Shown here piece by piece: positions 1 to 64,000 of a stretch of 64,000 bases of DNA. The notes beneath the pieces are model-generated. The model made no database searches. It saw only the letters and a program-made list of their open reading frames with translations, and was not told the DNA's origin. Every line of letters begins with the position of its first letter. The stretch's first letter is position 1. This stretch comes from Spiractinospora alimapuensis. Lineage in GTDB: Bacteria > Actinomycetota > Actinomycetes > Streptosporangiales > Streptosporangiaceae. The position numbers were made by a program, and so were the translations under genes. The stretch is from NCBI RefSeq assembly GCF_018437505.1, contig NZ_CP072467.1, positions 4,054,010-4,118,009 of the forward strand. Direction: 5' to 3'.

Positions 1-2
1 GT

Positions 3-449
3 GCGTTCGACTCCAAGGAGCGCCTGTTCGAGCTCGCTGTGCGGCGCTACCAGGAGCGATACGCCTTCGCCGCCCGCTCCGACCTCCCATTCGCGGAGGC
101 CATCGCCCACTACCTGGACCGGGCCGCTCGGGAGTTCACCACCGACCCCGGACGAGGGTGCCTCGTCTCCACCGGGCTGCTCGCCACCGGCCGCGACTCC
201 GAGCTCGCCGCCGCGGTGGTGCGGGCGGAACGTGACCAGGCCCTGGCGAACCTGCGAGGTCGCATCATCGACGCCCGGGCGCGCGGGGAGCTACCTCCAA
301 CCACCGACACCGAAGGACTCGCGCGCACCATCGGAGCGTTGATCCAGGGAATGTCCGTACAGGCCCGAGACGGCGCCGGCTACCGGGAACTCGCCACCAT
401 CGCCACCGCCGCCCGAGACCTGCTGCCAACGGACGTCCCCGGGGCCTGA
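3..449 (+). CDS. TetR/AcrR-family regulator, C-terminal part (cut by window start)
   Basis: The frame is open from the first bases of the window and ends at a TGA. The first visible residues (FDSKERLFELAVRRY) match the end of the TetR helix-turn-helix, where F-x-S-K-E-x-L precedes the ligand domain. The DNA-binding helices therefore lie upstream, outside the window. The rest is an alpha-helical ligand-binding region with the usual GCLVSTG segment. The gene converges on the methyltransferase, with 12 bases between the stop codons. Target and ligand cannot be inferred. Confidence 0.8.
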   Translation, partial: AFDSKERLFELAVRRYQERYAFAARSDLPFAEAIAHYLDRAAREFTTDPGRGCLVSTGLLATGRDSELAAAVVRAERDQALANLRGRIIDARARGELPPTTDTEGLARTIGALIQGMSVQARDGAGYRELATIATAARDLLPTDVPGA

Positions 450-461
450 CCTCGGCGGAGG

Positions 462-1349
462 CTACTCCGCGCGCAGCACTCCGCCGTACTCGTAGCCGCG
501 GCGGGTGTGCTTGGAGGCGCCGAGGTAGGGGGCGACCACGGGGTGCGGGTCCGGCAGCGGGGGCTGGTCGGGGTCGGGGCGCCAGTCGTTGACGTCGCAC
601 AGACCCGGGGGCACCGGGTCAAGGCCCGCGAGCAGGGCGTCCACCTCGCGGGGTTCACGGGTACGGAACGTCATACCGATGGCCGCCGCGTTGGCGTCCA
701 CCTCCGCGCGCGTCGACTCGATCTCGGAGACGACCGCCGACAGTGCGAGGAAGCTGCCGGGGGCCGCCGGTTCGAGGCAGCCGAACGCGATCCGGCGCAC
801 CTCGGAGTCGTCGGGGACGTAGTGCAGGATGGAGAGCATCAACACCGCGACCGGCCGGGAGAGGTCGATCAGCTCCTTCGTCTCCGCGGCGTTCAGGATC
901 GCCTCGGTGTCGCCGATGTCGGCCTGGATGAAGGCGGTCGAGGCGTCCTTGGCCAGGAGCGCGCGGCCGTGCGCGAAGACGATGGGATCGTTGTCCACGT
1001 ACACCACCCGGGCGTCCGGGCGGAACTCCTGGGCCACCTCGTGCACGTTGTTGTCCGACGGCAAACCCGACCCCAGGTCGATGAACTGGTCGATGCCGGC
1101 GTCCCGCGCCAGGTAGCGCACCGCCCGATACAGGAACCGGCGGTTCTCCCGCGCGACGTCCACCGCCTCGGGGTACTGCTTCAGCCCCTCCGCGGCGGCT
1201 TCGCGGTCGATCGCGAAGTTGTCCTTACTGCCCAGGTGCAGGCCGTAGATACGGGCCGGTGTGGGGCGATCGGTCGGGATCGCGGGCGGTGGCGCGCCCG
1301 CGTCGGGTTCCCGGGCCGCCTGCCGCATGAACTCTGTCGGGTCTGCCAT
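462..1349 (-). CDS. SAM-dependent methyltransferase, DUF574 / Methyltransf_19 type
   Basis: The 295-residue protein shows the DUF574 pattern: an N-terminal PARIYGLHLGSKDNFAIDR segment, then FIDLGSGLPSDNNVHE (the SAM-binding glycine loop), then VVYVDNDPIVFAHGRALL with the acidic residues that hold the ribose. This family is often present in many copies in mycelial actinobacteria, and its substrates are mostly unknown. An ATG 21 codons further upstream is possible, but the chosen start at 1349 has an AGGAG at 8-base spacing. It is transcribed toward the TetR fragment. Confidence 0.88.
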   Translation of the reverse strand: MADPTEFMRQAAREPDAGAPPPAIPTDRPTPARIYGLHLGSKDNFAIDREAAAEGLKQYPEAVDVARENRRFLYRAVRYLARDAGIDQFIDLGSGLPSDNNVHEVAQEFRPDARVVYVDNDPIVFAHGRALLAKDASTAFIQADIGDTEAILNAAETKELIDLSRPVAVLMLSILHYVPDDSEVRRIAFGCLEPAAPGSFLALSAVVSEIESTRAEVDANAAAIGMTFRTREPREVDALLAGLDPVPPGLCDVNDWRPDPDQPPLPDPHPVVAPYLGASKHTRRGYEYGGVLRAE

Positions 1350-1519
1350 CGTGTCGGGCTCCTGGGGGGAGAGGTCCGCGCCACCGACAACCGTCGTGGC
1401 GCCTGGCGTCACGGGGAGTGTAGAAGCCGAACGGCCGACGCAGGAGGCCCAGAAATCGGAGCGTGGCGACCCGGGCCCCGGTGGCCCCGGGCCTCAGGTC
1501 GCCACGGTGAACCTCGCCC

Positions 1520-2218
1520 TCAGGTCCGTGGCGTTGGTGCCGTGGCCACGGACACCGCCGGCCGCGTCGCGCCGGGCCGTAGCGTGGCGACCACGAGCAG
1601 CGCGGTCACCAGCAGCTCCTGGAAGACGCGCCGTACCCAGTTGAGCGCGGTCCACGCCTCGACCTCCGCGAGGAGCTGGCCGGTGACCACGGTGTCCGCC
1701 GGTAGCTGCCCCCACGCCATGGCGGTGGGCGCGAAGTACACGGCGCTGACCATCCGCATGCCGTAGAACGCCACCATCGCGACCAGTAGCAGCGTGCGGC
1801 GCCCACGGTCGTGCCAGTTCAGCATCACCGCCGCCGGGAGCAACACCCACTCGAAGGTCAGGTGGACCGTCATGAAGTAGAACCCGAAGGCGGGGATCCG
1901 CGTGAACTCGAACGCCGACTGCGCGTCGGGCGTCAACAGGTCGCCCAGAATGGCGGCGCCCAGCGACATGAAGGCGATCGCGCACGCCACGTAGAGCGGT
2001 ATCTGGGCCCAGCGGGGCGAGCGCTGCCCCCGGGCCGCGAGCCGTGGTGCCAGGAGCATCGCGATCACCCCCCACACCAGCCCGAACCCCGCCAGCGGGA
2101 GCGAGGCGTCCACGGCCACTCCGGACACCGCGCCGAACCCGGTGCTCGCGAACGGGATGAGCAGGAGTGCGGGACGGAAACCCGTCGATGGGTGCGTTGT
2201 GGATTCGCCGGAACGCAT
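1520..2218 (-). CDS. Multi-pass membrane protein of unknown function
   Basis: The protein is about 232 residues with roughly six hydrophobic segments. The first lies near LLLIPFASTGFGAVSG and the last near VFQELLVTALLVVATL. No catalytic motif is recognised. The start at 2218 follows a GGGGGA-type ribosome site; an in-frame start 18 codons upstream (2272) is possible but less well supported. It faces away from the TPR gene and is not obviously in an operon. Confidence 0.7.
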   Translation of the reverse strand: MRSGESTTHPSTGFRPALLLIPFASTGFGAVSGVAVDASLPLAGFGLVWGVIAMLLAPRLAARGQRSPRWAQIPLYVACAIAFMSLGAAILGDLLTPDAQSAFEFTRIPAFGFYFMTVHLTFEWVLLPAAVMLNWHDRGRRTLLLVAMVAFYGMRMVSAVYFAPTAMAWGQLPADTVVTGQLLAEVEAWTALNWVRRVFQELLVTALLVVATLRPGATRPAVSVATAPTPRT

Positions 2219-2454
2219 GGAATCCCCCAGGTGCGTCTTCTCGGTGGATGCGCGGGTGCCGGCGCTGGTCACCCGGGCACCGAGTGACTCCGTACCCTCC
2301 GATTCTGCGCCTGGGGCCTACAGTGTGATATTGGGCACGTCACCCACGTGACCCTGACGTCACCCGGAGTGGCGAGTCCGGGGATGGGGTCGAGAGATCG
2401 GGTGTGACCTGGGCGGACATGTGGCGCCACGGCGGGACCGCAGCGGCGGTCGGA

Positions 2455-4977
2455 CTAAGGGTGTCCCCAGTGCCAACTGACCCCTTCCACCCGGCCGTTC
2501 GCCTGTTCGGCGAAGTAGGGGAAGTAGTCAGGGCTCAGGGCGTCCTGCCACGCCACCAACAGCGCGCCGAGGTCGGTCGGGTCCCCGACCGGGGTGTACA
2601 ACCAGGCCTCGTCCGCCTCGCCACCCCGGGGGCGCAGGTTGACGAACACCTCGTCCTCGAACTGGCTCACGATCAGGCGGCCGGCCGGACACGGGTACTC
2701 CAACGACGTAAACGTCGCACGTTGGATGTCCATGTCGTCGGGCCGCCAGCCTCCGTTCCAGAGCACGTCGGCGAGCGTCCGGTCCATCCGCTCCGGTTCC
2801 GGCCGGGGATCCACGACGGACACGAATCGTTCATCGGTGCGCATGTGTTCGAAGTCGGTGTCGTCACGGATCTCCGATCGGAGCGACGGCTTCAGCTTCA
2901 GCGTCGCCGCGATGTCCTCGATGGCCGCGTCCACGTCGCCGAGTTGGGCGTACGCGGCGGCGCGGAACCAGAACGTGTTGGCGTGCCTCGGTTGGAGTCG
3001 CGCCGCCGAGGTCGCGGCCGCGACGGCGAGCTCGTGCCGGCCGGCGGTGTGCGCCGTGGCCGCCTTCTGGTACCAGCCGGGGAAGTAGTCGGGGAGCCGT
3101 CGGGTGAGTTCCTCGAGCAGGGTCAGCCCCTCGGCTCCGCGGCCCTCCATCGACAGACACTTCGCGTGTTCGATCAGTGCTGGGCCGACCTCGTACCCGA
3201 GTTCGACGCACTGACGGTACTCCGAGCCCGCGTGGTCCGCCCCGACGAGCCGGAGCAGCCGCGCCCGTTGGAAGCGGGCCGGTGCGTGGCGAGAGTCGCG
3301 CTGGATCGCGGCGTTGAATCCTTCCAAGGCCAGGTGGGGTTGGTCGTCGGCCAGAGCGGCGACGCCCCGCTCGAACCACAGGGCGGCGCTGCCGCCGGCC
3401 GGGTCACTGGATATCTGCCGCTCCACGGTGAGCAGCGCCCGTGGGGCCGGCGGACGGGTTGACTCGCTCCACTCGTTGTCCGGGTCCCAGTCGACGGACA
3501 ACAGGAAGCTGGTCGACTCGTTCGTTGCCACGTCGAACCGGTGGATCGGGCACAGCAGGGACAGGGATTGCAGCAGCGATCCCAACGTCTTCGCGCATCG
3601 AACGGAGTTCTGGTGGGTGCCGATCACGTCCAACACGGTCGCCAGCTGGTCGCGGTTACCTCGCCCTGATCCGAGATCGAACACGTCGATGTCGAAGACG
3701 GCGGGAGAGCCGAACGTCGACTCCTCACCCTCGGGCAGCCACACGGTGAGTCGGAGTGATTCCGCGAGGGTGGGGAGCACGCCGACCATGTGGTCCACGC
3801 GCAGGGTCGTTCCGTGGCCGGTGCGCAACGCTCGGCTGACGGTCGCCGGTCGGCCGGGTTGTGTCTGGAACCAGCCGGCTTGCTCGAGCCGGGCACCAAC
3901 GTGCCGGGATCGGGCGTCGGCCCCGGCGGGAGCCGGGGCGGGGGAGCGGGGGGCGTCGGGGTGCCGGACTCGATGCCACTCGTCGTCCTGGCCCATTCGG
4001 TGGACGGTGGCGTAGGCCGCGAAGAGTGCCTTGCCGAGCTCGAGCAGGTTGTCCTCTGTCAGGCGGTGCTGCCAGGAACGCAGAACCTCGATGAGCCGGT
4101 CGGCGTCCTCGGGACGGTTGATCCCATCGACCTTGAGCAGGAAGTAGCTGTCGTCACGGGAGACCCGCACACGGGTCTCGACTCCGCCGTTGATGTGGAG
4201 GTTTCCCGCGCTTATGCGCAGTGAGCCGCGGTCGACGTAGAACGACTCCAGCTCGTCACGGAGCTGGGCCTCGTCCGGGCTGGTCCGCCAGCCGACTGCG
4301 GTGAGGGCCTTGTGCAGCCGGTCCTCGACGGGATCGGCGTAGGTGATGTCCTCGTCGGGAGTGCTGTGCCACGTGGTGGCGGTGACGGTGCCGCCGCTCG
4401 CCGTGGCCTCAGTGGTCGTGACCGTGCCGCGGCCCGTGGGGCGGTCGTCGGAGTGGAGGTCGTCGTCGTGGTCCTCGCCGTCGCCGAGCTGGGAGGTGAG
4501 CGGACGGAGGCGTCCACCGTCGCCGTGGACGAAGACCTGGCAAACCTCGAGGAGTGTGGCGATCGTGGCGGGGACCAGCCGATCGGTGTACTGCTCGTGC
4601 CGTCCGGACTGGACCAGGACGTCCAGCACCGTGGTCAGGGTGTCGGTTCCCCGTCCCGAGGGACCGAGGAAATCCACGAACACCCGCACCTCGGCCTCGG
4701 GGGTGTTCCACTGGAGGTCAAGGTATTCCGGTAGGCCTCCGGGTTCGCTCGCCACCACGTAGTCGCATTTGCACGCCCAGCCGAAGCGGCGCAGGGACAC
4801 GCTGGCGACGAAGTCGGTGGCGATGCCCGCGTCCCACAGGATCGTGTCCGACGCCCATCCCGCGGCGGTCAGGGTGGAGATGATCCGGGACCGGCGTTCG
4901 TTCTGGGCGGTGGTGAGGTCCCCGGCGAGCGGCATGGAGGGAGGTTCCTGTCCGGACGGGGTGGAGGTCTGCTCCAC
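2455..4977 (-). CDS. Large TPR protein with four copies of an unnamed ~110-residue module
   Basis: The cytoplasmic protein has 840 residues. Residues about 530-700 are tetratricopeptide repeats (ALWFERGVAALAD, APARFQRARLLRL, TFWFRAAAYAQLGDVDAAIEDI), a protein-binding scaffold. Outside them, four stretches share one plan: a start like L-x-x-A/G-G-W, alternating beta strands, and an end like D-x-L-x-x-V/L-L-D/R. They lie near residues 30-155, 218-325, 360-470 and 732-816. An acidic, Thr-rich linker (160-210) joins modules 1 and 2. No signal peptide or membrane segment is seen. The GTG at 4977 has no clear ribosome site; an ATG at 4935 is an alternative. Function unknown. Confidence 0.75.
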   Translation of the reverse strand: MEQTSTPSGQEPPSMPLAGDLTTAQNERRSRIISTLTAAGWASDTILWDAGIATDFVASVSLRRFGWACKCDYVVASEPGGLPEYLDLQWNTPEAEVRVFVDFLGPSGRGTDTLTTVLDVLVQSGRHEQYTDRLVPATIATLLEVCQVFVHGDGGRLRPLTSQLGDGEDHDDDLHSDDRPTGRGTVTTTEATASGGTVTATTWHSTPDEDITYADPVEDRLHKALTAVGWRTSPDEAQLRDELESFYVDRGSLRISAGNLHINGGVETRVRVSRDDSYFLLKVDGINRPEDADRLIEVLRSWQHRLTEDNLLELGKALFAAYATVHRMGQDDEWHRVRHPDAPRSPAPAPAGADARSRHVGARLEQAGWFQTQPGRPATVSRALRTGHGTTLRVDHMVGVLPTLAESLRLTVWLPEGEESTFGSPAVFDIDVFDLGSGRGNRDQLATVLDVIGTHQNSVRCAKTLGSLLQSLSLLCPIHRFDVATNESTSFLLSVDWDPDNEWSESTRPPAPRALLTVERQISSDPAGGSAALWFERGVAALADDQPHLALEGFNAAIQRDSRHAPARFQRARLLRLVGADHAGSEYRQCVELGYEVGPALIEHAKCLSMEGRGAEGLTLLEELTRRLPDYFPGWYQKAATAHTAGRHELAVAAATSAARLQPRHANTFWFRAAAYAQLGDVDAAIEDIAATLKLKPSLRSEIRDDTDFEHMRTDERFVSVVDPRPEPERMDRTLADVLWNGGWRPDDMDIQRATFTSLEYPCPAGRLIVSQFEDEVFVNLRPRGGEADEAWLYTPVGDPTDLGALLVAWQDALSPDYFPYFAEQANGRVEGVSWHWGHP

Positions 4978-5078
4978 GGGAAACGTGCGGTGTCGAGGGA
5001 AACCTAGGGTCTGGCACCGACATTTCCGTCTTGTCCCCGCGCGGGGCGCGCTCGCTCGTCGGCTGTGGTGTTGATGGG

Positions 5079-5747
5079 TCAGCCGTCGCGTTGTGCCCTG
5101 ATGCCAGCGATCACCAGATCGAGCACCTGGTCGAAGTACGTGTTCTCGACCGCCAGGGCGTCGGGCTCCGAGACCGCCGTGGTCCGGGCGTTGTCGTGGG
5201 TCTCCGGGGCGGTCGCGCGGGTGGTGCGCATGGCGACCGTGGTGATCGCGGCGCCGACGAGTTGGTGGGACATCGCCCGGATGGCGACGGCCTGTTGCTG
5301 TTCGGTCCCGCCGTGGTCGTGCAGCGCGGTGATGATCCGCCGTGACAGGGCGACGGCGTTGGGTCCGATCAGCGGGCGCGACCCCGCGAACTCCGCGGCC
5401 CAGGCGTGGGCCGTCAACGCGGCGTAGAACCGGTGCGCGGTCCGCTTGACGGCGACGTCCCAGGTGACGTCCGGCCCGGGTAGGTCCGCGGCGGCGCCGG
5501 CGAGGATCTCGTCCACGGCGAGGTCGACGAGGTCCTCGCGGCGTTCCACGTGCCAGTAGAGGCTCGTGGCGTGCACGCCGAGCTCGGCGGCGACCTTGCG
5601 CATGGTGAGCGCCCGGGTGCCCTCCCGGTCCAGGAGCGCGATCGTCGCGGTGACGATGCGTTCGCGGCTGAGCGCGGGTTGGGACCGGCGGCCACGCGGA
5701 GGGCGCGCGAAGACGCTGTCGATCTGCGGGGCGTGGGGATCGTCCAT
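5079..5747 (-). CDS. TetR-family transcriptional repressor, divergent from a CPBP protease
   Basis: The protein has 222 residues. The N-terminal helix-turn-helix is clear (LSRERIVTATIALLDREG, then LTMRKVAAELGVHATSLYWHVERREDLVDLAVDEI). The C-terminal part looks like the TetR_C family that covers tetracycline-repressor relatives. The start at 5747 (ATG) is preferred over a GTG three codons upstream. The gene is read away from the membrane protease gene, and the 60-base gap between them holds a perfect 19-base palindrome, so it probably represses itself and the protease. The inducer is unknown. Confidence 0.88.
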   Translation of the reverse strand: MDDPHAPQIDSVFARPPRGRRSQPALSRERIVTATIALLDREGTRALTMRKVAAELGVHATSLYWHVERREDLVDLAVDEILAGAAADLPGPDVTWDVAVKRTAHRFYAALTAHAWAAEFAGSRPLIGPNAVALSRRIITALHDHGGTEQQQAVAIRAMSHQLVGAAITTVAMRTTRATAPETHDNARTTAVSEPDALAVENTYFDQVLDLVIAGIRAQRDG

Positions 5748-5770
5748 GTCTCTCACTCTACCCAGAATCC

Positions 5771-5799
5771 TACGTTGTTGGATTCAATCCAACAGTGTA
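5771..5799. promoter_or_regulatory. Probable TetR operator (perfect palindrome)
   Basis: The sequence TGTTGGATTCAATCCAACA at 5776-5794 is a perfect inverted repeat around one central base. It is extended after a 2-base break by TAC...GTA (5771-5773 and 5797-5799). It is AT-rich compared with its surroundings and lies between the divergent TetR and CPBP start codons, the usual place for a TetR operator. Binding is inferred. Confidence 0.75.
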
Positions 5800-5810
5800 T
5801 GGTTCCGGCC

Positions 5811-6680
5811 ATGGCAACCCACACCGCTCCGTCACAGGAGCACACCTCCACCTCCGCACCGGACCTGGCCCGCGCCACCACCCTCGCCCCGCGCGGCCTC
5901 ACGGCGTTCTTCGTGATCGCCTTCGCGTTCTCCTGGACCGCCTGGTGGGCCGGCACCACCCTGGTCGACCTCGGCGACCCCATGCCCGTCGTCATCCTCG
6001 GCAGTTTCGGCCCGATGGTGGCCGCGATCCTGGTCACCGCCGCCACCCAGGGGCGACGGGGAGTCGGCGCGCTCTTCCGGCGCTACTCCCTCCGACACCG
6101 AGGCGGGATCGCCCCCTACGTCATCGCCGCCCTCGTCGTCCTGGCCATCGCCGCCTCCGCCGCGGTGCCCGTACTCCTCGGAGAGGCGTTCATCGACGAG
6201 GGCGAACTCAACGCCGCCCTGGCCATCGTGCCGATCCAGTTCCTGGTCATCGCCCTCGCCGGCGGTGGCAACGAAGAGCTCGGCTGGCGTGGCTTCGCCC
6301 AGCCACGGCTTCAGGGCGCGTTGCCTCCGCTGGCGGCCAACGTGCTCCTCGGCGGGATCTGGGCCGTGTGGCACGCACCGCTGTTCGCCGTGGCCGGCAC
6401 CGCCCAGGCCGACATGTCCTTCCCGGCCTATGCCCTGCTCTGTGTGGGTCTCACGGTGGTCCTGGGGCACGTCTTCAACGCCGCCCGCGGCGGTGTCCTC
6501 GCCCCCGTGCTGGCCCACGCCGCGATCAACGTCGTCTCCGGCCTCAAGGCGACGCTCGTCGGCTCCCCCGCCAGCCCGGTGGAGATCGCCTGCGTCGCCC
6601 TCGCCGCGCTGCTCCTCATGGCCGTCACCCGCAACCGCCTGGGCCTGCGCGCACCCGCCGCGGAGACCCCAGACCGTTGA
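5811..6680 (+). CDS. CPBP-family intramembrane metalloprotease (CAAX protease-like)
   Basis: The integral membrane protein has 289 residues and about eight hydrophobic segments. The three family motifs are present: EELGWRG with Glu155, Glu156 and Arg160, then a WAVWHAPLF motif with His188, then LAHAAINV with His236. These residues form the metal and catalytic site in CAAX-processing and bacteriocin-related Abi proteases. The chosen ATG at 5811 could be replaced by one four codons upstream (5799) that lies next to the operator. It is divergent from, and probably controlled by, the TetR gene. The substrate is unknown. Confidence 0.88.
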   Translation: MATHTAPSQEHTSTSAPDLARATTLAPRGLTAFFVIAFAFSWTAWWAGTTLVDLGDPMPVVILGSFGPMVAAILVTAATQGRRGVGALFRRYSLRHRGGIAPYVIAALVVLAIAASAAVPVLLGEAFIDEGELNAALAIVPIQFLVIALAGGGNEELGWRGFAQPRLQGALPPLAANVLLGGIWAVWHAPLFAVAGTAQADMSFPAYALLCVGLTVVLGHVFNAARGGVLAPVLAHAAINVVSGLKATLVGSPASPVEIACVALAALLLMAVTRNRLGLRAPAAETPDR

Positions 6681-6717
6681 CCGGCAGCCCACCCGCGGAC
6701 GAGGACGCCGCCGACCG

Positions 6718-7130
6718 TCACCCCCCGACGTTTCGCGGCGTCCTTCGCGTGCCCGACCGGGGCCGCGTCGGCGTCCGACGGCAGTTCGACGCCGCGCGGA
6801 CCGCGCGGCATCGGCGCGATCGTCCTACACCGAGCGCGAAGGTCGCCGCGTGGGCGCCGGCCCGCGCCCACGACAGGGCGTCCCGCGCCACCCGAAGCAG
6901 CCCCTCACCGGTGGTCCCACCGCGCTCGTCGGCCACCGCGACCGCACCCCCAGGGCTCTGGGTGGCGGCGTCCCTGTCCGTGCCGGACACCGACGCCGGA
7001 GACCGGAGCCCGAGCACTCGCCCGAAGACCGCCATGGCGAGACCGCCGATAAGGCCATACTCAGCGCACCGCCCAGACCCCTGCTGATGTCCGGGACCGC
7101 GACCGCCGTCCGGCCCGGTTCTCGACGTGA
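6718..7130 (-). pseudogene. Possible frameshifted remnant of a small membrane protein gene
   Basis: No intact gene fits the 480 bases between the protease and the next operon. On the minus strand the translation EYGLIGGLAMAVFGRVLGL continues for about 70 codons with strongly GC-ending codons and reads like a membrane segment plus tail. A similar sense fragment (ISRGLGGALSMALSAV) precedes it in another frame, and the 3' part also changes frame near 6850. This pattern fits a decayed gene, but no family is recognised and chance coding in high-GC DNA is a real alternative. Confidence 0.25.
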
Positions 7131-7161
7131 TCGTGCCCGTCCCCTCGGCTCCTGTGGCGCG

Positions 7162-7761
7162 TCACCACGGCGCGTGTCGCCACACGGGACAACGGAGCAC
7201 ACACGCCGCCCCCTCGGGCTTCGCCTCCGGGTCGATGACCGACGCCTCCTCGACGGAGCCGGCCAGGGCGACGAGGTCGACCCCGGGGGAGTCGGACCGA
7301 AGTCGGACGTACCTCCCGTCAGGGGACTCCATGCGTACCTCGGTCCATCCTCGTGGCCACCGGTCCTTGGTGTCCGCCAGCATGCTGTCGCGGAGGGCCG
7401 CCCGCATGGTCACCACGAGCACGCCGTCCCGTTCCTCGCACCTCTCCTCGCGGGGTTCCACGCCGGGCTCCGCCCCGCACTCCGCCGGGTTGAGCACGTC
7501 GGAGTCGAAGGCGTTCGCGGAGTCGCCGCCGTCGGGCAGGGGGACGGGCTCGGATCCCAGCAGGACCGTCCGCCCCAGCCAGTCGCGGTAGACGAACTCG
7601 GGGAACACCGACTCGTCGTGGACGTGGGCCAGTCGCCACCCGGAGGAGTTCAGGACGGACACCGAGGAGTACTCACCAAAGGCCGCGGCGGCCTCCTCCC
7701 GCTCCCCTCGGGCTTCCACGAGACGCATCGCGCTGTCGGCGAGCAGGAGCGACGCGGTCAT
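7162..7761 (-). CDS. Hypothetical protein, translationally coupled to an upstream membrane protein
   Basis: The protein has 199 residues. The first residues (MTASLLLADSAMRLVEA) could form a short hydrophobic or signal segment, and the rest is soluble and acidic, with a FVYRDWLGRTVLLGSEPVPLP stretch. Its ATG at 7761 overlaps the stop of the preceding gene as ATGA, so the two are an operon. The frame stays open far upstream, through the neighbouring gene, but that extension is on the wrong side of the coupled start. No family is recognised. Confidence 0.65.
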   Translation of the reverse strand: MTASLLLADSAMRLVEARGEREEAAAAFGEYSSVSVLNSSGWRLAHVHDESVFPEFVYRDWLGRTVLLGSEPVPLPDGGDSANAFDSDVLNPAECGAEPGVEPREERCEERDGVLVVTMRAALRDSMLADTKDRWPRGWTEVRMESPDGRYVRLRSDSPGVDLVALAGSVEEASVIDPEAKPEGAACVLRCPVWRHAPW

Positions 7762-8228
7762 CGCCCCGAGAGCACCGGCACCCGCAGTCCAGGCCGCGGA
7801 ACCCTCCCCCCGAGCCACAGCGTCACGAACACCAGGGGAACCGGCAGCGCCAGGAAGAGGTACACCGCCCAGCCCCAGACCTGTATGTGGCTCTCCAACG
7901 CGAACACCACACAGAGGATCGCCGCGGCCCCCACCAACAACCCGATTCCCAACGGCGCCCGCACCCTCCGCGCCCGCAACGCCACACCCGAGGCCACGGC
8001 CGCGCCCCCCGCCACCGGCGAGAAGAAGACGAGGTTCTCCCGAATCGGCTCGTTGTAGCCCTCGTGCGCGACCAGGAACCACAACACCATCGCGAGCATC
8101 GTCGCCGGCGTGTGCACCAGAGCCACGACGACGATGACCCGAAGCCGAAGCTCGTGGGGCGGGGTGGATGCCGCCCACCGAGCACGGCGGATACCGAGAC
8201 CCGATTCGGCCGATCGTCCGAAGCGCAT
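7758..8228 (-). CDS. Small four-helix membrane protein
   Basis: The protein has 156 residues with four likely membrane helices: VIVVVALVHTPATMLAMVLWFLV, NLVFFSPVAGGAAVASGVAL, GIGLLVGAAAILCVVFAL and WGWAVYLFLALPVPLVFVTLWL. It is first in a two-gene operon whose second gene starts inside its stop codon. The start at 8228 lacks a well-spaced ribosome site, so the true start may be slightly different. Function unknown. Confidence 0.65.
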   Translation of the reverse strand: MRFGRSAESGLGIRRARWAASTPPHELRLRVIVVVALVHTPATMLAMVLWFLVAHEGYNEPIRENLVFFSPVAGGAAVASGVALRARRVRAPLGIGLLVGAAAILCVVFALESHIQVWGWAVYLFLALPVPLVFVTLWLGGRVPRPGLRVPVLSGR

Positions 8229-8387
8229 ACCTCAAGATCGAAGCGCTACACGTCGTCACCGATCCACCCAACGGCCACATGTGGACGCGGCGACCCCGTC
8301 GAATTGATCGTGAATCGGGGGCTATGTCCGTGGATTCGTTTTTGACGGCGGCGTAGTCCGTTCCCAATCGCGACCGCCGAGCGGGAC

Positions 8388-8903
8388 TCACCGCGCTGCC
8401 CACCCCATCGTCACGCTGAGGCGGTCACCCCAGGAGAGCCGGTGCTCGCCGACTCCGTCGGCGGTCGTGACTCGCGACCGCCGCAATGTGGCTATCGCGT
8501 CCTCGGGACCAAGGCCAGTGGCGCGCAGGAGAGCGTAGGAGAACATGCCTGTCCGATGAATCCCCGCTGAGCAGTGGACGACGACGCCGGCGCCCTCGCG
8601 CAGGATCTGGGTCAGCCCACTCAACGCACTGGCCAGCTCATGGTCGCGCGCTGGCGGGGGGACGTCCCCGTTGGCGAGTTCCACCCAGACCCACTCCAGA
8701 CCCGCCGCGCGAGCGGCGGCCCCGATCTCCCGCGCCCCTTCGCGTGTGGACAGTAGCGAAACCAGGTGGGTCGCTCCCAACGATCTCATCGCGGGGAGCG
8801 ACTTCACCCGGGGGCGATGCGACACCGCGATCGTTCCAACGCCGATCGCGACGAAGTCCAGCGTCAGAGCACGAACCATTCCCGGACGGTATCGCTCTGG
8901 CAC
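8388..8903 (-). CDS. Protein tyrosine / dual-specificity phosphatase-like protein
   Basis: The 171-residue protein carries the phosphatase signature HCSAGIHRTG, with Cys111 as nucleophile and Arg117 as phosphate-binding residue. It is preceded by a short acidic loop (LANGDVPPPARDHEL) that could supply the general acid. The family hydrolyses phosphotyrosine or other phosphomonoesters through a cysteinyl-phosphate. The start is a GTG at 8903 (GGAGGGGGG upstream); an ATG at 8879 is also possible. It lies just beyond the decayed gene copy that marks the left edge of the catabolic cluster, so it is probably not part of that pathway. Confidence 0.82.
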   Translation of the reverse strand: MPERYRPGMVRALTLDFVAIGVGTIAVSHRPRVKSLPAMRSLGATHLVSLLSTREGAREIGAAARAAGLEWVWVELANGDVPPPARDHELASALSGLTQILREGAGVVVHCSAGIHRTGMFSYALLRATGLGPEDAIATLRRSRVTTADGVGEHRLSWGDRLSVTMGWAAR

Positions 8904-8909
8904 GACCCG

Positions 8910-9109
8910 TCACGCCCCCCTCCCCATGCCCATGACGTGTCCACCGTCCCGGTCGTAGCTGAGCAGGCGGGGGTCGATCGCCGTCGCGGCGACGTGGGGA
9001 TCTGCTGGGCGATGTCCTCGCTGACCTCGCGGACGAGGTCCTGGAGCGGCTGGTCCACGACTGCCGGGGGCACGGGGCGCTGGCCACAAGACGCGGCGAG
9101 GTTCGCCAT
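8910..9109 (-). pseudogene. Deleted, frameshifted copy of the small gene at 17150-17455
   Basis: Read on the minus strand, the 5' half encodes LQDLVREVSEDIAQQ and the 3' half, in another frame, encodes VAATAIDPRLLSYDRDGG followed by HVMGM. These correspond to LREFVRGVGEDIPQ and LVATAIDLRLLTYDRDGG-YVMGM in the intact gene 8 kb away. About 110 bases between the halves are missing and the frame is broken. The last ~65 bases differ from the intact copy at only about six or seven positions, so the duplication is fairly recent. It lies just after the last gene of the catabolic cluster. Confidence 0.8.
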
Positions 9110-9135
9110 CTGGAATCGGGGCGACAGCTATTCGG

Positions 9136-10563
9136 TTATCCGGTCCAGCGCGTCTCGAGACGTGGATTGGTCAGGAGGTTCAGCATGTGGGGACTTCCGA
9201 ACGCGGTCCCGTTCCCTGATTCGCCCCAGCCCGTCATGGGTGTGTCCGGCGCGTCGTGGTTCGTCACGTCGTTGACGCGTACGGTGCCACACCGCAGTGA
9301 GTTCGCGACGGCCGCGGCGGTGTCCGTGGAGCTCGTGTGGACACTGGCCACCAGACCAAAGGGTGAACGCGCCTCGAACTCCAGCAACTGCGAGATCCCG
9401 GCGAACGACCGGATCCCGGCCACGGGCCCGAAGACCTCCTGGTTCCAGATCGGCATCGACGCGTCGACTCCGCCGAGGACGACGGGACGCATGAACCGTG
9501 ACCGGATGACGGGGCCGAGAAGGAGTTCCGCTCCCGCGAGGATCGACTCCTCAGCGATGGTGGCCACGCGATCCACGGATGACTCGTCGATCAGCGGCCC
9601 CATGTCCACGTCATCGACCGCCGGGTCGCCGACGATGAGCCGTGCCGCGCGATCCACGAACGCCGCGGAGAAATCGTCGAGGACCTGCTCCTCGACGAGG
9701 TATCGGCCCGCCGCCATGCAGATCTGGCCCGAGTGCAGGAAGCCGCTCCGGACGGCGCACGCGGCGGCGTGCTCGACGTCGGCGTCGGCGAACACGATGA
9801 ACGGGTTCTTACCACCCAGCTCCAATCCGCACTTCTTCAGGTTCGCCCCCGCCAACGCGCCCACTCGTCGACCCACGGGCGTGGACCCGGTGAAGAGTAC
9901 CGACCCGACCGCGGGGTGCTCGCAGAGGACCTCGCCGACAGCGGCGTCTCCGGGGAGCACCGTGAGGAGCCCGCTGGGTAGGCCAGCGGCCCGCAGGATG
10001 TACGGGAGCAGGAGACCACCCGAGACCGGTGTCCGCGGATCGGGCTTCAGCACCACCGAATTACCGGCGGCGAGCGCGGGCGCGAGGCATCGCATCGCCA
10101 GGACCAGCGGGGCGTTGAAGGGAGTGATGACGCTGACCACACCAACGGGGCGAAGATCCACCGACTGGTCGCGGTCACCGGACGTCGACACCGTCCGTTC
10201 GATGTACGGAGCGAGCGTCGCGGCGAACCGAACCTCGGCCTTGGCGGCGGCGACCTCCCGCTCGGCCTTGGCCCGGGTAGCTCCCGCCTCCCGGGTCAAC
10301 CAGAAGACGAGCTCCTCCCGGTGCGCCTCGATGGCGCGTTCGAGGCCAGCGATCGCCGCGCAGCGCTCCTGGGCGGACACCTCGCCCCAGCGACGTTGAT
10401 GTTGGGCCGACGCGGCGATCCCCGACGCGGCCTGGGCGCTGTCGGCGATGGCGACGGTGGCGAGCCGCTCCCCAGCCACGCCGTGAATCTCACGTCGCTC
10501 CGTGGTCCGCTGCCAGGCGCCGTCGGCGAATACGCCGAACTCAGTCCCTACGCCGGCAGTCAC
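9136..10563 (-). CDS. Aldehyde dehydrogenase, benzaldehyde/vanillin dehydrogenase-like
   Basis: The NAD(P)-dependent ALDH has 475 residues. Visible are the nucleotide-binding region (ITPFNAPLVLAMRCLAPALAAGN, then SVVLKPDPRTP, then FTGSTPVGR), the general-base Glu in LELGGKNP (about residue 248) and the catalytic Cys in HSGQICMA (about residue 282). The sequence style resembles aromatic aldehyde dehydrogenases. The GTG start at 10563 is supported by a GGAGG at 7 bases and overlaps the stop of the upstream hydrolase gene as GTGA. In this cluster it would oxidise the aldehyde made by the ThDP decarboxylase. Substrate is inferred from context. Confidence 0.88.
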   Translation of the reverse strand: MTAGVGTEFGVFADGAWQRTTERREIHGVAGERLATVAIADSAQAASGIAASAQHQRRWGEVSAQERCAAIAGLERAIEAHREELVFWLTREAGATRAKAEREVAAAKAEVRFAATLAPYIERTVSTSGDRDQSVDLRPVGVVSVITPFNAPLVLAMRCLAPALAAGNSVVLKPDPRTPVSGGLLLPYILRAAGLPSGLLTVLPGDAAVGEVLCEHPAVGSVLFTGSTPVGRRVGALAGANLKKCGLELGGKNPFIVFADADVEHAAACAVRSGFLHSGQICMAAGRYLVEEQVLDDFSAAFVDRAARLIVGDPAVDDVDMGPLIDESSVDRVATIAEESILAGAELLLGPVIRSRFMRPVVLGGVDASMPIWNQEVFGPVAGIRSFAGISQLLEFEARSPFGLVASVHTSSTDTAAAVANSLRCGTVRVNDVTNHDAPDTPMTGWGESGNGTAFGSPHMLNLLTNPRLETRWTG

Positions 10564-11399
10564 GCCGAGACCTCCATCGTCCACAAGTCGTGCCCGACGT
10601 GGAGTTCCCCCTCGAATCCGCCGGCGCGGACGTCGTCCGCGAAGCCCCTCTCCTCCTCAGCCGTGGTCGGCGAGGGTTCGAGATGGGTCAGGACGAGCCT
10701 GCGGACACCGGCCTTCGCGGCCATGCCGCCCAGGGCCACGCAGTCGGCGTGATACTCGGCGATGTAGGTACGTCCAGACCCGATGAGCGCGGGGCGAACC
10801 GCCTCGTGCACCAGGAGGTCGGCGCCCTGAGCCAGATCGGCCACCTGACCACACACCCGCGTGTCGCCACTGACGACCACGACGGTTCCGTCCGTGGCCG
10901 TCACTCGGTACGCCACGGCGGGGTCCACCGGTTCGTGCTCGACCTTGACCGCTTCGACGGTCAGGTTTCGTCCCGTCCACACCCGCTGGACCGATCCGCT
11001 CGGCTCGAACTCCAGCCAACTCGGCCGAGGGATCGCGGCGCGGCCGGTGTGGAGTCGACGAACCCGCTCGTCGTCATCCCACAGATCGAGAACCTGACGA
11101 CCGAACCGCGTCAACGGCCCGGCGGGGGCCACGACGTCCAGAGGCTCCGTGGCACCCAGTACCCAGCGTGTGATCAACACGTCGGGGACGGCCATGAGGT
11201 GGTCCGAATGGTGGTGCGTGAGGAACAGCGCGTCGAGTTCCTTCACCGACACGTTCAGGTCCGCGAGACGACAGACCGTACCGCGTCCAGCGTCGATCTG
11301 GATCAGCTCCTCGCCGCATCGAACAAGCGTGCCGGCGCCCGCTCGCCCGGGCGAGGGCAGAGGTGTGCCGGTACCGGTCAGGGTGACCGAAGTGATCAA
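10560..11399 (-). CDS. Metallo-beta-lactamase-fold hydrolase (RNase Z / arylsulfatase-like)
   Basis: The protein has 279 residues. The metal-binding motif is THHHSDH at residues 61-67, with a further SGDTRVCG aspartate, a LLVHEAV segment and a C-terminal LTHLEPS histidine. This is the pattern of the RNase Z-like branch, which includes many small-molecule esterases and lactonases. The start is a TTG at 11399 with GAGGAG five bases upstream. It follows the IclR gene by 27 bases and is coupled to the aldehyde dehydrogenase, so a metabolic hydrolase role is more likely than tRNA processing. Confidence 0.82.
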   Translation of the reverse strand: MITSVTLTGTGTPLPSPGRAGAGTLVRCGEELIQIDAGRGTVCRLADLNVSVKELDALFLTHHHSDHLMAVPDVLITRWVLGATEPLDVVAPAGPLTRFGRQVLDLWDDDERVRRLHTGRAAIPRPSWLEFEPSGSVQRVWTGRNLTVEAVKVEHEPVDPAVAYRVTATDGTVVVVSGDTRVCGQVADLAQGADLLVHEAVRPALIGSGRTYIAEYHADCVALGGMAAKAGVRRLVLTHLEPSPTTAEEERGFADDVRAGGFEGELHVGHDLWTMEVSA

Positions 11400-11426
11400 G
11401 TGTTCTCCTCAATTCGACGCGGAGAC

Positions 11427-12218
11427 TCAGCGATCCGGATTCGTGCTGAGCCACATGCGAGAGATCGTGTTCGCCGCGGTCCGGAGCGCGTGGACATACC
11501 GCTGGACGTGCGCCGTCTCGTCGAAGGGGTGGACGATCGACAACGCGGCGACGGCGTACTGGTCGATACCGAATACCGGGGCGGCGACGGAGATCGTGCC
11601 GATCGAGTTCTCCTGGGTGGCCATCGACCACCCACGTGTCCGGGTCGTGGCGAGATCCTGACGCAGCGCGGAGGCGGTGCGAATGGTGTGCTTCGTGACA
11701 GGTGCGAGCCCCGCGTCAACGATCTCCTGGACCCGCTCGGGAGAGGAGAACGCGAGGAGTGCCTTTCCGACGGACGTCGAGTGCGCGGGCAACCTGCCCC
11801 CGACACGAGCTGGGGTCGCTACCGCGCTGCGGCCGGACAACTGTTGGACCACGAGCACGCTGCCGTGCTCCAGTACGCCCAGGTGCACGTTCTGGGATGT
11901 CGCCGACTGGATGTCCTGCATGATCGGGAGGGCGACCTCGCGCAGCGCGTTGTGGAACGGAGCGCGCATGCCGAGTTCGAACATCTTCCCACCGATTTGG
12001 TACTGACGTTCTACTTTCTCCAGGAATCCCTCCTCGCAAAGGTCGCGAAGGATGCGCAACGCCGTAGAGGTCGGGACTCCGCTTCGGCGGGAGATATCAC
12101 TGAGGCTCAGCGGGGTAGCGCTCTTCTCGAACACCAGAAGAATGCGCAGCACCTTGCGGCTCGCGCTCATGGGTGTGGGTTCCCCATCGTTCGCGGGGGC
12201 CGCCTCGGATCCAGTCAT
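11427..12218 (-). CDS. IclR-family transcriptional regulator of the catabolic cluster
   Basis: The protein has 263 residues. The N-terminal winged helix is clear (SASRKVLRILLVFEKSATPLSLSDISRRSGVPTSTALRILRDL), followed by the IclR effector domain with LPAHSTSVGKALLAF. The ATG overlaps the stop of the ThDP enzyme gene as ATGA, although conserved homology begins about 16 codons in. IclR proteins commonly control aromatic-acid catabolism through short palindromes; a candidate one lies upstream of tctC at 16957-16973. The effector is probably a pathway substrate (inference). Confidence 0.88.
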   Translation of the reverse strand: MTGSEAAPANDGEPTPMSASRKVLRILLVFEKSATPLSLSDISRRSGVPTSTALRILRDLCEEGFLEKVERQYQIGGKMFELGMRAPFHNALREVALPIMQDIQSATSQNVHLGVLEHGSVLVVQQLSGRSAVATPARVGGRLPAHSTSVGKALLAFSSPERVQEIVDAGLAPVTKHTIRTASALRQDLATTRTRGWSMATQENSIGTISVAAPVFGIDQYAVAALSIVHPFDETAHVQRYVHALRTAANTISRMWLSTNPDR

Positions 12219-13858
12219 CGCGCGGTGTTTCTTTCCGCGGAGTCGACCATGACTTCGATCAATCTCGGGCCGTCAACGGATCGTTGTTCCCGCCACGCCC
12301 GTGCGAAGGCGGACTCACTGGTCACGCGGGTGGCGGCGACGCCGTACCCCTCGGCGATCATCGCCAGGTTCGAGTCTCCGAGATCGGTGCACGGGAAGGT
12401 CTCCGCCGCGCGGGCTCGGCCCCCGAAATTCTCGAGCGCCAACTTCACGGCCCGGTAGGACCGGTTGTTCAGGACGACCCAGGTGATGGGGAGGTTCTTG
12501 GCGACCGCCGTGTGCAGGGCCTGAAGCCCGAACTGGAACACTCCGTCGCTGACGATCGCGTGCACGCGTCCGTCGGTCGCGTGGGCGACCCCGATCGCGG
12601 CGCCCATACCCCACCCCAAGGCTCCGCTTCCCGTCGCGTGGAACTGCCGTCCGGGCCGGCGGGGAAGGCCTCGCAGTAGGGTGCCGGTGGCCGTCACCGC
12701 GTCGACCACTACAGGGCTCTGATCGGTGGCGTCCTCGGCCATGATCCGGGCGACCGCCCCAACGCTCAGCGCTTCGGTCGACGGCGCGGCCTCCGTACCA
12801 CCCTGGGGCGCCGGGGAGGTGACCTCGCGCAGCCATGAGGCCCGGGCCGCGGCGGATCGAGGATCCTGATCCACGTTCGAGAGTTCTTTGAGCAGTGCTT
12901 CCACGGACTCCACCGGCGCTCCCACGAGTGGCAGCGACGGGGAGATGACGTCGGTCGGATCGCTCGAGACGTGGATGACCGTGTCGCAGGCGTCGAGCAT
13001 CCCGTTGTCAGCGTCGGGCTCGAGGAAGGGAGGAGTGCCTACGACCAGTGCTGTCGCGCCGGCGAGAACATCTGGTCGCCACGAGAGGACACCGGCGTAG
13101 TGCGGGTCGGCGGTGTCGATCGTCTCTCGCTCCAGCTCTCGCCAGGGTGCTTCGAAGAGTGGAGCGTGGAGCAGGCGGCTGATCGCCACGAGATGGTGCG
13201 CGGCGGATGTGTCGGCGACTTCGCGGCCAGCGACGAGGACGACCCGCGACGATGCCGCCAGAGCCGCGCTCGCTTCGGCGATCGCGGAATCCGTGGGGCG
13301 ACACGTGGCCGTATCCCTCGATCCAGTGATGGTCGGGACGGAGGCCAAGGCAGGCCGTGCGAGTAGGTCCTGTGGGAGTTCGAGGTACACCGGACCGGCT
13401 GGGTTTCGCTGGAGCCGGAGGAGCGCGGCGCGTAGGTCATCGAGCGCGCTGTCGCGTGACTCCAGAGCGCCAGCCCAGACGGCGAACGGTCGCGCGACGT
13501 GAGGCGATCCCGGGGTCTGGGTGAATCCGCGGCGGTTGCGGTTGGCGAGGGGCTTCGTCCCGTTCAGAACCAGGACCCTCGAGTTTCCGACCCGTGCCGC
13601 CTCGGCCATCGACAACCCATTGAGCAGGCCGACGTTGGCGTGCAGCAACGCGACCCCAGGATGTCCGGTCGAGCGCGCGTAGCCGTCGGCGGCGGCGACG
13701 GCTACTGACTCGTGCGTGGTGAGCACCATCGCGCATTCCGGATGATCCAGCGCGGCGTCGAGGATCGGAACCTCGGTCGTTCCGGGACAGGTGAAGACGA
13801 CGTCGGCACCCGACCCCCGCACCATGTCGATTACGTCGTCAGCGAGTGTGCGCGACAT
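12215..13858 (-). CDS. ThDP-dependent enzyme, benzoylformate decarboxylase / acetolactate synthase family
   Basis: The 547-residue protein has the three-domain layout of ThDP decarboxylases. The N-terminal Pyr domain has the catalytic Glu in LTTHESVAVAAADGYARSTG. The middle domain has RVVLVAGREV. The C-terminal PP domain has GSGALGWGMGAAIG, with the metal-binding motif reading SDGVFQFGLQAL...NNRSYRAVK, that is S-D-G where many relatives have G-D-G. The family decarboxylates 2-keto acids or condenses aldehydes. Context (keto-acid-type transporter upstream, aromatic-type aldehyde dehydrogenase downstream) favours an aryl-glyoxylate decarboxylase. Start at 13858 has AAGGAG at 7 bases and overlaps tctA by 20 bases. 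Confidence 0.85.
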   Translation of the reverse strand: MSRTLADDVIDMVRGSGADVVFTCPGTTEVPILDAALDHPECAMVLTTHESVAVAAADGYARSTGHPGVALLHANVGLLNGLSMAEAARVGNSRVLVLNGTKPLANRNRRGFTQTPGSPHVARPFAVWAGALESRDSALDDLRAALLRLQRNPAGPVYLELPQDLLARPALASVPTITGSRDTATCRPTDSAIAEASAALAASSRVVLVAGREVADTSAAHHLVAISRLLHAPLFEAPWRELERETIDTADPHYAGVLSWRPDVLAGATALVVGTPPFLEPDADNGMLDACDTVIHVSSDPTDVISPSLPLVGAPVESVEALLKELSNVDQDPRSAAARASWLREVTSPAPQGGTEAAPSTEALSVGAVARIMAEDATDQSPVVVDAVTATGTLLRGLPRRPGRQFHATGSGALGWGMGAAIGVAHATDGRVHAIVSDGVFQFGLQALHTAVAKNLPITWVVLNNRSYRAVKLALENFGGRARAAETFPCTDLGDSNLAMIAEGYGVAATRVTSESAFARAWREQRSVDGPRLIEVMVDSAERNTAR

Positions 13859-15335
13859 TGGCTTTCTCCTTCTTCCGTCGTCCGCGTATCCCGGCGAAGG
13901 TCAGCGCCGCGACGGCCAATCCGATGATGATGAGCGCTGGTGTCGAGTGGAGGAGGAACGCCGGTCCGTCGATGCTCAGGGCCAACAGGAGATTGCGTTC
14001 CAACAGGTCGGCCAGCACGAAGCCGATGATCAGAGTCGCGCGTGAGTACCCGTGCTTCTTCATGAGATAGCCCAGGACACCCAAGGCCAGCACGACCGGG
14101 ATACTCGCGAAGGAACCGTCCGCCTCGACGACGCCGAAGAGGGCGAAGGCGAGGATGGGGGGAACCAGATAGACCGCCGGAACGAACGTGAGGCGGGCCA
14201 AGGGGCGGATGGCCATGACGCACAGCGCCACCCCGATGACGTTGGCGATCACCAGGACGAAGATGACCAGCCACAGGAACGCGACGTTGTCGGTGAGGAG
14301 GTCGGGCCCCGGGCGCACGCCGATGATGACCACGCCGGCGAGTACCAGGGCGGTGATCGGGCTCCCCGGGATTCCGAGCGCCAAGGACGGGGCGAGGGAC
14401 GCGGAGTCGGTCGCGTTGACCGAGGCGTCGGCCGCGATGACTCCCTCGATGCGTCCCTTACCGAACTCCTCCTTGTGCTTGGAGGTCCGTTTCGCGGCTC
14501 CGTAGGCCACGAACTGGGAGGACGCCCCGCCGATGCCGGGCAGTAGACCGATCAGTGATCCCAGGGCGCTGCTCTGCAGCACTGTTCTCCAGTTGGCCGC
14601 GAGATCGCGGAAGCTGGAACTGAGGGGATAGCGGCGATAGGTCGCGCCTTCGGTGTTCGCGATCGCGCCGCCTCGGGCGATGAGTTCGAGCATCTCGGCG
14701 ACACCGAACAGGCCGATCGCGACCGCGGCGATGGAGATCCCGTCCCACAGGGACAGTTGGCCGAACGTGTAGCGCAGTGCGCCGGTGGAGCTCTCCTGAC
14801 CGATGAAGGCGATCAGGAGGCCGAGCCCGCCCGCGGCCAGTCCCTTCACGACGTTGCCGTCGCCGAGGAACGCCAGGAAGGCCAGAGCCAGCAGCGCCAG
14901 GATGAACAGTTCCGATGGGCCGATGATCGTGACCAGTGGGTAGGCCAACGGCAGGAAGAGGACCAGGACCACCGATCCGACGACGCCGCCGAGCGCGGAG
15001 GAGATGAGTCCGGCGAGAATCGCCCGCCCCGCCTCTCCTCGTTGCGCCATCGGATGCCCGTCGAACAGGGTGGCGATTCCGGCCGGGGAACCGGGTACCG
15101 CGAACAGCACCGCGGTGATCGTGTTCCCGGTTCCACTCGTCGCGGCCGCGCCGATGAGGAGCCCAATGGCCGACGCGGGATCCATCGTGTACAGGAACGG
15201 AAGGATCAGCGCCAGGACGAGATGCGCGCTCAGGCCAGGGATGATCACCACGACCTGACAGAGGGCCACACCGACGAACATCCACAGGAACGTCTGTGGC
15301 GTCAGCATCGCCAAACCGTCGAGAACGCCTTCCAT
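13839..15335 (-). CDS. tctA: Tripartite tricarboxylate transporter large permease subunit TctA
   Basis: The 498-residue inner-membrane protein has about eleven hydrophobic segments. Diagnostic TctA features are FVGVALCQVVVIIPGLSAHLVLALILPFLY near the start, a FAVPGSPAGIATLFDGHPMAQRGEAGRA loop and the mirrored LALGIPGSPITALVLAGVVIIGVRPGPDLL. It works with TctB and the periplasm-facing TctC to import carboxylates using an ion gradient. It lies 37 bases after tctB and overlaps the ThDP enzyme gene, so transport and metabolism are co-expressed. Start supported by GGGAGGGAG at 7 bases. Confidence 0.93.
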   Translation of the reverse strand: MEGVLDGLAMLTPQTFLWMFVGVALCQVVVIIPGLSAHLVLALILPFLYTMDPASAIGLLIGAAATSGTGNTITAVLFAVPGSPAGIATLFDGHPMAQRGEAGRAILAGLISSALGGVVGSVVLVLFLPLAYPLVTIIGPSELFILALLALAFLAFLGDGNVVKGLAAGGLGLLIAFIGQESSTGALRYTFGQLSLWDGISIAAVAIGLFGVAEMLELIARGGAIANTEGATYRRYPLSSSFRDLAANWRTVLQSSALGSLIGLLPGIGGASSQFVAYGAAKRTSKHKEEFGKGRIEGVIAADASVNATDSASLAPSLALGIPGSPITALVLAGVVIIGVRPGPDLLTDNVAFLWLVIFVLVIANVIGVALCVMAIRPLARLTFVPAVYLVPPILAFALFGVVEADGSFASIPVVLALGVLGYLMKKHGYSRATLIIGFVLADLLERNLLLALSIDGPAFLLHSTPALIIIGLAVAALTFAGIRGRRKKEKANVAHTR

Positions 15336-15372
15336 CAGCGAACTCCCTCCCGCGGCGTACGGCGACGCCCGC

Positions 15373-15873
15373 TCATGAGATCCGTTCCAGGAATACGCCT
15401 CGGTAGAGGCTCTCTCCGAGCAAGACCTCGACTATCACGAAGAACACGGCAGTGGTCACCGCCACGATCGGGACCACGAGGCGCCAGGGCTGCCGGCCGC
15501 GCACCTGGGCCAGCGCCGCGCCGAACACCCCGAGGCTGGCGACCGCGCCCACGAGGTAGAACAGCGCCGTGAAAGCGCCCAACCAGAGGAACGGGTTCGT
15601 TCGGATGGCGATGGCGAGGCTGGACCGGCGCGGCCGGCGGAGGTGGCGCGTCTCGGAGATCACGATGAACAGCGCGAGGGCGGTCATGGGAACGGCGACG
15701 GTGATGGGGACGATGCCCGCCCGGTCGGGGAAGGACGTGGCCATGACGGCCGCACCCACCCCGACCACGACGAAACCCAGCGCCAGCGCTACGGCGGAGA
15801 AGCCGCGGTTCTTGTCGTCGTCCATGCCGCCCGACTCCGAGGCGGTGGCCGGATCGGTTGTTGTTTCACTCAT
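15373..15873 (-). CDS. tctB: Tripartite tricarboxylate transporter small membrane subunit TctB
   Basis: The 166-residue protein has four predicted membrane helices: ALALGFVVVGVGAAVMA, IVPITVAVPMTALALFIVI, FLWLGAFTALFYLVGAVASLG and LVVPIVAVTTAVFFVIVEVLL. The short C-terminal tail (RGVFLERIS) is typical of TctB. It is recognised mainly by topology, size and position between tctC and tctA. Its ATG lies inside the last codons of tctC (8-base overlap), so the two are translationally coupled. Confidence 0.88.
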   Translation of the reverse strand: MSETTTDPATASESGGMDDDKNRGFSAVALALGFVVVGVGAAVMATSFPDRAGIVPITVAVPMTALALFIVISETRHLRRPRRSSLAIAIRTNPFLWLGAFTALFYLVGAVASLGVFGAALAQVRGRQPWRLVVPIVAVTTAVFFVIVEVLLGESLYRGVFLERIS

Positions 15874-16894
15874 CGGCGTCGATGAGTTCGAGGTAGCCCG
15901 CCGGAGGATCGAGGAGCGCGTCGATCCGGTCGGCCACCTCGTCGCCCGGAACGAACTCCGTCTCCGGGTCCAGCGTGAACCCGCGTTCCTCCATCTCCGC
16001 CAACATCTCCTCATCGCTCGCGGCGTTCCAGAACGCTTCCCGCAGTTGTTCGAGAACCGGATCCTCGATCCCGGCGGGGCCGGCGACCGTGAAGAACAAG
16101 GAACCCATGTCGATGTGGGTTTCGAGGACCTCCCGCTCAGCGTCGTCGACATCGTCCAGATCGAGCGCGGTGGGAATGTCGGGAAAGTCGGGGTGCGGCT
16201 CACGGGCCAAGCGAAGGAGGGGGCGCACCTCGTCGAGCCGCCCGATCTCGTTGAACGTGCGAACCGGACCGATGACGCCCTGGGCGTCGCCCTGCGCCAT
16301 CGCGGCGAGTCGTTCACCCTGGTCGGCGTAGCCGGTGACGAAGTTCGCGTCCCAGTCCAGGACCTGGACGAGGAGATCCTGACTCGTGTTGCCCAGGGAG
16401 CCGATCTCTCCGGAGGCGAAGGTGAAGTCGTCGGAGTCCACCGCCTCCTCCAGCGACTCGATGTCGGAGTCCGAGGACACGAAGAACATGTGGTCGGCGT
16501 CGGCGAAATTGCCGACGTACGACAACTCGGTCAGGTCGAAGGTGACCTGTTCGACTTCCTGCATCTGGGCGATGGCCATGGAGCCCATCTGCCACAGGAT
16601 GAGCGTGGAGCCGTCGGGGTCACTGCGGGCGAGGTCGGACATCGCGATCATGCCGCTGGCGCCGGGCTGGTTCTCAACCGCGACCGTCGTCCCGAGTTCC
16701 TCCTCCAGGCGAGGAGTGATCGCGCGAGCGAACGTATCGAACGAGGAGCCCGGTGGGACGGGGACCAGCAAGGTGACACGGTCGGGCAAGGCGTCCTCGC
16801 CCTCGCCACCACGGCTGGCACACCCACCGAGGGCGAGAACGGTGGCGACCACGAGAGCACCAGCGCGGACCGCTGTTCGCGAGCGGTGGATCAT
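15866..16894 (-). CDS. tctC: Tripartite tricarboxylate transporter substrate-binding lipoprotein TctC
   Basis: The protein has 342 residues. A lipoprotein signal ends in LALGGC with the lipidated Cys at about residue 25. The mature part has the TctC hallmarks VTLLVPVPPGSSFDTFARAITPRLEEELG and VENQPGASGMIAMSDLARSDPDG (the P-G-A-x-G ligand loop). The start at 16894 has AGGAGG five bases upstream; ATGs slightly further upstream are weaker. It is the first gene of the cluster tctC-tctB-tctA-ThDP enzyme-iclR-hydrolase-ALDH. The extracellular carboxylate it binds is unknown. Confidence 0.92.
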   Translation of the reverse strand: MIHRSRTAVRAGALVVATVLALGGCASRGGEGEDALPDRVTLLVPVPPGSSFDTFARAITPRLEEELGTTVAVENQPGASGMIAMSDLARSDPDGSTLILWQMGSMAIAQMQEVEQVTFDLTELSYVGNFADADHMFFVSSDSDIESLEEAVDSDDFTFASGEIGSLGNTSQDLLVQVLDWDANFVTGYADQGERLAAMAQGDAQGVIGPVRTFNEIGRLDEVRPLLRLAREPHPDFPDIPTALDLDDVDDAEREVLETHIDMGSLFFTVAGPAGIEDPVLEQLREAFWNAASDEEMLAEMEERGFTLDPETEFVPGDEVADRIDALLDPPAGYLELIDADE

Positions 16895-16949
16895 GAGTTC
16901 CTCCTTCAGCATTGCGTAGTTGATCATGCCTCTGTGAGGGAAAACTCAG

Positions 16950-16986
16950 GATCACTTTGCCGTGGAGCGGCAAGAATTCTGTGATC
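16950..16986. promoter_or_regulatory. Nested palindrome upstream of tctC, candidate IclR operator
   Basis: TTGCCGTGGAGCGGCAA (16957-16973) is a perfect 6-base inverted repeat with a 5-base spacer. It is framed by GATCAC (16950-16955) and its complement GTGATC (16981-16986). It lies 56 bases upstream of the tctC start, where the promoter of the catabolic operon must be. The arm-spacer-arm design suits IclR-family regulators, and the cluster encodes one. Assignment is by inference. Confidence 0.55.
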
Positions 16987-17149
16987 ATGGTCGCGCCTAT
17001 CGCGCGCCAGGGCCCGTGGAGCTGGGAATCGTAGCAGGTCAGAAGGGGTTTGGCCATGTCAGGGGGAGTGGCCGTAGCGTGCGGGAAGCGTCCTGACCGC
17101 TCGCCGGCGCGGTGGAGCTTCGGCGCCGCCCGGGTGTGACCTCCTCACC

Positions 17150-17455
17150 TCACATCCCCATGACGTATCCGCCGTCCCGGTCGTAGGTGAGCAGGCGGAG
17201 GTCGATCGCCGTAGCGACCAGTCGTGGGCAGACCTCCTTGATGTCCCGTGCTGGAACGCGAACCGCGATACCGAGTCGGGAATACAGCGGTTCGTCCTGG
17301 GAACGGTTGAGCGGGAGTATCTCGGCCTGGGGGATGTCCTCACCGACTCCGCGGACGAACTCCCGGAGCGGTGGCGCCAGGACACCCAGGGGCACGGGGT
17401 GATCGTCGGTACGGATCCGTTGGTAGTACTCCTCGGCCTCGGTCGGGTTGGGCAC
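17150..17455 (-). CDS. Small conserved hypothetical protein (intact copy of the 8910-9109 pseudogene)
   Basis: The protein has 101 residues and no signal peptide or membrane segment. The N-terminal half is helical and acidic (PTEAEEYYQRIRTDDHP, LREFVRGVGEDIPQAEI) and the C-terminal half is more strand-like, ending in LLTYDRDGGYVMGM. It follows the gene ending at 17468 by 12 bases, so they are probably one operon. A deleted copy lies at the other side of the catabolic cluster. No family is recognised. Confidence 0.72.
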   Translation of the reverse strand: MPNPTEAEEYYQRIRTDDHPVPLGVLAPPLREFVRGVGEDIPQAEILPLNRSQDEPLYSRLGIAVRVPARDIKEVCPRLVATAIDLRLLTYDRDGGYVMGM

Positions 17456-17467
17456 GCGCGCCGCGTG

Positions 17468-18220
17468 CTAGAACGCCAGGTCGACCGTTGGCGGGGCCAG
17501 GGGCTGCCAGTCGAAGACGGACTTCCAGCGTTGGTCCCCGGTCACGTAGTCCTGGAACGCCCGCGCCATCGCGCCGAAGTCGGAGACGAGGACGCGGAAG
17601 TGCCGGTCCTCGCTTCCCTCCCGGAACTCCAGCCCGTAGACCCCGTCGTCGAGGCCGCCGGCCGGCTCCCCCACGCCGACCTGCATGAACCAGCCGGGTT
17701 CGTGCTCCAGGATGGCGAACCAGTTCCGTTCGGTGACCTGCCCCAGCAGCGCGGGAAGCGCCCCGGGGTGGGGGTTGTTGACGACGCCGCCGTCGCGGAA
17801 CTCCAACCGTGGGCCGTCGGAGGCCACGATCTCCGGTGGGTTGTGGATCTCCCCCTGTCGCGGGTCGAAGCACACGAGTCCGTGTCGCAGTGCCATCTCG
17901 ACGATCACCGGGGCGACGGCCGTGGCGTGGGCGAAGCCCATGGTCATGACGGCGAAGAGACCATGCTCGTGCCGGGGTGTCATGCTCCAGGGCGAGGCTT
18001 CCACCGCTTGCGTCCCCAGCTCCTCCAGCGGGGGATAGACCCCCATCAACTCACGATGGAACCGGTCCACCCGCGCGTCCGCGACGATCGAGAGCTCCGC
18101 CCAGTCCGGATCGCCCACTCTCTGGTCGTCGCACAGCCAACGGTGCGTACGCAGCGCTCGCGCCGCCGTGACCGGCTGGTTCTCCCGCCACACACAGAGA
18201 TCGAAACTCAACGTCCGCAC
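17468..18220 (-). CDS. Hypothetical cytosolic protein of about 250 residues
   Basis: The frame is open upstream to 18403, but that extension is Arg/Pro-rich and unlike protein. The GTG at 18220 (VRTLSFDLCVWRENQPV) is the sensible start. The protein has a strand-rich C-terminal half (WFAILEHEPGWFMQVGVGEPAG, GVYGLEFREGSEDRHFRVLVSD) reminiscent of small immunity-type proteins, but no named family is recognised. It forms a probable operon with the 101-residue gene downstream. Confidence 0.65.
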   Translation of the reverse strand: MRTLSFDLCVWRENQPVTAARALRTHRWLCDDQRVGDPDWAELSIVADARVDRFHRELMGVYPPLEELGTQAVEASPWSMTPRHEHGLFAVMTMGFAHATAVAPVIVEMALRHGLVCFDPRQGEIHNPPEIVASDGPRLEFRDGGVVNNPHPGALPALLGQVTERNWFAILEHEPGWFMQVGVGEPAGGLDDGVYGLEFREGSEDRHFRVLVSDFGAMARAFQDYVTGDQRWKSVFDWQPLAPPTVDLAF

Positions 18221-18448
18221 TCCAGGGTCGGTCAGCTCACCGGACGCACATGAGACGGCCCTGGGTCGGTGGGGGATCCGCGCCGAGCGAGGAAACGGGC
18301 GCGGGGATCCACAGCGCGCGTTCGGGATCCGGACTCCTTGACCGCACGCGGTCAGGCACGGCCCGACGTGCCACCGCCATCGACCTCCGTGGCGTCCCAT
18401 CACTCAACGTCGCGGTTGAGGTGCGTGGAGCCAAGGGGAGGCGGAGAC

Positions 18449-19072
18449 ATGAGCTACTACGGCGCTGCCCAGCCAGAGGTTCGACCATACCGGTTCTGGT
18501 ACTGGGTGGGGGCGGCCCTGATCGCGCTGGGGTTCCTGGGTGGAGCCACCAGTTGTGGGGTGGGCTTCGTGCGGATGGTCAGTCTGCCGGAGTTCGTCGC
18601 CGAGTTCCCCTCGGGCGACCAGGTCGAGTTCGAGGTGACGGAGGTCGCCGACCCGGACCGGGCGTGGGTGCTGTACGTGGACCAAGAGCACGTCAGCACC
18701 TCAGAGGTCGACTGCGCGGTCACTGGCCCGGGCAGTCAGCCCCAGCTCGAGGAAACCTCGTTCGAGCACTACTACGGCTCGGGCACCACCTACTGGGAAC
18801 GCCTCGGAGTGATACGGACGACCGCCCCCGGCACCTACACCGTCACCTGTGACAGCGATCGCGAACTCGGCTACGGGCTCGCCTACGGCGACAGTGACTC
18901 GGCGGCCGTGAAGGGGATGGGCGCGGTGGCGCTCTCCACCGGGGCGACCTTCCTGCTCGGTGCGGTCAGCGGGCTGGTGACCATCCTCGTCACGCTCGCA
19001 CGCAGGCGACGGCACCTTCAGCGGGGGCCCGTACCCACGTTCCGGGCGGGACCGCCGCCGTACTACGGGTAG
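18449..19072 (+). CDS. Membrane protein with a central extracytoplasmic domain
   Basis: The 207-residue protein has one hydrophobic helix near the N-terminus (FWYWVGAALIALGFLGGATSC), an acidic middle region of about 110 residues with two cysteines (VDCAVTG and TVTCDSD) that could form a disulfide outside the membrane, and a second helix (VALSTGATFLLGAVSGLVTILVTLA). The tail is basic and then Pro/Tyr-rich. The ATG at 18449 follows a GGGGAGGCGGAG purine tract. Function unknown. Confidence 0.75.
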   Translation: MSYYGAAQPEVRPYRFWYWVGAALIALGFLGGATSCGVGFVRMVSLPEFVAEFPSGDQVEFEVTEVADPDRAWVLYVDQEHVSTSEVDCAVTGPGSQPQLEETSFEHYYGSGTTYWERLGVIRTTAPGTYTVTCDSDRELGYGLAYGDSDSAAVKGMGAVALSTGATFLLGAVSGLVTILVTLARRRRHLQRGPVPTFRAGPPPYYG

Positions 19073-19094
19073 GGAACCCGACCGATCGCCCTTC

Positions 19095-19125
19095 TTGACT
19101 TCAAGTTAAGTGGAACTCCTATCGT
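19095..19125 (+). promoter_or_regulatory. MerR-type promoter with a 19-base spacer
   Basis: A TTGACT -35 element (19095-19100) and a TATCGT -10-like element (19120-19125) are separated by 19 bases. Such an over-long spacer is the hallmark of promoters untwisted by MerR-family activators. The spacer carries an imperfect dyad (16 of 22 positions symmetrical) centred between the elements. It lies about 45 bases before the oxidoreductase start. No MerR gene is present nearby. Confidence 0.6.
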
Positions 19126-19167
19126 GCGGAGGGATCACGCCAGCGACGATCGAGAGGGGCGGCACCC

Positions 19168-20172
19168 ATGCGTGTAGTACGTGCCAAGGAGTTCGGTGGA
19201 CCTGAGGTACTCGAACTGACGGAGGCACCCGATCCGGTCCCGGCCTCGGGGGAGGTCGTCGTGGACGTCGCCGCGGCCGAGGTCCTGCTCCTCGACGTCC
19301 AACTACGCAAGGGCTGGGGGCAGGACTACTTCACGCTGAACCCTCCCTACGTTCCCGGCGCCGGGGTGGCCGGCGTCGTGTCGGGGGTGGGTGCGGGGGT
19401 CGACACGACCTGGATCGGGAGTCGGGTCGCCGCACCCCTCTCGGTGGCCGGCGAGTACGCCGGAGGTGGGTACGCCGAGAAAGCGGTCGTCGACGTGGAC
19501 CACCTCGTCCCCGTCCCCGACAACGTGGAGCTGGTGGAATCGGTCACCGCCCTGTCCGACGGTGTCATGGGGGTGAGCCGGATCGAACGGGCCCGCATTG
19601 GCCCCGGTGACGTCGTGCTCATCACCGCCGCCGCGGGAGGGATCGCCGTCTGGCTGATCCCGGAGGCGGTCCGCGCGGGCGCCCGAGTGATCGCGGCCGC
19701 CGGAGGAGAGGCCAAGCTGCGCGCGGCGGCGGACCTGGGCGCGCACGTCACCGTCGACTACACCCGTCCCGACTGGGTCGACCAGGTCAGGGTCGCACTC
19801 GCCGGCGAGACGTTGGCCGTCGTGTTCGACGGCAGCGGCGGCGCGGTTGGAGAGGCCGCCATGCGGTTCACCGGAGCCGGCACGCGCTACTTCGCCTACG
19901 GCTCGGCGGGCGGAGAGTTCGCCGACATCGAAGGCGAGGCACGACGGCGCGGCGTCGAGCTCTTCGGGTTCGACGAGGACTTCGAACTCCGTGACCAGCG
20001 CCGATGGCGCCGTACCGCCTTCACGTGGCTGTCCGAGGGGCGAATCACTCCGCTGATCGGCCAGGTCGTCCCGCTGTCCCAGGCGGCCCAGGCACACACC
20101 GCGATCGAGGCCCGGAAGGTGGTGGGCAAGACCGTGCTCGTTCCGGACGCGGCGCCTCCACGACCGCGGTAG
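19168..20172 (+). CDS. Zinc-independent medium-chain dehydrogenase, quinone oxidoreductase-like
   Basis: The protein has 334 residues. The N-terminal GroES-like domain starts MRVVRAKEFGGPEVLEL and contains PYVPGAGVAGVVSGVG. The Rossmann domain shows VLITAAAGGIAVWLIPEAVRAGARVIAAAGG. The zinc-binding cysteines of alcohol dehydrogenases are absent, which places it with NADPH:quinone reductases and enone reductases. It is preceded by a MerR-type promoter, suggesting induction by redox-active or electrophilic compounds (inference). Confidence 0.88.
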   Translation: MRVVRAKEFGGPEVLELTEAPDPVPASGEVVVDVAAAEVLLLDVQLRKGWGQDYFTLNPPYVPGAGVAGVVSGVGAGVDTTWIGSRVAAPLSVAGEYAGGGYAEKAVVDVDHLVPVPDNVELVESVTALSDGVMGVSRIERARIGPGDVVLITAAAGGIAVWLIPEAVRAGARVIAAAGGEAKLRAAADLGAHVTVDYTRPDWVDQVRVALAGETLAVVFDGSGGAVGEAAMRFTGAGTRYFAYGSAGGEFADIEGEARRRGVELFGFDEDFELRDQRRWRRTAFTWLSEGRITPLIGQVVPLSQAAQAHTAIEARKVVGKTVLVPDAAPPRPR

Positions 20173-20402
20173 GCCCGCGAGCACCGTGGCGTGGCAGCGG
20201 CTTCGTCGCCACAATGGTCGGGACCGAGAAACGCGCGACGGCGCCAAGCCCACCGCCCGTCCAGCCGAACCCACGCTCCGTCAGTGGGAACTCCCCACCA
20301 ACGTCGATGATCGTATGGCTGTGACCAGCGTGTTTCTTTCCTGATGGGGCTATCGGTTCCTCCGAGGAAACTCCGTCAGGACCGGAACACTATTCTCATT
20401 CC

Positions 20403-20927
20403 ATGAATCTTCCCGCGAAGAATTCCCCTCCCGGCCCAGGGCAGCCGAAACCATTCGCTATCGGTGACGCTGTGTTCGCAGGGTTGATGATGTGTATTCC
20501 GCTGGGCATGATCGTCGTGCCCGTCGGCATCATGATGGAGATGTGGTGGCTGATCGTCATCACACCTCCCGCGGCCATCGGCGCGGCAGCGCTGACCATG
20601 CTGATCACCAGGGCGGTCGGAGGTAACCAGGCCATCCGCCGGGGCTTGGGTGTCGCCGCCTCGACGCTGGGTACCGCCGTCGGGCTCTTCGTCGTGTGGT
20701 TCGGCGTGTCCTCGTTCCTGAACGCCGACACCTGCGACCCTCAGATCGCCCGCTGTGTCGTCGTCATCAACGGCGTGATGAGCGGAGAAAGCACCGAATC
20801 GGTCCGAGGCCAGCTCTTCAGCGCCTTCATGCTGTCCTTGGCGTTCATACTCCCCGGCCTACTCCTCATCGGCTTCTGCGTTCGGACCATCGTGAAGACC
20901 TTCCGGTCGAAGACGGCGGCGAACTGA
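20403..20927 (+). CDS. Small membrane protein with four helices
   Basis: The 174-residue protein has hydrophobic segments at GDAVFAGLMMCIPLGMIVVPVGIMM, WWLIVITPPAAIGAAALTMLI, GLGVAASTLGTAVGLFVVWFGVSSFL and LFSAFMLSLAFILPGLLLIGFCV. A loop between helices three and four holds two cysteines (DTCDPQIARC) that could pair outside the cell. It stands alone between unrelated genes. Function unknown. Confidence 0.72.
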   Translation: MNLPAKNSPPGPGQPKPFAIGDAVFAGLMMCIPLGMIVVPVGIMMEMWWLIVITPPAAIGAAALTMLITRAVGGNQAIRRGLGVAASTLGTAVGLFVVWFGVSSFLNADTCDPQIARCVVVINGVMSGESTESVRGQLFSAFMLSLAFILPGLLLIGFCVRTIVKTFRSKTAAN

Positions 20928-21174
20928 CGCGAGGGGGCGAACGTCACACGCGGTTCTCGCCCCGGACAAGGCTTCGACCAGGCGCGGGCTCGGGGCCGGG
21001 CCGTCGGCCTTGGCGTGCCCTCGGACGCGGCGGCCCGATGGCGGGGGGACCGTTGGTCCAGCGCTCGTGGCTTCGGTGGCTGGGCGTGGTCGCTGCGCGG
21101 GTCACCGCCGCGCCGTCGAACGGCTACTCTCCACGCGTGGAGACATGAGTCGAGATCACGAGAGAAAGGCCCAG

Positions 21175-21615
21175 ATGGACCTTCCGCCGCACCCCCTCGT
21201 CGTCCACGTGCCGGTGGTCCTGATTCCCGTCTCCGCCGCGCTGCTCGTCCTCGCCGTGGCCATCCGGCCACTTCGGGAGTCCCTCGCCCCCGTATCCGTC
21301 GTTCTCTCGGCTCTCGGCGCCGCGGGTGCGACGGCCGCGTTTCTGACCGGAGAACAGCTCACGAATCAGCTCGGGGCTCGGCCCGAGCACGAACAGTGGG
21401 GCCTGCCCACGGTCGTCTCCGCTGTGGCCCTGACCCTGGTCGCGTTGGCGTGGACCAGCGCCTGGTGGCGGCGGCGTGGCACGAGTCAGCGGGACACGGT
21501 GGTCACCACGCTCCTCGCGGTGGGTACCGTCGTCTTGGCCCTCACGGCCTCCACGTTCACGGTGTTGGCGGGGCACTCGGGAGCCGAGGAGACGTGGGGC
21601 TTCCTGGCCGCGTAG
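21175..21615 (+). CDS. DUF2231-type membrane protein
   Basis: The 146-residue protein begins MDLPPHPLVVHVPVVLIPVSA, the usual opening of DUF2231 proteins, and has four membrane helices (the third and fourth at TVVSAVALTLVALAWTSAWW and TTLLAVGTVVLALTASTFTVL). The HPLVVH and C-terminal LAGHSGAEETW histidines are typical and may bind haem. A start 10 codons upstream (21145) is possible; 21175 has AAAGG at a better distance. The next gene encodes a cytochrome-b5-like lipoprotein, so the pair may carry electrons at the membrane. Confidence 0.78.
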   Translation: MDLPPHPLVVHVPVVLIPVSAALLVLAVAIRPLRESLAPVSVVLSALGAAGATAAFLTGEQLTNQLGARPEHEQWGLPTVVSAVALTLVALAWTSAWWRRRGTSQRDTVVTTLLAVGTVVLALTASTFTVLAGHSGAEETWGFLAA

Positions 21616-21671
21616 CCGTGGGCCAACAAGACACTTTCGTGGGGATCGTGCCCCGTCAAGGAGCCGTAGTG

Positions 21672-22037
21672 ATGCGTAAGAGGCTGACCGTCGTTGCCGC
21701 CGCGGTGCTGCTCGTGGCCGCGTGCGGTACGGAGGGAGCGGATCAGGAGACGCCGGACACGGACGGGAGTGAGGCCAACGCGCCCGACTCCGATCCCGAG
21801 AACACGGAACTCACGCTGGAGGCCGTGGAAGCCAATGACTCGGAGGAGTCCTGCTGGACCGTGATCGACGGCGTCGTCTACGACCTCACCGACTGGATCT
21901 CCCAGCACCCCGGCGGCGCGAACCGAATTCTCGGGCTGTGCGGTACTGACGGGACAGAGCGGTTCGAAGGCCAACACGGAGACAACCCCGGCCCGACCAA
22001 CCAGCTCCAGGAGTTCGAACTCGGCCCGGTGGAGTGA
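21672..22037 (+). CDS. Secreted lipoprotein with a cytochrome b5-like haem domain
   Basis: The protein has 121 residues. A lipoprotein signal (MRKRLTVVAAAVLLVAACG) is followed by an acidic linker and a cytochrome b5-like fold: CWTVIDGVVYDLTDWISQHPGGANRI carries the first haem-ligand His in HPGG, and RFEGQHGDNP supplies the second. Two cysteines (SCWTV and LGLCG) may form a disulfide. It lies 56 bases after the DUF2231 gene, probably in the same operon. A GTG one codon upstream of the ATG is an alternative start. Confidence 0.85.
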   Translation: MRKRLTVVAAAVLLVAACGTEGADQETPDTDGSEANAPDSDPENTELTLEAVEANDSEESCWTVIDGVVYDLTDWISQHPGGANRILGLCGTDGTERFEGQHGDNPGPTNQLQEFELGPVE

Positions 22038-22214
22038 CCTGAGCTCCGAGTGGTGAGCCGGGCCTTGGGACGCTGGCGCGTCGGGTTCGGGCGAGTGGCC
22101 AAGGCCTCGGGGTTATCTCAGCAACATGCTGGGACTACCTCTTTCGGTGGAGGTGGGGCGGGAGACGGTCGACTAGGTTCGGCCCTTCGACGTCGCCTGA
22201 CGAGAGGCCGCCCC

Positions 22215-24125
22215 ATGCCTGACCGAAGTCGATCGCCCTACCGGTCCGAGCGGACGACGAGGTGGCGACGCCGCGGTGCCGTCATCGCCATGATGGCGTT
22301 CTCCGCCGCCGGTATCAGTGTCCCGGCGTGGTCGGACTCGGGGCCCGACACCGAGCGGCCGGCCCACGAATGCGCTGACGCCACCGAGGAGTGCGTCGGG
22401 GTCATCGAGGTCCCCAAGGACTGGAACGACCCCGAAGGGGACACCATCGAGGTCCCCTTCGCCTTCGTCCCGGCCTCCGGCGAAGGAGAGGCGCGGGGCA
22501 CCATCCTCGCCAATGAGGGAGGTCCGTTCGCGCAACTTGTGGGAGTGGAGTCGGTGACCGAGGTACTCGGTCCGGTGTTGGAGGAGCGGAACCTGCTCAT
22601 GGTGGAGATGCGCGGGTTCGGTGACGCGGCCCCGTTGGACTGCGGAGAGTACGACATCCTGGTCCCGGACTCGATCGCTGAATGCGCCGAGGAGCTCGCC
22701 GAGGACGCCCCCTACTTCACGATGGCGCAGGCGGTCCATGACCACGACGCCGTCAGGTCAGCGCTGGGCATCGACACGCTGACCCTGTTCGGCAACTCCT
22801 ACGGGACCATGGTCATGCAGTCCTACATCTCGCACTACCCACAGCGCGTCGACGCGATGATGCTCGATGGCGTCCTGAACATCACCGACGACGGCTACAC
22901 CGACACACTGAATCGCTTCTTGCACCAGCAGGCGGCTCTGGAAGGCCTGGCGGAGGTCTGCTCTTTCTCCGATGCCTGCGACGATCTTCCGGGGGAGCCC
23001 GCCGACCGGCTGACCGAGGTCGTCGAGCAGCTACGGGAGGAGGGCGCCACCGAGGACCTATTCACCCTGTCAGCACCTGTGATCAACAGTCAGAACATGC
23101 CCGATCTTGGCCGTGAAACCAACGCCGCGCTCGCCGCACGGCTGGACGGCGACCCCGCGCCGCTGCAGCGGACACTGGTGGAGTATGCCATCCCAGAGGG
23201 CAGCATGGACAGGGCGCCAGACCCCGCGTTCCTGAGCTACAACTGCAGCGACGGTGAATTCCCCTTCGATCGCGACGCCTCCCGGGAGGAGCGCCGCGCG
23301 CAGCTCGACGACTTCTACGAGACAGAGCAGCCCTTCGCGCCGTTCACCGTGGAGGAGACGATCGTGGGACAGCTAGGGGTCAGCGAGGCCGACTGGTGCG
23401 TGAACTGGCCCGCTGGCGATGGCCCGCCGGTCGACGTTCAGGCCGACGTGCCGGACGTCCCCGTCCTCATCACCAGCGGCGGCCGCGACACCGGGACCCC
23501 GACGTCTGGTGCCCGGCGTACCGCCGAACGCTTCCCCGGGGCCACGCTGATCGTCATGCCCTACGAGGGCCATGGGAACGTGTACCCGTCCGGCATTGAG
23601 GAGCTGGACTGCCCGACCCACCAAGCCCGGGACTTCCTCAGCGACCCTGAAACACCGGCCGCGGACCACGGCTGCGACGACCCCCCGTACCTCGCCCAGG
23701 GGGCCTTCCCGGAGACGGTCTCCGACCTCGGCGACCTGGACGTCGCTGATCTCTCCGGTCAGGAGGCGCGGGCGGTCCACGTGTCCTTCGCCACCGCGTC
23801 CGACGCCGCGGTCCGCCGCCACCCCGCCGCCTGGCGGGCCCTAGAGCTCGCGGAGACCACGGGGATCCGTGGCGGCGAGATCACCTTCGACGACGACACG
23901 GCCACGATCGGGCTCGACTCCGTTCGCTACGTGGAAGACGCCGCCGCGACCGGCGAGGTCTCACACACCCCGACCGGCGACGTCGACGCCGACATCACCC
24001 TGGACACGGGTGACGCCACCCACGAGGTGACCCTCTCCTGGTCCCAGATGTTCGCGGGAGAGACCACCGACGTCTCCGGCAGCATCGACGGCACCCCGTT
24101 CACAGCCACGATCCCCGCACCCTGA
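22215..24125 (+). CDS. Secreted alpha/beta-hydrolase, TAP-like serine peptidase
   Basis: The 636-residue protein has an N-terminal signal region (RRRGAVIAMMAFSAAGISVPAWS). The hydrolase core has the oxyanion-side ILANEGGPFAQ, nucleophile GNSYGT with Ser195, an acid in SGGRDTGTPTS and a His in PYEGHGNV. These are the features of the Streptomyces tripeptidyl-aminopeptidase/proline iminopeptidase group (S33). About 130 residues after the core form an extra acidic, beta-rich domain not usual in TAP proteins. A hairpin terminator follows. Confidence 0.85.
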   Translation: MPDRSRSPYRSERTTRWRRRGAVIAMMAFSAAGISVPAWSDSGPDTERPAHECADATEECVGVIEVPKDWNDPEGDTIEVPFAFVPASGEGEARGTILANEGGPFAQLVGVESVTEVLGPVLEERNLLMVEMRGFGDAAPLDCGEYDILVPDSIAECAEELAEDAPYFTMAQAVHDHDAVRSALGIDTLTLFGNSYGTMVMQSYISHYPQRVDAMMLDGVLNITDDGYTDTLNRFLHQQAALEGLAEVCSFSDACDDLPGEPADRLTEVVEQLREEGATEDLFTLSAPVINSQNMPDLGRETNAALAARLDGDPAPLQRTLVEYAIPEGSMDRAPDPAFLSYNCSDGEFPFDRDASREERRAQLDDFYETEQPFAPFTVEETIVGQLGVSEADWCVNWPAGDGPPVDVQADVPDVPVLITSGGRDTGTPTSGARRTAERFPGATLIVMPYEGHGNVYPSGIEELDCPTHQARDFLSDPETPAADHGCDDPPYLAQGAFPETVSDLGDLDVADLSGQEARAVHVSFATASDAAVRRHPAAWRALELAETTGIRGGEITFDDDTATIGLDSVRYVEDAAATGEVSHTPTGDVDADITLDTGDATHEVTLSWSQMFAGETTDVSGSIDGTPFTATIPAP

Positions 24126-24139
24126 CCACCGGCCGTCCC

Positions 24140-24173
24140 AGCCCCGCCCCACCCGCTCGGCCAGGGCGGGGCT
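24140..24173 (+). terminator. Rho-independent-like terminator after the TAP-like peptidase
   Basis: AGCCCCGCCC (24140-24149) pairs perfectly with GGGCGGGGCT (24164-24173) around a 14-base loop. It begins 14 bases after the peptidase stop codon. It has no strong T-run, as is common in actinobacteria. Confidence 0.7.
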
Positions 24174-24209
24174 CTTGGGAGAACACGCGTGCGGTCGCCG
24201 CTGGTGCGT

Positions 24210-24608
24210 CTATCGGCGGGGGCGTCTGCCGCGACGGAGGGCGGCGGCTCCGATCGCCAGAACCGCCCAGAAGCCGCTGGCCGGCATCGCGGCGGAGCCG
24301 ACGGCGCCGATGGCGGTGAGGGCGGCGCCGGCGTCGCGTTGGGCGTCGAGGTCACCGGCCTTCTCGGCGGACCGCAGGAGGTGGCCGCAGAGCATGAACA
24401 TCGAACCGCAGGTGACGAACCAGAACGCCGTGGCCCTGTCGCCGAAGTCCGGGACAGCGTTGACGAACCCACGCCGCGCGATGTCCCCGAGAGCGTCCCG
24501 GTAGAGGACCGCGCCGTAGACGATGTGGGCGGCGCCGACCAGTCGCAACGCGCCACTGGGCGCACCGAAGGCCCGCCAGCGGACCAGGCGGGAGAGGCGT
24601 TGGTTCAC
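24210..24608 (-). CDS. DUF6463-like four-helix membrane protein
   Basis: The 132-residue protein has helices around LRLVGAAHIVYGAVLY, ATAFWFVTCGSMFMLCGHLL and ASGFWAVLAIGAAAL. The GAAHIVYG...FWFVTCGSMFMLCGHLL pattern matches small DUF6463-type proteins as I remember them. The GTG at 24608 is preferred because it has GGAGG at 8 bases; the frame is open further upstream to 24680. It converges on the peptidase gene across the terminator. Function unknown. Confidence 0.72.
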   Translation of the reverse strand: MNQRLSRLVRWRAFGAPSGALRLVGAAHIVYGAVLYRDALGDIARRGFVNAVPDFGDRATAFWFVTCGSMFMLCGHLLRSAEKAGDLDAQRDAGAALTAIGAVGSAAMPASGFWAVLAIGAAALRRGRRPRR

Positions 24609-24777
24609 TACGCGTCCTCCTGTCAGCCGACGGCGGGCACCAACCGCCCGGACGGCCGGGCCCGACACCAGACGTGGCACCTGTCTTCAACGTAGTGCTA
24701 CCCGGCCGGGGAGGACCGGCCGGGATCTGGCGACGTTCTTGCCGTAGGTCCGCTCCGACGGAAATTCACATGATGAC

Positions 24778-24791
24778 AACATTCGGATGTT
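24778..24791. promoter_or_regulatory. Short palindrome in the promoter region of the TetR-led operon
   Basis: AACATTCGGATGTT is a perfect 5-base inverted repeat with a 4-base centre, in a locally AT-richer stretch 40 bases before the TetR GTG start. It could be an autoregulatory site for that TetR protein. The arms are short, so this is tentative. Confidence 0.35.
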
Positions 24792-24831
24792 CTGAGTATC
24801 GTGATCGGGTCATTGTGAGGGAGGAGCGGTC

Positions 24832-25926
24832 GTGGTTCGACTGACGCGGGTTGAGCGACAAGCGCGCACACGCGCGGCGGTACTGGCGGCCGCGCGGCAG
24901 GAGTTCGTCGAATGGGGATATGGGTCCGCCCACGTCGATCGGATCGCCGAGCGGGCCGAGCTGACGCGTGGCGGGGTCTACTCGAACTTCCCGAGCAAAC
25001 GCGCTCTGTACCTGGCGGTGCTCGTCGGCCTCGTCGAGGGCGCCGGCGTCCCGTCGGTCACCGAGCCGCCGCGTTCGGTGTCTGAGGCACTTGGGGCGTT
25101 CGCCACCGCGTGGTTGGAGCGTCTCCCCCTGGGCGACGACACGGGAGACGGTCGTCTGCGCCTGCGTTCCGTCTCGCCCGTCATCGAGGACGACCGCGAC
25201 CGTCAGGTGCTCGCCCAGCTCGCGCGTTTGGAAGCGCTGCTGCTCGCGCTCGGGCTGGAAGCGTGTGAACGACACGACCCGAAGCCGCGCCGGGTGCGCG
25301 TGGCCGAACTCGCCATGGCCATGCTCACCGGGTCGAGTCTTCTGGCCGAGGTGGCGCCCGGTTTCGGCGACCCCTTCGACCGAACCGTGGCCGTGCGGCA
25401 CCTGGCGGCGCTCGAGCTGGCGGATACCTGGGAACCCGCCCACCTGCCCCACGTCGCGCCGGCCACGGTGTGTCAGGACGTGTGGGCACCCCCGACCTCG
25501 GCGGTGGATCACATCAGCGGAACCAGGGTGGACCTCGACGCGGACGGCCTCGTCGTCGTCCTTGGGCCGGCACGTCTCGAGGCGGTGGAGGAAGCGGTCC
25601 GCTCCGCTCGTGGCGCGGAACCCGTCACGGTCGCCATCGTCACCAGCGACCCGATCGAGACGGGCGACCTCGTGCGGCTCCGCGTCAGTGACGTGATCTC
25701 GTGCGCCCGCCGCGTGTTCCCAGCCCAGACCTGGGCACCCCTGAGGCTGGTCATCGACGACGCGGCTCGGATCGCCACGGCTCTCGGCGTGGCGGCCATC
25801 GACGACCAGGTCGAAGCGGCGGCGCGTATCCGCGGGGGCGCCATCGTCGCCCGGGCGGAGGGCTATGGAGCCGCCCACGCCGCGGCGACCACCGACCAGG
25901 ACGCGCGAGGGAAGCCGGCGAGATGA
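24832..25926 (+). CDS. TetR-family regulator with an extra C-terminal domain
   Basis: The protein has 364 residues, nearly twice the usual TetR length. Residues about 1-55 are the helix-turn-helix (RAAVLAAARQEFVEWGYGSAHVDRIAERAELTRGGVYSNFPSKRALY). A helical ligand domain follows to about 200. Residues about 220-350 form an extra alpha/beta domain (GTRVDLDADGLVVVLGPARLEAVEEAV, TVAIVTSDPIETGDLVRL, LRLVIDDAARIATALGV). The GTG start has GGGAGGAG upstream. It heads an operon with a winged-helix protein, a histidine phosphatase and a PEP-synthase-like protein, and probably regulates it. Confidence 0.85.
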   Translation: MVRLTRVERQARTRAAVLAAARQEFVEWGYGSAHVDRIAERAELTRGGVYSNFPSKRALYLAVLVGLVEGAGVPSVTEPPRSVSEALGAFATAWLERLPLGDDTGDGRLRLRSVSPVIEDDRDRQVLAQLARLEALLLALGLEACERHDPKPRRVRVAELAMAMLTGSSLLAEVAPGFGDPFDRTVAVRHLAALELADTWEPAHLPHVAPATVCQDVWAPPTSAVDHISGTRVDLDADGLVVVLGPARLEAVEEAVRSARGAEPVTVAIVTSDPIETGDLVRLRVSDVISCARRVFPAQTWAPLRLVIDDAARIATALGVAAIDDQVEAAARIRGGAIVARAEGYGAAHAAATTDQDARGKPAR

Positions 25927-25977
25927 CGCCTCCGCCCCCTCGTCCTGTGCCACCAACGACCTCTCGAGGCGAACACG

Positions 25978-26628
25978 ATGAGTACTGATCACTCCACCCT
26001 CCCGGCGGCGTGGGAGTCCCGGGACGAGTCGCACCTGCTGCGCGCGGTGCGGCTCGCCGGATTCGCCGACACCGAGGCGGTCGCCGACCGTTGCGACCGC
26101 CCAGCCAGCGTCGTCGGTGACGCGCTGCGCGGCCTCGAAGGGCGTCGCCTGATCGAGCGCATGACCTTCGCCGACGCGGGTGGATGGATACTCACGGAAG
26201 CGGGGAAGGCCCGTGACCTCTCGTTGGTCCAGGAAGAGCTCGCGGTCTCCGGAGCGCGGTCCGTGCTCCAAGCCACGGCCGACGTCTTCGAAAGCACGGT
26301 CAATCACCGCCTCGTCCGGACGATCACCGAGTGGCAGTTGCGCCCACCCACGGGCCAGGAGGACGGGACGGAGGAGGTCCTACGGCGACTGACGGACGTG
26401 GCCGAGACTCTACGGGACCTCATGGCCGACCTCGTCGACGCGCTGCCTCGGTTCGGTCGCTACCCCCGGCAGTTCTCGGCGGCCCTGGCCAAGGCGCGCG
26501 AGGGCGACGACCAGTGGGTGGCCGGCGTGGGCCGGCTCTCCTGCCACGTGGTGTGGGCCGAACTCCATGAGGACCTGCTGTCCAGTCTTGGTCGGGGCCG
26601 CTCCGCGGAGCCCCGAGGAGGTCGGTGA
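25978..26628 (+). CDS. Winged-helix (MarR-like) DNA-binding protein
   Basis: The protein has 216 residues. Residues about 18-75 fit a winged helix-turn-helix (HLLRAVRLAGFADTEAVADRCDRPASVVGDALRGLEGRRLIERM...GWILTEAGKARD). The rest is helical, possibly a dimer or ligand domain. Its stop overlaps a GTG of the next gene as GTGA. A second regulator inside the operon suggests that the operon senses a small molecule or its phosphorylation state (inference). Confidence 0.7.
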   Translation: MSTDHSTLPAAWESRDESHLLRAVRLAGFADTEAVADRCDRPASVVGDALRGLEGRRLIERMTFADAGGWILTEAGKARDLSLVQEELAVSGARSVLQATADVFESTVNHRLVRTITEWQLRPPTGQEDGTEEVLRRLTDVAETLRDLMADLVDALPRFGRYPRQFSAALAKAREGDDQWVAGVGRLSCHVVWAELHEDLLSSLGRGRSAEPRGGR

Positions 26629-26630
26629 CC

Positions 26631-27236
26631 ATGCCCACCCGCACCGTCTACCTCGCGCGGCACGGGTCGGCCGACGCGTGGGGCCGGTTGACCGACGAGG
26701 GCCGCGAACAGTCCCGGTTGCTCGGCCAGCGGCTCGCGCGGCTGCCCATCGACGTAGTGTGGCACTCCCCGTTGCCCCGGGCGGTGGACAGCGCCCGGAT
26801 CATCGCGGCGGAGATGGGCCGCGTACTGGTCGACGAGGCCGCGGAACTCGTCGACCATGTCCCCTTCGTCCCCTCCAGCGACGACATCTCCGCCTCCTGG
26901 CTGGGGTTCTTCGACGGCTACGACCGCGCCGAGGCCGACGCCGGCCGAAGGACGGCGGACGGGCTGGCGGCCCGGTTCGGCGCACCAACCCGGCGTGCGC
27001 GGCGCCCCACCCACGAGGTGGCGGTGACGCACGCCTACCCGATCGCGTGGATGGTGCGCGACGCGCTCGGCGCCCCACCGGCACGATGGATGGCACTGGC
27101 CGGTATCGCCAACACGGGGCTCACGGTCGTCGAACACGCCGATGGGGAACCTCCCGCGGTGGTGATGGTCAACGACATGTCCCACCTCCCGACCGAACTA
27201 CGGTGGACGGGCTTCACGGGTGGGAGACCGCTGTGA
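26631..27236 (+). CDS. Histidine phosphatase superfamily protein
   Basis: The protein has 201 residues. The catalytic RHG motif is YLARHGSA at the N-terminus, followed by LTDEGREQSRLLGQRL, the phosphate-pocket Arg in SPLPRAVDSARII, and a second His in VAVTHAYPIAWM. The family transfers phosphate through phosphohistidine. An ATG at 26631 is chosen because the AGGAGG is 9 bases away; a GTG at 26625 overlaps the previous stop. Its own stop overlaps the GTG of the PEP-synthase-like gene. Confidence 0.88.
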   Translation: MPTRTVYLARHGSADAWGRLTDEGREQSRLLGQRLARLPIDVVWHSPLPRAVDSARIIAAEMGRVLVDEAAELVDHVPFVPSSDDISASWLGFFDGYDRAEADAGRRTADGLAARFGAPTRRARRPTHEVAVTHAYPIAWMVRDALGAPPARWMALAGIANTGLTVVEHADGEPPAVVMVNDMSHLPTELRWTGFTGGRPL

Positions 27237-28489
27237 ACGTCGTGGACCTCGCCGACGCCGATCCCGCGACCGCTGGCGGCAAGGCCGCGCCGCTGGCCGA
27301 ACTGACGCGGGCCGGCTTCGACGTGCCGCGAGGCTTCGTGGTGCCGGCCGGCGTGTACCGAGCCGCGGCGGCGGCGCTCGGTATCGCCGAACTCTCCGTC
27401 GATCACGCCGCCGAGGCCCGGGCGCGCGTTCGCGACTTCCGGCTCCCGAACGAGGTCGTCGACGACGTCTCCCTGGCGCTGGAGCGCCTGACCGACGGGG
27501 CGACGACCGACCGTGTCGCCGTTCGTTCGTCCTCGATCACGGAGGACGGACGGGAGGCGTCCGCCGCGGGCCAGCACGACAGCGTCCTCGCCGTGCGCGG
27601 AGCGGAGCGGGTGTGCGAAGCGATCCTCGAGTGCTGGGCGTCGCTGTGGACGAAGCGGGCTGTCGGCTACCGGGCGCGACAGGCCAGCCGGGACCCGGAC
27701 CCGAACGCGTTCGCCACGGCGGTACTGGTGCAACGGTTCGTCGACGCCGACGTCTCGGGAGTCATGTTCACCGGAGCCGCCAGCGTGATCGAAGCGTCAT
27801 GGGGAGTGGGAGAGCCGATCGTCGCCGGCCAGGTCACCCCCGACTCCTGGCGAGTCGGGGACTCCGGGATTCTTGAGCGCCGGCCCGGCGTCAAGACCGA
27901 GCGCGCCGATCGAGACGACGCCCGTCTCGTCACCCGACCCGTAGTCGTTCCGGAACGGACCCGGTTGTCCCTCACCGACGCCGAGGTCCTGCGACTCCGG
28001 GCCCTCGGAGACCAGGTCTCCACCACTCTGGGCGGACCCCGGGACATCGAATGGGCCAGCACGGCGGATACCACCTGGCTCCTTCAGGCCCGACCCGTGA
28101 CCGTGCCCGTGCCGGATTCCACGGCGCGGCCCCACCAGCCCGCCGGCCCCACCGCCCTCACCGGAGTGCCGGCCAGCCCAGGAACCGCGTCCGGACCAGT
28201 GCGCGTCGTGCGTGGACCCGCCGACTTTCCGAGGGTGCGCCCCGGCGACGTTCTCGTCTGCCGTGCGACGGACCCGGCGTGGACACCCCTGTTCATGGTG
28301 GCTTCGGCCGTGGTGACCGAGACGGGCGGGGTGCTCTCCCACGCGGCCATCGTCGCCCGGGAGGTCGGGATACCCGCCGTCTTGGCCGTCCCTGAAGCGA
28401 CCCAACTCCTCACCACCTCGTCCACCGCCACCGTCGACGGCCACACCGGCGAAGTGACGACGGATTCCCAGGCCCCGGGGGCGGTGTAG
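27233..28489 (+). CDS. Short PEP-synthase/PPDK-like phosphotransferase lacking an acceptor domain
   Basis: The protein has 418 residues. Residues 1-290 form the ATP-grasp domain of PEP synthases (GGKAAPLAELTRAGFDVPRGFVVPAG, VAVRSSSITEDG, VLVQRFVDADVSGVMFT, ending in WLLQARPVTV). Residues about 310-410 are the swivelling phosphohistidine domain with His370 in TETGGVLSHAAIVAREVGIPAVL. The TIM-barrel that binds pyruvate in full-length enzymes is missing, and so is the rifampicin-binding domain of rifampicin phosphotransferases. It may phosphorylate a partner protein or an unknown small molecule. It is coupled to a histidine phosphatase gene. Confidence 0.82.
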   Translation: MNVVDLADADPATAGGKAAPLAELTRAGFDVPRGFVVPAGVYRAAAAALGIAELSVDHAAEARARVRDFRLPNEVVDDVSLALERLTDGATTDRVAVRSSSITEDGREASAAGQHDSVLAVRGAERVCEAILECWASLWTKRAVGYRARQASRDPDPNAFATAVLVQRFVDADVSGVMFTGAASVIEASWGVGEPIVAGQVTPDSWRVGDSGILERRPGVKTERADRDDARLVTRPVVVPERTRLSLTDAEVLRLRALGDQVSTTLGGPRDIEWASTADTTWLLQARPVTVPVPDSTARPHQPAGPTALTGVPASPGTASGPVRVVRGPADFPRVRPGDVLVCRATDPAWTPLFMVASAVVTETGGVLSHAAIVAREVGIPAVLAVPEATQLLTTSSTATVDGHTGEVTTDSQAPGAV

Positions 28490-28542
28490 TGGCACTTTCT
28501 CCGCCCGCGGCGGCGCGGGTGGTGCGGACTCGCTCCCGTCGG

Positions 28543-29442
28543 TCAGGTCTCTGGGTTCAGCATCGTGGCCGCGGTCGCCATGTCCGCCTCGGTGCGGGTT
28601 GTCAGGGCGTAGAGGGCGAAGCCGATGGGGGAGGCCTCCCACAGGTGGCGGGCTTGGGCGGCCAGGCCGGAGTGGACGTGTCCGCCGGCCTCCGCGTAGG
28701 CGTCCAGGGTGACCCCCAGCATCTTCTCGCCCGCGGCACCGTACTGCGCGGACAGGTCCCGGGCCGGGTCGTCCACGCGCGCGGTCGTCCAGTCCAGGAC
28801 ACCCGTGATCGCGCCGTCGTCGGCGAGCAGGACGTGCGCGGGGTAGATCTCCCCGTGGGTCATGACGGTCCGCTCCGGCCAGCAGAGGTCGTCGGCCAAC
28901 CACGCCTCCCACGCTTCCGACAGGGCGGGCGCGACGGTGAACTCCGAGCCAACCCGCGCGATGTCGTCACGCCACGCCTGCCGCACCCGCTCCGGCGTAC
29001 GGACCTCGACCCCGGCGGCCTCGGCCCGCTCAGGCGTGACGGCGTGCAGGCGCGCCAACAGACGCCCAAGGCGGGCGGCGTAGTCCGGGCAGGCGGGGTC
29101 CATGTGCCACACGGGCTCCCCGGCGTCGGTGAGGGTCAGGCCAGGGGCACCATGCAGGGCCGGATAGGCGACCAACTCCGCCGTACGAACCCGCCAGTCC
29201 GGCACCGCGACCCCATCAGCGGCCAGAACCGGACCCACCAAGTCAAGGACCCGCACCTCTGCGGCCATACCGTCCCCAACATCCCCCCGACGCGGCACCC
29301 GCAACACCCACCGGCGCCCACCCTCGTCAGCGGCCATGACGACCCGATAGTCCAAGCCGGCCTCGATCAACACGGCGCCCTCGACGGACAGGTGGAGGCC
29401 GCGGGCGGCGGCCAGAGCGATGACGTCCTCGATCGTGTTCAC
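28543..29442 (-). CDS. Macrolide 2'-phosphotransferase-like antibiotic kinase (APH family)
   Basis: The protein has 299 residues. Features of the aminoglycoside/macrolide kinase fold are present: an ATP-binding N-lobe (RWVLRVPRRGDV), the catalytic loop VMTHGEIYPAHVLL and the metal-binding GVLDWTTARVDDPARD. Overall layout, including NTIEDVIALAAARGLHL at the start and the LRVPRR-x-DV segment, fits Mph enzymes, which inactivate macrolides by phosphorylating the 2'-hydroxyl. The start is a GTG at 29442. It is common in soil actinobacteria. Actual resistance depends on expression. Confidence 0.85.
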   Translation of the reverse strand: MNTIEDVIALAAARGLHLSVEGAVLIEAGLDYRVVMAADEGGRRWVLRVPRRGDVGDGMAAEVRVLDLVGPVLAADGVAVPDWRVRTAELVAYPALHGAPGLTLTDAGEPVWHMDPACPDYAARLGRLLARLHAVTPERAEAAGVEVRTPERVRQAWRDDIARVGSEFTVAPALSEAWEAWLADDLCWPERTVMTHGEIYPAHVLLADDGAITGVLDWTTARVDDPARDLSAQYGAAGEKMLGVTLDAYAEAGGHVHSGLAAQARHLWEASPIGFALYALTTRTEADMATAATMLNPET

Positions 29443-29759
29443 GAGACAACGCTCTCACCCACACGGGGCTGGAGGCGATCCGATGCTGAGGGGGTTGGGA
29501 TACCGTCTCCGAGAACACGAACAATCCAAAGTCGGACCAATCCGACTTCCGAGGCGAGCTGAGTACGAGGGGTATGCCAGAAAGAGCGCGGGCGCGGCGC
29601 GATCAGCGGGTGGTTTCCAGGACCTCCACCGGCCCAACGCCGGAGTGCGGAATGTCGGAATCCGCCCACACCTACGCCACTTCATTCCCCGCTCCTCCTG
29701 CGGTCAATCTCTATTCGTCCTCGAAACGCGGCACAGTCCGAGTTTCAATTGGAGGCGGC
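29443..29759. other. Gene-free stretch upstream of the helicase remnant
   Basis: No coding pattern, RNA gene or terminator is seen. Base composition drops compared with the flanking macrolide kinase, in keeping with the start of the accessory region. Confidence 0.4.
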
Positions 29760-30345
29760 GGCGAGCCGGAGGTGAACCGGGCCCTGCTGCATTCCCTGAT
29801 GAGGGATCACGGTTTCGAGATTGACATAGACGATTGTGTCGCGAAGTTCGAGGCGCAACTCGCGGAACTGGCTGACCCGCACGATCAGATGCGTGTGGTC
29901 TTCGCCAATCTGAGCGCGGTCGCTCAAGGTAACGGGACTGAGCTGAGTTGGACGAGTCGCCCGTCATCGGCCTATTCAGCTACGAGAAGTTCGCCATGGT
30001 CGAGGATCTCCAATCCCCGACACCACTCATCGCCTCTCACGGTCTCGTGGCGGCTCTCACGGGATATGAGTCGTGATCGAAATTGTGTGCGCACAACAGG
30101 CGACCTCGGGCGCCGCCGATCTGGACGAGGAGCCACCATGGGACGAATTCCTCGTGTGGGACTCCGATTCCTCGCAACATTTCGCTATTCTCGCTTCACT
30201 GGGTCGGCGCAATGTAAGGATCGAGGGGTCACCGGGCACACGAAAAAGTCAGACAATCACGAACATGATCGAGGAAGTGGCCGCCAAAGAAATGTGAGTG
30301 CTATTTGTCGCCGAGAAACGAGCCGCGATCGAGGCGGTTCCCGGG
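29760..30345 (+). pseudogene. Decayed DUF4011-type (superfamily I) helicase fragment
   Basis: Pieces of a large helicase appear in successive frames. EVNRALLHSLMRDHGFEIDID is followed, after a frame change, by VIGLFSYEKFAMVEDLQ and HGLVAALTGYES, which match the LGLFSFxKFxMYxDL segment of DUF4011 helicases. Then come DSDSSQHFAILASLGRRNVRI and EGSPGTRKSQTITNMIEE, a damaged Walker A where GPPGTGKSQTITNLI is expected. A TGA stop then splits it from VLFVAEKRAAIEAV. The normal gene exceeds 1000 residues, so only a fragment survives. Helicases of this family occur in anti-phage loci. Confidence 0.82.
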
Positions 30346-30422
30346 GGGATCCGGGCCTATTGTTCCGCCACCGCGCCGGGAGGCGAATCGACTCCCTCGG
30401 CGGATCCTGACAAGGGAAGGGC

Positions 30423-31805
30423 TCACCAGAGACGTTGCTGTCCGGAGGTCGGGCGGATGCGGGTCGGACCGCGGCTGCGGTTTCGCGCCTGGCGGGCGTT
30501 CGCGGTCTCGCCACCCCGTTCCGCGGCCATGACCACCCCATGCCCCTGGGAGACCCGTTGGGTCACCAGTGCACGCAGTTGCTCGACGGTAGTGCCGACC
30601 GTGCCGATGAGCCCTTCCTTCACCAGGTCGATAAACCGGCTGTTGTCCAGGTAGCGCGGCACGACTCCATAACCGAGTCTCCGTCCACCCCGAATTCCTT
30701 CAGTGCAAGGATGTTCCAGCAGTAGCCGCACGTAAGAGACAGGAAGGTACATTCCCCGTCCAGCGCCTTGGGAGCGCCCTGCGCCATCGGGCGTCCACTC
30801 GACGAGCTTGAGTAGACAGGGATCAGAGCCGACGCGCCAGTCTTCCGGACCCCGGGGAGCACAGCTGAGCGTGCTGATGTACTCAAGGCGATCGAGCTGC
30901 CTACGCAGTTGCTGGTTGACGAGGATGTCTCGCTCCGGCCCGAGCTTCTTGTACTGGACCAGGGTGAAACTGCGGGAGTTCTCGTGGTAGTAGATCAAGT
31001 CCGCGCCCAGCCGTCCTTCCACGGGGGTCGCATTGACGTTGGTAATCTCCAGCCGCCGGTCACCATCGGTGACCACGGTGATGTCATGCCGCTCGAGCCG
31101 GTTGGAATCGCGGTACCAACCCTCAGGAATCAGGGACCGAGCGTCGTGTTCGATCATGCTCTGTTCGGTCGGGTCGGTGATTAGCCCTGACAGGTATGGT
31201 GCCCCGTCGGTTGGCCGTCGCCAGGCGTTGATCGGTGTGGAGGGCAGATCCGCGATACGCATTGCCACGCGCAGCGCATCGCGCTCCATCCACCAGAGTT
31301 GTTCGACAAAGGAGTCGCCCTCAATACGATCCGGGTCGAGGAGTCCGCCGAGCCACTCGAGGAGTCTGGCAAGCGACGGATCGGCTCGACGCAGTGCGGC
31401 GAGAACGTCATCGCCCGCCTTCGGGGACAACGGAGCCGCACCCATTCGCAGGGCACGGGTGAGTTCGTCGTGCGTCGCCTCGTCCAGGTCAATGTCAGTG
31501 GAGGTGAAGGGGGCAGTCACTTCCCGAAGCGCTTCCGCCTTCACCCGTCGCCCGATTGTGGCGACCTTCTCGCCGCGAGCGCGGGACACGACCCCCATAG
31601 CGTGCAGGTGGTACCGGTCGGCATCTCCGTCTGTATCGGGGACGAAAACGAGGGCGACCTGGCTCTGCGACGAGGCTGGGGGCGCGGCCGAGGGGACGGT
31701 GGCCGTGAGAAATCGACTATGCCTGATCCGCAGGATGGTATCGCGCTGTTCCCACTCTTCCGCGGGAAGGGCGAAGACGTAGGGCACCTTCGGTAGCGTA
31801 CTCAC
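30423..31805 (-). CDS. Uncharacterised large protein with a possible PD-(D/E)XK-like core
   Basis: The protein has 460 residues. The N-terminal part is strand-rich (VALVFVPDTDGDADRYHLHAMG, then VVSRARGEKVATIGRRV). Around residues 265-290 a GADLIYY aspartate (D269) is followed after 14 residues by LVQYKK (Q285, K287). This spacing and the Q-x-K form resemble the D-x(n)-(E/Q)-x-K core of Mrr-like restriction nucleases. The C-terminus is Arg-rich. Starts are uncertain: GTG at 31805 or at 31826, neither with a strong ribosome site. It lies between two gene remnants in the defence-like region. No named family is recognised. Confidence 0.6.
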   Translation of the reverse strand: MSTLPKVPYVFALPAEEWEQRDTILRIRHSRFLTATVPSAAPPASSQSQVALVFVPDTDGDADRYHLHAMGVVSRARGEKVATIGRRVKAEALREVTAPFTSTDIDLDEATHDELTRALRMGAAPLSPKAGDDVLAALRRADPSLARLLEWLGGLLDPDRIEGDSFVEQLWWMERDALRVAMRIADLPSTPINAWRRPTDGAPYLSGLITDPTEQSMIEHDARSLIPEGWYRDSNRLERHDITVVTDGDRRLEITNVNATPVEGRLGADLIYYHENSRSFTLVQYKKLGPERDILVNQQLRRQLDRLEYISTLSCAPRGPEDWRVGSDPCLLKLVEWTPDGAGRSQGAGRGMYLPVSYVRLLLEHPCTEGIRGGRRLGYGVVPRYLDNSRFIDLVKEGLIGTVGTTVEQLRALVTQRVSQGHGVVMAAERGGETANARQARNRSRGPTRIRPTSGQQRLW

Positions 31806-31939
31806 ACGCCCACTGCCCCACAACACTCGCTCGCTGAGGGCTTACCAACCTGTTCGCCGGCGTCGGAGGGCCCATACTCCATTCGGAGAGCCGCCGGTGG
31901 TGTCGATCCCTCGGAGTGAATGGCAGGGTCAGTCAAACG

Positions 31940-32085
31940 AATGTGTCGTGGCTCTCGGAGCATCGGATGGAGCGCGGGACCGTTTGACAGGCACTCGTCC
32001 GGTAACCGGCAGAAGCCGTGTGTTTCGTACAGGCGCACGTTGCGAGGGGAGCTTGCCTCTACCTCGTGGTCGCGTCCGATTCAGG
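31940..32085 (-). pseudogene. C-terminal remnant of a GNAT acetyltransferase gene
   Basis: On the minus strand the translation VEASSPRNVRLYETHGF followed by CRLPDE and then LSNGPALHPMLRE matches the last strands of GNAT acetyltransferases, where E-A-S-x-x-N-x-x-L-Y-E-x-H-G-F is highly typical. An in-frame stop lies just upstream and no acetyl-CoA-binding motif precedes it, so only the tail of the gene is left. The rest of the 350-base gap has no gene. Confidence 0.65.
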
Positions 32086-32087
32086 TG

Positions 32088-32123
32088 ATTGGGCACCGGA
32101 CGCGGCCGTGTCCGATGCCCAAT
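32088..32123. terminator. Long near-perfect inverted repeat, probable terminator
   Basis: The 36-base palindrome has arms of 18 bases with two non-Watson-Crick positions (outer arms ATTGGGCA / TGCCCAAT, inner arms CGGAC / GTCCG). It lies 36 bases after the stop of the RibD-like gene on the minus strand, where an operon terminator is expected. A small repeat element is the alternative. Confidence 0.5.
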
Positions 32124-32158
32124 TGTTTGGAGGCCCTGTGGACTGGCTGGTGGTGTGT

Positions 32159-32794
32159 TCAGATTGGCGCTCTGCGGCCTTGGACGGTGTAGGTCAGGTG
32201 GGTGGCGTGTGGTGTTGAGGACTCCGAGCTGACCTGTTTCAGGGCGACACGACTGTCGTCCACGCCTTCGAAGAGTCGGACGCCCTTTCCGAACAGGACT
32301 GGTGCGAGGGCGATCGTGAATTCGTCGATCAGGCCGGCGTTGAGGCACTGCACGATCGTCTCGCCGCCGCCGGAGACGCGGACGTCCTGCTCTCCGGCGG
32401 CGGCGCGCGCCCGCTCGATCGCCGCCTCGATTCCGTCGTTGACGAAGTGGAACGTGGTCCCGCCCAGACGTTCCCACGGCTCGCGCGTCTCATGCGTGAC
32501 GACGAAGACCGGGCTGTGGAAGGGCGGCTCGTCGGGCCAGGAGCGCTCGCCGGCGTCGAACATCCGCTTGCCCATCACGTTCGCTCCGGTGCGCTCGAAC
32601 GTCGCTCGGACGATGTCGTTGTCGCGGCCCTCCTCGCCCCTGCCGCCCAACTTGAGACTGTCTCGGAAGTAGCGCAGCCGAAACGCCCACGCTTGCAGCT
32701 CCATCCACTGCTTTCCCATCAGCGCTTCCGGGGACTCGGGCGCGATGAACCCGTCCAACGACATCGACACACTGAAGAACACCGTGCCGGCCAT
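32159..32794 (-). CDS. Dihydrofolate reductase / RibD C-terminal-like protein
   Basis: The protein has 211 residues. It begins FFSVSMSLDGFIAPE and contains ANVMGKRMFDAGERSWPDEPPFHSPVFVVTHE and VRVSGGGETIVQCLNAGLIDEFTIALAPVLFGKGVRLFEG. These are hallmarks of the RibD_C-type reductase superfamily, which binds NADPH. The substrate is unknown. It is the last of three genes; its ATG overlaps the stop of the SRPBCC gene as TGATG. Confidence 0.88.
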   Translation of the reverse strand: MAGTVFFSVSMSLDGFIAPESPEALMGKQWMELQAWAFRLRYFRDSLKLGGRGEEGRDNDIVRATFERTGANVMGKRMFDAGERSWPDEPPFHSPVFVVTHETREPWERLGGTTFHFVNDGIEAAIERARAAAGEQDVRVSGGGETIVQCLNAGLIDEFTIALAPVLFGKGVRLFEGVDDSRVALKQVSSESSTPHATHLTYTVQGRRAPI

Positions 32795-33282
32795 CAGTTC
32801 TCAACTCCGTTCCGCGGGGCATCGGCGACGTAGGCGGCGAGGTTGTCAAGCGTTTGCCTGCCGCCCTCGATCGCACCGTGCTTCTCGATCGCCTTGTCGC
32901 GTAGTTCCTTGGTGGGGAAGACGGTGAGCATCTCGATTTTGGTCGTGTCTCCGTCCGCCGTGAACGTGAGGACCGACTCGAACGCGTCCGGGTCGTCGCG
33001 GTGCTCGCCGTGGAGCATCGCGATCCGCTCGGGCGGAGTGATCTCGGTCCAGGTGATCCACTCGGGGTAGTCGGTGCCGTCCGGGCCTCGCATCGTGAAG
33101 TCCCAGACTCCGCCGACGCGGAACTCGAACGCCCGCGTCGTGGTCGTGAACCCCTCCGGACCCCACCAGCGGGCGAGATGCCGTACTGCCGTGAACGCTT
33201 CGAACACCAACTCCCGTGGTGCGTCGATGGCGCGGGAGATCACGATCTCTCGATCTCGTGTATCTCGTCTCGTGCTACTCAT
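32794..33282 (-). CDS. SRPBCC / AHSA1-family protein
   Basis: The protein has 162 residues. It shows the START-like AHSA1 pattern: EIVISRAIDAPRELVFEAFTAVRHLARWWGPEGFTTT, then GGVWDFTMRGPDGTDYPEWITWTEITPPERI and a final amphipathic helix. The family binds hydrophobic ligands, and in ArsR-linked operons it is thought to act in ligand handling. Start at 33282 has GAGGGAAAG upstream and overlaps the stop of the ArsR gene as TGATG. Confidence 0.9.
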   Translation of the reverse strand: MSSTRRDTRDREIVISRAIDAPRELVFEAFTAVRHLARWWGPEGFTTTTRAFEFRVGGVWDFTMRGPDGTDYPEWITWTEITPPERIAMLHGEHRDDPDAFESVLTFTADGDTTKIEMLTVFPTKELRDKAIEKHGAIEGGRQTLDNLAAYVADAPRNGVEN

Positions 33283-33626
33283 CAGCTTTCCCTCGTGTGT
33301 TCCTGCTTCAGGTCCTGCACGTATGCGTCCAGACGGTCGAAGCTCTCGTTCCAGAACCGCTCGAACCCGCCCGTCCACTCGTGGACCGAGCGCAGCCCCC
33401 GGGCATCGAGGCGGTAGAGACGTTGCTTGCCCTGTTGACGGTCTTGTACCAGTCCGACCTGCCGGAGCACTCGCAGATGCTTCGACGTACCCGCCTGCGC
33501 CAAGCCCAAGTCGTGCGCCAGATCGTTCACCGCGCGTTCGCCAGCACGCAGCAGCATCAGAATCTCCCTGCGCTGCGGCTCCGCGATCGCATTGAAAACG
33601 TCCGACGTCGTTGCTGCTCGTGCCAT
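33282..33626 (-). CDS. ArsR-family regulator of the SRPBCC operon
   Basis: The 114-residue winged-helix protein shows FNAIAEPQRREILMLLRAGERAVNDLAHDLGLAQAGTSKHLRVLRQVGLVQDRQQGKQRLYRL. No metal-binding CxC motif is present, so it belongs to the ArsR subgroup paired with SRPBCC proteins, not to the arsenic sensors. It heads the operon ArsR - SRPBCC - RibD-like, whose genes overlap by one to five bases. An AT-rich dyad directly upstream is the likely operator. Confidence 0.9.
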   Translation of the reverse strand: MARAATTSDVFNAIAEPQRREILMLLRAGERAVNDLAHDLGLAQAGTSKHLRVLRQVGLVQDRQQGKQRLYRLDARGLRSVHEWTGGFERFWNESFDRLDAYVQDLKQEHTRES

Positions 33627-33634
33627 GACACCAA

Positions 33635-33656
33635 CATATATCCATATAGGAATACG
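33635..33656. promoter_or_regulatory. AT-rich dyad upstream of the ArsR gene, probable operator/promoter
   Basis: Within very GC-rich DNA, about 20 bases (core CATATATCCATATAGGAAT) are two-thirds A/T and contain the imperfect palindrome TATATCCATATA. It starts a few bases upstream of the ArsR start codon. ArsR proteins of SRPBCC operons repress from such sites. Confidence 0.5.
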
Positions 33657-33659
33657 TCA

Positions 33660-34015
33660 ACGGCCACACTGGACTTCCTCCGCGGCAATGCGTGGCCAAA
33701 AGAAGGATGGGGTAAGGCCCGGGTGGGCTGACCCTGTCTACATCCATCGCGTCGGATGGGCGGTGGCCTGCGATGGAGTCGTCCCGTTGGTCCCGTTGCA
33801 CAACCATCGTTGCGGTGATTCTTCTGGCCGCGATCGACGGGGTGGTCGCAGGTTATGCACGCGTGGCCGTTGGTCTCGCCGATGGGTGGCGGGTGCGGGC
33901 TGGGCGGCGTTTCTATCGTGACTAGACGAGCCTTGTGCACCACCCGGTGCTCGTCAGGGTGGTGGCGAGCCCGCGTAGGCACCGCCTCAGATCGCTGGCC
34001 TCGCTGAAAGCACGG
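33660..34015. other. Gene-free stretch between the ArsR operon and the defence operon
   Basis: Frames on both strands are broken or Arg/Pro-rich without family signals. It may be decayed mobile-element DNA, but no transposase motif or terminal repeat is visible. Confidence 0.35.
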
Positions 34016-34192
34016 TCACTGGTTGCACCGGTCAGGGTTGCTTGCTCCGTGCTCGATGATGTTACGAATCCAGAAGTCTTGGAGCTCGGCGCAGTCGAAG
34101 TGCGGTGCAACAGCTCCTATGAGCGTGTTCGCCAACGCTGGTCTACCTTGCCTTCCGCCGGGCTGAAGTGTGTCCGGGAAACCAGTGCTCAA
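34016..34192 (-). CDS. Short doubtful gene after the three-gene operon
   Basis: A 58-codon frame starting at a TTG encodes a soluble peptide containing LANTLIGAVAPHFDCAEL and IRNIIEHGASN. Its codon use resembles the neighbouring defence-type genes. It begins 48 bases after the stop of the third operon gene. It has no recognised family and no clear ribosome site, so it could be a fragment of a longer lost gene. Confidence 0.22.
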   Translation of the reverse strand: MSTGFPDTLQPGGRQGRPALANTLIGAVAPHFDCAELQDFWIRNIIEHGASNPDRCNQ

Positions 34193-34240
34193 CAGGCCGT
34201 GACACCCCCTTGTTCACCATCCAACGAAGCGAACGGCCTC

Positions 34241-35194
34241 TCAGGTGTCAAGGTGGTCGGTGAAGATACCGATCAATATACGATCCCCCAACTTCGAGTC
34301 GGGCAGAGCGAAGTGGATGCGATTACGGTGGCCCTCCTTCTTGGCGTGCCACTCGCAGCGGTAGACTTCCCCTCCGTATTTGACATCCCGCTGAGCGATG
34401 ACCTTCGGCTTGCTTCGCGTGCTCGGGCTTTCCTGAGAGACGGTGACTCCCTTGGAGCCCAACCGAGCCTGCACTTGGTGGGCCTGACCGTTGCACGACG
34501 TCAAGGCTTCAGCGAAGTGAGCGTCGAGTACTGAGAGCACATGGACTGTCCAGTCGCGCATCTCGCGATAGGAGCCGTCGAAAGCCCCGAATCGGAGGCC
34601 GGGAGCGCAGATCAGGTTGGGAAACGCGCGGGTGGCGTGGTCCAGGAATTCCGCCTCCTGGATGTCTTCGCGTCTGAAGAGACCTTGCCAGAACACGGGC
34701 AGGCCATCTGTGTCGGTGAGGAAGCAGACCTCGCCGACGTGGTCGTCACCGCTCACGGAGAGCCAGTCATAGTGGCGAGCCGCGAACACCACGCATCCTG
34801 TGTTGTACCCGATGGTGGTGTTGTACAGGGCATAGCCGACAGACCATGCCGGGTCGATCGGCACGTCGGCAATCTGGACTTCTGTGGGAGTGTTCACGGC
34901 AAAGCCCTCGTCCCAGCTGGGGCACCGATCCAGTTGGATCCCGAGTAGTCGCCGGACGTCGGGCGAGATCCGGTCGGACTCACGGCTGAAGAGGAAGTTC
35001 CCGAGCTCCGTCCCGTCGAGGCACTGGGTGTCAAAGATGAGGCTGAACACGGCGACTGTGGCTTCAGTGCGCAATGTCTGGAGCGTCTGGCTGAGCCGGT
35101 CGAGGTGCCATGTGAGTTCGGCATCGTCGAATCCTCGGAAGTCCAGACTCGACTCGTCGACAACGAAGCGGAAGGCGTCACCGGCGCCGGACAC
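34241..35194 (-). CDS. Third gene of the DUF262/DUF3696 operon, unrecognised family
   Basis: The protein has 317 residues. The GTG start has GGGAGG at 8 bases and lies inside the ATPase gene (17-base overlap), so the proteins are made together. It has no signal peptide. The middle is alpha/beta (EVQIADVPIDPAWSVGYALYNTTIGYNTGCVVFAARHYDWLS). A distinct C-terminal segment is YGGEVYRCEWHAKKEGHRNRIHFALPD followed by RILIGIFTDHLDT, with closely placed Cys, His, His and Asp residues that could be catalytic or metal-binding. It may be the effector of the system (inference). Confidence 0.75.
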   Translation of the reverse strand: MSGAGDAFRFVVDESSLDFRGFDDAELTWHLDRLSQTLQTLRTEATVAVFSLIFDTQCLDGTELGNFLFSRESDRISPDVRRLLGIQLDRCPSWDEGFAVNTPTEVQIADVPIDPAWSVGYALYNTTIGYNTGCVVFAARHYDWLSVSGDDHVGEVCFLTDTDGLPVFWQGLFRREDIQEAEFLDHATRAFPNLICAPGLRFGAFDGSYREMRDWTVHVLSVLDAHFAEALTSCNGQAHQVQARLGSKGVTVSQESPSTRSKPKVIAQRDVKYGGEVYRCEWHAKKEGHRNRIHFALPDSKLGDRILIGIFTDHLDT

Positions 35195-36278
35195 GCGCCA
35201 ACCTCCCGAGGTCGTGTTCGATCTGGTCGAAGAAGCCCTTTGGCCACGTGGCGAGTTCCCCGTTGGACTTGAGGCTGATCGACATCGCCCCGGGGTCCTC
35301 CGCGCCGAAGTAGAGCATTGCCACGTCCTCGGCCGGGATGACTGCGTCGTCCGCCGCCGCGATCCGGATGCCATTGAGGACATGGTCACTGTGCGTCTCT
35401 ACGACGACCTGGACCCCCGAGCCCGCGACTCGGGCCAGGAAGTGTCCGATGCGGGACTGGCCGGCCGGGTGCAAGTGAGCCTCCGGGTTCTCTACGATGA
35501 GGAGGCCGCCGGGCTCTGCGAGCAGTCCGGCGACGATTATGGGGAGCGCATAGGAGACCCCGAAGCCCATGTTCGTCGGGCGGATCAGCTCGCCGTACAC
35601 TCCGGGTTCTTGGAATCGGACGGTGCTGGCCGTGATACCGCTCGGCCACTGGGCGCTGATGCGGATCGGCCGGATGATATCCGAGACCCAGCCCTCGACC
35701 TGAGTGCGTAACGTGGTGACCCCGTACTCCTCAGTTGTCGGTGGATGCTGGAGTCCTTCCAATACTTGCTTGCTCTCGTTCACCGCCAGCACTTGGGCGG
35801 TGAACTCCCCCTGGTGCCCGACGCCGATCCTGCTGATGTCCGCGGCCGAGACGTTCAACTGGTCCCGGGGGCCTAGGCGTTCGGCACACAGATAGGTGAA
35901 CCCGCTACCCCGTCTGGTCAGTTCTGGGAGAGGTGCCTCATAGGCCCGGTTCAGTTCGAGATAGAGGGCGCGTTTCTCCGGTACGACCAGTTCGTAGCGC
36001 CGGTGCTGTGCCCCGCTGTGCAGGATGAGCTCGATCACGGAGGTGTCCGCATCCAGCGGCAGGAGCTCCTGGGCCTCCCCCAAGGCCAGCCCATAGGGAC
36101 CGTTGAGCTGGATGGTGTTACCGGATTGGGTCTCCGAGATCTGGCGTAAAAGCAGCAACGACTGGATCACCGTGCTCTTCCCGGTGCCGTTGAGGCCGCT
36201 GAGCACGGTCATGCTTCGAAGATCGAAGGCGCCTCTGGTGAACCGTTTGAAGTTGCGCGCCTCCAGCCGCGTGATCAC
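35178..36278 (-). CDS. AAA / ABC-type ATPase with DUF3696 C-terminal domain
   Basis: The protein has 366 residues. It begins VITRLEARNFKRFTRGAFDL, then Walker A GLNGTGKS (28-35) and a Q-loop LLLLRQ. Near the C-terminus are Walker B GLLIVENPEAHLHPAGQ and the H-loop VVVETHSDHVLNGIR. This is the SMC-like, OLD-like AAA layout with the DUF3696 tail (AMLYFGAEDPGAMSISLKSNGELATWPKGFFDQ). No TOPRIM domain follows, so it is not a full OLD nuclease. The GTG at 36278 overlaps the DUF262 stop as GTGA; longer upstream starts are unlikely. It probably acts as the sensor or motor. Confidence 0.88.
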   Translation of the reverse strand: MITRLEARNFKRFTRGAFDLRSMTVLSGLNGTGKSTVIQSLLLLRQISETQSGNTIQLNGPYGLALGEAQELLPLDADTSVIELILHSGAQHRRYELVVPEKRALYLELNRAYEAPLPELTRRGSGFTYLCAERLGPRDQLNVSAADISRIGVGHQGEFTAQVLAVNESKQVLEGLQHPPTTEEYGVTTLRTQVEGWVSDIIRPIRISAQWPSGITASTVRFQEPGVYGELIRPTNMGFGVSYALPIIVAGLLAEPGGLLIVENPEAHLHPAGQSRIGHFLARVAGSGVQVVVETHSDHVLNGIRIAAADDAVIPAEDVAMLYFGAEDPGAMSISLKSNGELATWPKGFFDQIEHDLGRLARVRRR

Positions 36279-37438
36279 AGTCCTGCCTCTGCGGCGCTCT
36301 GGGTAATCTCGAACCGGTGGCGGACTCGCCAAGCATCCCCGGTAGAGGCAGTGATGGCATTCAGATAGTCCACATTGTCGGTCATCAGTTTCCGGGCATG
36401 GGCCACGACCTGACCCTTGCGCCGATGCAGGTCGTCTTCACTGAATCGGGCGAGCGCGATGGACCAGGTCTCGAATAGGGCACGATTGAGCGGGTTGCGT
36501 GACTCAGTTCCCAGAGGCCACTTGCGGAAGGCGTGTGGGCCGAAGACAAGTGCCGCGTTTTGCATCGCCGTGCGGAACGCCATCTTAAGTTCGGCGACCT
36601 TCTCGTCCGGCACCATTTCGGGTTTGTCGAGGCAGGCCGTGGTGCGTTCCAGGAAGGCGTCCATAGCCGGTCGCTTCAGGTACTCGTCCACGCCTAGGAG
36701 CCAGAAGGCGGTGAAGCGCAGGGCGAGTTCGCGATCGACCATGCGGACGTGACCGAATAGATTCCCCGCAGCCTCATTGAACTCCTGCGTTTCGGCGAGC
36801 TCGCGGAGGATAGTGCGGCTGCGTGTCTGGCTCATGCAGTGGCGGATCTCCTGGGCGTTTAGCGGAGTACCGCCGGTGTTGATCCGTTTGAAGATGTCGT
36901 AGGTGACCTCTCGTGGAGTCGTCGGGTCGATGACGTGAACGACAATCTGGGCGTTGTTGATGCGCCGCTGCCAAGGTGCCGAAAGCTCAGCGAATCGATG
37001 GCCCTCCTCGTTGAGGTACTCCAGTCCCTTGAGGGCGAAACCGTCGGTCTCCCCGCCACGGACGTATGAGTTGATTGTGGAGAGTCGCTGCAGGCCGTCG
37101 ACAACACGCAGCATGCCGTCGGCATCCTCGGCGAAATAGAAGGCCGGCAGAGGAATCTGGAGTAGGACCGATTCGATCAAGCGGGACTTCTGCGTCACCT
37201 TCCAGACCTGTCGGCGCTGGAAGTCGGGGGCCAGCTCCAGAGACCCGTCGTCGATCATGTCCATGACGTTGCGCAGTGAGAACTGCTTTGTACTGACTCT
37301 GATCTGGTCGGGATTCCACGGCTTACCGGATTCAGATTCCGGTGTGTCTGGCTCCTGTTCAGCCTCCACGCCGGTGCCACGATGGTCGAAGTGTTCTTCC
37401 ACGATGTCCGTAGTGGGCTTCGTGTCCTCTAGCGCCAT
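36275..37438 (-). CDS. DUF262-domain protein (ParB/GmrSD-N-like)
   Basis: The protein has 387 residues. After an acidic N-terminal tail, the DUF262 core has FSLRNVMDMIDDGSLELAPDFQRRQVWKVTQKSRLIESVLLQIPLPAFYF and RVVDGLQRLSTINSYV, including the DGLQRL motif (about 104-109) that in relatives binds or cleaves nucleotides and DNA. A typical ITYDIFKRINTGGTPLNAQEIRHC-type segment follows. No HNH/DUF1524 nuclease domain is attached, unlike GmrSD. It heads a three-gene overlapping operon. The ATG at 37438 is chosen over the longer open frame. Confidence 0.9.
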   Translation of the reverse strand: MALEDTKPTTDIVEEHFDHRGTGVEAEQEPDTPESESGKPWNPDQIRVSTKQFSLRNVMDMIDDGSLELAPDFQRRQVWKVTQKSRLIESVLLQIPLPAFYFAEDADGMLRVVDGLQRLSTINSYVRGGETDGFALKGLEYLNEEGHRFAELSAPWQRRINNAQIVVHVIDPTTPREVTYDIFKRINTGGTPLNAQEIRHCMSQTRSRTILRELAETQEFNEAAGNLFGHVRMVDRELALRFTAFWLLGVDEYLKRPAMDAFLERTTACLDKPEMVPDEKVAELKMAFRTAMQNAALVFGPHAFRKWPLGTESRNPLNRALFETWSIALARFSEDDLHRRKGQVVAHARKLMTDNVDYLNAITASTGDAWRVRHRFEITQSAAEAGL

Positions 37439-37966
37439 GACGGCGATCCTATCTGCGGGGCCGCTTCCCCTGGGCCGCATTCCGGACTGATAGGGGGAAT
37501 CGCCCAGCTTCATCTTGTCCGGAGGGACAGGTTGCTGGATAAGGCTGCTGCCCGGCGTAAACGGAGGCGGTCCCGGTGGAGAGTACGAGATCACCCACGT
37601 CATCGCGGGCGAGGCGTTGCATCAAGGAGCGGGCTTGGGCCTGTCTCGACGTGAGGTCAGCCTCGTGGGCTGGTGGTGCCATCGGCGACGGAGGTGGCGC
37701 GGGCGGACCCCAAGCCGAACCAGTCGCAGACCGACCTCCCCCCGAGACCCGCCCGCGCAGGCCGCCGCCTGCCGCGCCGCCGGCCTGCACCATGACTACG
37801 ACTCGGTCCACCGCTCACTGGGTACGTAGGCAGAGAACAACCGGATCGCCCTCCGGCTGTGCCCCCACGGTTTCGCCAGGCCCGCCGTCAACTCACCGAC
37901 CCGAACCCCGCGGAAGGTTATGCACGACAGCTGAGGACTGAGCGCGCATTGCTCGCGGCAACCCAC
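37439..37966. other. Gene-free stretch with possible mobile-element debris
   Basis: No intact gene is seen. On the plus strand near 37760-37829 a short frame ends in AGLHHDYDSVHRSLGT and a stop, loosely similar to the ends of some integrase-type transposases. This is too short to name. The position next to a tRNA gene would suit an insertion hot spot. Confidence 0.3.
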
Positions 37967-37996
37967 GAAAAATCCCAGGGCACCGGGCCCTGGGAT
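37967..37996 (-). terminator. Terminator of tRNA-Leu
   Basis: On the minus strand a perfect 10-base stem (ATCCCAGGGC / GCCCTGGGAT) with a 5-base loop is followed by TTTTT. It lies about 43 bases after the 3' end of the tRNA-Leu gene. This is a classic Rho-independent terminator. Confidence 0.88.
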
Positions 37997-38038
37997 CGAG
38001 ATGTCGTGCAACTCTATGTGTTGCTATGCCTACTCAAG

Positions 38039-38124
38039 TGTCCGAGGGGGGACTTGAACCCCCACAGCCATTGCTGGCCACTAGCACCTCAAGCTAGCGC
38101 GTCTACCTATTCCGCCACCCGGAC
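38039..38124 (-). tRNA. tRNA-Leu (anticodon GAG)
   Basis: The gene is 86 bases with the long variable arm of class II tRNAs. The acceptor stem is GTCCGGG paired with CTCGGAC (one G-U pair). The anticodon loop reads CTTGAGG, giving GAG, which reads CUC/CUU codons. The T-arm has GGTTCAAGTCC. The discriminator base is A and CCA is not encoded. A terminator follows downstream. Confidence 0.95.
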
Positions 38125-38240
38125 GTGGGGTGCTGTCGCAGCACCAGACAGGTCTAACGATAGCAAAGCCGGAGTAGTGGCGGTGCACGTTTTTGGGTTG
38201 GGGAGCATCATGGGGAGGACGCGAGGCTAAGGAGTTGGGT

Positions 38241-39563
38241 ATGGACGGCGGTCGGCGGATGGATGTGACGGGGGAAGAGGAGGTTGTGGGGCTCTGCAGT
38301 GAGCTCATCGCGATCGATACCTCGAACTTTGGGGACCACTCGGGGCCGGGGGAGCGGGTCGCCGCGGAGTATGTGGCGGAGAAGCTGGCCGAGGTGGGGG
38401 TGGAGCCGGAGATCTACGAGTCGCACCCGAAGCGGTCCAACGTCGTCGTGCGGATCCCGGGGGCCGATCCGAGTCGGGCGCCGTTGCTCGTGCACGGGCA
38501 TCTGGACGTGGTGCCGGCCGCGGCGGAGGACTGGAGCCGGCACCCGTTCGCGGGGGAGGTTGCGGACGGGTGCGTGTGGGGTCGCGGCGCGATCGACATG
38601 AAGAACATGGACGCGATGATGCTCGCCACGTTGCGGGACCGGCTGCGTTCCGGGCGTAAGCCCGCACGGGATCTCGTGGTGGCGTTCGTCGCGGACGAGG
38701 AGGCGGGCGGCACGTGGGGGGCGAAGTACCTCGTGCGTGAGCACCCGGAGTTGTTCGCCGACTGCACCGAGGCGATCAGTGAGGTGGGCGGGTTCAGTCT
38801 GGACGTCGGGCAGGACCGGCGGCTGTACCTCATCGAGACCGCGGAGAAGGGCATCGCGTGGATGCGTCTCACCGCGCGGGGCACGGCCGGCCACGGGTCC
38901 ATGACCAACGACGACAACGCGGTGACCGAACTCGCCGACGCGGTCGCGCGCCTGGGCCGGCACGAGTTCCCGCTGCGACTCACCAAGACGGTGCGGACCC
39001 TGCTGGAGGAGGTGTGCGAGGCGTTCGGGATCCCGTTCGACGAGAACGACGTCGAGGGCACCGTCGCCCGGATGGGGCCGGTCGCCCGAATGGTCGGCGC
39101 CACCCTGCGCAACTCGGTGAACCCGACCGGGCTGGAAGCGGGGTACAAGGTCAACGTCATCCCCGGGTCCGCGTCGGCCCTGGTGGACGGCCGGTTCCTG
39201 CCAGGGGAAGAGGAGTCGTTCTTCGCGGAGGTCGACCGGCTGCTGGGCCCCAACGTCACGCGTGAGTTCATCCACCACCTCCCCGCGGTGGAGACGGACT
39301 TCTCGGGTGGCTTGGTGAACGCCATGGGTGAGTCCCTGCGCGCGGAGGACCCCGGAGCCACCACCGTTCCCTACTGCCTGTCCGGCGGGACGGACGCCAA
39401 GCACTTCAGCGACCTGGATATCCGCAACTTCGGCTTCGTACCCCTTCGTCTGCCCCCCGAGATGGACTTCGCGGGCATGTTCCACGGAGTCGACGAGCGT
39501 GTCCCGGTGGACGGGCTCACGTTCGGTGTCCGTGTCCTTGACCGATTCTTTGACGCCTGCTGA
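38241..39563 (+). CDS. M20/M25/M40-family metallopeptidase
   Basis: The protein has 440 residues. Metal ligands are in LLVHGHLDVVPA and in CVWGRGAIDMKNMDAMML, the catalytic Glu pair in VVAFVADEEAGGTWGAKYL, and the dimerisation domain starts near TARGTAGHGSMTND. A late His (GGTDAKHFSDL) completes the site. The family cleaves dipeptides, N-acyl amino acids or similar amides in the cytoplasm. The start has AAGGAG at 6 bases. It is next to tRNA-Leu but independent of it. Confidence 0.9.
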   Translation: MDGGRRMDVTGEEEVVGLCSELIAIDTSNFGDHSGPGERVAAEYVAEKLAEVGVEPEIYESHPKRSNVVVRIPGADPSRAPLLVHGHLDVVPAAAEDWSRHPFAGEVADGCVWGRGAIDMKNMDAMMLATLRDRLRSGRKPARDLVVAFVADEEAGGTWGAKYLVREHPELFADCTEAISEVGGFSLDVGQDRRLYLIETAEKGIAWMRLTARGTAGHGSMTNDDNAVTELADAVARLGRHEFPLRLTKTVRTLLEEVCEAFGIPFDENDVEGTVARMGPVARMVGATLRNSVNPTGLEAGYKVNVIPGSASALVDGRFLPGEEESFFAEVDRLLGPNVTREFIHHLPAVETDFSGGLVNAMGESLRAEDPGATTVPYCLSGGTDAKHFSDLDIRNFGFVPLRLPPEMDFAGMFHGVDERVPVDGLTFGVRVLDRFFDAC

Positions 39564-39934
39564 GCCGAACTCGCCGGACGGCGTCGGTCGAGGGCCCGGT
39601 CGCGGTGGTGTCACCGACCCGCCCTCAGCGGGCGCTCACGTTCGGTGACGACCGGTGGGTGGCCTCCGCGGCCCAGGAAAGGCTCAACCGGGGCACAGGT
39701 GGCATGTCGGAAGATGCCCGTCGTGTACCCCGGTTCTGCTTTGTGAGGCGCTTGACCAGGTATTGCACGGATTGGGGGTGGTCCTGGTGATCCCCTGGTC
39801 CCCGCCTCGCCACATTTTTTGGGTGGGCGCGTCGAAACTTGCACACGGCGACGACCGGACTGCTAGTGTCACTTCTCGTAGCCACCCGAATGCGATCAGT
39901 GGCTGTTATCGCGACGCGGAGGAGTGACCGGACG
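39564..39934. other. Intergenic region upstream of the secreted acidic protein
   Basis: About 370 bases without a convincing gene. A GGAGGAG ribosome-site-like tract lies just before the next ATG, somewhat far from it (about 10-12 bases). Confidence 0.4.
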
Positions 39935-41350
39935 ATGGCGACGGACACGGACGAGGTGCGAGTCAGCACCCGTAGCCGTGTGCGTATGTTGTCCCGGCGC
40001 GTTCTCGTCGTCGTGGGGTTCGCGGCCGCCGGATGGGCCATCGGCGCTGGTGCGGCTCAGGCCGCGGCGCCGGACGCTCTCGGTCAGGTCACCGGGCCCG
40101 TCACCGACATCCTCGGTGTCTCCGGTTCCAGTGGGAACGCCGAGGAGTCCGCCGAGGACACGGGGACCACAGAGACCACGGGGACCACAGAGTCCACGCA
40201 GTCCACTGACGTCGTGGGAGACGCGGTACAGGACACCGAGTCCGTGGCGGAATCCGCGACGGACCAGGCGCCCAGCGTTGACTCTGGCTCCAGTGACTCT
40301 GGCTCTGGCTCTGACGCCACCGAGACCCAGTCCGACGCCCCGGCGCCGGACGCGGGCGGCGAGGACGCCACGACCACACCGGAACCGGTGACGGACGTGG
40401 CGACATCGGCGGCGTCCACGGAGTCCGACGCGGACACCAACGACACCAACGACACCAACGACGCCCAGACCCACGCGGGCACCGAGGCCGAGACCGAATC
40501 CGACCCCGGACCGCCGGTGGTCGGGGAGGTCACGGACACGGCGTCGCGCACACTCGGCGTCCGGGACGTCCCCGCGGAGACCGTGCGGGGGGTGGACGGG
40601 CTCCTCACCACAGTGGTGACACCCACGCCCACCCGAGCGCAGGAATCCGACAGCGCCACCGAGGCGTCGTCCGACGACGGTTCGGGATCGGTGACATCAG
40701 CCCTCCTGCGGACAGCGGGCGGAGCCGTCACCGGGGTCACCGACACGTTGCGCGGTACGGCGGACACGCTGGAGAGCAGCGAGGTCCTCCGACCCGTCAC
40801 GGAGATCGGGTCCGGACTGTCCGAGGTGGTGCGGGACACCACCGGCGCCGACACGAGCCACATCCTGGGTGGTGTCGACACGAGCCTGCGTGAGGCCATC
40901 GACATCCCGGCCGGTCTGGTGGAGGCGACGTACTCCGCCCGCCCGAACGCGGACCAGGTTCCGACGCCACACGTGGTGTCGTCGCAGGACTCCGTCTCGC
41001 GGTCGGCCGACCGCGAGGGGCAGCGCAAGGAGAGCCAGAAGAGCGACGCGGCGGTCACCGACCCCTCGTTCGCCAACGCTCCCACCCCGTGGACCCACGG
41101 TCAGCAGCAGGTCGGTTCGGCGCCCGTGGGCTCCGGCTCCGACGGCTCGGACCGTGGGGAACGAAACGACGCGGCGCAGGGCAGCGGCTCCGCTGTGACC
41201 TCCGCCGGAAGCAGCCCGGTCGCCGCCGCCGGCTTCCTGGTGAACCGGGTGGACCTCGCGGCCGACTCCGGCCTCCGCCTGCCGTCCACGAACGGCGAAG
41301 TCCCGGTCGTCGCCGACGCCGCGGACGACCCTTCCTTCTCGCCCGACTAA
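39935..41350 (+). CDS. Large secreted acidic, Ser/Thr/Asp-rich protein next to the chaplins
   Basis: The protein has 471 residues. An N-terminal signal (MLSRRVLVVVGFAAAGWAIGAGAAQAAA) is followed by about 130 residues of low complexity made of T, S, D, E and A, including TTETTGTTEST and NDTNDTNDT repeats. After that come loosely repeated helical stretches (VTGVTDTLRGTADTLESSEV, LSEVVRDTTGADTSHILGG). There is no clear C-terminal membrane anchor. Such composition suits an exported, disordered cell-wall or aerial-hypha surface protein. Its position directly before six chaplins supports a surface role (inference). Confidence 0.72.
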   Translation: MATDTDEVRVSTRSRVRMLSRRVLVVVGFAAAGWAIGAGAAQAAAPDALGQVTGPVTDILGVSGSSGNAEESAEDTGTTETTGTTESTQSTDVVGDAVQDTESVAESATDQAPSVDSGSSDSGSGSDATETQSDAPAPDAGGEDATTTPEPVTDVATSAASTESDADTNDTNDTNDAQTHAGTEAETESDPGPPVVGEVTDTASRTLGVRDVPAETVRGVDGLLTTVVTPTPTRAQESDSATEASSDDGSGSVTSALLRTAGGAVTGVTDTLRGTADTLESSEVLRPVTEIGSGLSEVVRDTTGADTSHILGGVDTSLREAIDIPAGLVEATYSARPNADQVPTPHVVSSQDSVSRSADREGQRKESQKSDAAVTDPSFANAPTPWTHGQQQVGSAPVGSGSDGSDRGERNDAAQGSGSAVTSAGSSPVAAAGFLVNRVDLAADSGLRLPSTNGEVPVVADAADDPSFSPD

Positions 41351-41746
41351 CTCGCCTCCTTCGGCTTCCCACAGCGGACACCTGTCCTCTGTCGGAGCGC
41401 GCCAGCGTGGAGGCGACGTCACCGCCTTCCTCGATGACCAGCGACGGACCGAGAAACACACGCAACGCACGTGTGAAGGGCGAACACCATGGCATCCAGC
41501 AACGCTGCCCGCGGGGCGGCTGATGTGAGCTCCGCGGCCAGCCGCGTCGCGGGGTTCACCTCAGCCCGCCCGGCAGGGCCGGAGCTGAGTAAGCGCGACA
41601 TCGCGCACAGCAGACACAGGGACACGCGTCCCGCGTTCCACGCACAGACCGCGGCTGGATCGGAACGCGGCACGTGGGGGCCTCGGAGTCGACACGAGGC
41701 TCGCCCGTCCTGTCGCACACAGGAACTCTCGAAGGGATCAAACACC
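41351..41746. other. Intergenic region upstream of the first chaplin
   Basis: About 400 bases. No gene is supported; the open frame running into the first chaplin has no signal peptide or family feature upstream of MRKW. It probably holds the promoter and leader of the chaplin array. Confidence 0.4.
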
Positions 41747-42025
41747 ATGCGCAAGTGGATGAAGGCGACCTCGGTGACCGCTCTTGTTGCGGCGGGCCTG
41801 CTGGCGTTCGGCGCGGGCACCGCGCACGCCAACGGTGGGCACCACGGCCACGACTACGAGAACGACAGCATCAACGCGGTCACCTCGGGCAACGGCAGCA
41901 TCCTGGGCGGCAACCAGATCATCGCCGACGTGGACGTGCCGATCAACGCCTGCGGCATCGCCGTTGGTGCCCTGCTCGGCGTCGCCAACGCCGAGTGCGA
42001 GGAGTCCGGCGCCATCGCCGACTAG
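41747..42025 (+). CDS. Short chaplin 1
   Basis: The protein has 92 residues. A signal peptide (MRKWMKATSVTALVAAGLLAFGAGTAHA) is followed by a NGGHHGHDYE linker and one chaplin domain with GNGSILGGNQIIADVDVPI and two cysteines (NACGIAVG and NAECEE) that form the conserved disulfide. There is no sorting signal, so it is a short chaplin. Chaplins self-assemble into amyloid fibrils that coat aerial hyphae and spores. It is closest to chaplins 3 and 6 of this array. Confidence 0.93.
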   Translation: MRKWMKATSVTALVAAGLLAFGAGTAHANGGHHGHDYENDSINAVTSGNGSILGGNQIIADVDVPINACGIAVGALLGVANAECEESGAIAD

Positions 42026-42148
42026 TCGCACCGGTCGACCTTTCGCAGTACTCCAGAGCATGACCCGCGGGTATCGCCCCGGCGGTACCCGCGGCACCAG
42101 AACACGCAGTGCAAGCGAACACCACAGTCTGACTTCGAAGGAATCACG

Positions 42149-42445
42149 ATGCGCAAGTGGCTCAAGGCGACCTCGGTGGCGGCATTCGCGGTGGCGGGAC
42201 TCCTGCTGCTCGGCGGAGGGACCGCGCACGCTGACTGCTCCGGTGACGACCACGGCCACAAGCCCAGCCACAGCTACGAGGACGACAGCGTCAACGCCGT
42301 TTCCTCGGGCGACGGCAGCATCGCCGGCGGCAACCAGATCATCGGTGACGTGGACGTTCCCGTGAACGTCTGCGGCGTCGCGGTCGGAGCCGTCGGGGGT
42401 ATCGGCAACGCCGTGTGTGACGGGTCCGGCGCCGTCGCCGACTAG
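42149..42445 (+). CDS. Short chaplin 2 (most divergent copy)
   Basis: The protein has 98 residues. The signal MRKWLKATSVAAFAVAGLLLLGGGTAHA is followed by a longer linker with an extra cysteine (DCSGDDHGHKPSHS). The chaplin domain has GDGSIAGGNQIIGDVDVPVNVCGVAVGAVGG, ending NAVCDGSGAVAD. The third cysteine outside the domain is not found in the neighbouring copies. A repeat shared with other chaplin spacers follows the gene. Confidence 0.92.
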   Translation: MRKWLKATSVAAFAVAGLLLLGGGTAHADCSGDDHGHKPSHSYEDDSVNAVSSGDGSIAGGNQIIGDVDVPVNVCGVAVGAVGGIGNAVCDGSGAVAD

Positions 42446-42461
42446 GCCCGACACGGCGCCC

Positions 42462-42476
42462 GCGTCCCACCGGCGT
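42462..42476 (+). repeat. Chaplin-spacer repeat, copy 1 (CGCGTCCCACCGGCG)
   Basis: The 15-base sequence recurs after chaplins 4 and 5 at a similar distance from their stop codons. It lies about 15-20 bases after the stop codon of chaplin 2. It may be residue of tandem duplication or a shared 3' element. Confidence 0.6.
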
Positions 42477-42534
42477 GGGGTGCCACCTGACCAGCAGTGA
42501 ACCAAAGACTCTCAGGCGAAAAGGACTTCACATC

Positions 42535-42816
42535 ATGCGCAAGTGGATGAAGGCGACCTCCGTGGCGGCTCTCGTGGCGGCCGGCATGCTGACCTTCGGT
42601 GCGGGCACCGCGCACGCCAACGGTGGGCACCACCACCACGGCGAGTACGACAACGACAGCATCAACGCCGTCACCTCGGGCAACGGCAGCATCGCGGGTG
42701 GCAACCAGGTCATCGTCGACGCGGACGTGCCGATCAACGCCTGCGGCATCGCCGTCGGCGCGCTGCTCGGTGTCGCCAACGCCGAGTGCGAAGAGTCCGG
42801 CGCGATCGCCGACTAG
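42535..42816 (+). CDS. Short chaplin 3
   Basis: The protein has 93 residues. Signal MRKWMKATSVAALVAAGMLTFGAGTAHA, then a His-rich linker (NGGHHHHGEYDND) and the chaplin domain with GNGSIAGGNQVIVDADVPI and the NACGIAVG / NAECEE cysteines. It is very similar to chaplin 6, differing mainly in the signal peptide and the VIVDA segment. Confidence 0.93.
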   Translation: MRKWMKATSVAALVAAGMLTFGAGTAHANGGHHHHGEYDNDSINAVTSGNGSIAGGNQVIVDADVPINACGIAVGALLGVANAECEESGAIAD

Positions 42817-42985
42817 TTCTCCGCCGGTCCTCTGCCGGTGACGGGCTGGTCGCGGCGGCCCGGCCGTCCCCGCAGGTCCAAGCGGGACCCCAGCGGCACC
42901 TGGTCAGTGACTGACCAGTCAGCAGTACCTCGGTAGTACCTCGTCAAAAGCACGAACAAAGCACATCTGGGAAAGAGGAACTCTC

Positions 42986-43252
42986 ATGCGCAAGTGGATC
43001 AAGGCGACCTCCGTGACCGCTCTCATGGCCGCTGGCCTGATCGCGTTCGGCGCCGGCACGGCCAACGCGCACAGCTACGACTACGAGAACGACAGCATCA
43101 ACGCGGTCACCTCGGGCAACGGCAGCATCCTCGGCGGCAACCAGATCATCGCCGACGTGGACGTGCCCGTGAACGTCTGCGGCATCGCCGTCGGCGCGGT
43201 CGCCGGCATCGCCAACGCCGAGTGCGACGAGTCCGGCGCCATCGCCGACTAG
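42986..43252 (+). CDS. Short chaplin 4
   Basis: The protein has 88 residues. Signal MRKWIKATSVTALMAAGLIAFGAGTANA, short linker HSYDYEND, and chaplin domain with IIADVDVPVNVCGIAVG and NAECDE cysteines. The first ~165 bases are almost identical to chaplin 5, so the two arose by recent duplication. A GAAAGAGGAA purine tract precedes the ATG. Confidence 0.93.
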   Translation: MRKWIKATSVTALMAAGLIAFGAGTANAHSYDYENDSINAVTSGNGSILGGNQIIADVDVPVNVCGIAVGAVAGIANAECDESGAIAD

Positions 43253-43274
43253 TTCACGCGTGGCGGGCACACCG

Positions 43275-43289
43275 CGTCCCACCGGCGCG
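43275..43289 (+). repeat. Chaplin-spacer repeat, copy 2 (CGCGTCCCACCGGCG)
   Basis: This is the same 15-base element as after chaplins 2 and 5, about 20 bases beyond the chaplin 4 stop codon. Confidence 0.6.
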
Positions 43290-43356
43290 GATGGGCCGAC
43301 AGCAGTCCCTTAGGCAACACCAGACAGAACAGCATTCCTGGATGAAGGAGCAGCAC

Positions 43357-43623
43357 ATGCGCAAGTGGATCAAGGCGACCTCCGTGACCGCTCTGATGGC
43401 CGCTGGCCTGATCGCGTTCGGCGCCGGCACGGCCAACGCGCACAGCTACGACTACGAGAACGACAGCATCAACGCGGTCACCTCGGGCAACGGCAGCATC
43501 CTCGGCGGCAACCAGATCATCGCCGAGCTGGACGTCCCCGTGAACCTGTGCGGGATCGCCGTGGGCGCCGTTGGCGGCGTGGCGAACGCCGACTGCGAGG
43601 AGTCCGGCGCCTACGCCGACTAG
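43357..43623 (+). CDS. Short chaplin 5
   Basis: The protein has 88 residues and is nearly identical to chaplin 4 through the signal peptide and first half of the domain. It then diverges (AELDVPVNLCGIAVGAVGGVANADCEESGAYAD). Both cysteines are kept. The divergence being confined to the 3' third suggests gene conversion or a recombination joint. The ATG has GAAGGAG upstream. Confidence 0.93.
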   Translation: MRKWIKATSVTALMAAGLIAFGAGTANAHSYDYENDSINAVTSGNGSILGGNQIIAELDVPVNLCGIAVGAVGGVANADCEESGAYAD

Positions 43624-43644
43624 TCACCGCTGACGTCGCGGACC

Positions 43645-43659
43645 GCGTCCCACCGGCGT
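43645..43659 (+). repeat. Chaplin-spacer repeat, copy 3 (CGCGTCCCACCGGCG)
   Basis: Third copy of the 15-base element, about 20 bases beyond the chaplin 5 stop codon. It continues into GTGG, as does copy 1. Confidence 0.6.
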
Positions 43660-43744
43660 GGTGCCCCACTCAGCCAGGCGGTTCAGCAGTACCAGCAGTA
43701 CAGCACACATCACGTAAGCACGATCCATCACGAAGGAGCAGCAC

Positions 43745-44026
43745 ATGCGTAAGTGGATGAAGGCGACCTCGGTGACCGCTCTCGTCGCGGCGGGCCTGCT
43801 GGCGTTCGGCGCCGGGACCGCGCACGCCAACGGTGGGCACCACCACCACGGCGAGTACGACAACGACAGCATCAACGCCGCGACCTCCGGTAACGGCAGC
43901 ATCCTCGGCGGCAACCAGATCATCGCCGACGTGGACGTGCCGATCAACGCCTGCGGCATCGCCGTCGGCGCGCTGCTCGGTGTCGCCAACGCCGAGTGCG
44001 AAGAGTCCGGCGCCATCGCCGACTAG
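43745..44026 (+). CDS. Short chaplin 6
   Basis: The protein has 93 residues. It combines the signal peptide of chaplin 1 with the His-rich linker of chaplin 3 (NGGHHHHGEYDND) and ends in the same NACGIAVGALLGVANAECEESGAIAD as chaplins 1 and 3. A single V-to-A change (INAATSGNG) distinguishes the repeat start. The ATG has GAAGGAG upstream. It closes the array. Confidence 0.93.
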   Translation: MRKWMKATSVTALVAAGLLAFGAGTAHANGGHHHHGEYDNDSINAATSGNGSILGGNQIIADVDVPINACGIAVGALLGVANAECEESGAIAD

Positions 44027-44281
44027 TCAAGGGGACTGACGCGCGGCCGGACGGGGTGACCCACCCGGTGGCTCGTGGAGACAGTGGGGGCGCGCGGTGC
44101 ATCGGCGCGGGCGCACTCATCGGCTCGGGAGAGCAGTCGTCAGAGAGCAGCCGAGGTACCGCGGCTGTCCGGCGCCTCCACCGCCCCACCCATCCAGCCA
44201 CACGCCCGGGTGACGGCTCACCGCCGTCCGCGTCGCACATCGTCGCCGGACGTTCTGGTCACCACCAGAACGTCCACCCCG
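44027..44281. other. Intergenic region after the chaplin array
   Basis: About 250 bases without a supported gene, leading into a strong hairpin at 44282-44310. Confidence 0.4.
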
Positions 44282-44310
44282 CGGGCCCGCTCCGTCTCGG
44301 GGCGGGCCCG
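44282..44310. terminator. Hairpin between the chaplins and the DUF5703 gene
   Basis: CGGGCCCGC (44282-44290) and GCGGGCCCG (44302-44310) form a perfect 9-base stem with an 11-base loop. It could serve as a terminator for the convergent DUF5703 gene, whose stop is about 40 bases away, or for the chaplin transcript. There is no T-run. Confidence 0.55.
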
Positions 44311-44349
44311 TGATCGTTGCCACGTCCATCTACGTCGGGGTGGCGTAAT

Positions 44350-44535
44350 TCACATCACGGCGTGGCGTCGGATGATTTTCCGTCGCAGGACCACACGTCG
44401 ACTCCCGTCCGGGTACAGCCGTACCCTCGCGAGTTCCCAACGTCCGTACTCCGCGTGCTCGGTCAACGCCTTGCGGGCGATCCCGCGGGAAGTTCCACGC
44501 GGGAATCGGAGTTCCTGGTACTCATACTCAAGCAT
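44350..44535 (-). CDS. DUF5703-family small protein
   Basis: The 61-residue protein reads MLEYEYQELRFPRGTSRGIARKALTEHAEYGRWEL and then ARVRLYPDGSRRVVLRRKIIRR. This matches DUF5703, a small protein conserved across actinobacteria. Its function is unknown; the basic C-terminus may bind nucleic acid. It is divergent from topA. The very long open frame continuing upstream on this strand is an artefact of the antisense of topA. Confidence 0.85.
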   Translation of the reverse strand: MLEYEYQELRFPRGTSRGIARKALTEHAEYGRWELARVRLYPDGSRRVVLRRKIIRRHAVM

Positions 44536-44730
44536 TGCGCTTATTCTGCGTCTGCCGAGGGGTGTTTCGCCATAGCGTGGCCCCGGCCAGCGTCCGGTAG
44601 CGTGCCAAAGATACTGGGGCGGGGATGTGGTGGGCCCATCTCCCAGCGGGCGCAGAGCATACAGCGGGGAACGTGAACCTGATCGGTTCCGTTGTCCGAT
44701 CGACGTGAGGCTAGGACGTAGGGGAACAGC

Positions 44731-47484
44731 GTGCCATCCCAGAAGGGCAGCTCGAGCGACACGGCGGGGGCCGGGAACCGGCTCGTCATCGTCGAGTCGC
44801 CGGCCAAGGCCAAGACCATCGCCGGCTACCTCGGACGTGGGTACGTCGTTGAGTCGAGCATCGGACACATCCGCGACCTCCCCGAGCGGGCGGAGGAGAT
44901 CCCCGCCAAGTACAAGGGGGAGTCGTGGGCGCGACTCGGCGTCAACATCGACGCCGACTTCGAGCCGTTGTGGGTCGTGAACTCCGACAAGAAGGCGCAC
45001 GTCAAGAAGCTCAAGGCTCTGCTGGCCGACGCGGACGAGCTGTACCTCGCCACGGATGAGGACCGCGAGGGCGAGGCGATCGCCTGGCACCTGCAGCAGG
45101 AGCTGAAGCCCAAGGTGCCCGTGCGCCGCATGGTCTTCAACGAGATCACCCGTGAGGCGATCCAGCGCGCCTCGGAGAACACCCGTGACCTCAACCTGCG
45201 TCTGGTCGACGCCCAGGAGGCCCGCCGGATTCTGGACCGCCTCTACGGCTACGAGGTTTCCCCGGTGCTGTGGAAGAAGGTCCGGCCGAAGTTGTCGGCG
45301 GGCCGTGTCCAGTCCGTGGCCACGCGACTCGTGGTCGAGCGGGAGCGCGAGCGGGTCGCCTTCACGGCCGCCGACTACTGGGACCTCAAGGGTGACTTCC
45401 TCGCGCCGGACGTCGCCGAGGGCGACCCGGCGACATTCCAGGCGCTGTTGTCGTCGGTGGACGGTCTGCGCGTCGCTCAGGGCAGGGACTTCACCGCCCA
45501 GGGGACGCTGCGTGCGGAGAAGGGTGTGCTGCATCTCGACGAGGCCGCGGCCACCGGGCTCGCCGAGCGGTTGCGCGCGGCCCGGTTCACCGTTGGCAGC
45601 GTCGAGCGCAAGCCGTACAAGCGTGGCCCCTACGCCCCCTTCCGCACCACCACGTTGCAGCAGGAGGCCTCGCGCAAGCTCGGTCTGTCGGCGAAGCAGA
45701 CCATGCAGGTCGCACAGCGCCTTTACGAGAACGGTTTCATCACCTACATGCGTACCGACAGCACCACGCTGTCGGAGAACGCGGTGGCGGCCGCGCGGGC
45801 GCAGGCGGCGCAGCTCTACGGCGACTCCTACGTGCCGCAGAAGCCGCGCGTCTACTCCAACAAGGTGAAGAACGCCCAGGAGGCGCACGAGGCGATCCGG
45901 CCGTCCGGGGACACCTTTCGCACCCCGGCGCACACGGGACTGTCCGGAGCGGAGTTCCGCCTCTACGAACTCATCTGGAAGCGCACCGTCGCCTCCCAGA
46001 TGAAGGACGCCGTCGGCGAGTCGGTCAAGGTGTCGGTGGTCGGCAACTCCAGTGCCGACGAGCGGGCGGAGTTCACCGCCACCGGCAAGGTCATCACCTT
46101 CCCCGGCTTCCTGAAGGCCTATGTCGAGGGCGCGGACGACCCGGACGCGGAGCTCGACGACCGGGAACGTCGTCTGCCCCCGCTCGCGGAGGAGCAGCAC
46201 GTCACCGCGCAGAGCGTGGAGCCGGACGGCCACAGCACGCGTCCTCCCGCCCGATACACAGAGGCGAGCCTGGTCAAGGAGCTGGAGGACCGCGAGATCG
46301 GGCGCCCCTCGACCTACGCGTCCATCATCGGCACGATCTTGGACCGCGGCTACGTCTTCAAGAAGGGGACGGCGCTGGTGCCGTCGTTCCTTGCCTTCGC
46401 CGTGATCCGGCTGATGGAGCAGCACTTCGGGAACCTCGTCGACTACGACTTCACCGCCCGAATGGAGGACGTACTCGACGAGATCGCGCGCGGTGAGACC
46501 GAACGCGTCCCGTGGCTGCGCCGCTTCTACAGCGGGAGCGAGGACGAGCCCGGACTGCACAAGATGGTGGACGACCACCTGGCCGAGATCGACGCGCGCG
46601 AAGTCAGCTCCTTCCCGATTTCCGACAGTGACATCGTCTTGAGGGTCGGGCGCTATGGTCCGTATCTTGAGCGGGACGGAAAACGGGTCACCGTTCCCGA
46701 CGACCTCGCGCCCGACGAGCTCACGCCCGAGCGGGCCGAGGAGCTGTTCGCACAGCCCAGTGAGGATCGAGAGCTGGGCACCGACCCCGACACCGGCCGT
46801 GTCGTCGTCGCCAAGAACGGCCGGTTCGGGCCGTACGTCACCGAGGTGTTGGAGGAGCAGGAGACCGAGACCAAGACCAAGAGCAGCCGCTCCAAGGCGA
46901 AGGCCGCCGCCAAGCCACGTACGGCGTCGTTGCTGAAGTCCATGTCCCTGGACACGGTGACCCTGGATGACGCGCTGCGTTTGCTGAGTCTGCCCCGCGT
47001 TGTTGGTGACCTCGACGGTGAGGAGGTCACGGCCCAGAACGGCAGGTTCGGGCCGTACCTGAAGAAGGGCACGGACAGTCGCTCCTTGGAGAACGAGGAG
47101 CAGATATTCACCGTCACGTTGGACAAGGCCAAGGAGCTCTTCGCCCAACCCAAGCAACGCGGCCGCCGCGCCGCCGCCCCGCCCCTGCGCGAGCTGGGGG
47201 AGGACATGGACACGGGCAAACCGATGGTGATCAAGGACGGGCGTTTCGGGCCCTACGTCACCGACGGCGAGACCAACGCCTCGCTCCGCAAGGGCGACGA
47301 GGTGGAGTCCATCACGGTGCAGCGCGCCTCGGAGCTGTTGGCCGATCGACGGGCCGCGGCTCCCGCCAAAAAGAAGTCGTCGGCGCCGAGCAAGAAGACC
47401 ACGAAGAAGGCGCCGCCGAAGAAACCCGCCCCCAAGAAGTCCACACGTCGGACGAACAACACGGACTCGACGAACACCGAGTGA
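44731..47484 (+). CDS. topA: DNA topoisomerase I (type IA)
   Basis: The 917-residue enzyme relaxes negative supercoils by transient cleavage of one strand. The TOPRIM domain has RLVIVESPAKAKTI at 17-30 and the acidic DEDREGEAIAWH at 109-120. The catalytic tyrosine is Tyr339 in FITYMRTDST. The C-terminal region carries four topo-repeat motifs (GRYGPYLE, GRFGPYVT, GRFGPYLK, GRFGPYVT) in place of the zinc fingers of the E. coli enzyme. It ends in a Lys/Pro-rich tail (KKTTKKAPPKKPAPKK), typical of actinobacterial TopA and important for processivity. The GTG start has AGGGGAA upstream. Confidence 0.97.
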   Translation: MPSQKGSSSDTAGAGNRLVIVESPAKAKTIAGYLGRGYVVESSIGHIRDLPERAEEIPAKYKGESWARLGVNIDADFEPLWVVNSDKKAHVKKLKALLADADELYLATDEDREGEAIAWHLQQELKPKVPVRRMVFNEITREAIQRASENTRDLNLRLVDAQEARRILDRLYGYEVSPVLWKKVRPKLSAGRVQSVATRLVVERERERVAFTAADYWDLKGDFLAPDVAEGDPATFQALLSSVDGLRVAQGRDFTAQGTLRAEKGVLHLDEAAATGLAERLRAARFTVGSVERKPYKRGPYAPFRTTTLQQEASRKLGLSAKQTMQVAQRLYENGFITYMRTDSTTLSENAVAAARAQAAQLYGDSYVPQKPRVYSNKVKNAQEAHEAIRPSGDTFRTPAHTGLSGAEFRLYELIWKRTVASQMKDAVGESVKVSVVGNSSADERAEFTATGKVITFPGFLKAYVEGADDPDAELDDRERRLPPLAEEQHVTAQSVEPDGHSTRPPARYTEASLVKELEDREIGRPSTYASIIGTILDRGYVFKKGTALVPSFLAFAVIRLMEQHFGNLVDYDFTARMEDVLDEIARGETERVPWLRRFYSGSEDEPGLHKMVDDHLAEIDAREVSSFPISDSDIVLRVGRYGPYLERDGKRVTVPDDLAPDELTPERAEELFAQPSEDRELGTDPDTGRVVVAKNGRFGPYVTEVLEEQETETKTKSSRSKAKAAAKPRTASLLKSMSLDTVTLDDALRLLSLPRVVGDLDGEEVTAQNGRFGPYLKKGTDSRSLENEEQIFTVTLDKAKELFAQPKQRGRRAAAPPLRELGEDMDTGKPMVIKDGRFGPYVTDGETNASLRKGDEVESITVQRASELLADRRAAAPAKKKSSAPSKKTTKKAPPKKPAPKKSTRRTNNTDSTNTE

Positions 47485-47692
47485 CGGACACCGAGCGACC
47501 GCCCCCGAGTGGACGGCCCCGTACCGCCAGCAGTGCGTAGCCGGCGCTGCGCGGTCGGAGCGGTCCCCGGCCCTGTCGGTGCGGCTCGCCCGGCGGCCGC
47601 CAGCGGTGCGGTTGGGTGCCGTCCCTTGGCCCCCGACGTGTTTGGACTCGCTCTCCCCCCGGGGGCGCCGAACAGCGATATACGGTGAAAAC

Positions 47693-49759
47693 ATGACAGG
47701 ACCACTCGGGGATCCGACCCAGGCTCGCAGCGTCTTGCGCATCAGGCCGTTCCGTCGCCTGTGGATCGCGCTGTCCCTGTCCAGCTTGGGTGACTGGCTG
47801 AGCCTGCTGGCCCTGATGTCCCTGGCGGCGATCCTGACCGCCGACCAGCGCCCCCTCGTGCAGTACTTCGCGGTCAGCGGTGTGGTGGTGCTGAAACTCG
47901 CGCCCTACATCTTGTTCGGGCCGTTCGCCGGCTGGTTGGCGGACCGATTCGACCGGCGGCTGATCCTCGTCGGCGGCGACGTTCTGCGTGGCCTGCTCTA
48001 CATCTCCATCCCGATCGTCGGCGATATCCTGTGGCTGCTGATCGCCAACTTCCTGGCCGAGTGCGTCGCGTTGTTCTGGGCGCCGGCCAAGGACGCGACG
48101 GTGCCCAACCTCGTCCCGAAGCACAAGCTGGAGCAGGCCAACCAGCTGAGCCTGTTCACCACCTACGGCACGGCCCCCGTCGCGGCCGCGCTGTTCACGG
48201 TTCTCGCCACGATCAGCAGCGTGGTCGCCCACGCGGTCCCCGGCCTGGATCCCCAGGCGATGGCCACCAGCGACATCGCGCTGTACATCAACGGTGTCAC
48301 GTTCTTCGTCTCCGCGGTGGTGATCTGGACCCTGGCCATCCCCAAGACGGGAGCGCCCACCCAGCCGGAGTCCCTGTGGCGCGCCATCTGGAGCGGGTGG
48401 CACTACGCGGTATCCACACCGCTGGTGCGCGGTCTGCTCCTGGGTATGCTCGGCGCGTTCGCCGCGGGAGGCGCGGTGGTCGGTGTCGCCCGCCCGTTCG
48501 TGGAGACGCTGGGCGCCGGCAACGCCGGCTTCGGTCTGGTCTTCGGTGCGGTCTTCGTGGGCATGGCGGCCGGTATGTTCCTCGGCCCCCGGGTGCTGGC
48601 GGACTTCGACCGGCGCCGGCTGTTCGGGCTCGGGATCGCCTTCGCGGGTGTCTCGCTGATCGTGATCGGCTTGGTGCCGGAGTTCGTGCTGGCCACGCTG
48701 CTGGCCGGGTTCGTGGGCTGCGGAGCGGGGATCGCGTGGGTCATCGGACTGACACTCATCGGGAGCGAGGTCGACGACGAGATCCGTGGTCGGACCTTCG
48801 CGTTCCTGCACGCCACGGCGCGGATCGTGCTCCTGGGCTCGGTGGCGGTCGCTCCGCTGATCGCCGCCGCGATCGGCCAGCGCCAGTTCGTCCTGAGCGA
48901 CCTGCGTTACGACTTCCACGGCACCGCCGGTGTCCTGCTCGTCAGCGGTGTGGTGTCGCTGGTGATCGCGTTCGTTTCGTACCGCAACCTGGTCGGTGAC
49001 TCCGAGACCACGCTGTGGCAGGAGATCGTCAAGGTGTTCGTCCCCGCCGCGGACCGCAAGAAGGGGGCGCCGGAGCAATTCCCCGGGACCTTCATCGCGC
49101 TGGAGGGCGGCGAGGGCGCCGGGAAGTCCACGCAGGCCCGCCAGCTCGCGATCTGGCTGCGCGAGGAGGGATTCGACGTGGTGACCACCCGGGAGCCCGG
49201 CGCGACCAAGGTCGGGCTGCGGCTGCGGGCCATGCTGTTGGACCAGGGCCAGGTGGGTGTCTCACCGCGCGCGGAGTCGCTGCTGTACGCCGCGGACCGC
49301 GCGGAGCACATCTCCACCGTCATCCAACCCGCGCTGCGCCGTGGGGCGATCGTGATCAGCGACCGGTACGTCGACTCGACCTTGGCCTACCAGGGCGCGG
49401 GCCGCCAGCTCGACACCGAGGGCATCACCGAGATCAACGACTGGGCGACGCACGGCATCATGCCGGACCTGACCGTGCTGCTGGACATTCCCGCCGGGGC
49501 GGGGATGGAGCGGCACGGGCGCCCCGCCGACCGGATGGAGTCCGAGCCCACCGAGTTCCACGACCGAGTGCGGCAGGCCTTCCTCGGCCTGGCGGCCCAG
49601 GCGCCCGACCGCTACTTGGTGATGGACGCCCGGGAGAGCGCCGACGACATCACCCGCGCGATCCAGCGCCGGGTGCGCCCCCTCCTGCCCGACCCCGTTC
49701 CTCAGTCGGCGGAGGCCATCACGGGGACCATGCCGGTGATCAAGGACGTGCAGGGGTAG
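47693..49759 (+). CDS. tmk: Fusion of an MFS-type membrane domain and thymidylate kinase
   Basis: The protein has 688 residues. Residues 1-440 form about ten to twelve membrane helices of a major-facilitator-like transporter (FGPFAGWLADRFDRRLILVGGDVLRG is the conserved loop between helices 2 and 3). Residues about 465-680 are dTMP kinase: P-loop EGGEGAGKST (about 471-480), EPG (501-503) and the DRY motif in ISDRYVDSTLAYQGAGR (557-559). It phosphorylates dTMP to dTDP. The MFS-Tmk fusion is known in several actinobacteria; the transporter function is unproven. It is followed after 3 bases by holB. Confidence 0.93.
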   Translation: MTGPLGDPTQARSVLRIRPFRRLWIALSLSSLGDWLSLLALMSLAAILTADQRPLVQYFAVSGVVVLKLAPYILFGPFAGWLADRFDRRLILVGGDVLRGLLYISIPIVGDILWLLIANFLAECVALFWAPAKDATVPNLVPKHKLEQANQLSLFTTYGTAPVAAALFTVLATISSVVAHAVPGLDPQAMATSDIALYINGVTFFVSAVVIWTLAIPKTGAPTQPESLWRAIWSGWHYAVSTPLVRGLLLGMLGAFAAGGAVVGVARPFVETLGAGNAGFGLVFGAVFVGMAAGMFLGPRVLADFDRRRLFGLGIAFAGVSLIVIGLVPEFVLATLLAGFVGCGAGIAWVIGLTLIGSEVDDEIRGRTFAFLHATARIVLLGSVAVAPLIAAAIGQRQFVLSDLRYDFHGTAGVLLVSGVVSLVIAFVSYRNLVGDSETTLWQEIVKVFVPAADRKKGAPEQFPGTFIALEGGEGAGKSTQARQLAIWLREEGFDVVTTREPGATKVGLRLRAMLLDQGQVGVSPRAESLLYAADRAEHISTVIQPALRRGAIVISDRYVDSTLAYQGAGRQLDTEGITEINDWATHGIMPDLTVLLDIPAGAGMERHGRPADRMESEPTEFHDRVRQAFLGLAAQAPDRYLVMDARESADDITRAIQRRVRPLLPDPVPQSAEAITGTMPVIKDVQG

Positions 49760-49762
49760 ACG

Positions 49763-50935
49763 GTGACGGTCTTCGACGAACTCGTCGGCCAGGACGCGGC
49801 CGCGGCGCAGCTCGGCGCAGCGGCCGCGGCCGCCCAGGAGTGGCTGGACGGCGGGCGCGGCACGGGCATGACCCACGCGTGGCTGTTCACCGGGCCACCC
49901 GGTTCGGGGCGCACCGAGGCCGCGCTGGCCTTCGCCGCCGCCCTTCAGTGCCCGCACGGCGGGTGCGGTACCTGTTCGTCGTGTCACCAGATTGGGGCGG
50001 GCACCCACGCCGACGTGCTGCGGGTGCGCCCCAGCGGACTGAGCATGGGGGTCGCCCAGACCCGGGACCTCGTACGTTCCTCGGCGGCGGCCCCTGTGGG
50101 GGGACGTTTCCGCGTCGTGGTCTTCGAGGACGCCGACCGTGCCACCGAGGCCGCGGCGAACGCCCTGTTGAAGGCCGTGGAGGAGCCACCGGCCCGGACG
50201 GTGTGGCTGCTGTGCACACCGACCTCCGACGACCTACCGGTCACGATCCGTTCCCGGTGTCGCGCCGTGGTACTGCGGACGCCGAGCACGCGGGCGGTCG
50301 CCACGGTGCTGCACCAACGCAACGGCGTGCCGTGGGACGAGGCGGAGTCCGTCGCCCGCGCGGCCGGCGGACACCTGGAGCGCGCCGTCCGGCTCGCCAC
50401 CGACGAGAAGGCGTGGAAGAACCGGGAGGCGGTGCTGTCCCTCCCCGCGCAGCTCGACGGTCTCGGCTCGGCCATCGCGGCCGCCGCGCACCTGCACCAG
50501 ACGGCGGAGGCGGAGGCCAAGCAGGCCACCGAGGAGCGTGACGAGCGGGAGCGCGCCGAACTGAAGGCCGCCTTCGGGGACGGAGCCACCGGTAAGGGGG
50601 TCACCAAGGCGGTGCGCGCGGCGTCGGGAGCGCTGAAGGACCTGGAGGCGCGACAGAAGCGGCGGGCCACGCGCATCAAGCGGGACGTCTACGACGGCGC
50701 GCTGTTGGATCTCGTCGCCTTCTACCGTGACGTGTTGGCGCTGCAGGTCGGCGCCCAGGTCGACCGGCCGACCGGCGGACACGACGCCGAACTCCGCCAC
50801 GTGGCCCGCACCAGCGGCCCACGCGACACCCTCGCCCGGATCGAGGCGGTGCAGGAGTGCCGGCGCCGCATCGACGCCAACGTCAACCCCCAGATCGCCC
50901 TGGAGGCGATGACCGCCCGGCTGTGCACGGGATGA
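49763..50935 (+). CDS. holB: DNA polymerase III delta' subunit
   Basis: The 390-residue clamp-loader subunit opens with MTVFDELVGQDAAAAQL. It has a modified P-loop (GPPGSGRT, with Arg where Lys would be), a zinc-binding cysteine cluster (CPHGGCGTCSSC), the SRC-preceding segment (LLCTPTSDDLPVTIRSRCR) and VFEDADRATEAAANALLKAVEEPP. The changed P-loop Lys agrees with delta' being a non-hydrolysing stator. The GTG start lies 3 bases after tmk; the stop overlaps the next gene as ATGA. Confidence 0.94.
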   Translation: MTVFDELVGQDAAAAQLGAAAAAAQEWLDGGRGTGMTHAWLFTGPPGSGRTEAALAFAAALQCPHGGCGTCSSCHQIGAGTHADVLRVRPSGLSMGVAQTRDLVRSSAAAPVGGRFRVVVFEDADRATEAAANALLKAVEEPPARTVWLLCTPTSDDLPVTIRSRCRAVVLRTPSTRAVATVLHQRNGVPWDEAESVARAAGGHLERAVRLATDEKAWKNREAVLSLPAQLDGLGSAIAAAAHLHQTAEAEAKQATEERDERERAELKAAFGDGATGKGVTKAVRAASGALKDLEARQKRRATRIKRDVYDGALLDLVAFYRDVLALQVGAQVDRPTGGHDAELRHVARTSGPRDTLARIEAVQECRRRIDANVNPQIALEAMTARLCTG

Positions 50936-52476
50936 CCCCGGGCACCCGGCGTCCGCCTGGCCTGGTAGTGGTGGCGGCGGTGGGGACGGTTATCGCGGGG
51001 TGCGCCGCGCCTCCCCCGGACTCCGGATCGACGCCGGGCGAAAGCCCCGAGGACCTCACCGGCTTCTACGAGCAGGAGCTCACCTGGGACTCGTGTGGGG
51101 GCGGATTCGAGTGCGCCTGGTTCGAGGTTCCGCTCGACTACGACAACCCCGGCGAGGAGACCGTGGAGATCGCGGTGCGGCGCCTGCCCGCCAGCGGGGA
51201 CGACCCGGTGGGGTCACTGGTCGTCAACCCGGGAGGACCGGGTGGATCCGGCGTCGACTACGTCGGCCAGTCGCTGTCCACCATGTCGCCGGAGTTGCTG
51301 ACGGAGTTCGACGTGGTCGGCTTCGATCCGCGCGGCGTCGGCTACAGCGAACCTCTGGAGTGCCTCGACACCGCGGGCGTCGACGCCTACCTCGGCGCGG
51401 GGATCGTGCCGGAGGAGGACGGTTCGCTCACCGAAGCCAGCCGGACCGAGCTGGACGAGCGCAACGCCGAGTTCATCGCCGGATGTGAGGCGGAACTGGG
51501 GGAGGACCTTCGGCACCTCGGCACGGCCAACGTGGCGCGCGACATGGACATCCTGCGCGAGCTGCTCGGCGACGAGCGACTCAGCTACCTCGGCAAGTCC
51601 TACGGCACCTATCTGGGCACCCACTACGCGGCCCGGTTCCCCGAGAACGTGCGAGCGGCCGTGCTCGACGGCGCGGTCGACCCGACCCTGTCGTCCCTGG
51701 AGATGGGCACACAGCAGGCGGAGGGCTTCCAGACGGCGCTGGAGGCGTTCGTGGCCGACTGTGTGGACCAGCGTGACTGTGTGCTCGGCGCGGAGTCCGA
51801 CGGCACGCCCGAAGGCGCCATGGCGGAACTGGAGGAGTTCGTGGCGGGCACCGCCGAGGAACCGTTGGAGAACGGACTCGGCGACGGACGGGAGGTCAAC
51901 GCCACCTGGACGGAACTCGGCCTCCTCTCGGCGCTCTACAACGAGGCCTCCTGGCCGGTGGTGCGCGACGCGCTCACCGCCGCCTACGACGGAGACGGCA
52001 CGGAGCTGCTGCGGCTGGCGGACAACCTGTACGGACGTTCCCACGACGGTCCGTACGAGAACATGACCTCGGTCCTCGTGTCGGTCAACTGCATCGACCG
52101 ACCCGGAACCGAGGACGTCGACACCATTCAGGACGCCGCGAACCGCGCGGCCGAGGAGTCGCCGATCTTCGGCCCGTCCCTCGCCTGGGGCGCCCACGTG
52201 TGCACCGACTGGCCCGGCACGGAGCCCGTGGAGCAGGACTTCTCCGCCGTCGGCGCCGCCCCGCTCCTCGTGGTGGGGACCACGCGCGATCCCGCGACCC
52301 CGCATGTGTGGGCGGAACGTCTCGCCGGGGAACTGGAGTCGGGTGTCCTGCTCACATACGACGGCGACGGCCACACGGCCTACCGCATGGGTGACCCCTG
52401 CGTCGACGCGGCGGTGGACGAGTACCTCATCGAGGGACGACCACCCGCCGACGGCACGGTCTGCCCCGGGGACTAA
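50932..52476 (+). CDS. Secreted lipoprotein alpha/beta-hydrolase, TAP-like peptidase
   Basis: The protein has 514 residues. A lipoprotein signal ends in VIAGC with Cys24. The core has LVVNPGGPGGSGVDYV (oxyanion side), nucleophile GKSYGTYLGTHYAARFP with Ser223, an acid in GTTRDPATPHVWAERLA and His in YDGDGHTAY, plus paired cysteines. This is the Streptomyces tripeptidyl-aminopeptidase / SlpD-E group that clips N-terminal peptides outside the cell. Translation is coupled to holB by ATGA overlap, an order often kept in actinobacteria. Confidence 0.9.
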   Translation: MTPGTRRPPGLVVVAAVGTVIAGCAAPPPDSGSTPGESPEDLTGFYEQELTWDSCGGGFECAWFEVPLDYDNPGEETVEIAVRRLPASGDDPVGSLVVNPGGPGGSGVDYVGQSLSTMSPELLTEFDVVGFDPRGVGYSEPLECLDTAGVDAYLGAGIVPEEDGSLTEASRTELDERNAEFIAGCEAELGEDLRHLGTANVARDMDILRELLGDERLSYLGKSYGTYLGTHYAARFPENVRAAVLDGAVDPTLSSLEMGTQQAEGFQTALEAFVADCVDQRDCVLGAESDGTPEGAMAELEEFVAGTAEEPLENGLGDGREVNATWTELGLLSALYNEASWPVVRDALTAAYDGDGTELLRLADNLYGRSHDGPYENMTSVLVSVNCIDRPGTEDVDTIQDAANRAAEESPIFGPSLAWGAHVCTDWPGTEPVEQDFSAVGAAPLLVVGTTRDPATPHVWAERLAGELESGVLLTYDGDGHTAYRMGDPCVDAAVDEYLIEGRPPADGTVCPGD

Positions 52477-52560
52477 AACGATGTCGGGATGACCCCACGG
52501 AGGCGCTAAACTAGCTCCTGTTGCCCGCCACGGGACGCCGTGTCACGGGTAACGAGGTAG

Positions 52561-52636
52561 GCCGCCTTAGCTCAGTCGGCAGAGCGGTTCACTCGTAATG
52601 AACAGGTCATCGGTTCGATTCCGATAGGCGGCTCCA
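52561..52636 (+). tRNA. tRNA-Thr (anticodon CGT)
   Basis: The acceptor stem is GCCGCCT paired with AGGCGGC, and the discriminator is T followed by an encoded CCA (52634-52636). The D-arm is TAGCTCAGTCGGCAGAGC, the anticodon loop CTCGTAA gives CGU (reads ACG), and the T-arm contains GGTTCGATTCC. A strong terminator follows at once. Confidence 0.96.
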
Positions 52637-52639
52637 GCG

Positions 52640-52670
52640 AAAACGCCACCCCGGAGCGGGGTGGCGTTTT
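52640..52670 (+). terminator. Rho-independent terminator of tRNA-Thr
   Basis: AAAACGCCACCCCG pairs perfectly over 14 bases with CGGGGTGGCGTTTT around a GAG loop, and the 3' arm ends in TTTT. It starts four bases after the tRNA CCA. It is symmetric enough to act in both directions, which would also end the exonuclease transcript from the other strand. Confidence 0.95.
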
Positions 52671-52744
52671 GCGTTGTCGTCGCGAGGTGCGCGTGCGCTG
52701 ACGAGGAGCGGCCGAGGGCACCGCCCCGGAGGGCGGCACCCCGG

Positions 52745-53482
52745 CTAGTTGTTCGAGGCCGCGGGGATGATGGGCCAGTTGGGGTCGACGCTGGCGCTCG
52801 GGTTGCGTCGCCGGAGGTAGGCCTGGAGCGACGCCGCCTGCGTGGCGGCGGCCCGGACCTGGATGGAGTGCAGTTCACCCAGCCCCATGGTGGCCAGGGC
52901 CGTGGACGCCGACGCGATCCGCCGGACGACCGCGACCGCGGCGGCCGCGTCCGCTCCGGCGTGGTGCGCCCCACCGTGCTCGATGTCGTAGTGGTCGCAC
53001 AGCGCGGTCAGGTTGCGCTTGCCCCGGCGAAACCGGTCGATGTGCTTGTCCAGGATCAGCGGATCGAGGATGGGTTCGATGCTGCCGTCCAGCCGCTCGG
53101 CGAGCGGGGTGAGTCCGTGTCGGCGGGCCTCGCGGTCCAGGAGCGTCAGGTCGTAGGGCGCGTTCATCACGACGAGGGGCACACGGTCCGCCAGGATGTC
53201 GGCGACGGCGCTGGTGATCTGCTCCACCCCGTCGATGGCGGGGACCCCCTCCGCCTCGGCGCGTTGGGTGGTCACACCGTGGATCCGGGCGGCGTCCTCG
53301 GGGATCGGGACACCGGGGTTCACCAGCCAGGTGCGTTCGAGCGTGGGTCTGCCCTCGGAGTCGACCCGCAGCAGCGCCGCGGTGACAACGCGGTCACTTT
53401 CGACGTCGACGCCGGTGGTCTCGAGATCGAAGGCGGCCATGGGGCCGAGGTGCCACTGGTCCATGGAGGGGAGGTTCGTCAC
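52745..53482 (-). CDS. 3'-5' exonuclease of the DnaQ / epsilon family
   Basis: The protein has 245 residues. Exo I is AAFDLETTGVDVESD (the D-x-E pair), Exo II is VVMNAPYDLTLLDREA, and Exo III is GAHHAGADAAAAVAV with the H-x4-D pattern of DEDDh nucleases. The protein lacks BRCT or helicase domains, so it is a stand-alone exonuclease. The GTG at 53482 has GGAG at 7 bases; an ATG six codons in (53464) is the alternative. It converges on tRNA-Thr. Confidence 0.9.
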   Translation of the reverse strand: MTNLPSMDQWHLGPMAAFDLETTGVDVESDRVVTAALLRVDSEGRPTLERTWLVNPGVPIPEDAARIHGVTTQRAEAEGVPAIDGVEQITSAVADILADRVPLVVMNAPYDLTLLDREARRHGLTPLAERLDGSIEPILDPLILDKHIDRFRRGKRNLTALCDHYDIEHGGAHHAGADAAAAVAVVRRIASASTALATMGLGELHSIQVRAAATQAASLQAYLRRRNPSASVDPNWPIIPAASNN

Positions 53483-53730
53483 GACTGTGCTCCGTTCGGC
53501 CTCGTCGAGGAGGAAGGGCGTGGATGTGCGTGCCCGAGGGGCGGTGATCAACGAGGTCTTCGCGGAACTCTATCGATCCTTGCTGGCCCGGGGGGCGCGA
53601 ATCCGCCCGAGAGGAGCCGCGTTCGGTGGCGGTCCAACACCCCTCTGCTCACTTGTCTCGTCAGACCCAGGCTTAGACATGGGCCCCAGTGGCAAATAAC
53701 CACACAAGAGGGTGGTTGGAGGGAGATGCC

Positions 53731-53943
53731 GTGAACCTGGATGAAGCGGAGCGTCAACTCGAGGCCGCGATTCACGACGCCCGGGTCGCGTTCGACTCGA
53801 TCGCGTTGGGCAACCTGGAGCAGGCGCACACCAACGCGATCACCGCGCGTGCCTCAGTGGACTCGGCGGAGAACGCCATCCGCATCGCCCTGGAGAACGA
53901 GGAGCGTGAACGAGCAGAGGAGGAGAGCAAACCGGCGGAGTAG
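53731..53943 (+). CDS. Small helical hypothetical protein
   Basis: The 70-residue protein is strongly acidic and almost wholly helical (LDEAERQLEAAIHDARVAFDSIALGNLEQAHTNAITARASVDSAENAIRIALENEERERAEE), likely a short coiled coil. The GTG at 53731 has GGAGGGAG at good distance; a GTG 14 codons upstream is weaker. It faces away from the exonuclease gene. Function unknown. Confidence 0.65.
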   Translation: MNLDEAERQLEAAIHDARVAFDSIALGNLEQAHTNAITARASVDSAENAIRIALENEERERAEEESKPAE

Positions 53944-54111
53944 CACCGGCGGTGTGCCACGACTGGGCGAGGACGGAGTGACGACAGGGCAAGCGCAGTA
54001 AGCGGCGGCGGGGCGCGGATCAGGCGTCGCGTCCCCGCTCACCGACTCGTCGACGTCGAACCCCCACGATCCCCCGAGGGGTGTTTCGAACTGGTGTCCT
54101 ATCATTGGAGT

Positions 54112-54465
54112 ATGGCCGAGCAACAGCTTCCGCCCGACTGGCCGGCGAGCGTGCATCCGCCGGGGACGGAGTCGTTCGAGCACACGGCGGTGGTCTGGCT
54201 CTTCGACCACGTTCCCGCCGACTACCGTCTCCACGGCGTACTGCGCCGCCACCCGATCGCGCTCGCGCGCCTCGCGCGCAAGCACGTGGCGGCCTGTCTG
54301 GAAGGCGCCCGCGAGGGCTACCGCACCGCCCGGGTCGACCTCAGGGACCACCTGTCGCCGCCGGCGATCGACGAGGTGATGAACGCCTATCTAACCGAGG
54401 GCCAGCGCATGGTCGCGGTGATGCGCGCGGTCGAACTCGTCGACGACGCGCTACGCGCCCAGTGA
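54112..54465 (+). CDS. Conserved actinobacterial-type hypothetical protein
   Basis: The 117-residue soluble protein contains GTESFEHTAVVWLFDHVPADYRLHGVLRRHPIALARLARKHVAACLEGAREGYRTARVDLRDHL. The pattern is confident for a real gene (GC-ending codons, clear alpha-helical layout), but no domain is recognised. A GTG six codons upstream is possible. Its end overlaps the convergent cupin-like gene by 15 bases. Confidence 0.75.
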   Translation: MAEQQLPPDWPASVHPPGTESFEHTAVVWLFDHVPADYRLHGVLRRHPIALARLARKHVAACLEGAREGYRTARVDLRDHLSPPAIDEVMNAYLTEGQRMVAVMRAVELVDDALRAQ

Positions 54466-54966
54466 GCTGGCGTGGACCAGGAGAGCGGGCACGGACCCCG
54501 TGTTGATGATCTGGTGGTGGCGTCGACTGCCCCAGGCGAAGCCCCGACCCGCGACGAGCCTGCGGACGTTGTGCAGGTGACCCGTGGCCGAGATCTCCAC
54601 CACGTGGACCTCGCCCCGCGCGGCGTAGAGGAGGGTCTCGCGGTCAGTGCGGGTGTCCTGTCCGGACGGGGGCGTGGCGACGACGTCCGCGGGTGGCACG
54701 GTGGCGACGACGGCCACCAGGGAGCCGGCGGTCCGCCCGGCCTCCTCGGCCACGATGTCGCCGTAGGCCTCCCCCGTCCACGTGCCCGTCGCGGGGGGAG
54801 GGGAGGAGCGGATCACGTCACCCACCCGCCGCGCGGCCGCGAACAGCGTCCCCGCGCTCGGGTGGACGGAGTCGGTGCGCAGGTGCGGGTAGGGCGTGGG
54901 GTGCCCGGCGAGTACGACGTCACCCACGCCGTCGATGGTGCCGCGCGGGTCCTGTGGTCGAGACAT
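54451..54966 (-). CDS. Cupin-like small protein
   Basis: The protein has 171 residues. The C-terminal 80 residues look like a cupin barrel (DRETLLYAARGEVHVVEISATGHLHNVRRLVAGRGFAWGSRRHHQIINTGSVPALLVHASS). The usual metal-binding G-x5-H-x-H cluster is not obvious, although HLHN and HHQ histidines are present. The N-terminal half resembles no known domain. No neighbours suggest a pathway. Confidence 0.6.
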   Translation of the reverse strand: MSRPQDPRGTIDGVGDVVLAGHPTPYPHLRTDSVHPSAGTLFAAARRVGDVIRSSPPPATGTWTGEAYGDIVAEEAGRTAGSLVAVVATVPPADVVATPPSGQDTRTDRETLLYAARGEVHVVEISATGHLHNVRRLVAGRGFAWGSRRHHQIINTGSVPALLVHASSLGA

Positions 54967-55814
54967 GGAGCGAACACGTCCTCTCGGAAGGTGCTGCGGA
55001 ATGGTGCGGCTTGGTCACGAGGCCGGAGGCCGGCGGCGGTCGGTCGGGGCTCGCGTCGTGCTGGTCGTGCGGGGCTCCCCACGGAGCGGCGTCACGCCCG
55101 CTCCGCCGGTGTGGCGCCGCGCGGCGCCACACGTGAGAGCGTGGTGTGGAGCGGGAAACGAAGGCGGAGCGTGCCCGGTGAGCACCTGGCGGCCGGGTCA
55201 TCACCGTCGGTCACCAGTCGGCCGGTGGCGTCCCGGTTCACCGCGCCCCGTCGCCGGATCGGTTGGCACACCGGAGAGGTGGCCAACGGCCAGGGAACGG
55301 TGAGCGGGAGCCAGAGTCAGAGCCGAAAGGCACGGTGTCCGTGGACGTCGGACCGTCCCGACTCACCTCGGGCACACTCGAGCGGTGGCCACTCGACCCG
55401 GGCGCGGGAAGGTGCCGACGTCACGGACGGGCAGGACATCGACTCACCAGCGGCGCGGGAGACCAACCACCACGCGCCGACGGCCAGGAGTCAACCGACC
55501 CAGCGTGACAGGGTGGACGGAGGTGATCCCGCGCGGAGTCGCCGGGCTACCGACAACAACAGGGAGCGCACACGCGCATGGGACACGGCATGGCCATCCG
55601 GATCCGGGTGGTGCCCACCCGAAGCGGGGACGGACTCTGCCGTACTGAGCGCGCGAAGGAGTTCACGGGTCTCCCCAAGGACACTGCCGCGGACATGGGA
55701 GTCCGCGAGCGAGTCGTGTGCGGAAAGTAGGCACGGTAGCACACGCCGACGTGGATGATGGACGGGGCGTGCCGAAGAGGGGAGAGTTCGACTGACACGC
55801 CCGCCAGGAGAGTT
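54967..55814. other. Longest gene-free stretch in the housekeeping half
   Basis: About 850 bases. All frames give Arg/Gly/Pro-rich translations without family signals, and codon-position bias changes repeatedly. No tRNA-like fold or strong hairpin was noticed. It may hold a non-coding RNA or decayed gene, but nothing supports either. Confidence 0.4.
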
Positions 55815-56558
55815 ATGGTCAAGCTGTCCAGGCGTATGCGGACACTCGTGCGGGAACGGTGCGTGGTGGAGGAGAAGGAACCGGGGATCCCGGCTGGGGC
55901 CGATCAGACACCCCCGGCCAGTTCCGGCCTGTCCGATCGAGGCGCTCGCGCGACCCGGATCGCGGTACGCGCCCTCGTGGTCGTCGCGGCCGGCGTCATC
56001 GCCGCCGGCATCCTGGGGTGGGAAGCCGGCGCCCTGGTGGCGGGGCTGACCGTCCTGACGTATCTCCTGTTGGCGGCCCTCGCCCCGCGAACCCCGTTGC
56101 CCTACGGGATGGGGCGGCTCCTTCGGGCCCTACGGCGCAACGGGTACTACATCATCTCCCTGCCGGCGGGCTTCAGCGGCTCGCGGCACCGGTACCTCAC
56201 GGTGGGCCCAGCCGGCGCGTTCCTGCTGGACGTGCGCAACCGTCGACGGTACGTGACCTGGGAGGGGGGAGAGTGGCGGATCGGAGACCGCCCGCTCCGC
56301 CGGATCGCGAACCGCTTCACCCAGCGGGCCGAGCAGCTCGAACGCCGGCTGAGGCTGCGGGATCTCCACGCCGAGCTGGACCTGGTTCCCGTGCTCGTGG
56401 TGGGCGGGGGCCTGCCCGAACCCGCGATGCGGTCTGGGCAGGCCGTGATCGCGCGCCCCCGAAACCTCGTACGGCACGTCATCGGTCAGCCGGACGTCCT
56501 GGAGAGCGCCGACGTCGACGCGGCGGCCGCGGGAATCAGCGACCGGATGGTCAGCTAA
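55815..56558 (+). CDS. Membrane-anchored NERD-like domain protein
   Basis: The protein has 247 residues. After a charged N-terminus, two hydrophobic stretches ([40 protein letters not shown]) anchor it. Residues about 110-190 resemble NERD (nuclease-related) domains: [39 protein letters not shown]. The usual E-x-K of the nuclease site reads D-V-R here, so activity is doubtful. The ATG has AGGAG at 5 bases. Its end overlaps the convergent ppa gene by 8 bases. Confidence 0.68.
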
Positions 56559-57066
56559 GGCTGATGTGCTCCGCACCTCCGTGTCCGTGGTCCTGGGCAC
56601 GCTGGATCGACAGCTTGATCTCGGCCTCGGCCTCGGTCCGACCGACCCACGTGGCGCCCTCGACCGACTTGCCGGGCTCCAGGTCCTTGTAGACCGAGAA
56701 GAAGTGCTGGATCTCCAGCCGCTCGAACTCGTTCACGTGGTGAACATCACGCAGGTGTTCCATCCGAGGATCGGTCGCGGGAACACACAGGATCTTGTCG
56801 TCACCGCCGGCCTCGTCGCGCATGCGGAACATGCCGACGGCCCGGCACCGGATCAGGCACCCCGGGAAGGTCGGGTGCCGGAGCAGGACCATGGCGTCCA
56901 GCGGATCCCCGTCGTCGCCCAGAGTCCCCTCGATGAACCCGTAGTCTGCGGGGTAGGTCGTGGACGTGAAGAGCATCCGATCCAGCCGGATCCTCCCCGT
57001 CTCATGATCCATCTCATACTTGTTACGTTCCCCTTTGGGGATCTCGATCGTGACGTCGAATTCCAT
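56551..57066 (-). CDS. ppa: Inorganic pyrophosphatase, family I
   Basis: The 171-residue soluble enzyme hydrolyses pyrophosphate and so pulls biosynthetic reactions forward. It shows [31 protein letters not shown], the signature [26 protein letters not shown] with its metal-binding aspartates, and [14 protein letters not shown]. The ATG at 57066 is chosen because conserved sequence begins there. It is divergent from dacB. Confidence 0.97.
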
Positions 57067-57152
57067 GGTGCTCGCGGCCCCCCTTGCGGCTATGGTCGCT
57101 ACCACACGTCCGAAAAAGGTCAGGTCAGACCTCAGGAAGGCAGGTCCCCGGG

Positions 57153-58514
57153 GTGTGGCAGGAACGGGTGCGGGTCGTGCTCCCGCTCGCCCTACTCAAC
57201 ATTTTCGTGCTCGTGGCCGGCGTGGTCGTCAGGGACATCGTTGTTTCCCGTCCTCCTGAACCGACCCCACGCCCGCTCACGGTCGCGGAAGTCGGCACGG
57301 AACAGTCGGGGGTGGACGACGCCTCCATCGACTCCGAACGCCTAGCGGAACTTCTCGATGATCGCATGACGGATTCGGGGGGTGGTGAGGGGCTCGCCGC
57401 ATATGTCGCTGACGCGCAGACCGGTGACCCACTCTACGGCCGTGACGCCGATGACGCGGCAGTGCCGGCGTCGACCACGAAGATCGCGACGGGCGTCGCC
57501 GTCCTGGCCGCGGTCGGACCGGACGAACGCATCGACACCACCGTGGTCCGTGGCGAGCGCGACGACGAGGTCATCCTGGTCGGTCAGGGCGACCCGACCC
57601 TGACCGAGACCCGCGACCCCGGGGCCTATCCGCGGCTTCCGGCGTTGGAGGAGCTGGCCGAGGACACCGCGCGTCGTCTCCAGGCGGACGGCGTGGACAC
57701 CGTCGACATCGGCTACGACGACTCCGCCTTCACCGGATCGGACACCGGCCCCGGCTGGCAGCCCAACTACGTGACCGAGGGCAGCGTCGCCCCGGTCCAC
57801 GCCCTGATGATCGACACGGGCCGGCTGGACCGCGACGAACGCTACGGCGAACGCGCGGCGGACCCACCGCTCGCGGCGGCCGAGGCGTTCGCCCGCCAAC
57901 TGGAGGCGGCCGGCCTCACCGTGCGCGGCGACCCCACGGAGCGGGAGGCCGCGGAGGGAGCCGAGACCCTCGCCCAGGCGTCCAGCGCGCCGATCTCGGC
58001 GCTCGTCGAGATCATGATGACCGAGAGCGAGAACAACGTCGCCGAGGCGCTGGCCTTCCAGGTGGCCCTCGCCCGCGGGGGAGAGGCGTCGTTCGCCGAC
58101 GCGGGCCCCGCCCTGGAGGAGACGCTCGCCGAACTCGGTGTCGACGGCCTGCGACTGAGCGACGGCAGCGGTCTGTCCGTCAACAACCGGATCTCGCCCA
58201 CCGCTCTGGTCGAACTCCTGCTCCTGGCCAGCGACCCCGAGCGCGCCGAGCTGGCCCCGACCGTCACGGGACTTCCGGTCGCCCACTTCAACGGAACCCT
58301 CAGCGACAGGTACTCGCCGCAGAGCGAGGCCGCGGAGGGCGCCGGGTGGGTGCACGCCAAGACGGGAACGCTCAGTGGGGTGAGCACGCTCGCCGGGATC
58401 GCGGCCGATGCCGACGGTCGACTCCGGGCTTTCGCGTTCATGGACAACGACCCCGCCGCCACGGGCTCCCGGCTGGACGCACTGGCCGCGACGCTCGTCG
58501 AATGTCAGTGTTAG
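57153..58514 (+). CDS. dacB: D-alanyl-D-alanine carboxypeptidase/endopeptidase (PBP4, class C)
   Basis: The 453-residue protein has an N-terminal membrane anchor ([21 protein letters not shown]). The penicillin-binding motifs are STTK (Ser107, Lys110) in [13 protein letters not shown] in [13 protein letters not shown] and KTG in [15 protein letters not shown]. It trims peptidoglycan stem peptides outside the cell. The GTG at 57153 is the natural start of conserved sequence, though the AGGAAGG upstream is rather distant. It begins the conserved block dacB - zinc protease - tilS - hpt - ftsH - folE. Confidence 0.93.
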
Positions 58515-58581
58515 AACTCGACAGGTTCGCGTCCCCCAAGAGACCCGTTGTGCCGCAAGCCGGACAGGTACGGTGAGGAAT

Positions 58582-59700
58582 GTGACTTTGATCGATTGGG
58601 AAACAGCCGTGAATACCGGGGTCCGGCTGGTCCGGCCCGGTCCGCAAGTGTCATTGAGCGACGCCCGTCAAGCGGTGTCAGAACTGCGTGAACTGTCCGT
58701 GACCGCACAGACGCATGTGCGGGACTTCACCGGGATGTCCAGCCCCGAACCGGTCGGCCCCGCCGTGGTGGTGGACCGCCCCGGCTGGATCCGATCGAAC
58801 GTCGACGGTTTCCGGGTGGTCCTGGATCCGCTGCTGGACCAACTCGGCGGCGAACGTCTGAACGCCTCACCGGCCGGCAACCTCACCACCGCGGTCGGCT
58901 CCCGGGTGACCGGCGTGCAGCTCGGCGCGATCCTCAGCTACCTCGCCGGCCGCGTGCTCGGGCAGTACGAACTGTTCCTGCCGCCGGACCCCTCCGGTCG
59001 TGCCCCCACGGGCCGCCTCACCCTGGTGGCGCCGAACATCGTGCAGGCCGAACAGGAGCTGGAGGTCGACTCGCGTGACTTCCGGCTGTGGGTGTGTCTG
59101 CACGAGGAGACGCACCGGACGCAGTTCACCGCCGTGCCCTGGCTGCGCGACTACGTGCAGGAGCAGGTGCGGGAGTTCCTGTTGGCGTCGCAGGTGGACG
59201 CCGCGGCCATGGTGGACCGGCTGCGCGCGGCGGGCGAGGCGGTCGCGGAGGTCGTGCGCGGAGGTGAGGGCAGCCTGATCGAGGCCTTCCAGAACGAGGG
59301 CCAGGGGGAGGTCATGGAACGCATCACGGCGGTCATGACCCTCGCCGAGGGGCACGGGGACTACGTGATGGACGCCGTCGGCCCCGAGGTCGTCCCGTCC
59401 GTGGCCGAGATCCGTCGGCGCTTCCAGCGTCGTCGTGAGGGCGCGAACCGTGTCGACAAGATCATCCGGCAGTTGCTCGGTCTCGACCTGAAGATGAAGC
59501 AGTACGCCGAGGGCGCCGTCTTCGTCCGTCACGTGGTGGACGCGGTGGGGATGCGGGAGTTCAACCGCGTGTGGGAGTCGCCGGAGACGCTTCCCACCAT
59601 GGCGGAGATCCGACAGCCACAACAGTGGATCGACCGTGTCATCGCGCCGGAGCCGCTGGCCGCCGGCGACGCGGGAGACTCCGGGCCGTCCTCCTCCTGA
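58582..59700 (+). CDS. Zinc-dependent metalloprotease, actinobacterial DUF2342 type
   Basis: The protein has 372 residues. The zinc motif is [10 protein letters not shown] (H-E-x-x-H) in the middle of the chain, with downstream [41 protein letters not shown] carrying a likely third ligand. The family is found beside dacB and tilS in most actinobacteria; its substrate is unknown. No signal peptide is seen. The GTG start has GTGAGG close upstream. Confidence 0.9.
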
Positions 59701-59704
59701 GCCA

Positions 59705-60673
59705 GTGGCCGGTCCACCCACGGAGGTCGCGGCGGTTCGTGCCGCGGTGCGGGCCTGCGTCGCGGACCTCCCCGCCGGGGCCCTCGTCCTGGTCGCGTGC
59801 AGCGGTGGGCCGGACTCCCTCGCCCTCGCCGCCGGCCTGGCCTTCGTCGCCCCGCGGCGGGGGCTGCGCGCCGGCGGGGTCACCGTCGACCACGGACTTC
59901 AGCCGGGTTCCGCGGCGCGGGCCGAGCGGGTGAGCGGTCAACTGCGGGCCCTGGGGCTCGACCCCGTCGATCTGCGCACGGTCACGGTGGGCCCCGAAGG
60001 CGGCCCCGAGGGGGCGGCCCGGGCCGCCCGCTACGCCGCACTGGACCGATGCGCCGAGCGGCGGGGGGCCGCCGCGGTCCTCCTCGGCCACACCCGGGAC
60101 GACCAGGCGGAGACGGTCCTCCTGGGTCTCGCCCGCGGATCCGGTGCGCGCTCCCTCGCGGGAATGGCCGCGCGGACGGGGCGCTACCGCCGTCCGCTGC
60201 TGGGACTGGGGCGCCGGACCGTACACACCGCCGCACGGGAGATGGATCTGGCCGTGTGGTCCGATCCACACAACGAGGACCCGGCCTACACCCGGACCCG
60301 GGTCCGGCACCGGGTGCTGCCCGTCCTTCGGGAGGCCCTCGGCCCCGGAATACCCGAGGCGCTCGCGCGCAGCGCCGAGCTCCTGCGCGACGACGCCGAC
60401 GCCCTCGACGCCTGGGCGGAGTCGGTGCGTGAGCGGGCCGCGGCGGGAGGGGACGGTCTGGACGTCGGGGCGCTCGCCGAATTGCCGCGGGCGGTCCGCA
60501 CCCGCCTCCTGCGGGGTCTCGCCGTCGACGCCGGGGCCTCGCCCGGCGCCCTGACCGCGGAACACGTGCGCGCGCTGGACGGTCTCGTCACGCGTTGGCG
60601 TGGCCAGGGCGCGGTCGCGCTGCCCGGTGGGCTGCGCGGACACCGCGTGCGGGGACGTGTCCACGTCGAGTGA
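59705..60673 (+). CDS. tilS: tRNA(Ile)-lysidine synthetase
   Basis: The 322-residue protein changes the wobble C of tRNA-Ile(CAU) to lysidine so that it reads AUA. The N-type ATP pyrophosphatase loop is [13 protein letters not shown], followed by [40 protein letters not shown] and [11 protein letters not shown]. The [19 protein letters not shown] segment is a TilS hallmark. The short form without the long C-terminal domain is usual in actinobacteria. GTG start, four bases after the zinc-protease stop. Confidence 0.95.
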
Positions 60674-60751
60674 CGGGCGCCCGGCCCGGATGGGTTTGGG
60701 GGTGCTTATGCTGGGTGGGCAAGCGGCCAGGGTGAGCAGCGAGGTTTCCGC

Positions 60752-61303
60752 GTGGATCAGCAGGACATGGGCACGGCGCTGGAGAAGGTTCTCGTAACCG
60801 AGGAGCAACTGGAGGAGCGCCTCGGCGAGCTGGCGCGACAGATCGACGAGGACTACGCCGACGGCGACCTGTTGTTGGTCGGAGTGCTCAAGGGTGCCGT
60901 GATGGTCATGGCGGACCTCTCGCGGAGACTGCACAACCCGTGCGACATGGACTGGATGGCCGTCTCGTCCTACGGGGCGGGCACCACCTCGTCCGGCGTG
61001 GTTCGGATCCTCATGGACCTCGACATCGACATCAGCGGGCGCAACGTCCTGATCGTCGAGGACGTCATCGACTCCGGGCTGACACTGTCGTGGTTGTGTG
61101 GGAATCTGCGTTCCCGGGGGCCGGCGTCCCTCGAGGTGTGCACGATGGTGCGCAAGCCCACGGCGTTCGACGTCGACCTGGACGTGAAGTACGTCGGATT
61201 CGATCTGCCCGACGAGTTCATCGTCGGATACGGCCTCGACTACGCGGAGAAATACCGGAATCTCCCCTTCATCGGGACCCTCGCCCAGCACGTGTACGAG
61301 TAG
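60752..61303 (+). CDS. hpt: Hypoxanthine phosphoribosyltransferase
   Basis: The 183-residue enzyme salvages hypoxanthine and guanine to IMP and GMP. The PRPP-binding motif is VLIVEDVIDSGLTLSWL, preceded by LLLVGVLKGAVMVMADLSR and VSSYGAGTTSSGVVRI. The C-terminal FDLPDEFIVGYGLDYAEKYRNLPFIG loop is typical of Hpt. The GTG start has CGAGG upstream; an ATG five codons in is possible. Confidence 0.96.
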   Translation: MDQQDMGTALEKVLVTEEQLEERLGELARQIDEDYADGDLLLVGVLKGAVMVMADLSRRLHNPCDMDWMAVSSYGAGTTSSGVVRILMDLDIDISGRNVLIVEDVIDSGLTLSWLCGNLRSRGPASLEVCTMVRKPTAFDVDLDVKYVGFDLPDEFIVGYGLDYAEKYRNLPFIGTLAQHVYE

Positions 61304-61498
61304 GCTCGCCCCACGGCGGACACGTACGCGCGGAACAATCACGGCGTCCCTGGACGTTCAGTTTCCGAAGGGCGCGCCTCTCGTCGTGCGGACGTAAGGC
61401 CTGCCAACCGGGGTGTAGCGTCGATTTGTCCGTCGCTGTCGTACGCCGGGTCCGACCCGCTCGAGCAGGAGGGAAGAACCCGAGCAGGGTTTCCTTAG

Positions 61499-63556
61499 AT
61501 GAATCTGAAGCGCATTTTCCGTGGGCCATGGCTGGTACTCATGGCCATCGTTGTCATGGTCGTCATTCTGCTCCAGGTGACCAGCTTCGGATCGGGCGAC
61601 AATTATGAGGAGACCGACACCTCGACGGTGTTCCGCCTCATCGAGCAGGACGAGGTCGCCGACGCCAAGCTGGTCGACAAGGAGCAGCGCGTTGAGCTGA
61701 CCACCGTCGACGGAGACCAGTACGAGGCGTACTGGGTCCAGGGACAGGGAGCCGAGCTCGCGGACCTGTTGCAGGAGCGGGCTTCCGGCGACAACCTCGT
61801 CGCCTACAACGTCGAGGTCCCACAGGAGAGCATGTGGGTCACGGCGCTGTTCTACTTCGTACCGCTTCTGCTGATCATCGCGTTCTTCCTGTTCATCTGG
61901 TCACAGATGCAGGGTGGCGGCTCCCGTGTGATGAACTTCGGCAAGTCCAAGGCGAAGCTCATCACCAAGGACACGCCCAAGAGCACCTTCTCCGACGTCG
62001 CCGGCGCGGACGAGGCCATCGAGGAACTGCAGGAGATCAAGGAGTTCCTCCAGTACCCCGCCAAGTTCCAGTCCATCGGCGCGAAGATCCCCAAGGGCGT
62101 CCTGCTCTACGGGCCGCCCGGAACCGGTAAGACGCTGCTGGCCCGGGCCGTGGCCGGCGAGGCCGGGGTTCCCTTCTACTCCATCTCCGGGTCCGACTTC
62201 GTGGAGATGTTCGTCGGTGTCGGCGCCAGCCGTGTCCGTGACCTGTTCGAGCAGGCCAAGGCGAACGCCCCCGCGATCATCTTCGTGGACGAGATCGACG
62301 CCGTCGGCCGCCACCGCGGCGCCGGCATGGGCGGCGGCCACGACGAGCGCGAACAGACGCTCAACCAGATGCTCGTCGAGATGGACGGCTTCGACGTGCA
62401 GGGCGGCGTCATCCTGATCGCCGCCACCAACCGGCCCGACATCCTCGACCCGGCGCTGCTGCGTCCCGGACGTTTCGACCGCCAGATCGTGGTGGACCGT
62501 CCCGACCTGGAGGGCCGCAAGGGCATCCTCAACGTCCACGCCAAGGGCAAGCCGGTCGCCACCGACGTCGACATGGACGTCATCGCCCGGCGCACTCCCG
62601 GATTCACCGGCGCGGACCTCTCCAACGTGATCAACGAGGCCGCCCTCCTGTCCGCCCGAGCGGGCGAGAAGCAGATCACGATGCATCTGCTGGAGGAGTC
62701 GATCGACCGCGTGATGGCGGGACCGGAGCGCAAGACCCGCGTCATGTCGGAGGCGGAGAAGAAGCTCATCGCCTACCACGAGGGCGGCCACGCCCTGGTG
62801 GCGCACGCCCTGCCGAACGCGGACCCCGTGCACAAAGTGACGATCCTTCCGCGCGGCAAGGCGCTGGGCTACACTATGACGCTGCCGATGGAGGACAAGT
62901 TCCTGTCCACCCGCTCGGAGATGATGGACCAACTGGCCATGATGCTGGGTGGCCGCACCGCCGAGGAACTGGTGTTCCACGAGCCCACCACGGGCGCCGG
63001 CAACGACATCGAGAAGGCGACCGGACTCGCCCGCAAGATGGTCACCGAGTACGGCATGAGTGAGCGCCTCGGCGCCCGCCGTTTCGGTGACGGCAACGGC
63101 GAGCCGTTCCTCGGCCGCGAGATGTCGCACAGCCGGGACTACTCCGAGGAGATCGCCTCCGTCATCGACGACGAGGTGCGCCGGCTCATCGAGTCCGCGC
63201 ACGACGAGGCGTGGGAGATCCTCGTCGAGTACCGGGAGGTCCTGGACAACCTGGTACTGGGGCTCCTCGACAAGGAGACGCTGTCCAAGGAGGAGGTGCT
63301 GGAGATCTTCGAGCCGATCACCAAGCGGCCCTCCCGCGGCTCCTACACCGGCTACGGAAAGCGTCTGCCGTCGGACAAGCCGCCGGTGCGCACGCCCAAG
63401 GAACTGTTGCTCCTGGGCCCCAACGACGTGCAGGGCCTGATCAGCGGGAACGGTCAACACCCCGACAGTGGTGGTGGCGACCTCCCCTACGGGGCCGACG
63501 ACCGTGACGCGACACAGGGCGACCTGGGCACCGACGATTCCGGAGGCGAACGGTGA
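61499..63556 (+). CDS. ftsH: ATP-dependent zinc metalloprotease FtsH
   Basis: The 685-residue membrane-bound AAA protease degrades damaged membrane proteins and regulators. Two helices (about 11-28 and 113-135) bracket an extracytoplasmic domain. Walker A is GPPGTGKT at 205-212, Walker B IIFVDEID, the second region of homology [18 protein letters not shown], and the zinc motif HEGGH at 427-431. The C-terminus is disordered and acidic. Its stop overlaps the folE start as GTGA. A 195-base leader precedes it, possibly with its promoter. Confidence 0.97.
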
Positions 63557-64000
63557 CTCTCGACGGCGGCGACTGGGAGGACAGCGAACCCATCCCGGAC
63601 TCGGTCGACATGGACCTCCCCCGGGTGGAGCGCGCCGTCCGGGAGATCCTCTTCGCGATCGGAGAGAACCCCGACCGGGACGGACTCAAGGACACGCCCG
63701 CGCGGGTCGCGCGGGCCTACGCCGAACAGTTCGCCGGCCTGAACCAGAGCCCCGGCGACGTCCTGGCGACCGTCTTCGACGCCGGTCACGACGAGATGGT
63801 CCTGGTGAAGGACATCGCCGTCTACTCGTCCTGCGAACACCACCTTGTGCCGTTCTTCGGTGTCGCCCACGTCGGCTACATCCCCAACGCCCAGGGGCAG
63901 ATCACCGGTCTGTCCAAGCTGGCCCGGCTCGTCGACATCTTCGCCCGTCGCCCCCAGGTGCAGGAGCGGCTGACGACCCAGGTCGCCGACGCGCTCATGC
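63553..64000 (+). CDS. folE: GTP cyclohydrolase I (cut by window end)
   Basis: The first 149 codons are visible. The enzyme converts GTP to dihydroneopterin triphosphate, the first step of folate synthesis. The segment [36 protein letters not shown] and the zinc/active-site motif [22 protein letters not shown] are diagnostic. It continues [26 protein letters not shown]. The GTG start overlaps the ftsH stop. The C-terminal third lies outside the window. Confidence 0.97.

Follow-up and report, generated by a model that had tools for sequence, protein, structure and literature searches.

We describe a four-gene operon of Spiractinospora alimapuensis (contig NZ_CP072467.1), located in the 64,000-nucleotide stretch of DNA that was analysed here (the window), which encodes an acceptor-less dikinase of PEP-synthase type together with a histidine phosphatase, a winged-helix protein and a TetR-family regulator. 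Linkage of these genes is far above chance in the loci of relatives. We give an even chance to the reading that we favour, in which the operon would form a reversible protein phosphohistidine switch composed of a self-phosphorylating dikinase, a phosphatase and two regulators.

A conserved four-gene cassette

The four open reading frames that a first-pass annotation had placed at 24832-28489 are all present (Table 1). For the third gene, family alignment makes ATG 26631 the probable start rather than GTG 26625. Pfam assigns TetR_N to gene 1 (residues 18-63), His_Phos_1 to almost the whole of gene 3 (E 5.6e-21), PPDK_N and PEP-utilizers mobile to gene 4, and no domain above cut-off to gene 2, the winged-helix gene. 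Genes 1 and 2 are separated by 51 bases. The coupling earlier noticed between the last two genes is real, with the phosphatase and dikinase genes sharing the bases GTGA at 27233-27236; three other loci (L039, L040 and L123) likewise have an overlap of 4 bases.

Table 1. Positions of the cassette features in the window
Feature	Position	Strand	Evidence
Palindrome AACATTCGGATGTT, putative TetR operator, located 54 bases ahead of the TetR start	24778..24791	.	conserved upstream of TetR-type genes
TetR-family regulator, 364 aa, with an additional alpha/beta domain in its C-terminal part (about residues 212-343)	24832..25926	+	Pfam, AlphaFold2 model, fold search
Winged-helix protein, Rv1126c-like family, 216 aa	25978..26628	+	structure model (pLDDT 90.8), neighbourhoods, synteny with vadK in a mycobacterial locus
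Histidine phosphatase, branch 1, PGAM5-like	26625..27236 (start more likely ATG 26631)	+	Pfam, family alignment, profile search
Acceptor-less PEP-synthase-type dikinase, 418 aa	27233..28489	+	Pfam, NCBIfam, alignment of relatives
ATP-grasp (PPDK_N) domain, dikinase residues 13-292	27269..28108	+	Pfam, alignment
Swivelling phosphohistidine domain (PEP-utilizers mobile), dikinase residues 336-406	28238..28450	+	Pfam, alignment

That the four genes belong together agrees with their conserved linkage in a sample of 60 loci of the winged-helix family, all from the taxonomic family of the host. An acceptor-less dikinase is found near the winged-helix gene in 57 of them, of PEP-synthase type in 33 and of PPDK type (VadK type) in 24, so that two separately derived truncated dikinases have one winged-helix partner family in common, a point counted in favour of the switch. 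The winged-helix and dikinase genes often overlap or nearly touch. A histidine phosphatase of the window's family occurs in 37 of the 60 loci and a TetR of the window's type in 20; only 9 of the 24 VadK-type loci carry the phosphatase, which we counted against the switch. The genes flanking the cassette in the window have no relatives around the sampled loci, and no synteny is shared outside the cassette. Our searches revealed no dikinase-winged-helix fusion; the large open frames that they returned were rejected by inspection as antisense or neighbouring-frame artefacts.

The dikinase lacks an acceptor domain

Both domains of the gene 4 product are intact and arranged in PEP-synthase order. 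The best continuous match is PEP synthase itself (residues 6-411 against 13-463 of 798), and profile scores are 302 bits for PEP synthase versus 48 bits for PPDK. Unlike PEP synthase (PpsA), the protein shows no C-terminal PEP/pyruvate-binding domain in Pfam, nothing being recognised after the mobile domain; the absence of a conventional acceptor domain, which had been claimed on first inspection, is thus confirmed. The rifampin-binding domain that separates ATP-grasp and swivel domains in RPH is absent too; the two remaining domains are related to those of RPH, which the protein matches in two stretches only. This two-domain form without an acceptor is kept in relatives, an observation counted for the switch.

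Residues K17, R98, E273, Q285 and R287 of the ATP-grasp domain are invariant in the dikinase family. His370 (codon 28340-28342), previously put forward as the phosphorylatable residue, is indeed the histidine of the catalytic motif TETGGVLSH370AAIV and is invariant in 16 relatives. Within this motif, GGVLSH has Leu in place of the regulatory Thr of PEP synthase and PPDK.

A PGAM5-like histidine phosphatase

The gene 3 product falls into branch 1 of the histidine phosphatase superfamily, with an invariant RHG His13 (codon 26661-26663) and an invariant second catalytic histidine, His136 (codon 27030-27032). Its best profile match is PGAM5 (1.4e-19), compared with 8.1e-17 for 3eoz, a putative phosphoglycerate mutase, and 8.9e-10 for the best phosphoserine phosphatase. 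Judged from its sequence, the enzyme most resembles PGAM5, which is both a protein phosphatase and a phosphohistidine phosphatase and dephosphorylates His118 of NME2 (PMC11277029). SixA, from the same superfamily, dephosphorylates NPr, a His-phosphocarrier (PMC7948535), and also the phosphohistidine of Ndk (PMC12934123). The window phosphatase has the branch and the catalytic RHG and second His in common with SixA and PGAM5, but it falls below the cut-off for the SixA equivalog (NCBIfam TIGR00249, 25.6 vs 74.5 bits). Its PGAM5-like profile was counted for the switch.

The winged-helix protein

A MarR-like wHTH (about residues 10-92) is followed in the gene 2 product by an all-helical C-terminal domain (94-203) in which H190, W193 and H197 are invariant. 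Searches for solved or Pfam relatives of this helical domain gave none, matches being limited to the wHTH part; full-length Foldseek matches to GntR/FadR-type regulators were weak, with an rmsd near 16, and were not trusted. Family members without a nearby dikinase conserve H190 and H197 to about the same degree, in a comparison that stops short of the last columns and has a few rows out of register. The two residues are therefore not specific to a phospho-acceptor role and were rejected as linkage-specific phosphosites, which we counted against the switch.

Comparison with VadK and Rv1126c

VadK (Rv1127c) of Mycobacterium tuberculosis, published in 2026, autophosphorylates on His422; it becomes more soluble when Rv1126c is co-expressed, and during purification Rv1126c had to be removed from it with 2 M NaCl (PMC13400623). 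This VadK/Rv1126c retention was counted for the switch. In the mycobacterial locus L192, the gene order is WS/DGAT, winged helix, VadK, DUF222, amine oxidase and PrpR. L192 encodes AVFASWNSP, the peptide of a published rv1127c primer, and the published VadK mutagenesis primer matches it except for the intended His-to-Ala change. No phosphatase was found within about 8 kb in this locus, again counted against the switch. Synteny places Rv1126c in the winged-helix family of the window; its orthology rests on synteny and peptides because the published M. tuberculosis rv1127c primer found no match in 248 genomes of the genus of G446.

Like VadK, the window dikinase combines ATP-grasp and swivelling-His domains without a PEP/pyruvate or other acceptor domain, and has an operon partner that is, by synteny, of the Rv1126c family. 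H370 is aligned to the His of the VadK motif, as are K17, E273, Q285 and R287 to their counterparts; R98, though invariant in its own family, is misaligned in this three-sequence alignment. The two enzymes differ in origin, since VadK derives from PPDK and the window dikinase, which is devoid of the VadK-type motif SVRSG...SMPGMM, from the PEP-synthase branch. The window moreover adds a histidine phosphatase linked to the dikinase, as well as a TetR that carries an extra domain. The methylcitrate-cycle target of VadK appears to be missing, a PF03972 profile search for PrpD giving no match in the window's genome; the lack of a PrpD match was counted against the switch. VadK's known targets are unlikely in this genome, in which no PrpD, stand-alone PEP/pyruvate domain or HpeH-type subunit was detected. 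The first-pass annotation had called the cassette undescribed. This is only partly right, because VadK, derived from PPDK, is built of these two domains as well and, judging by synteny, has a partner of this winged-helix family (PMC13400623). What is new relative to VadK is the independent derivation from PEP synthase, the linked phosphatase and the TetR with its conserved upstream palindrome. A literature search for a winged-helix protein with a truncated PPDK returned nothing relevant.

A possible phosphohistidine switch

By analogy with VadK, and given its intact catalytic residues, the dikinase would bind ATP in the ATP-grasp domain and phosphorylate its own His370, releasing AMP and Pi. 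As the enzyme has no acceptor domain for a small molecule, the loaded swivel domain would then dock on a protein partner. The first candidate is the co-encoded winged-helix protein, from the family that is conserved next to acceptor-less dikinases of both kinds. Either the phosphoryl group would pass to the winged-helix protein, or the phospho-dikinase would hold and control it, with a change in DNA binding, and the PGAM5-like phosphatase would reset the switch by stripping the phosphoryl group. A more specific version, which we consider doubtful, is a new two-component signalling system where a dikinase derived from PEP synthase or PPDK would use ATP and its swivel histidine to phosphorylate a dedicated winged-helix transcription factor, with its conserved H190/H197 helical domain, a dedicated PGAM5-like enzyme would act as eraser, and the module would have arisen at least twice, from different enzymes of central metabolism, around one regulator family.

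VadK had been described as one unusual kinase whose mode of action was unclear. It now falls within a wider actinobacterial system, in which acceptor-less dikinases of two different derivations share a winged-helix partner family and a linked phosphatase could be the missing eraser. The predictions that the winged-helix protein is the target or controlled partner and that the phosphatase resets it bear on the action of Rv1126c and VadK, and are testable in non-pathogenic actinomycetes.

Alternative readings

In phosphorylation-initiated aromatic catabolism, the action of CreHI is followed by a CreD phosphatase step. It is conceivable, if rather improbable, that the window encodes a small-molecule kinase cassette, in which a phenolic, antibiotic or other metabolite would be phosphorylated by the dikinase while held by another protein, possibly by the winged-helix protein through its helical domain, and would later be dephosphorylated in a similar way by the histidine phosphatase. 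The two domains recur in dikinases that act on phenol, cresol or hydroxyphenylethanone and in rifampin phosphotransferase, and small-molecule dikinases are reported to be without the regulatory Thr in the His motif (PMC12167813), as is the window enzyme; we counted this last feature against the switch. Two loci (L191 and L194) also encode a separate RPH-C-like protein of 560-580 aa with its own swivel domain, and a TetR and a wHTH protein would suit ligand-inducible regulation. However, the known enzymes have an acceptor domain, either fused or on a second subunit that has a swivel domain to itself, and neither is present here: in the HpeHI/CreHI/PpsAB group, the HpeI ATP-grasp is split from HpeH, which carries acceptor and swivel, whereas the window protein fuses ATP-grasp and swivel and has no acceptor. 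No HpeH-type subunit was detected in the window's genome, the flanking genes offer no conserved neighbour, and the phosphatase best matches a protein phosphatase. The first-pass annotation had suggested a phospho-relay or an antibiotic/metabolite phosphorylation cassette. The idea of a phospho-cassette stands, and its metabolite form has weaker support than a switch based on protein phosphohistidine because characterised phenol and rifampin dikinases have an acceptor domain, the sole characterised acceptor-less relative being a protein kinase.

The sequence and domain order of PEP synthase would also fit a remnant of that enzyme working with a pyruvate/PEP-binding domain in trans. We regard this as very improbable: PEP-utilizers_C occurs in the genome only in PTS enzyme I and in a single open frame of 898 aa, where PPDK_N and the mobile domain match too, and in relatives the enzyme is accompanied by the winged-helix protein. 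PF00391 is confined to the window dikinase, enzyme I and open frames of at least 842 aa; the one shorter mobile-domain protein, considered as a stand-alone acceptor subunit, was rejected as being PTS enzyme I. The failure to detect a stand-alone PEP/pyruvate domain or an HpeH-type subunit was counted for the switch. Finally, the phosphoenzyme could serve as a scaffold or an energy sensor, binding and modulating metabolic enzymes without phosphate transfer, in line with the model proposed for VadK and methylcitrate synthase, with the winged-helix protein as chaperone or co-regulator. PrpC and PrpD are among the VadK interactors recovered by pull-down, and the authors favour competition binding (PMC13400623), but the window's genome has no PrpD match and what both types of dikinase keep as partner is the winged-helix protein rather than a metabolic enzyme; we consider this reading unlikely.

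The TetR regulator and its upstream palindrome

A fold search confirmed a TetR_N HTH and helical core in the gene 1 product, and the additional domain recognised on first inspection is alpha/beta in the AlphaFold2 model. Sequence searches with this domain yielded no family and no solved relative; from the beta-alpha order, our impression is of a candidate thioredoxin-like fold. In the proposed switch, the TetR protein with this extra domain would sense a ligand and control the operon via the palindrome. The pattern AACATNNNNATGTT, with at most 2 mismatches and at most 160 bases upstream, is found for 26 of 34 TetR-type genes including that of the window, against 0.6 expected from shuffles, the pattern having been chosen from the window itself and the 34 upstream sequences being mutually related. 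Exact copies of it number only 2 in the 5.86 Mb genome.

Architecture of the cassette

The four genes reported in the first-pass annotation were all found on the forward strand, with the Pfam domains tabulated below. An ATG at 26631 is the more likely start of gene 3.

Features of the cassette (window positions)
Feature	Position	Strand	Pfam
Palindrome, candidate TetR operator	24778-24791		
Gene 1, TetR protein	24832-25926	+	TetR_N
Gene 2, winged-helix protein	25978-26628	+	no match above cut-off
Gene 3, histidine phosphatase	26625-27236	+	His_Phos_1
Gene 4, dikinase	27233-28489	+	PPDK_N (13-292), then PEP-utilizers mobile domain (336-406)

The gene 4 protein ends after its mobile domain, with no further Pfam match, which bears out the acceptor-less dikinase proposed earlier. 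PEP synthase is its closest NCBIfam match, single and continuous (302 bits, 6-411 against 13-463 of 798); the match to rifampin phosphotransferase is split into two stretches and that to PPDK reaches 48 bits. A profile search of solved structures also places PEP synthase closest. The continuous match and the domain content thus indicate a PEP synthase order minus the C-terminal domain. The catalytic His370, together with K17, R98, E273, Q285 and R287, is invariant in an alignment of 16 relatives; the His motif is GGVLSH and the regulatory Thr is absent. In the phosphatase, the family alignment shows no variation in the RHG motif or at His136.

The TetR protein was modelled with AlphaFold2 (pLDDT 86) as a TetR fold followed by an alpha/beta C-terminal domain, for which no sequence relative was found in Pfam or among solved structures. 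Among 34 TetR-type genes (window counted), 26 have the pattern AACATNNNNATGTT upstream with at most 2 mismatches, against 0.6 in shuffled sequence, an excess that is partly due to descent since the pattern was drawn from the window and the 34 sequences are related. Exact copies number two in the genome. An open frame convergent to the cassette (28543-29442, minus strand) resembles by eye the aminoglycoside/macrolide phosphotransferase family.

Linkage in other genomes

When the winged-helix protein was searched against 297 genomes from the taxonomic family of the host, 155 contained relatives. Sixty of the loci (8.5-16.5 kb each), hand-picked non-randomly across the ranked list, were scanned with profiles of the window families and one VadK-type sequence. 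Linkage was strong: an acceptor-less dikinase was present in 57/60 loci, a phosphatase in 37/60 and the TetR type in 20/60. The 33 PEP-synthase-type dikinases are in most cases transcribed divergently from the winged-helix gene, with the phosphatase gene following them; the 24 of PPDK type mostly come immediately after winged-helix and TetR genes. In a phylum-wide sample of 29 other winged-helix loci, a dikinase lies less than 1.5 kb away in 12 (2 PEP-synthase-type, 10 PPDK-type); another 2 carry a swivel domain with no dikinase match. The winged-helix family extends beyond the dikinase system, since its distant members frequently occur with no dikinase next to them.

Other arrangements were observed. 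Directly upstream of a same-strand winged-helix gene, loci L180 (8692-9114, minus; 141 aa open frame) and L183 (8606-9352, minus) encode a stand-alone swivelling-His domain (motifs GGILTH and GGILSH), with no ATP-grasp neighbour detected. Where winged-helix family members have no dikinase neighbour, other genes lie nearby: a dapA-type gene in L182, RNase J genes in L185 and L186, and a D-ala-D-ala ligase gene in L187. Loci L240, L247 and L255 show a third layout, in which the winged-helix gene comes right after a PEP-synthase-type dikinase gene in the same orientation and no phosphatase is seen within the stretch read.

The exact winged-helix, phosphatase, dikinase order recurs in Brevibacterium sandarakinum (L039) and a Propionibacteriales MAG (L040), at 67-84% identity and nearer to the window cassette than all relatives observed in the host's own taxonomic family. 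The cassette may be a mosaic, because these loci are nearest for three genes but the TetR protein has its nearest counterparts (about 67%) among TetRs encoded in VadK-type operons of the host's own family. In a tree of 84 winged-helix sequences, some deep branches of which are unsure, most cluster by dikinase type, and the window adjoins L039 and L040.

A counterpart of VadK-Rv1126c

The PPDK-type dikinase of the sampled loci is VadK (Rv1127c), a PPDK without the pyruvate/PEP domain that autophosphorylates at His422, is required for growth when the carbon source yields propionate, and pulled down PrpC and PrpD (PMC13400623). It was co-expressed with its operonic partner Rv1126c for better solubility, and a 2 M NaCl wash was used to part them (PMC13400623). 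In locus L192, which adjoins a PE_PGRS gene, a WS/DGAT-like gene is followed in order by winged-helix, VadK-type, DUF222, amine oxidase and ScfRs (PrpR-like) genes. The VadK-type protein there includes the peptides AVFASWNSP and GAASHAAVVSREL, both of which fit published rv1127c primers save for the intended His-to-Ala change. By synteny, given this gene order and primer-matching neighbour, the L192 winged-helix gene is the Rv1126c counterpart.

The cassette is a counterpart of VadK-Rv1126c that is PEP-synthase-derived and phosphatase-bearing, with the winged-helix protein as its first candidate target: VadK derives from PPDK, whereas the window dikinase derives from PEP synthase, and the histidine phosphatase sets the cassette apart. 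Architecture, intact motifs, linkage and palindrome are observed here; autophosphorylation and Rv1126c retention are literature properties of VadK. ATP would load His370, the loaded dikinase would then act on a protein, either the winged-helix protein or some other, and the phosphatase would reset the dikinase. The phosphatase profile is closest, among solved structures, to PGAM5, which dephosphorylates NME2 His118 (PMC11277029); SixA is reported to dephosphorylate NPr and Ndk (PMC7948535, PMC12934123).

Targets and acceptors

The VadK target is unlikely in this genome, because PrpD has no match there. A PEP domain acting in trans on the window dikinase is likewise unlikely, PEP-utilizers_C being limited in the genome to enzyme I and a single open frame of 898 aa with its own PPDK_N and mobile-domain matches. 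An aromatic-dikinase-like function (as in PMC12167813) is weakened, as a mobile-domain search of the genome detected no HpeH-type subunit; small-molecule chemistry in general is a less probable alternative to action on a protein.

Several longer dikinase-like frames of this genome (842-1245 aa), one of them at 4044611-4047109 and so some 7 kb ahead of the window, carry PPDK_N and the mobile domain; as they have no PEP-utilizers_C match, they are not ordinary PEP synthases. Two winged-helix plus VadK-type loci encode an extra separate protein of 560-580 aa (L191, 6168-7844, minus; L194, 8015-9757, plus) that resembles the C-terminal part of rifampin phosphotransferase and has its own swivel domain, a possible acceptor subunit.

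The winged-helix protein was modelled with AlphaFold2 (pLDDT 90.8) as a MarR-like wHTH with a helical C-terminal domain. N109, Q120, R158, Y162, H190, W193 and H197 are invariant among 25 sequences. These positions are similarly conserved in members with no dikinase neighbour, in a comparison that stops before the last columns and has some rows out of register, so conservation does not favour a phospho-acceptor role. The sequence CAACANNNTGTTG, a candidate winged-helix operator, occurs in 15 of 30 divergent winged-helix/dikinase intergenic regions, counted regardless of kinship.

Follow-up and report, generated by a model that had tools for sequence, protein, structure and literature searches.

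How did six short chaplin-like genes come to stand side by side next to topA in Spiractinospora alimapuensis, at a site where relatives carry a long chaplin gene, and what do they encode? The genome is a single 5.86-Mb contig, from which a stretch of 64,000 nt (the window, to which all coordinates without a prefix refer) was analyzed. To our knowledge, chaplins outside Streptomyces are little described, and the literature searched contained no description of chaplin arrays, of multi-domain chaplins linked to topA or of the upstream element reported below. It is probable, in our view, that a polydomain chaplin gene has been replaced here by tandem single-domain genes that exchange sequence. The array would be a new architecture within a known family, and the element in front of it is possibly new.

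The six genes and their products

A repeat search grouped all six ORFs (88-98 aa) into one six-copy family arranged head to tail on the plus strand, which agrees with an earlier note on this DNA that had described six tandem chaplins on one strand. They are copy 1 (41747..42025, 92 aa), copy 2 (42149..42445, 98 aa, the most divergent and with one extra Cys), copy 3 (42535..42816, 93 aa), copy 4 (42986..43252, 88 aa), copy 5 (43357..43623, 88 aa) and copy 6 (43745..44026, 93 aa, in appearance a mosaic of copies 1 and 3). The genes are 89-169 nt apart, each is preceded by a purine-rich stretch 5' of the ATG, and several are followed by intergenic hairpins; a simple scan of the array for promoters and terminators gave nothing convincing. 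One hairpin-forming short repeat, CCGCGTCCCACCGGCG, is common to three copies and is found 3' of copies 2, 4, and 5 (42460-42486, 43272-43298, and 43643-43669) within intergenic DNA that otherwise differs. No other chaplin array was present among the matches listed from 341 family genomes, a search by which weak arrays could be missed, and a contig scan with the array alignment returned 67 pattern matches with no relative among them. Two adjoining short chaplin ORFs in another genus (L138:6478-7337) are the nearest thing to a small array outside this genome.

All six proteins begin with MRKW and a hydrophobic signal-like stretch (read from the sequence), followed by a short variable stretch rich in His, Tyr, and Asp and then by a core with the pattern SG[ND]GSI..GGNQ..D.DVP[IV]N.CG[IV]AVGA. 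Two Cys with 14 residues between them are conserved in every copy and a sorting signal is absent from every copy, so that the architecture is the one of short chaplins, i.e., a putative signal peptide plus one domain and no sorting signal. The curated cut-off of Pfam family PF03777 (ChpA-C) is 21 bits; copies 2 and 4 exceed it alone in hmmscan (22.7 and 22.3 bits), while copies 1, 3, 5, and 6 stay below (18.9, 16.3, 20.3, and 19.9 bits), and in the genome search four of the six reach it. ChpA-C is the only family near significance for these proteins. The array proteins can safely be regarded as chaplin kin, on a divergent branch, because 40 of the 45 aligned rows (array plus homologues) match ChpA-C at E <= 0.01, the best at 3.8e-10.

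The divergence is clearest at the glycine-asparagine positions. One source gives the chaplin hallmark as three GN motifs 12-13 residues apart (PMC13251363). In all six array proteins, CG is followed by I or V, whereas N occupies this position in 358 of 396 comparable motifs from relatives. The missing GN lowers the case for a canonical chaplin domain, but does not speak against proteins that work like chaplins. In comparison with ChpD-H of Streptomyces coelicolor, the array proteins without exception lack GN behind the first Cys (CGI/CGV) and are strongly acidic, and their genes stand six in a row. If cleavage is assumed after residue 28, the mature peptides have 60-70 residues, a net charge of -9 or -10 and a moderately hydrophobic core. 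AlphaFold2 modelling gave a mean pLDDT of 44.9 and no usable fold, and an NCBIfam search of the short proteins gave nothing useful. A sequence search of the PDB found weak nanobody matches only, over the signal-peptide/linker stretch, and these were rejected.

It had also been suggested that His-rich linkers in these proteins could bind metal. A His-rich stretch is indeed present; however, it sits at the mature N-terminus and not between domains, and it varies by copy (NGGHHGH in copy 1, NGGHHHHG in copies 3 and 6, DDHGHKPSH in copy 2, and only HSY in copies 4 and 5). His clusters are no special mark of the array, since 14 of the 80 chaplin ORFs that we collected have at least four His within eight residues.

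The topA-linked chaplin site in relatives

The array lies between conserved neighbors. On its left is a gene that we take to encode an M20-type peptidase (38193..39563, plus strand), with homologues by tblastn at 33 of the 80 topA loci examined; on its right is topA, encoding DNA topoisomerase I (44731..47484, plus strand; TIGR01051, 798 bits). Between the peptidase gene and the array is an ORF for an acidic secreted-type protein (39839..41350, plus strand), 503 aa long from the first start codon (the true start is uncertain) and ending in ...DDPSFSPD. It had no Pfam match and nothing useful in NCBIfam, and several relatives have homologues of its C-terminal part at the corresponding position. 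Proteins with a conserved C-terminus ...DAADDPSFSPD form a family beside chaplin loci, of which another member is L143:5907-6911. A small conserved ORF, MLEYEYQELRFPRGTSR..., occupies 44350..44535 on the minus strand between the array and topA, and the same ORF occurs in L143.

A scan of genomes for topA gave 80 loci, 35 from Streptomycetaceae and 45 from other families. No chaplin precedes topA at any of the 35 Streptomycetaceae loci, of which 34 offer at least 3 kb to inspect. Four of the 45 remaining loci have less than 3 kb of upstream sequence, which leaves 41 informative ones, and at 39 of these topA is preceded at short distance by a chaplin ORF. The ORF nearest topA has at least two chaplin domains in 38 of the 39 chaplin-bearing loci, and ten further loci, picked for having chaplin hits, all agree with the multi-domain pattern. 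The two informative loci with no chaplin at the site indicate that the chaplin locus can vanish outright. In Nocardiopsidaceae, a sortase-anchored chaplin usually precedes the multi-domain one: at each of the seven Nocardiopsis loci for which sufficient sequence is available, another ORF, farther upstream, encodes one or two domains plus a sorting tail of the LTG type. The window and its relatives share the M20, topA, and tmk flanks; in the window both long genes are absent from the site, and the interval between these neighbors contains six single-domain genes. The interpretation in the earlier note was therefore incomplete, as it did not include that the array occupies the site of a multi-domain chaplin.

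The multi-domain chaplins (in Nocardiopsis, Nonomuraea, Planotetraspora, Actinomadura, and others) resemble the array in site, neighbors, MRKW/MRTW signal and domain type. They differ from it in being encoded by a single ORF, in which mostly 2-8 domains were detected, and in their long C-terminal tail. Counted by position relative to topA (a tally by class label would be circular, as the labels were set by the W near the start), an MR[KTQ]W start is found in 43 of 49 chaplin ORFs nearest topA and in none of the 15 anchored ORFs located farther from it. The first domain of the multi-domain protein keeps the two Cys in only 2 of 19 Nocardiopsidaceae cases, whereas the array retains both. The sortase-anchored ChpA-C type, which is at this locus in most Nocardiopsidaceae examined, resembles the array in having chaplin domains with two Cys, but carries the sorting signal that the array lacks. 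In L026, L028, L135, L137, L139, and other loci, the multi-domain first domain is without both Cys and the adjacent anchored chaplin retains them.

Elsewhere in the genome, a conventional short chaplin lies 26 kb downstream of the array (C1 4123898-4124122), and a long three-domain chaplin with an LPTTG-TM-RRRR tail is encoded on the minus strand 0.74 Mb away (C1 3356526-3356999); there is one sortase-family gene. The earlier statement that no long, sortase-anchored chaplin is present holds for the array itself, but not for the genome, nor for this locus in relatives.

A conserved element upstream of the array

Words shared between the window and the upstream regions of relatives led to a conserved element 5' of copy 1 (41515..41589, plus strand) with three arms, A (41515-41537), B (41548-41565), and C (41577-41589). 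Arm B is complementary to A, which gives a stem of 17 pairs in relatives, and the 3' portion of B is complementary to C as well; a third hairpin, H3, lies between B and C. Among 26 sequences, A:B together with H3 has 95.5% of cells paired and five pairs changed on both sides, with 0 of 500 shuffles as high, and B:C with H3 has 98.3% of cells paired, four such pairs and 4 of 500 shuffles, values in which covariation is overstated because the rows are related. At one column, covariation links B to A and to C alike (T-A/A-T in 24 sequences and C-G/G-C in two).

The element precedes an MRxW gene in 25 relatives, for example at L026:4722-4848, L137:8310-8436, and L147:10264-10390 (minus strand), and is thus common to the multi-domain chaplin of Nocardiopsidaceae and the array. 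A model built without the window located it at 41518-41592 with 32.0 bits, and on the opposite strand with 33.6 bits, because the element is a near-palindrome. Scores near 30 bits prove little alone, and the call at 41515-41589 rests also on position and motif. Another match in the window, at 5466-5583 with 26.5 bits, was rejected because it is located inside an ORF that is presumably TetR-like. Among 21 chosen family genomes, 13 contain the element at E 0.01. Twelve genomes have a best match that is strong (E of 6.5e-10 or lower), and in each of them it is directly before the multi-domain chaplin. Of nine weaker matches whose surroundings were inspected, eight are flanked by a gene ending in ...SPD and an ORF with a secretion signal (starting MF.. 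in seven and ML.. in one); the remaining one (G072) follows an anchored chaplin-type ORF and precedes a multi-domain one. A second copy of the element was observed in L175, L176, L177, L178, L179, L180, L181, and L183, between the ...SPD gene and a mostly MFxFAR secreted protein; neither a second element copy nor the MFxFAR protein (best E 0.13) was found in the S. alimapuensis genome.

No Rfam family was matched by the element at its family cut-off; it may act as an RNA, an operator or a terminator. Tentatively, and with less than even confidence, we suggest that it may represent a new class of Nocardiopsidaceae cis-regulatory RNA in which B pairs with either A or C, the two exclusive folds being kept by covariation, and which would switch a small surface-coat regulon and have been kept through the rebuilding of the locus. 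Its members would sit ahead of the multi-domain chaplin or, in this genome, the array; several relatives would have a further one ahead of a second secreted protein (mostly MFxFAR...GFVALGAGI), which comes after a gene ending in ...SPD. A switch-like upstream element would offer a testable handle on coat regulation.

Origin of the array

The N-terminal tree (81 columns, including 51 of the 72 collected N-termini) joins the six array copies in one clade with support of 99/91, so the six have a single origin. This clade is placed apart from the first domains of multi-domain and anchored chaplins, which group together (98/79), and its position counts against descent from a multi-domain gene, as does the retention of the two Cys by all six copies. 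By itself the N-terminal tree does not show multi-domain descent, and the case for it is made by position, signal peptide and upstream element. The best matches outside the genome are mostly N-termini of multi-domain proteins, aligned across the whole query. With signal-peptide models, the multi-domain class is favored for four of the six copies, the anchored class slightly for copy 3 and the short class for copy 2. Also against this reading, no remnant of the C-terminal part of a long gene was detected between 39561 and 44730, the site can lose its chaplin altogether, as at the two loci above, and not all six copies reach the Pfam cut-off.

The two Cys, as kept in short chaplins, also bear on a different origin, in which a solitary short chaplin, such as the gene 26 kb downstream of the array, was duplicated in tandem into the site after independent loss of the long chaplins. 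Single short chaplin genes exist in this genome and in relatives, and the array cores score closely under short and multi-domain models (76.9 vs. 75.4 for copy 4). However, short chaplins have starts of the (M)LKK type or similar, with MRxW in none of seven by reading; five of the six array signal peptides score far lower under the short model; and the array directly follows the upstream element of the multi-domain gene. We consider a short-chaplin origin unlikely.

The direction of change was examined on the topA tree, in which the other 20 Nocardiopsidaceae rows form a group that excludes the window (support 99 at the outer fork and 83 at the inner one). This placement would be compatible with an ancestral array of single genes that were fused into the multi-domain gene in relatives. 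Yet the multi-domain form occurs on both sides of the window's branch, and the Streptosporangiaceae and Thermomonosporaceae, which lie outside the group, have it with MRTW, so that independent fusions would be needed; an ancestral array is thus highly improbable. Given this position of the window and the multi-domain form in the outgroup families, parsimony makes the array the derived state.

Under the replacement of the long gene that we favor, both long genes would have been lost from the topA site in this lineage, and a unit of MRKW signal peptide plus one domain, taken from the 5' end of the long gene, would have been duplicated in tandem to six with the upstream element retained in front of copy 1. 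By analogy, the array most likely encodes small secreted single-domain coat subunits of the chaplin type. The six proteins would be exported, processed and then assembled at the hyphal surface as surface-active subunits, with free single domains taking the place of domains strung on one chain, and the anchored three-domain chaplin may serve as their base. The short chaplins of S. coelicolor are described as surface-active and amyloid-fibril forming (PMC3079736). Six single-domain genes versus one multi-domain gene at topA would be a natural experiment in coat assembly with free or linked domains, and the array may illustrate one way in which a gene for a bacterial coat protein is rebuilt.

Probable sequence exchange between the copies

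The PHI test on the array gave p values of 0.001, 0.0005, and 0.002 at three window sizes with 36 informative sites. In a permutation test of the longest shared run, which presumes even sites along the gene, only three of the 15 pairs passed Bonferroni correction: copies 4-5 (p 0.0001), 3-6 (p 0.0008), and 1-5 (p 0.0013). The earlier observation that copies 4 and 5 are alike at the 5' end and differ at the 3' end was confirmed: the two differ at a single base over their first 170 nt and at 17 over the 97 that follow. The near-identical tract (43357..43526 on the plus strand in copy 5, 42986-43155 in copy 4, one base differing) has sharp edges, one at the ATG, where the 5' flank already differs, and the other in codon 57. 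Exchange of sequence between the copies is supported by these patterns, and gene conversion, which would have followed the tandem duplication, appears to be its simplest reading. The identity between these paralogues is clustered beyond chance, and sharp near-identical tracts with differing flanks are also what gene conversion leaves in tandem families, of which this would be an ordinary example with no difference seen. For copies 4 and 5, conversion with two exchange points fits better than recent duplication by unequal crossing-over, because the near-identical block has differing sequence on both sides. Of the proposed mosaic by ongoing unequal crossing-over or conversion, the exchange is upheld, while unequal crossing-over fits this pair less well.

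Copy 6 had been proposed to combine features of copies 1 and 3. Its matches by quarter are 67/72, 53/57, 69/75, and 70/75 with copy 1 and 60/72, 60/60, 64/75, and 74/75 with copy 3, a pattern in line with the proposal; the alternation, however, has a runs p of 0.005, which fails correction for 60 triplets. By the max-descent test, a single triplet of the 60 is significant. Constraint is not the same in signal peptide, linker and core, and the mosaic could in principle reflect uneven selection along the gene instead of exchange, the more so as the permutation tests assume even sites and the informative sites are few. Against this, the near-identity of copies 4 and 5 ends abruptly at the ATG and inside the core, and copies 3 and 6 are identical in one quarter and clearly different in the adjoining ones. 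Uneven selection is accordingly a poor bet next to exchange between copies. Within this one genome, dS between array copies is 0.15-0.63 and dN/dS 0.09-0.51. Selection on the array is purifying on average, and given these dS values most of its divergence is not recent, so that they do not bear out the proposed ongoing change.

Exchange among chaplin repeats looks general, since 18 of the 50 ORFs of relatives with at least three chaplin domains (two of the 50 overlap, at one locus) hold exact internal repeats of at least 60 nt. The multi-domain chaplin gene at L139:6639-8303 (minus strand) contains a 333-nt exact repeat, which points to a very recent domain duplication or conversion.
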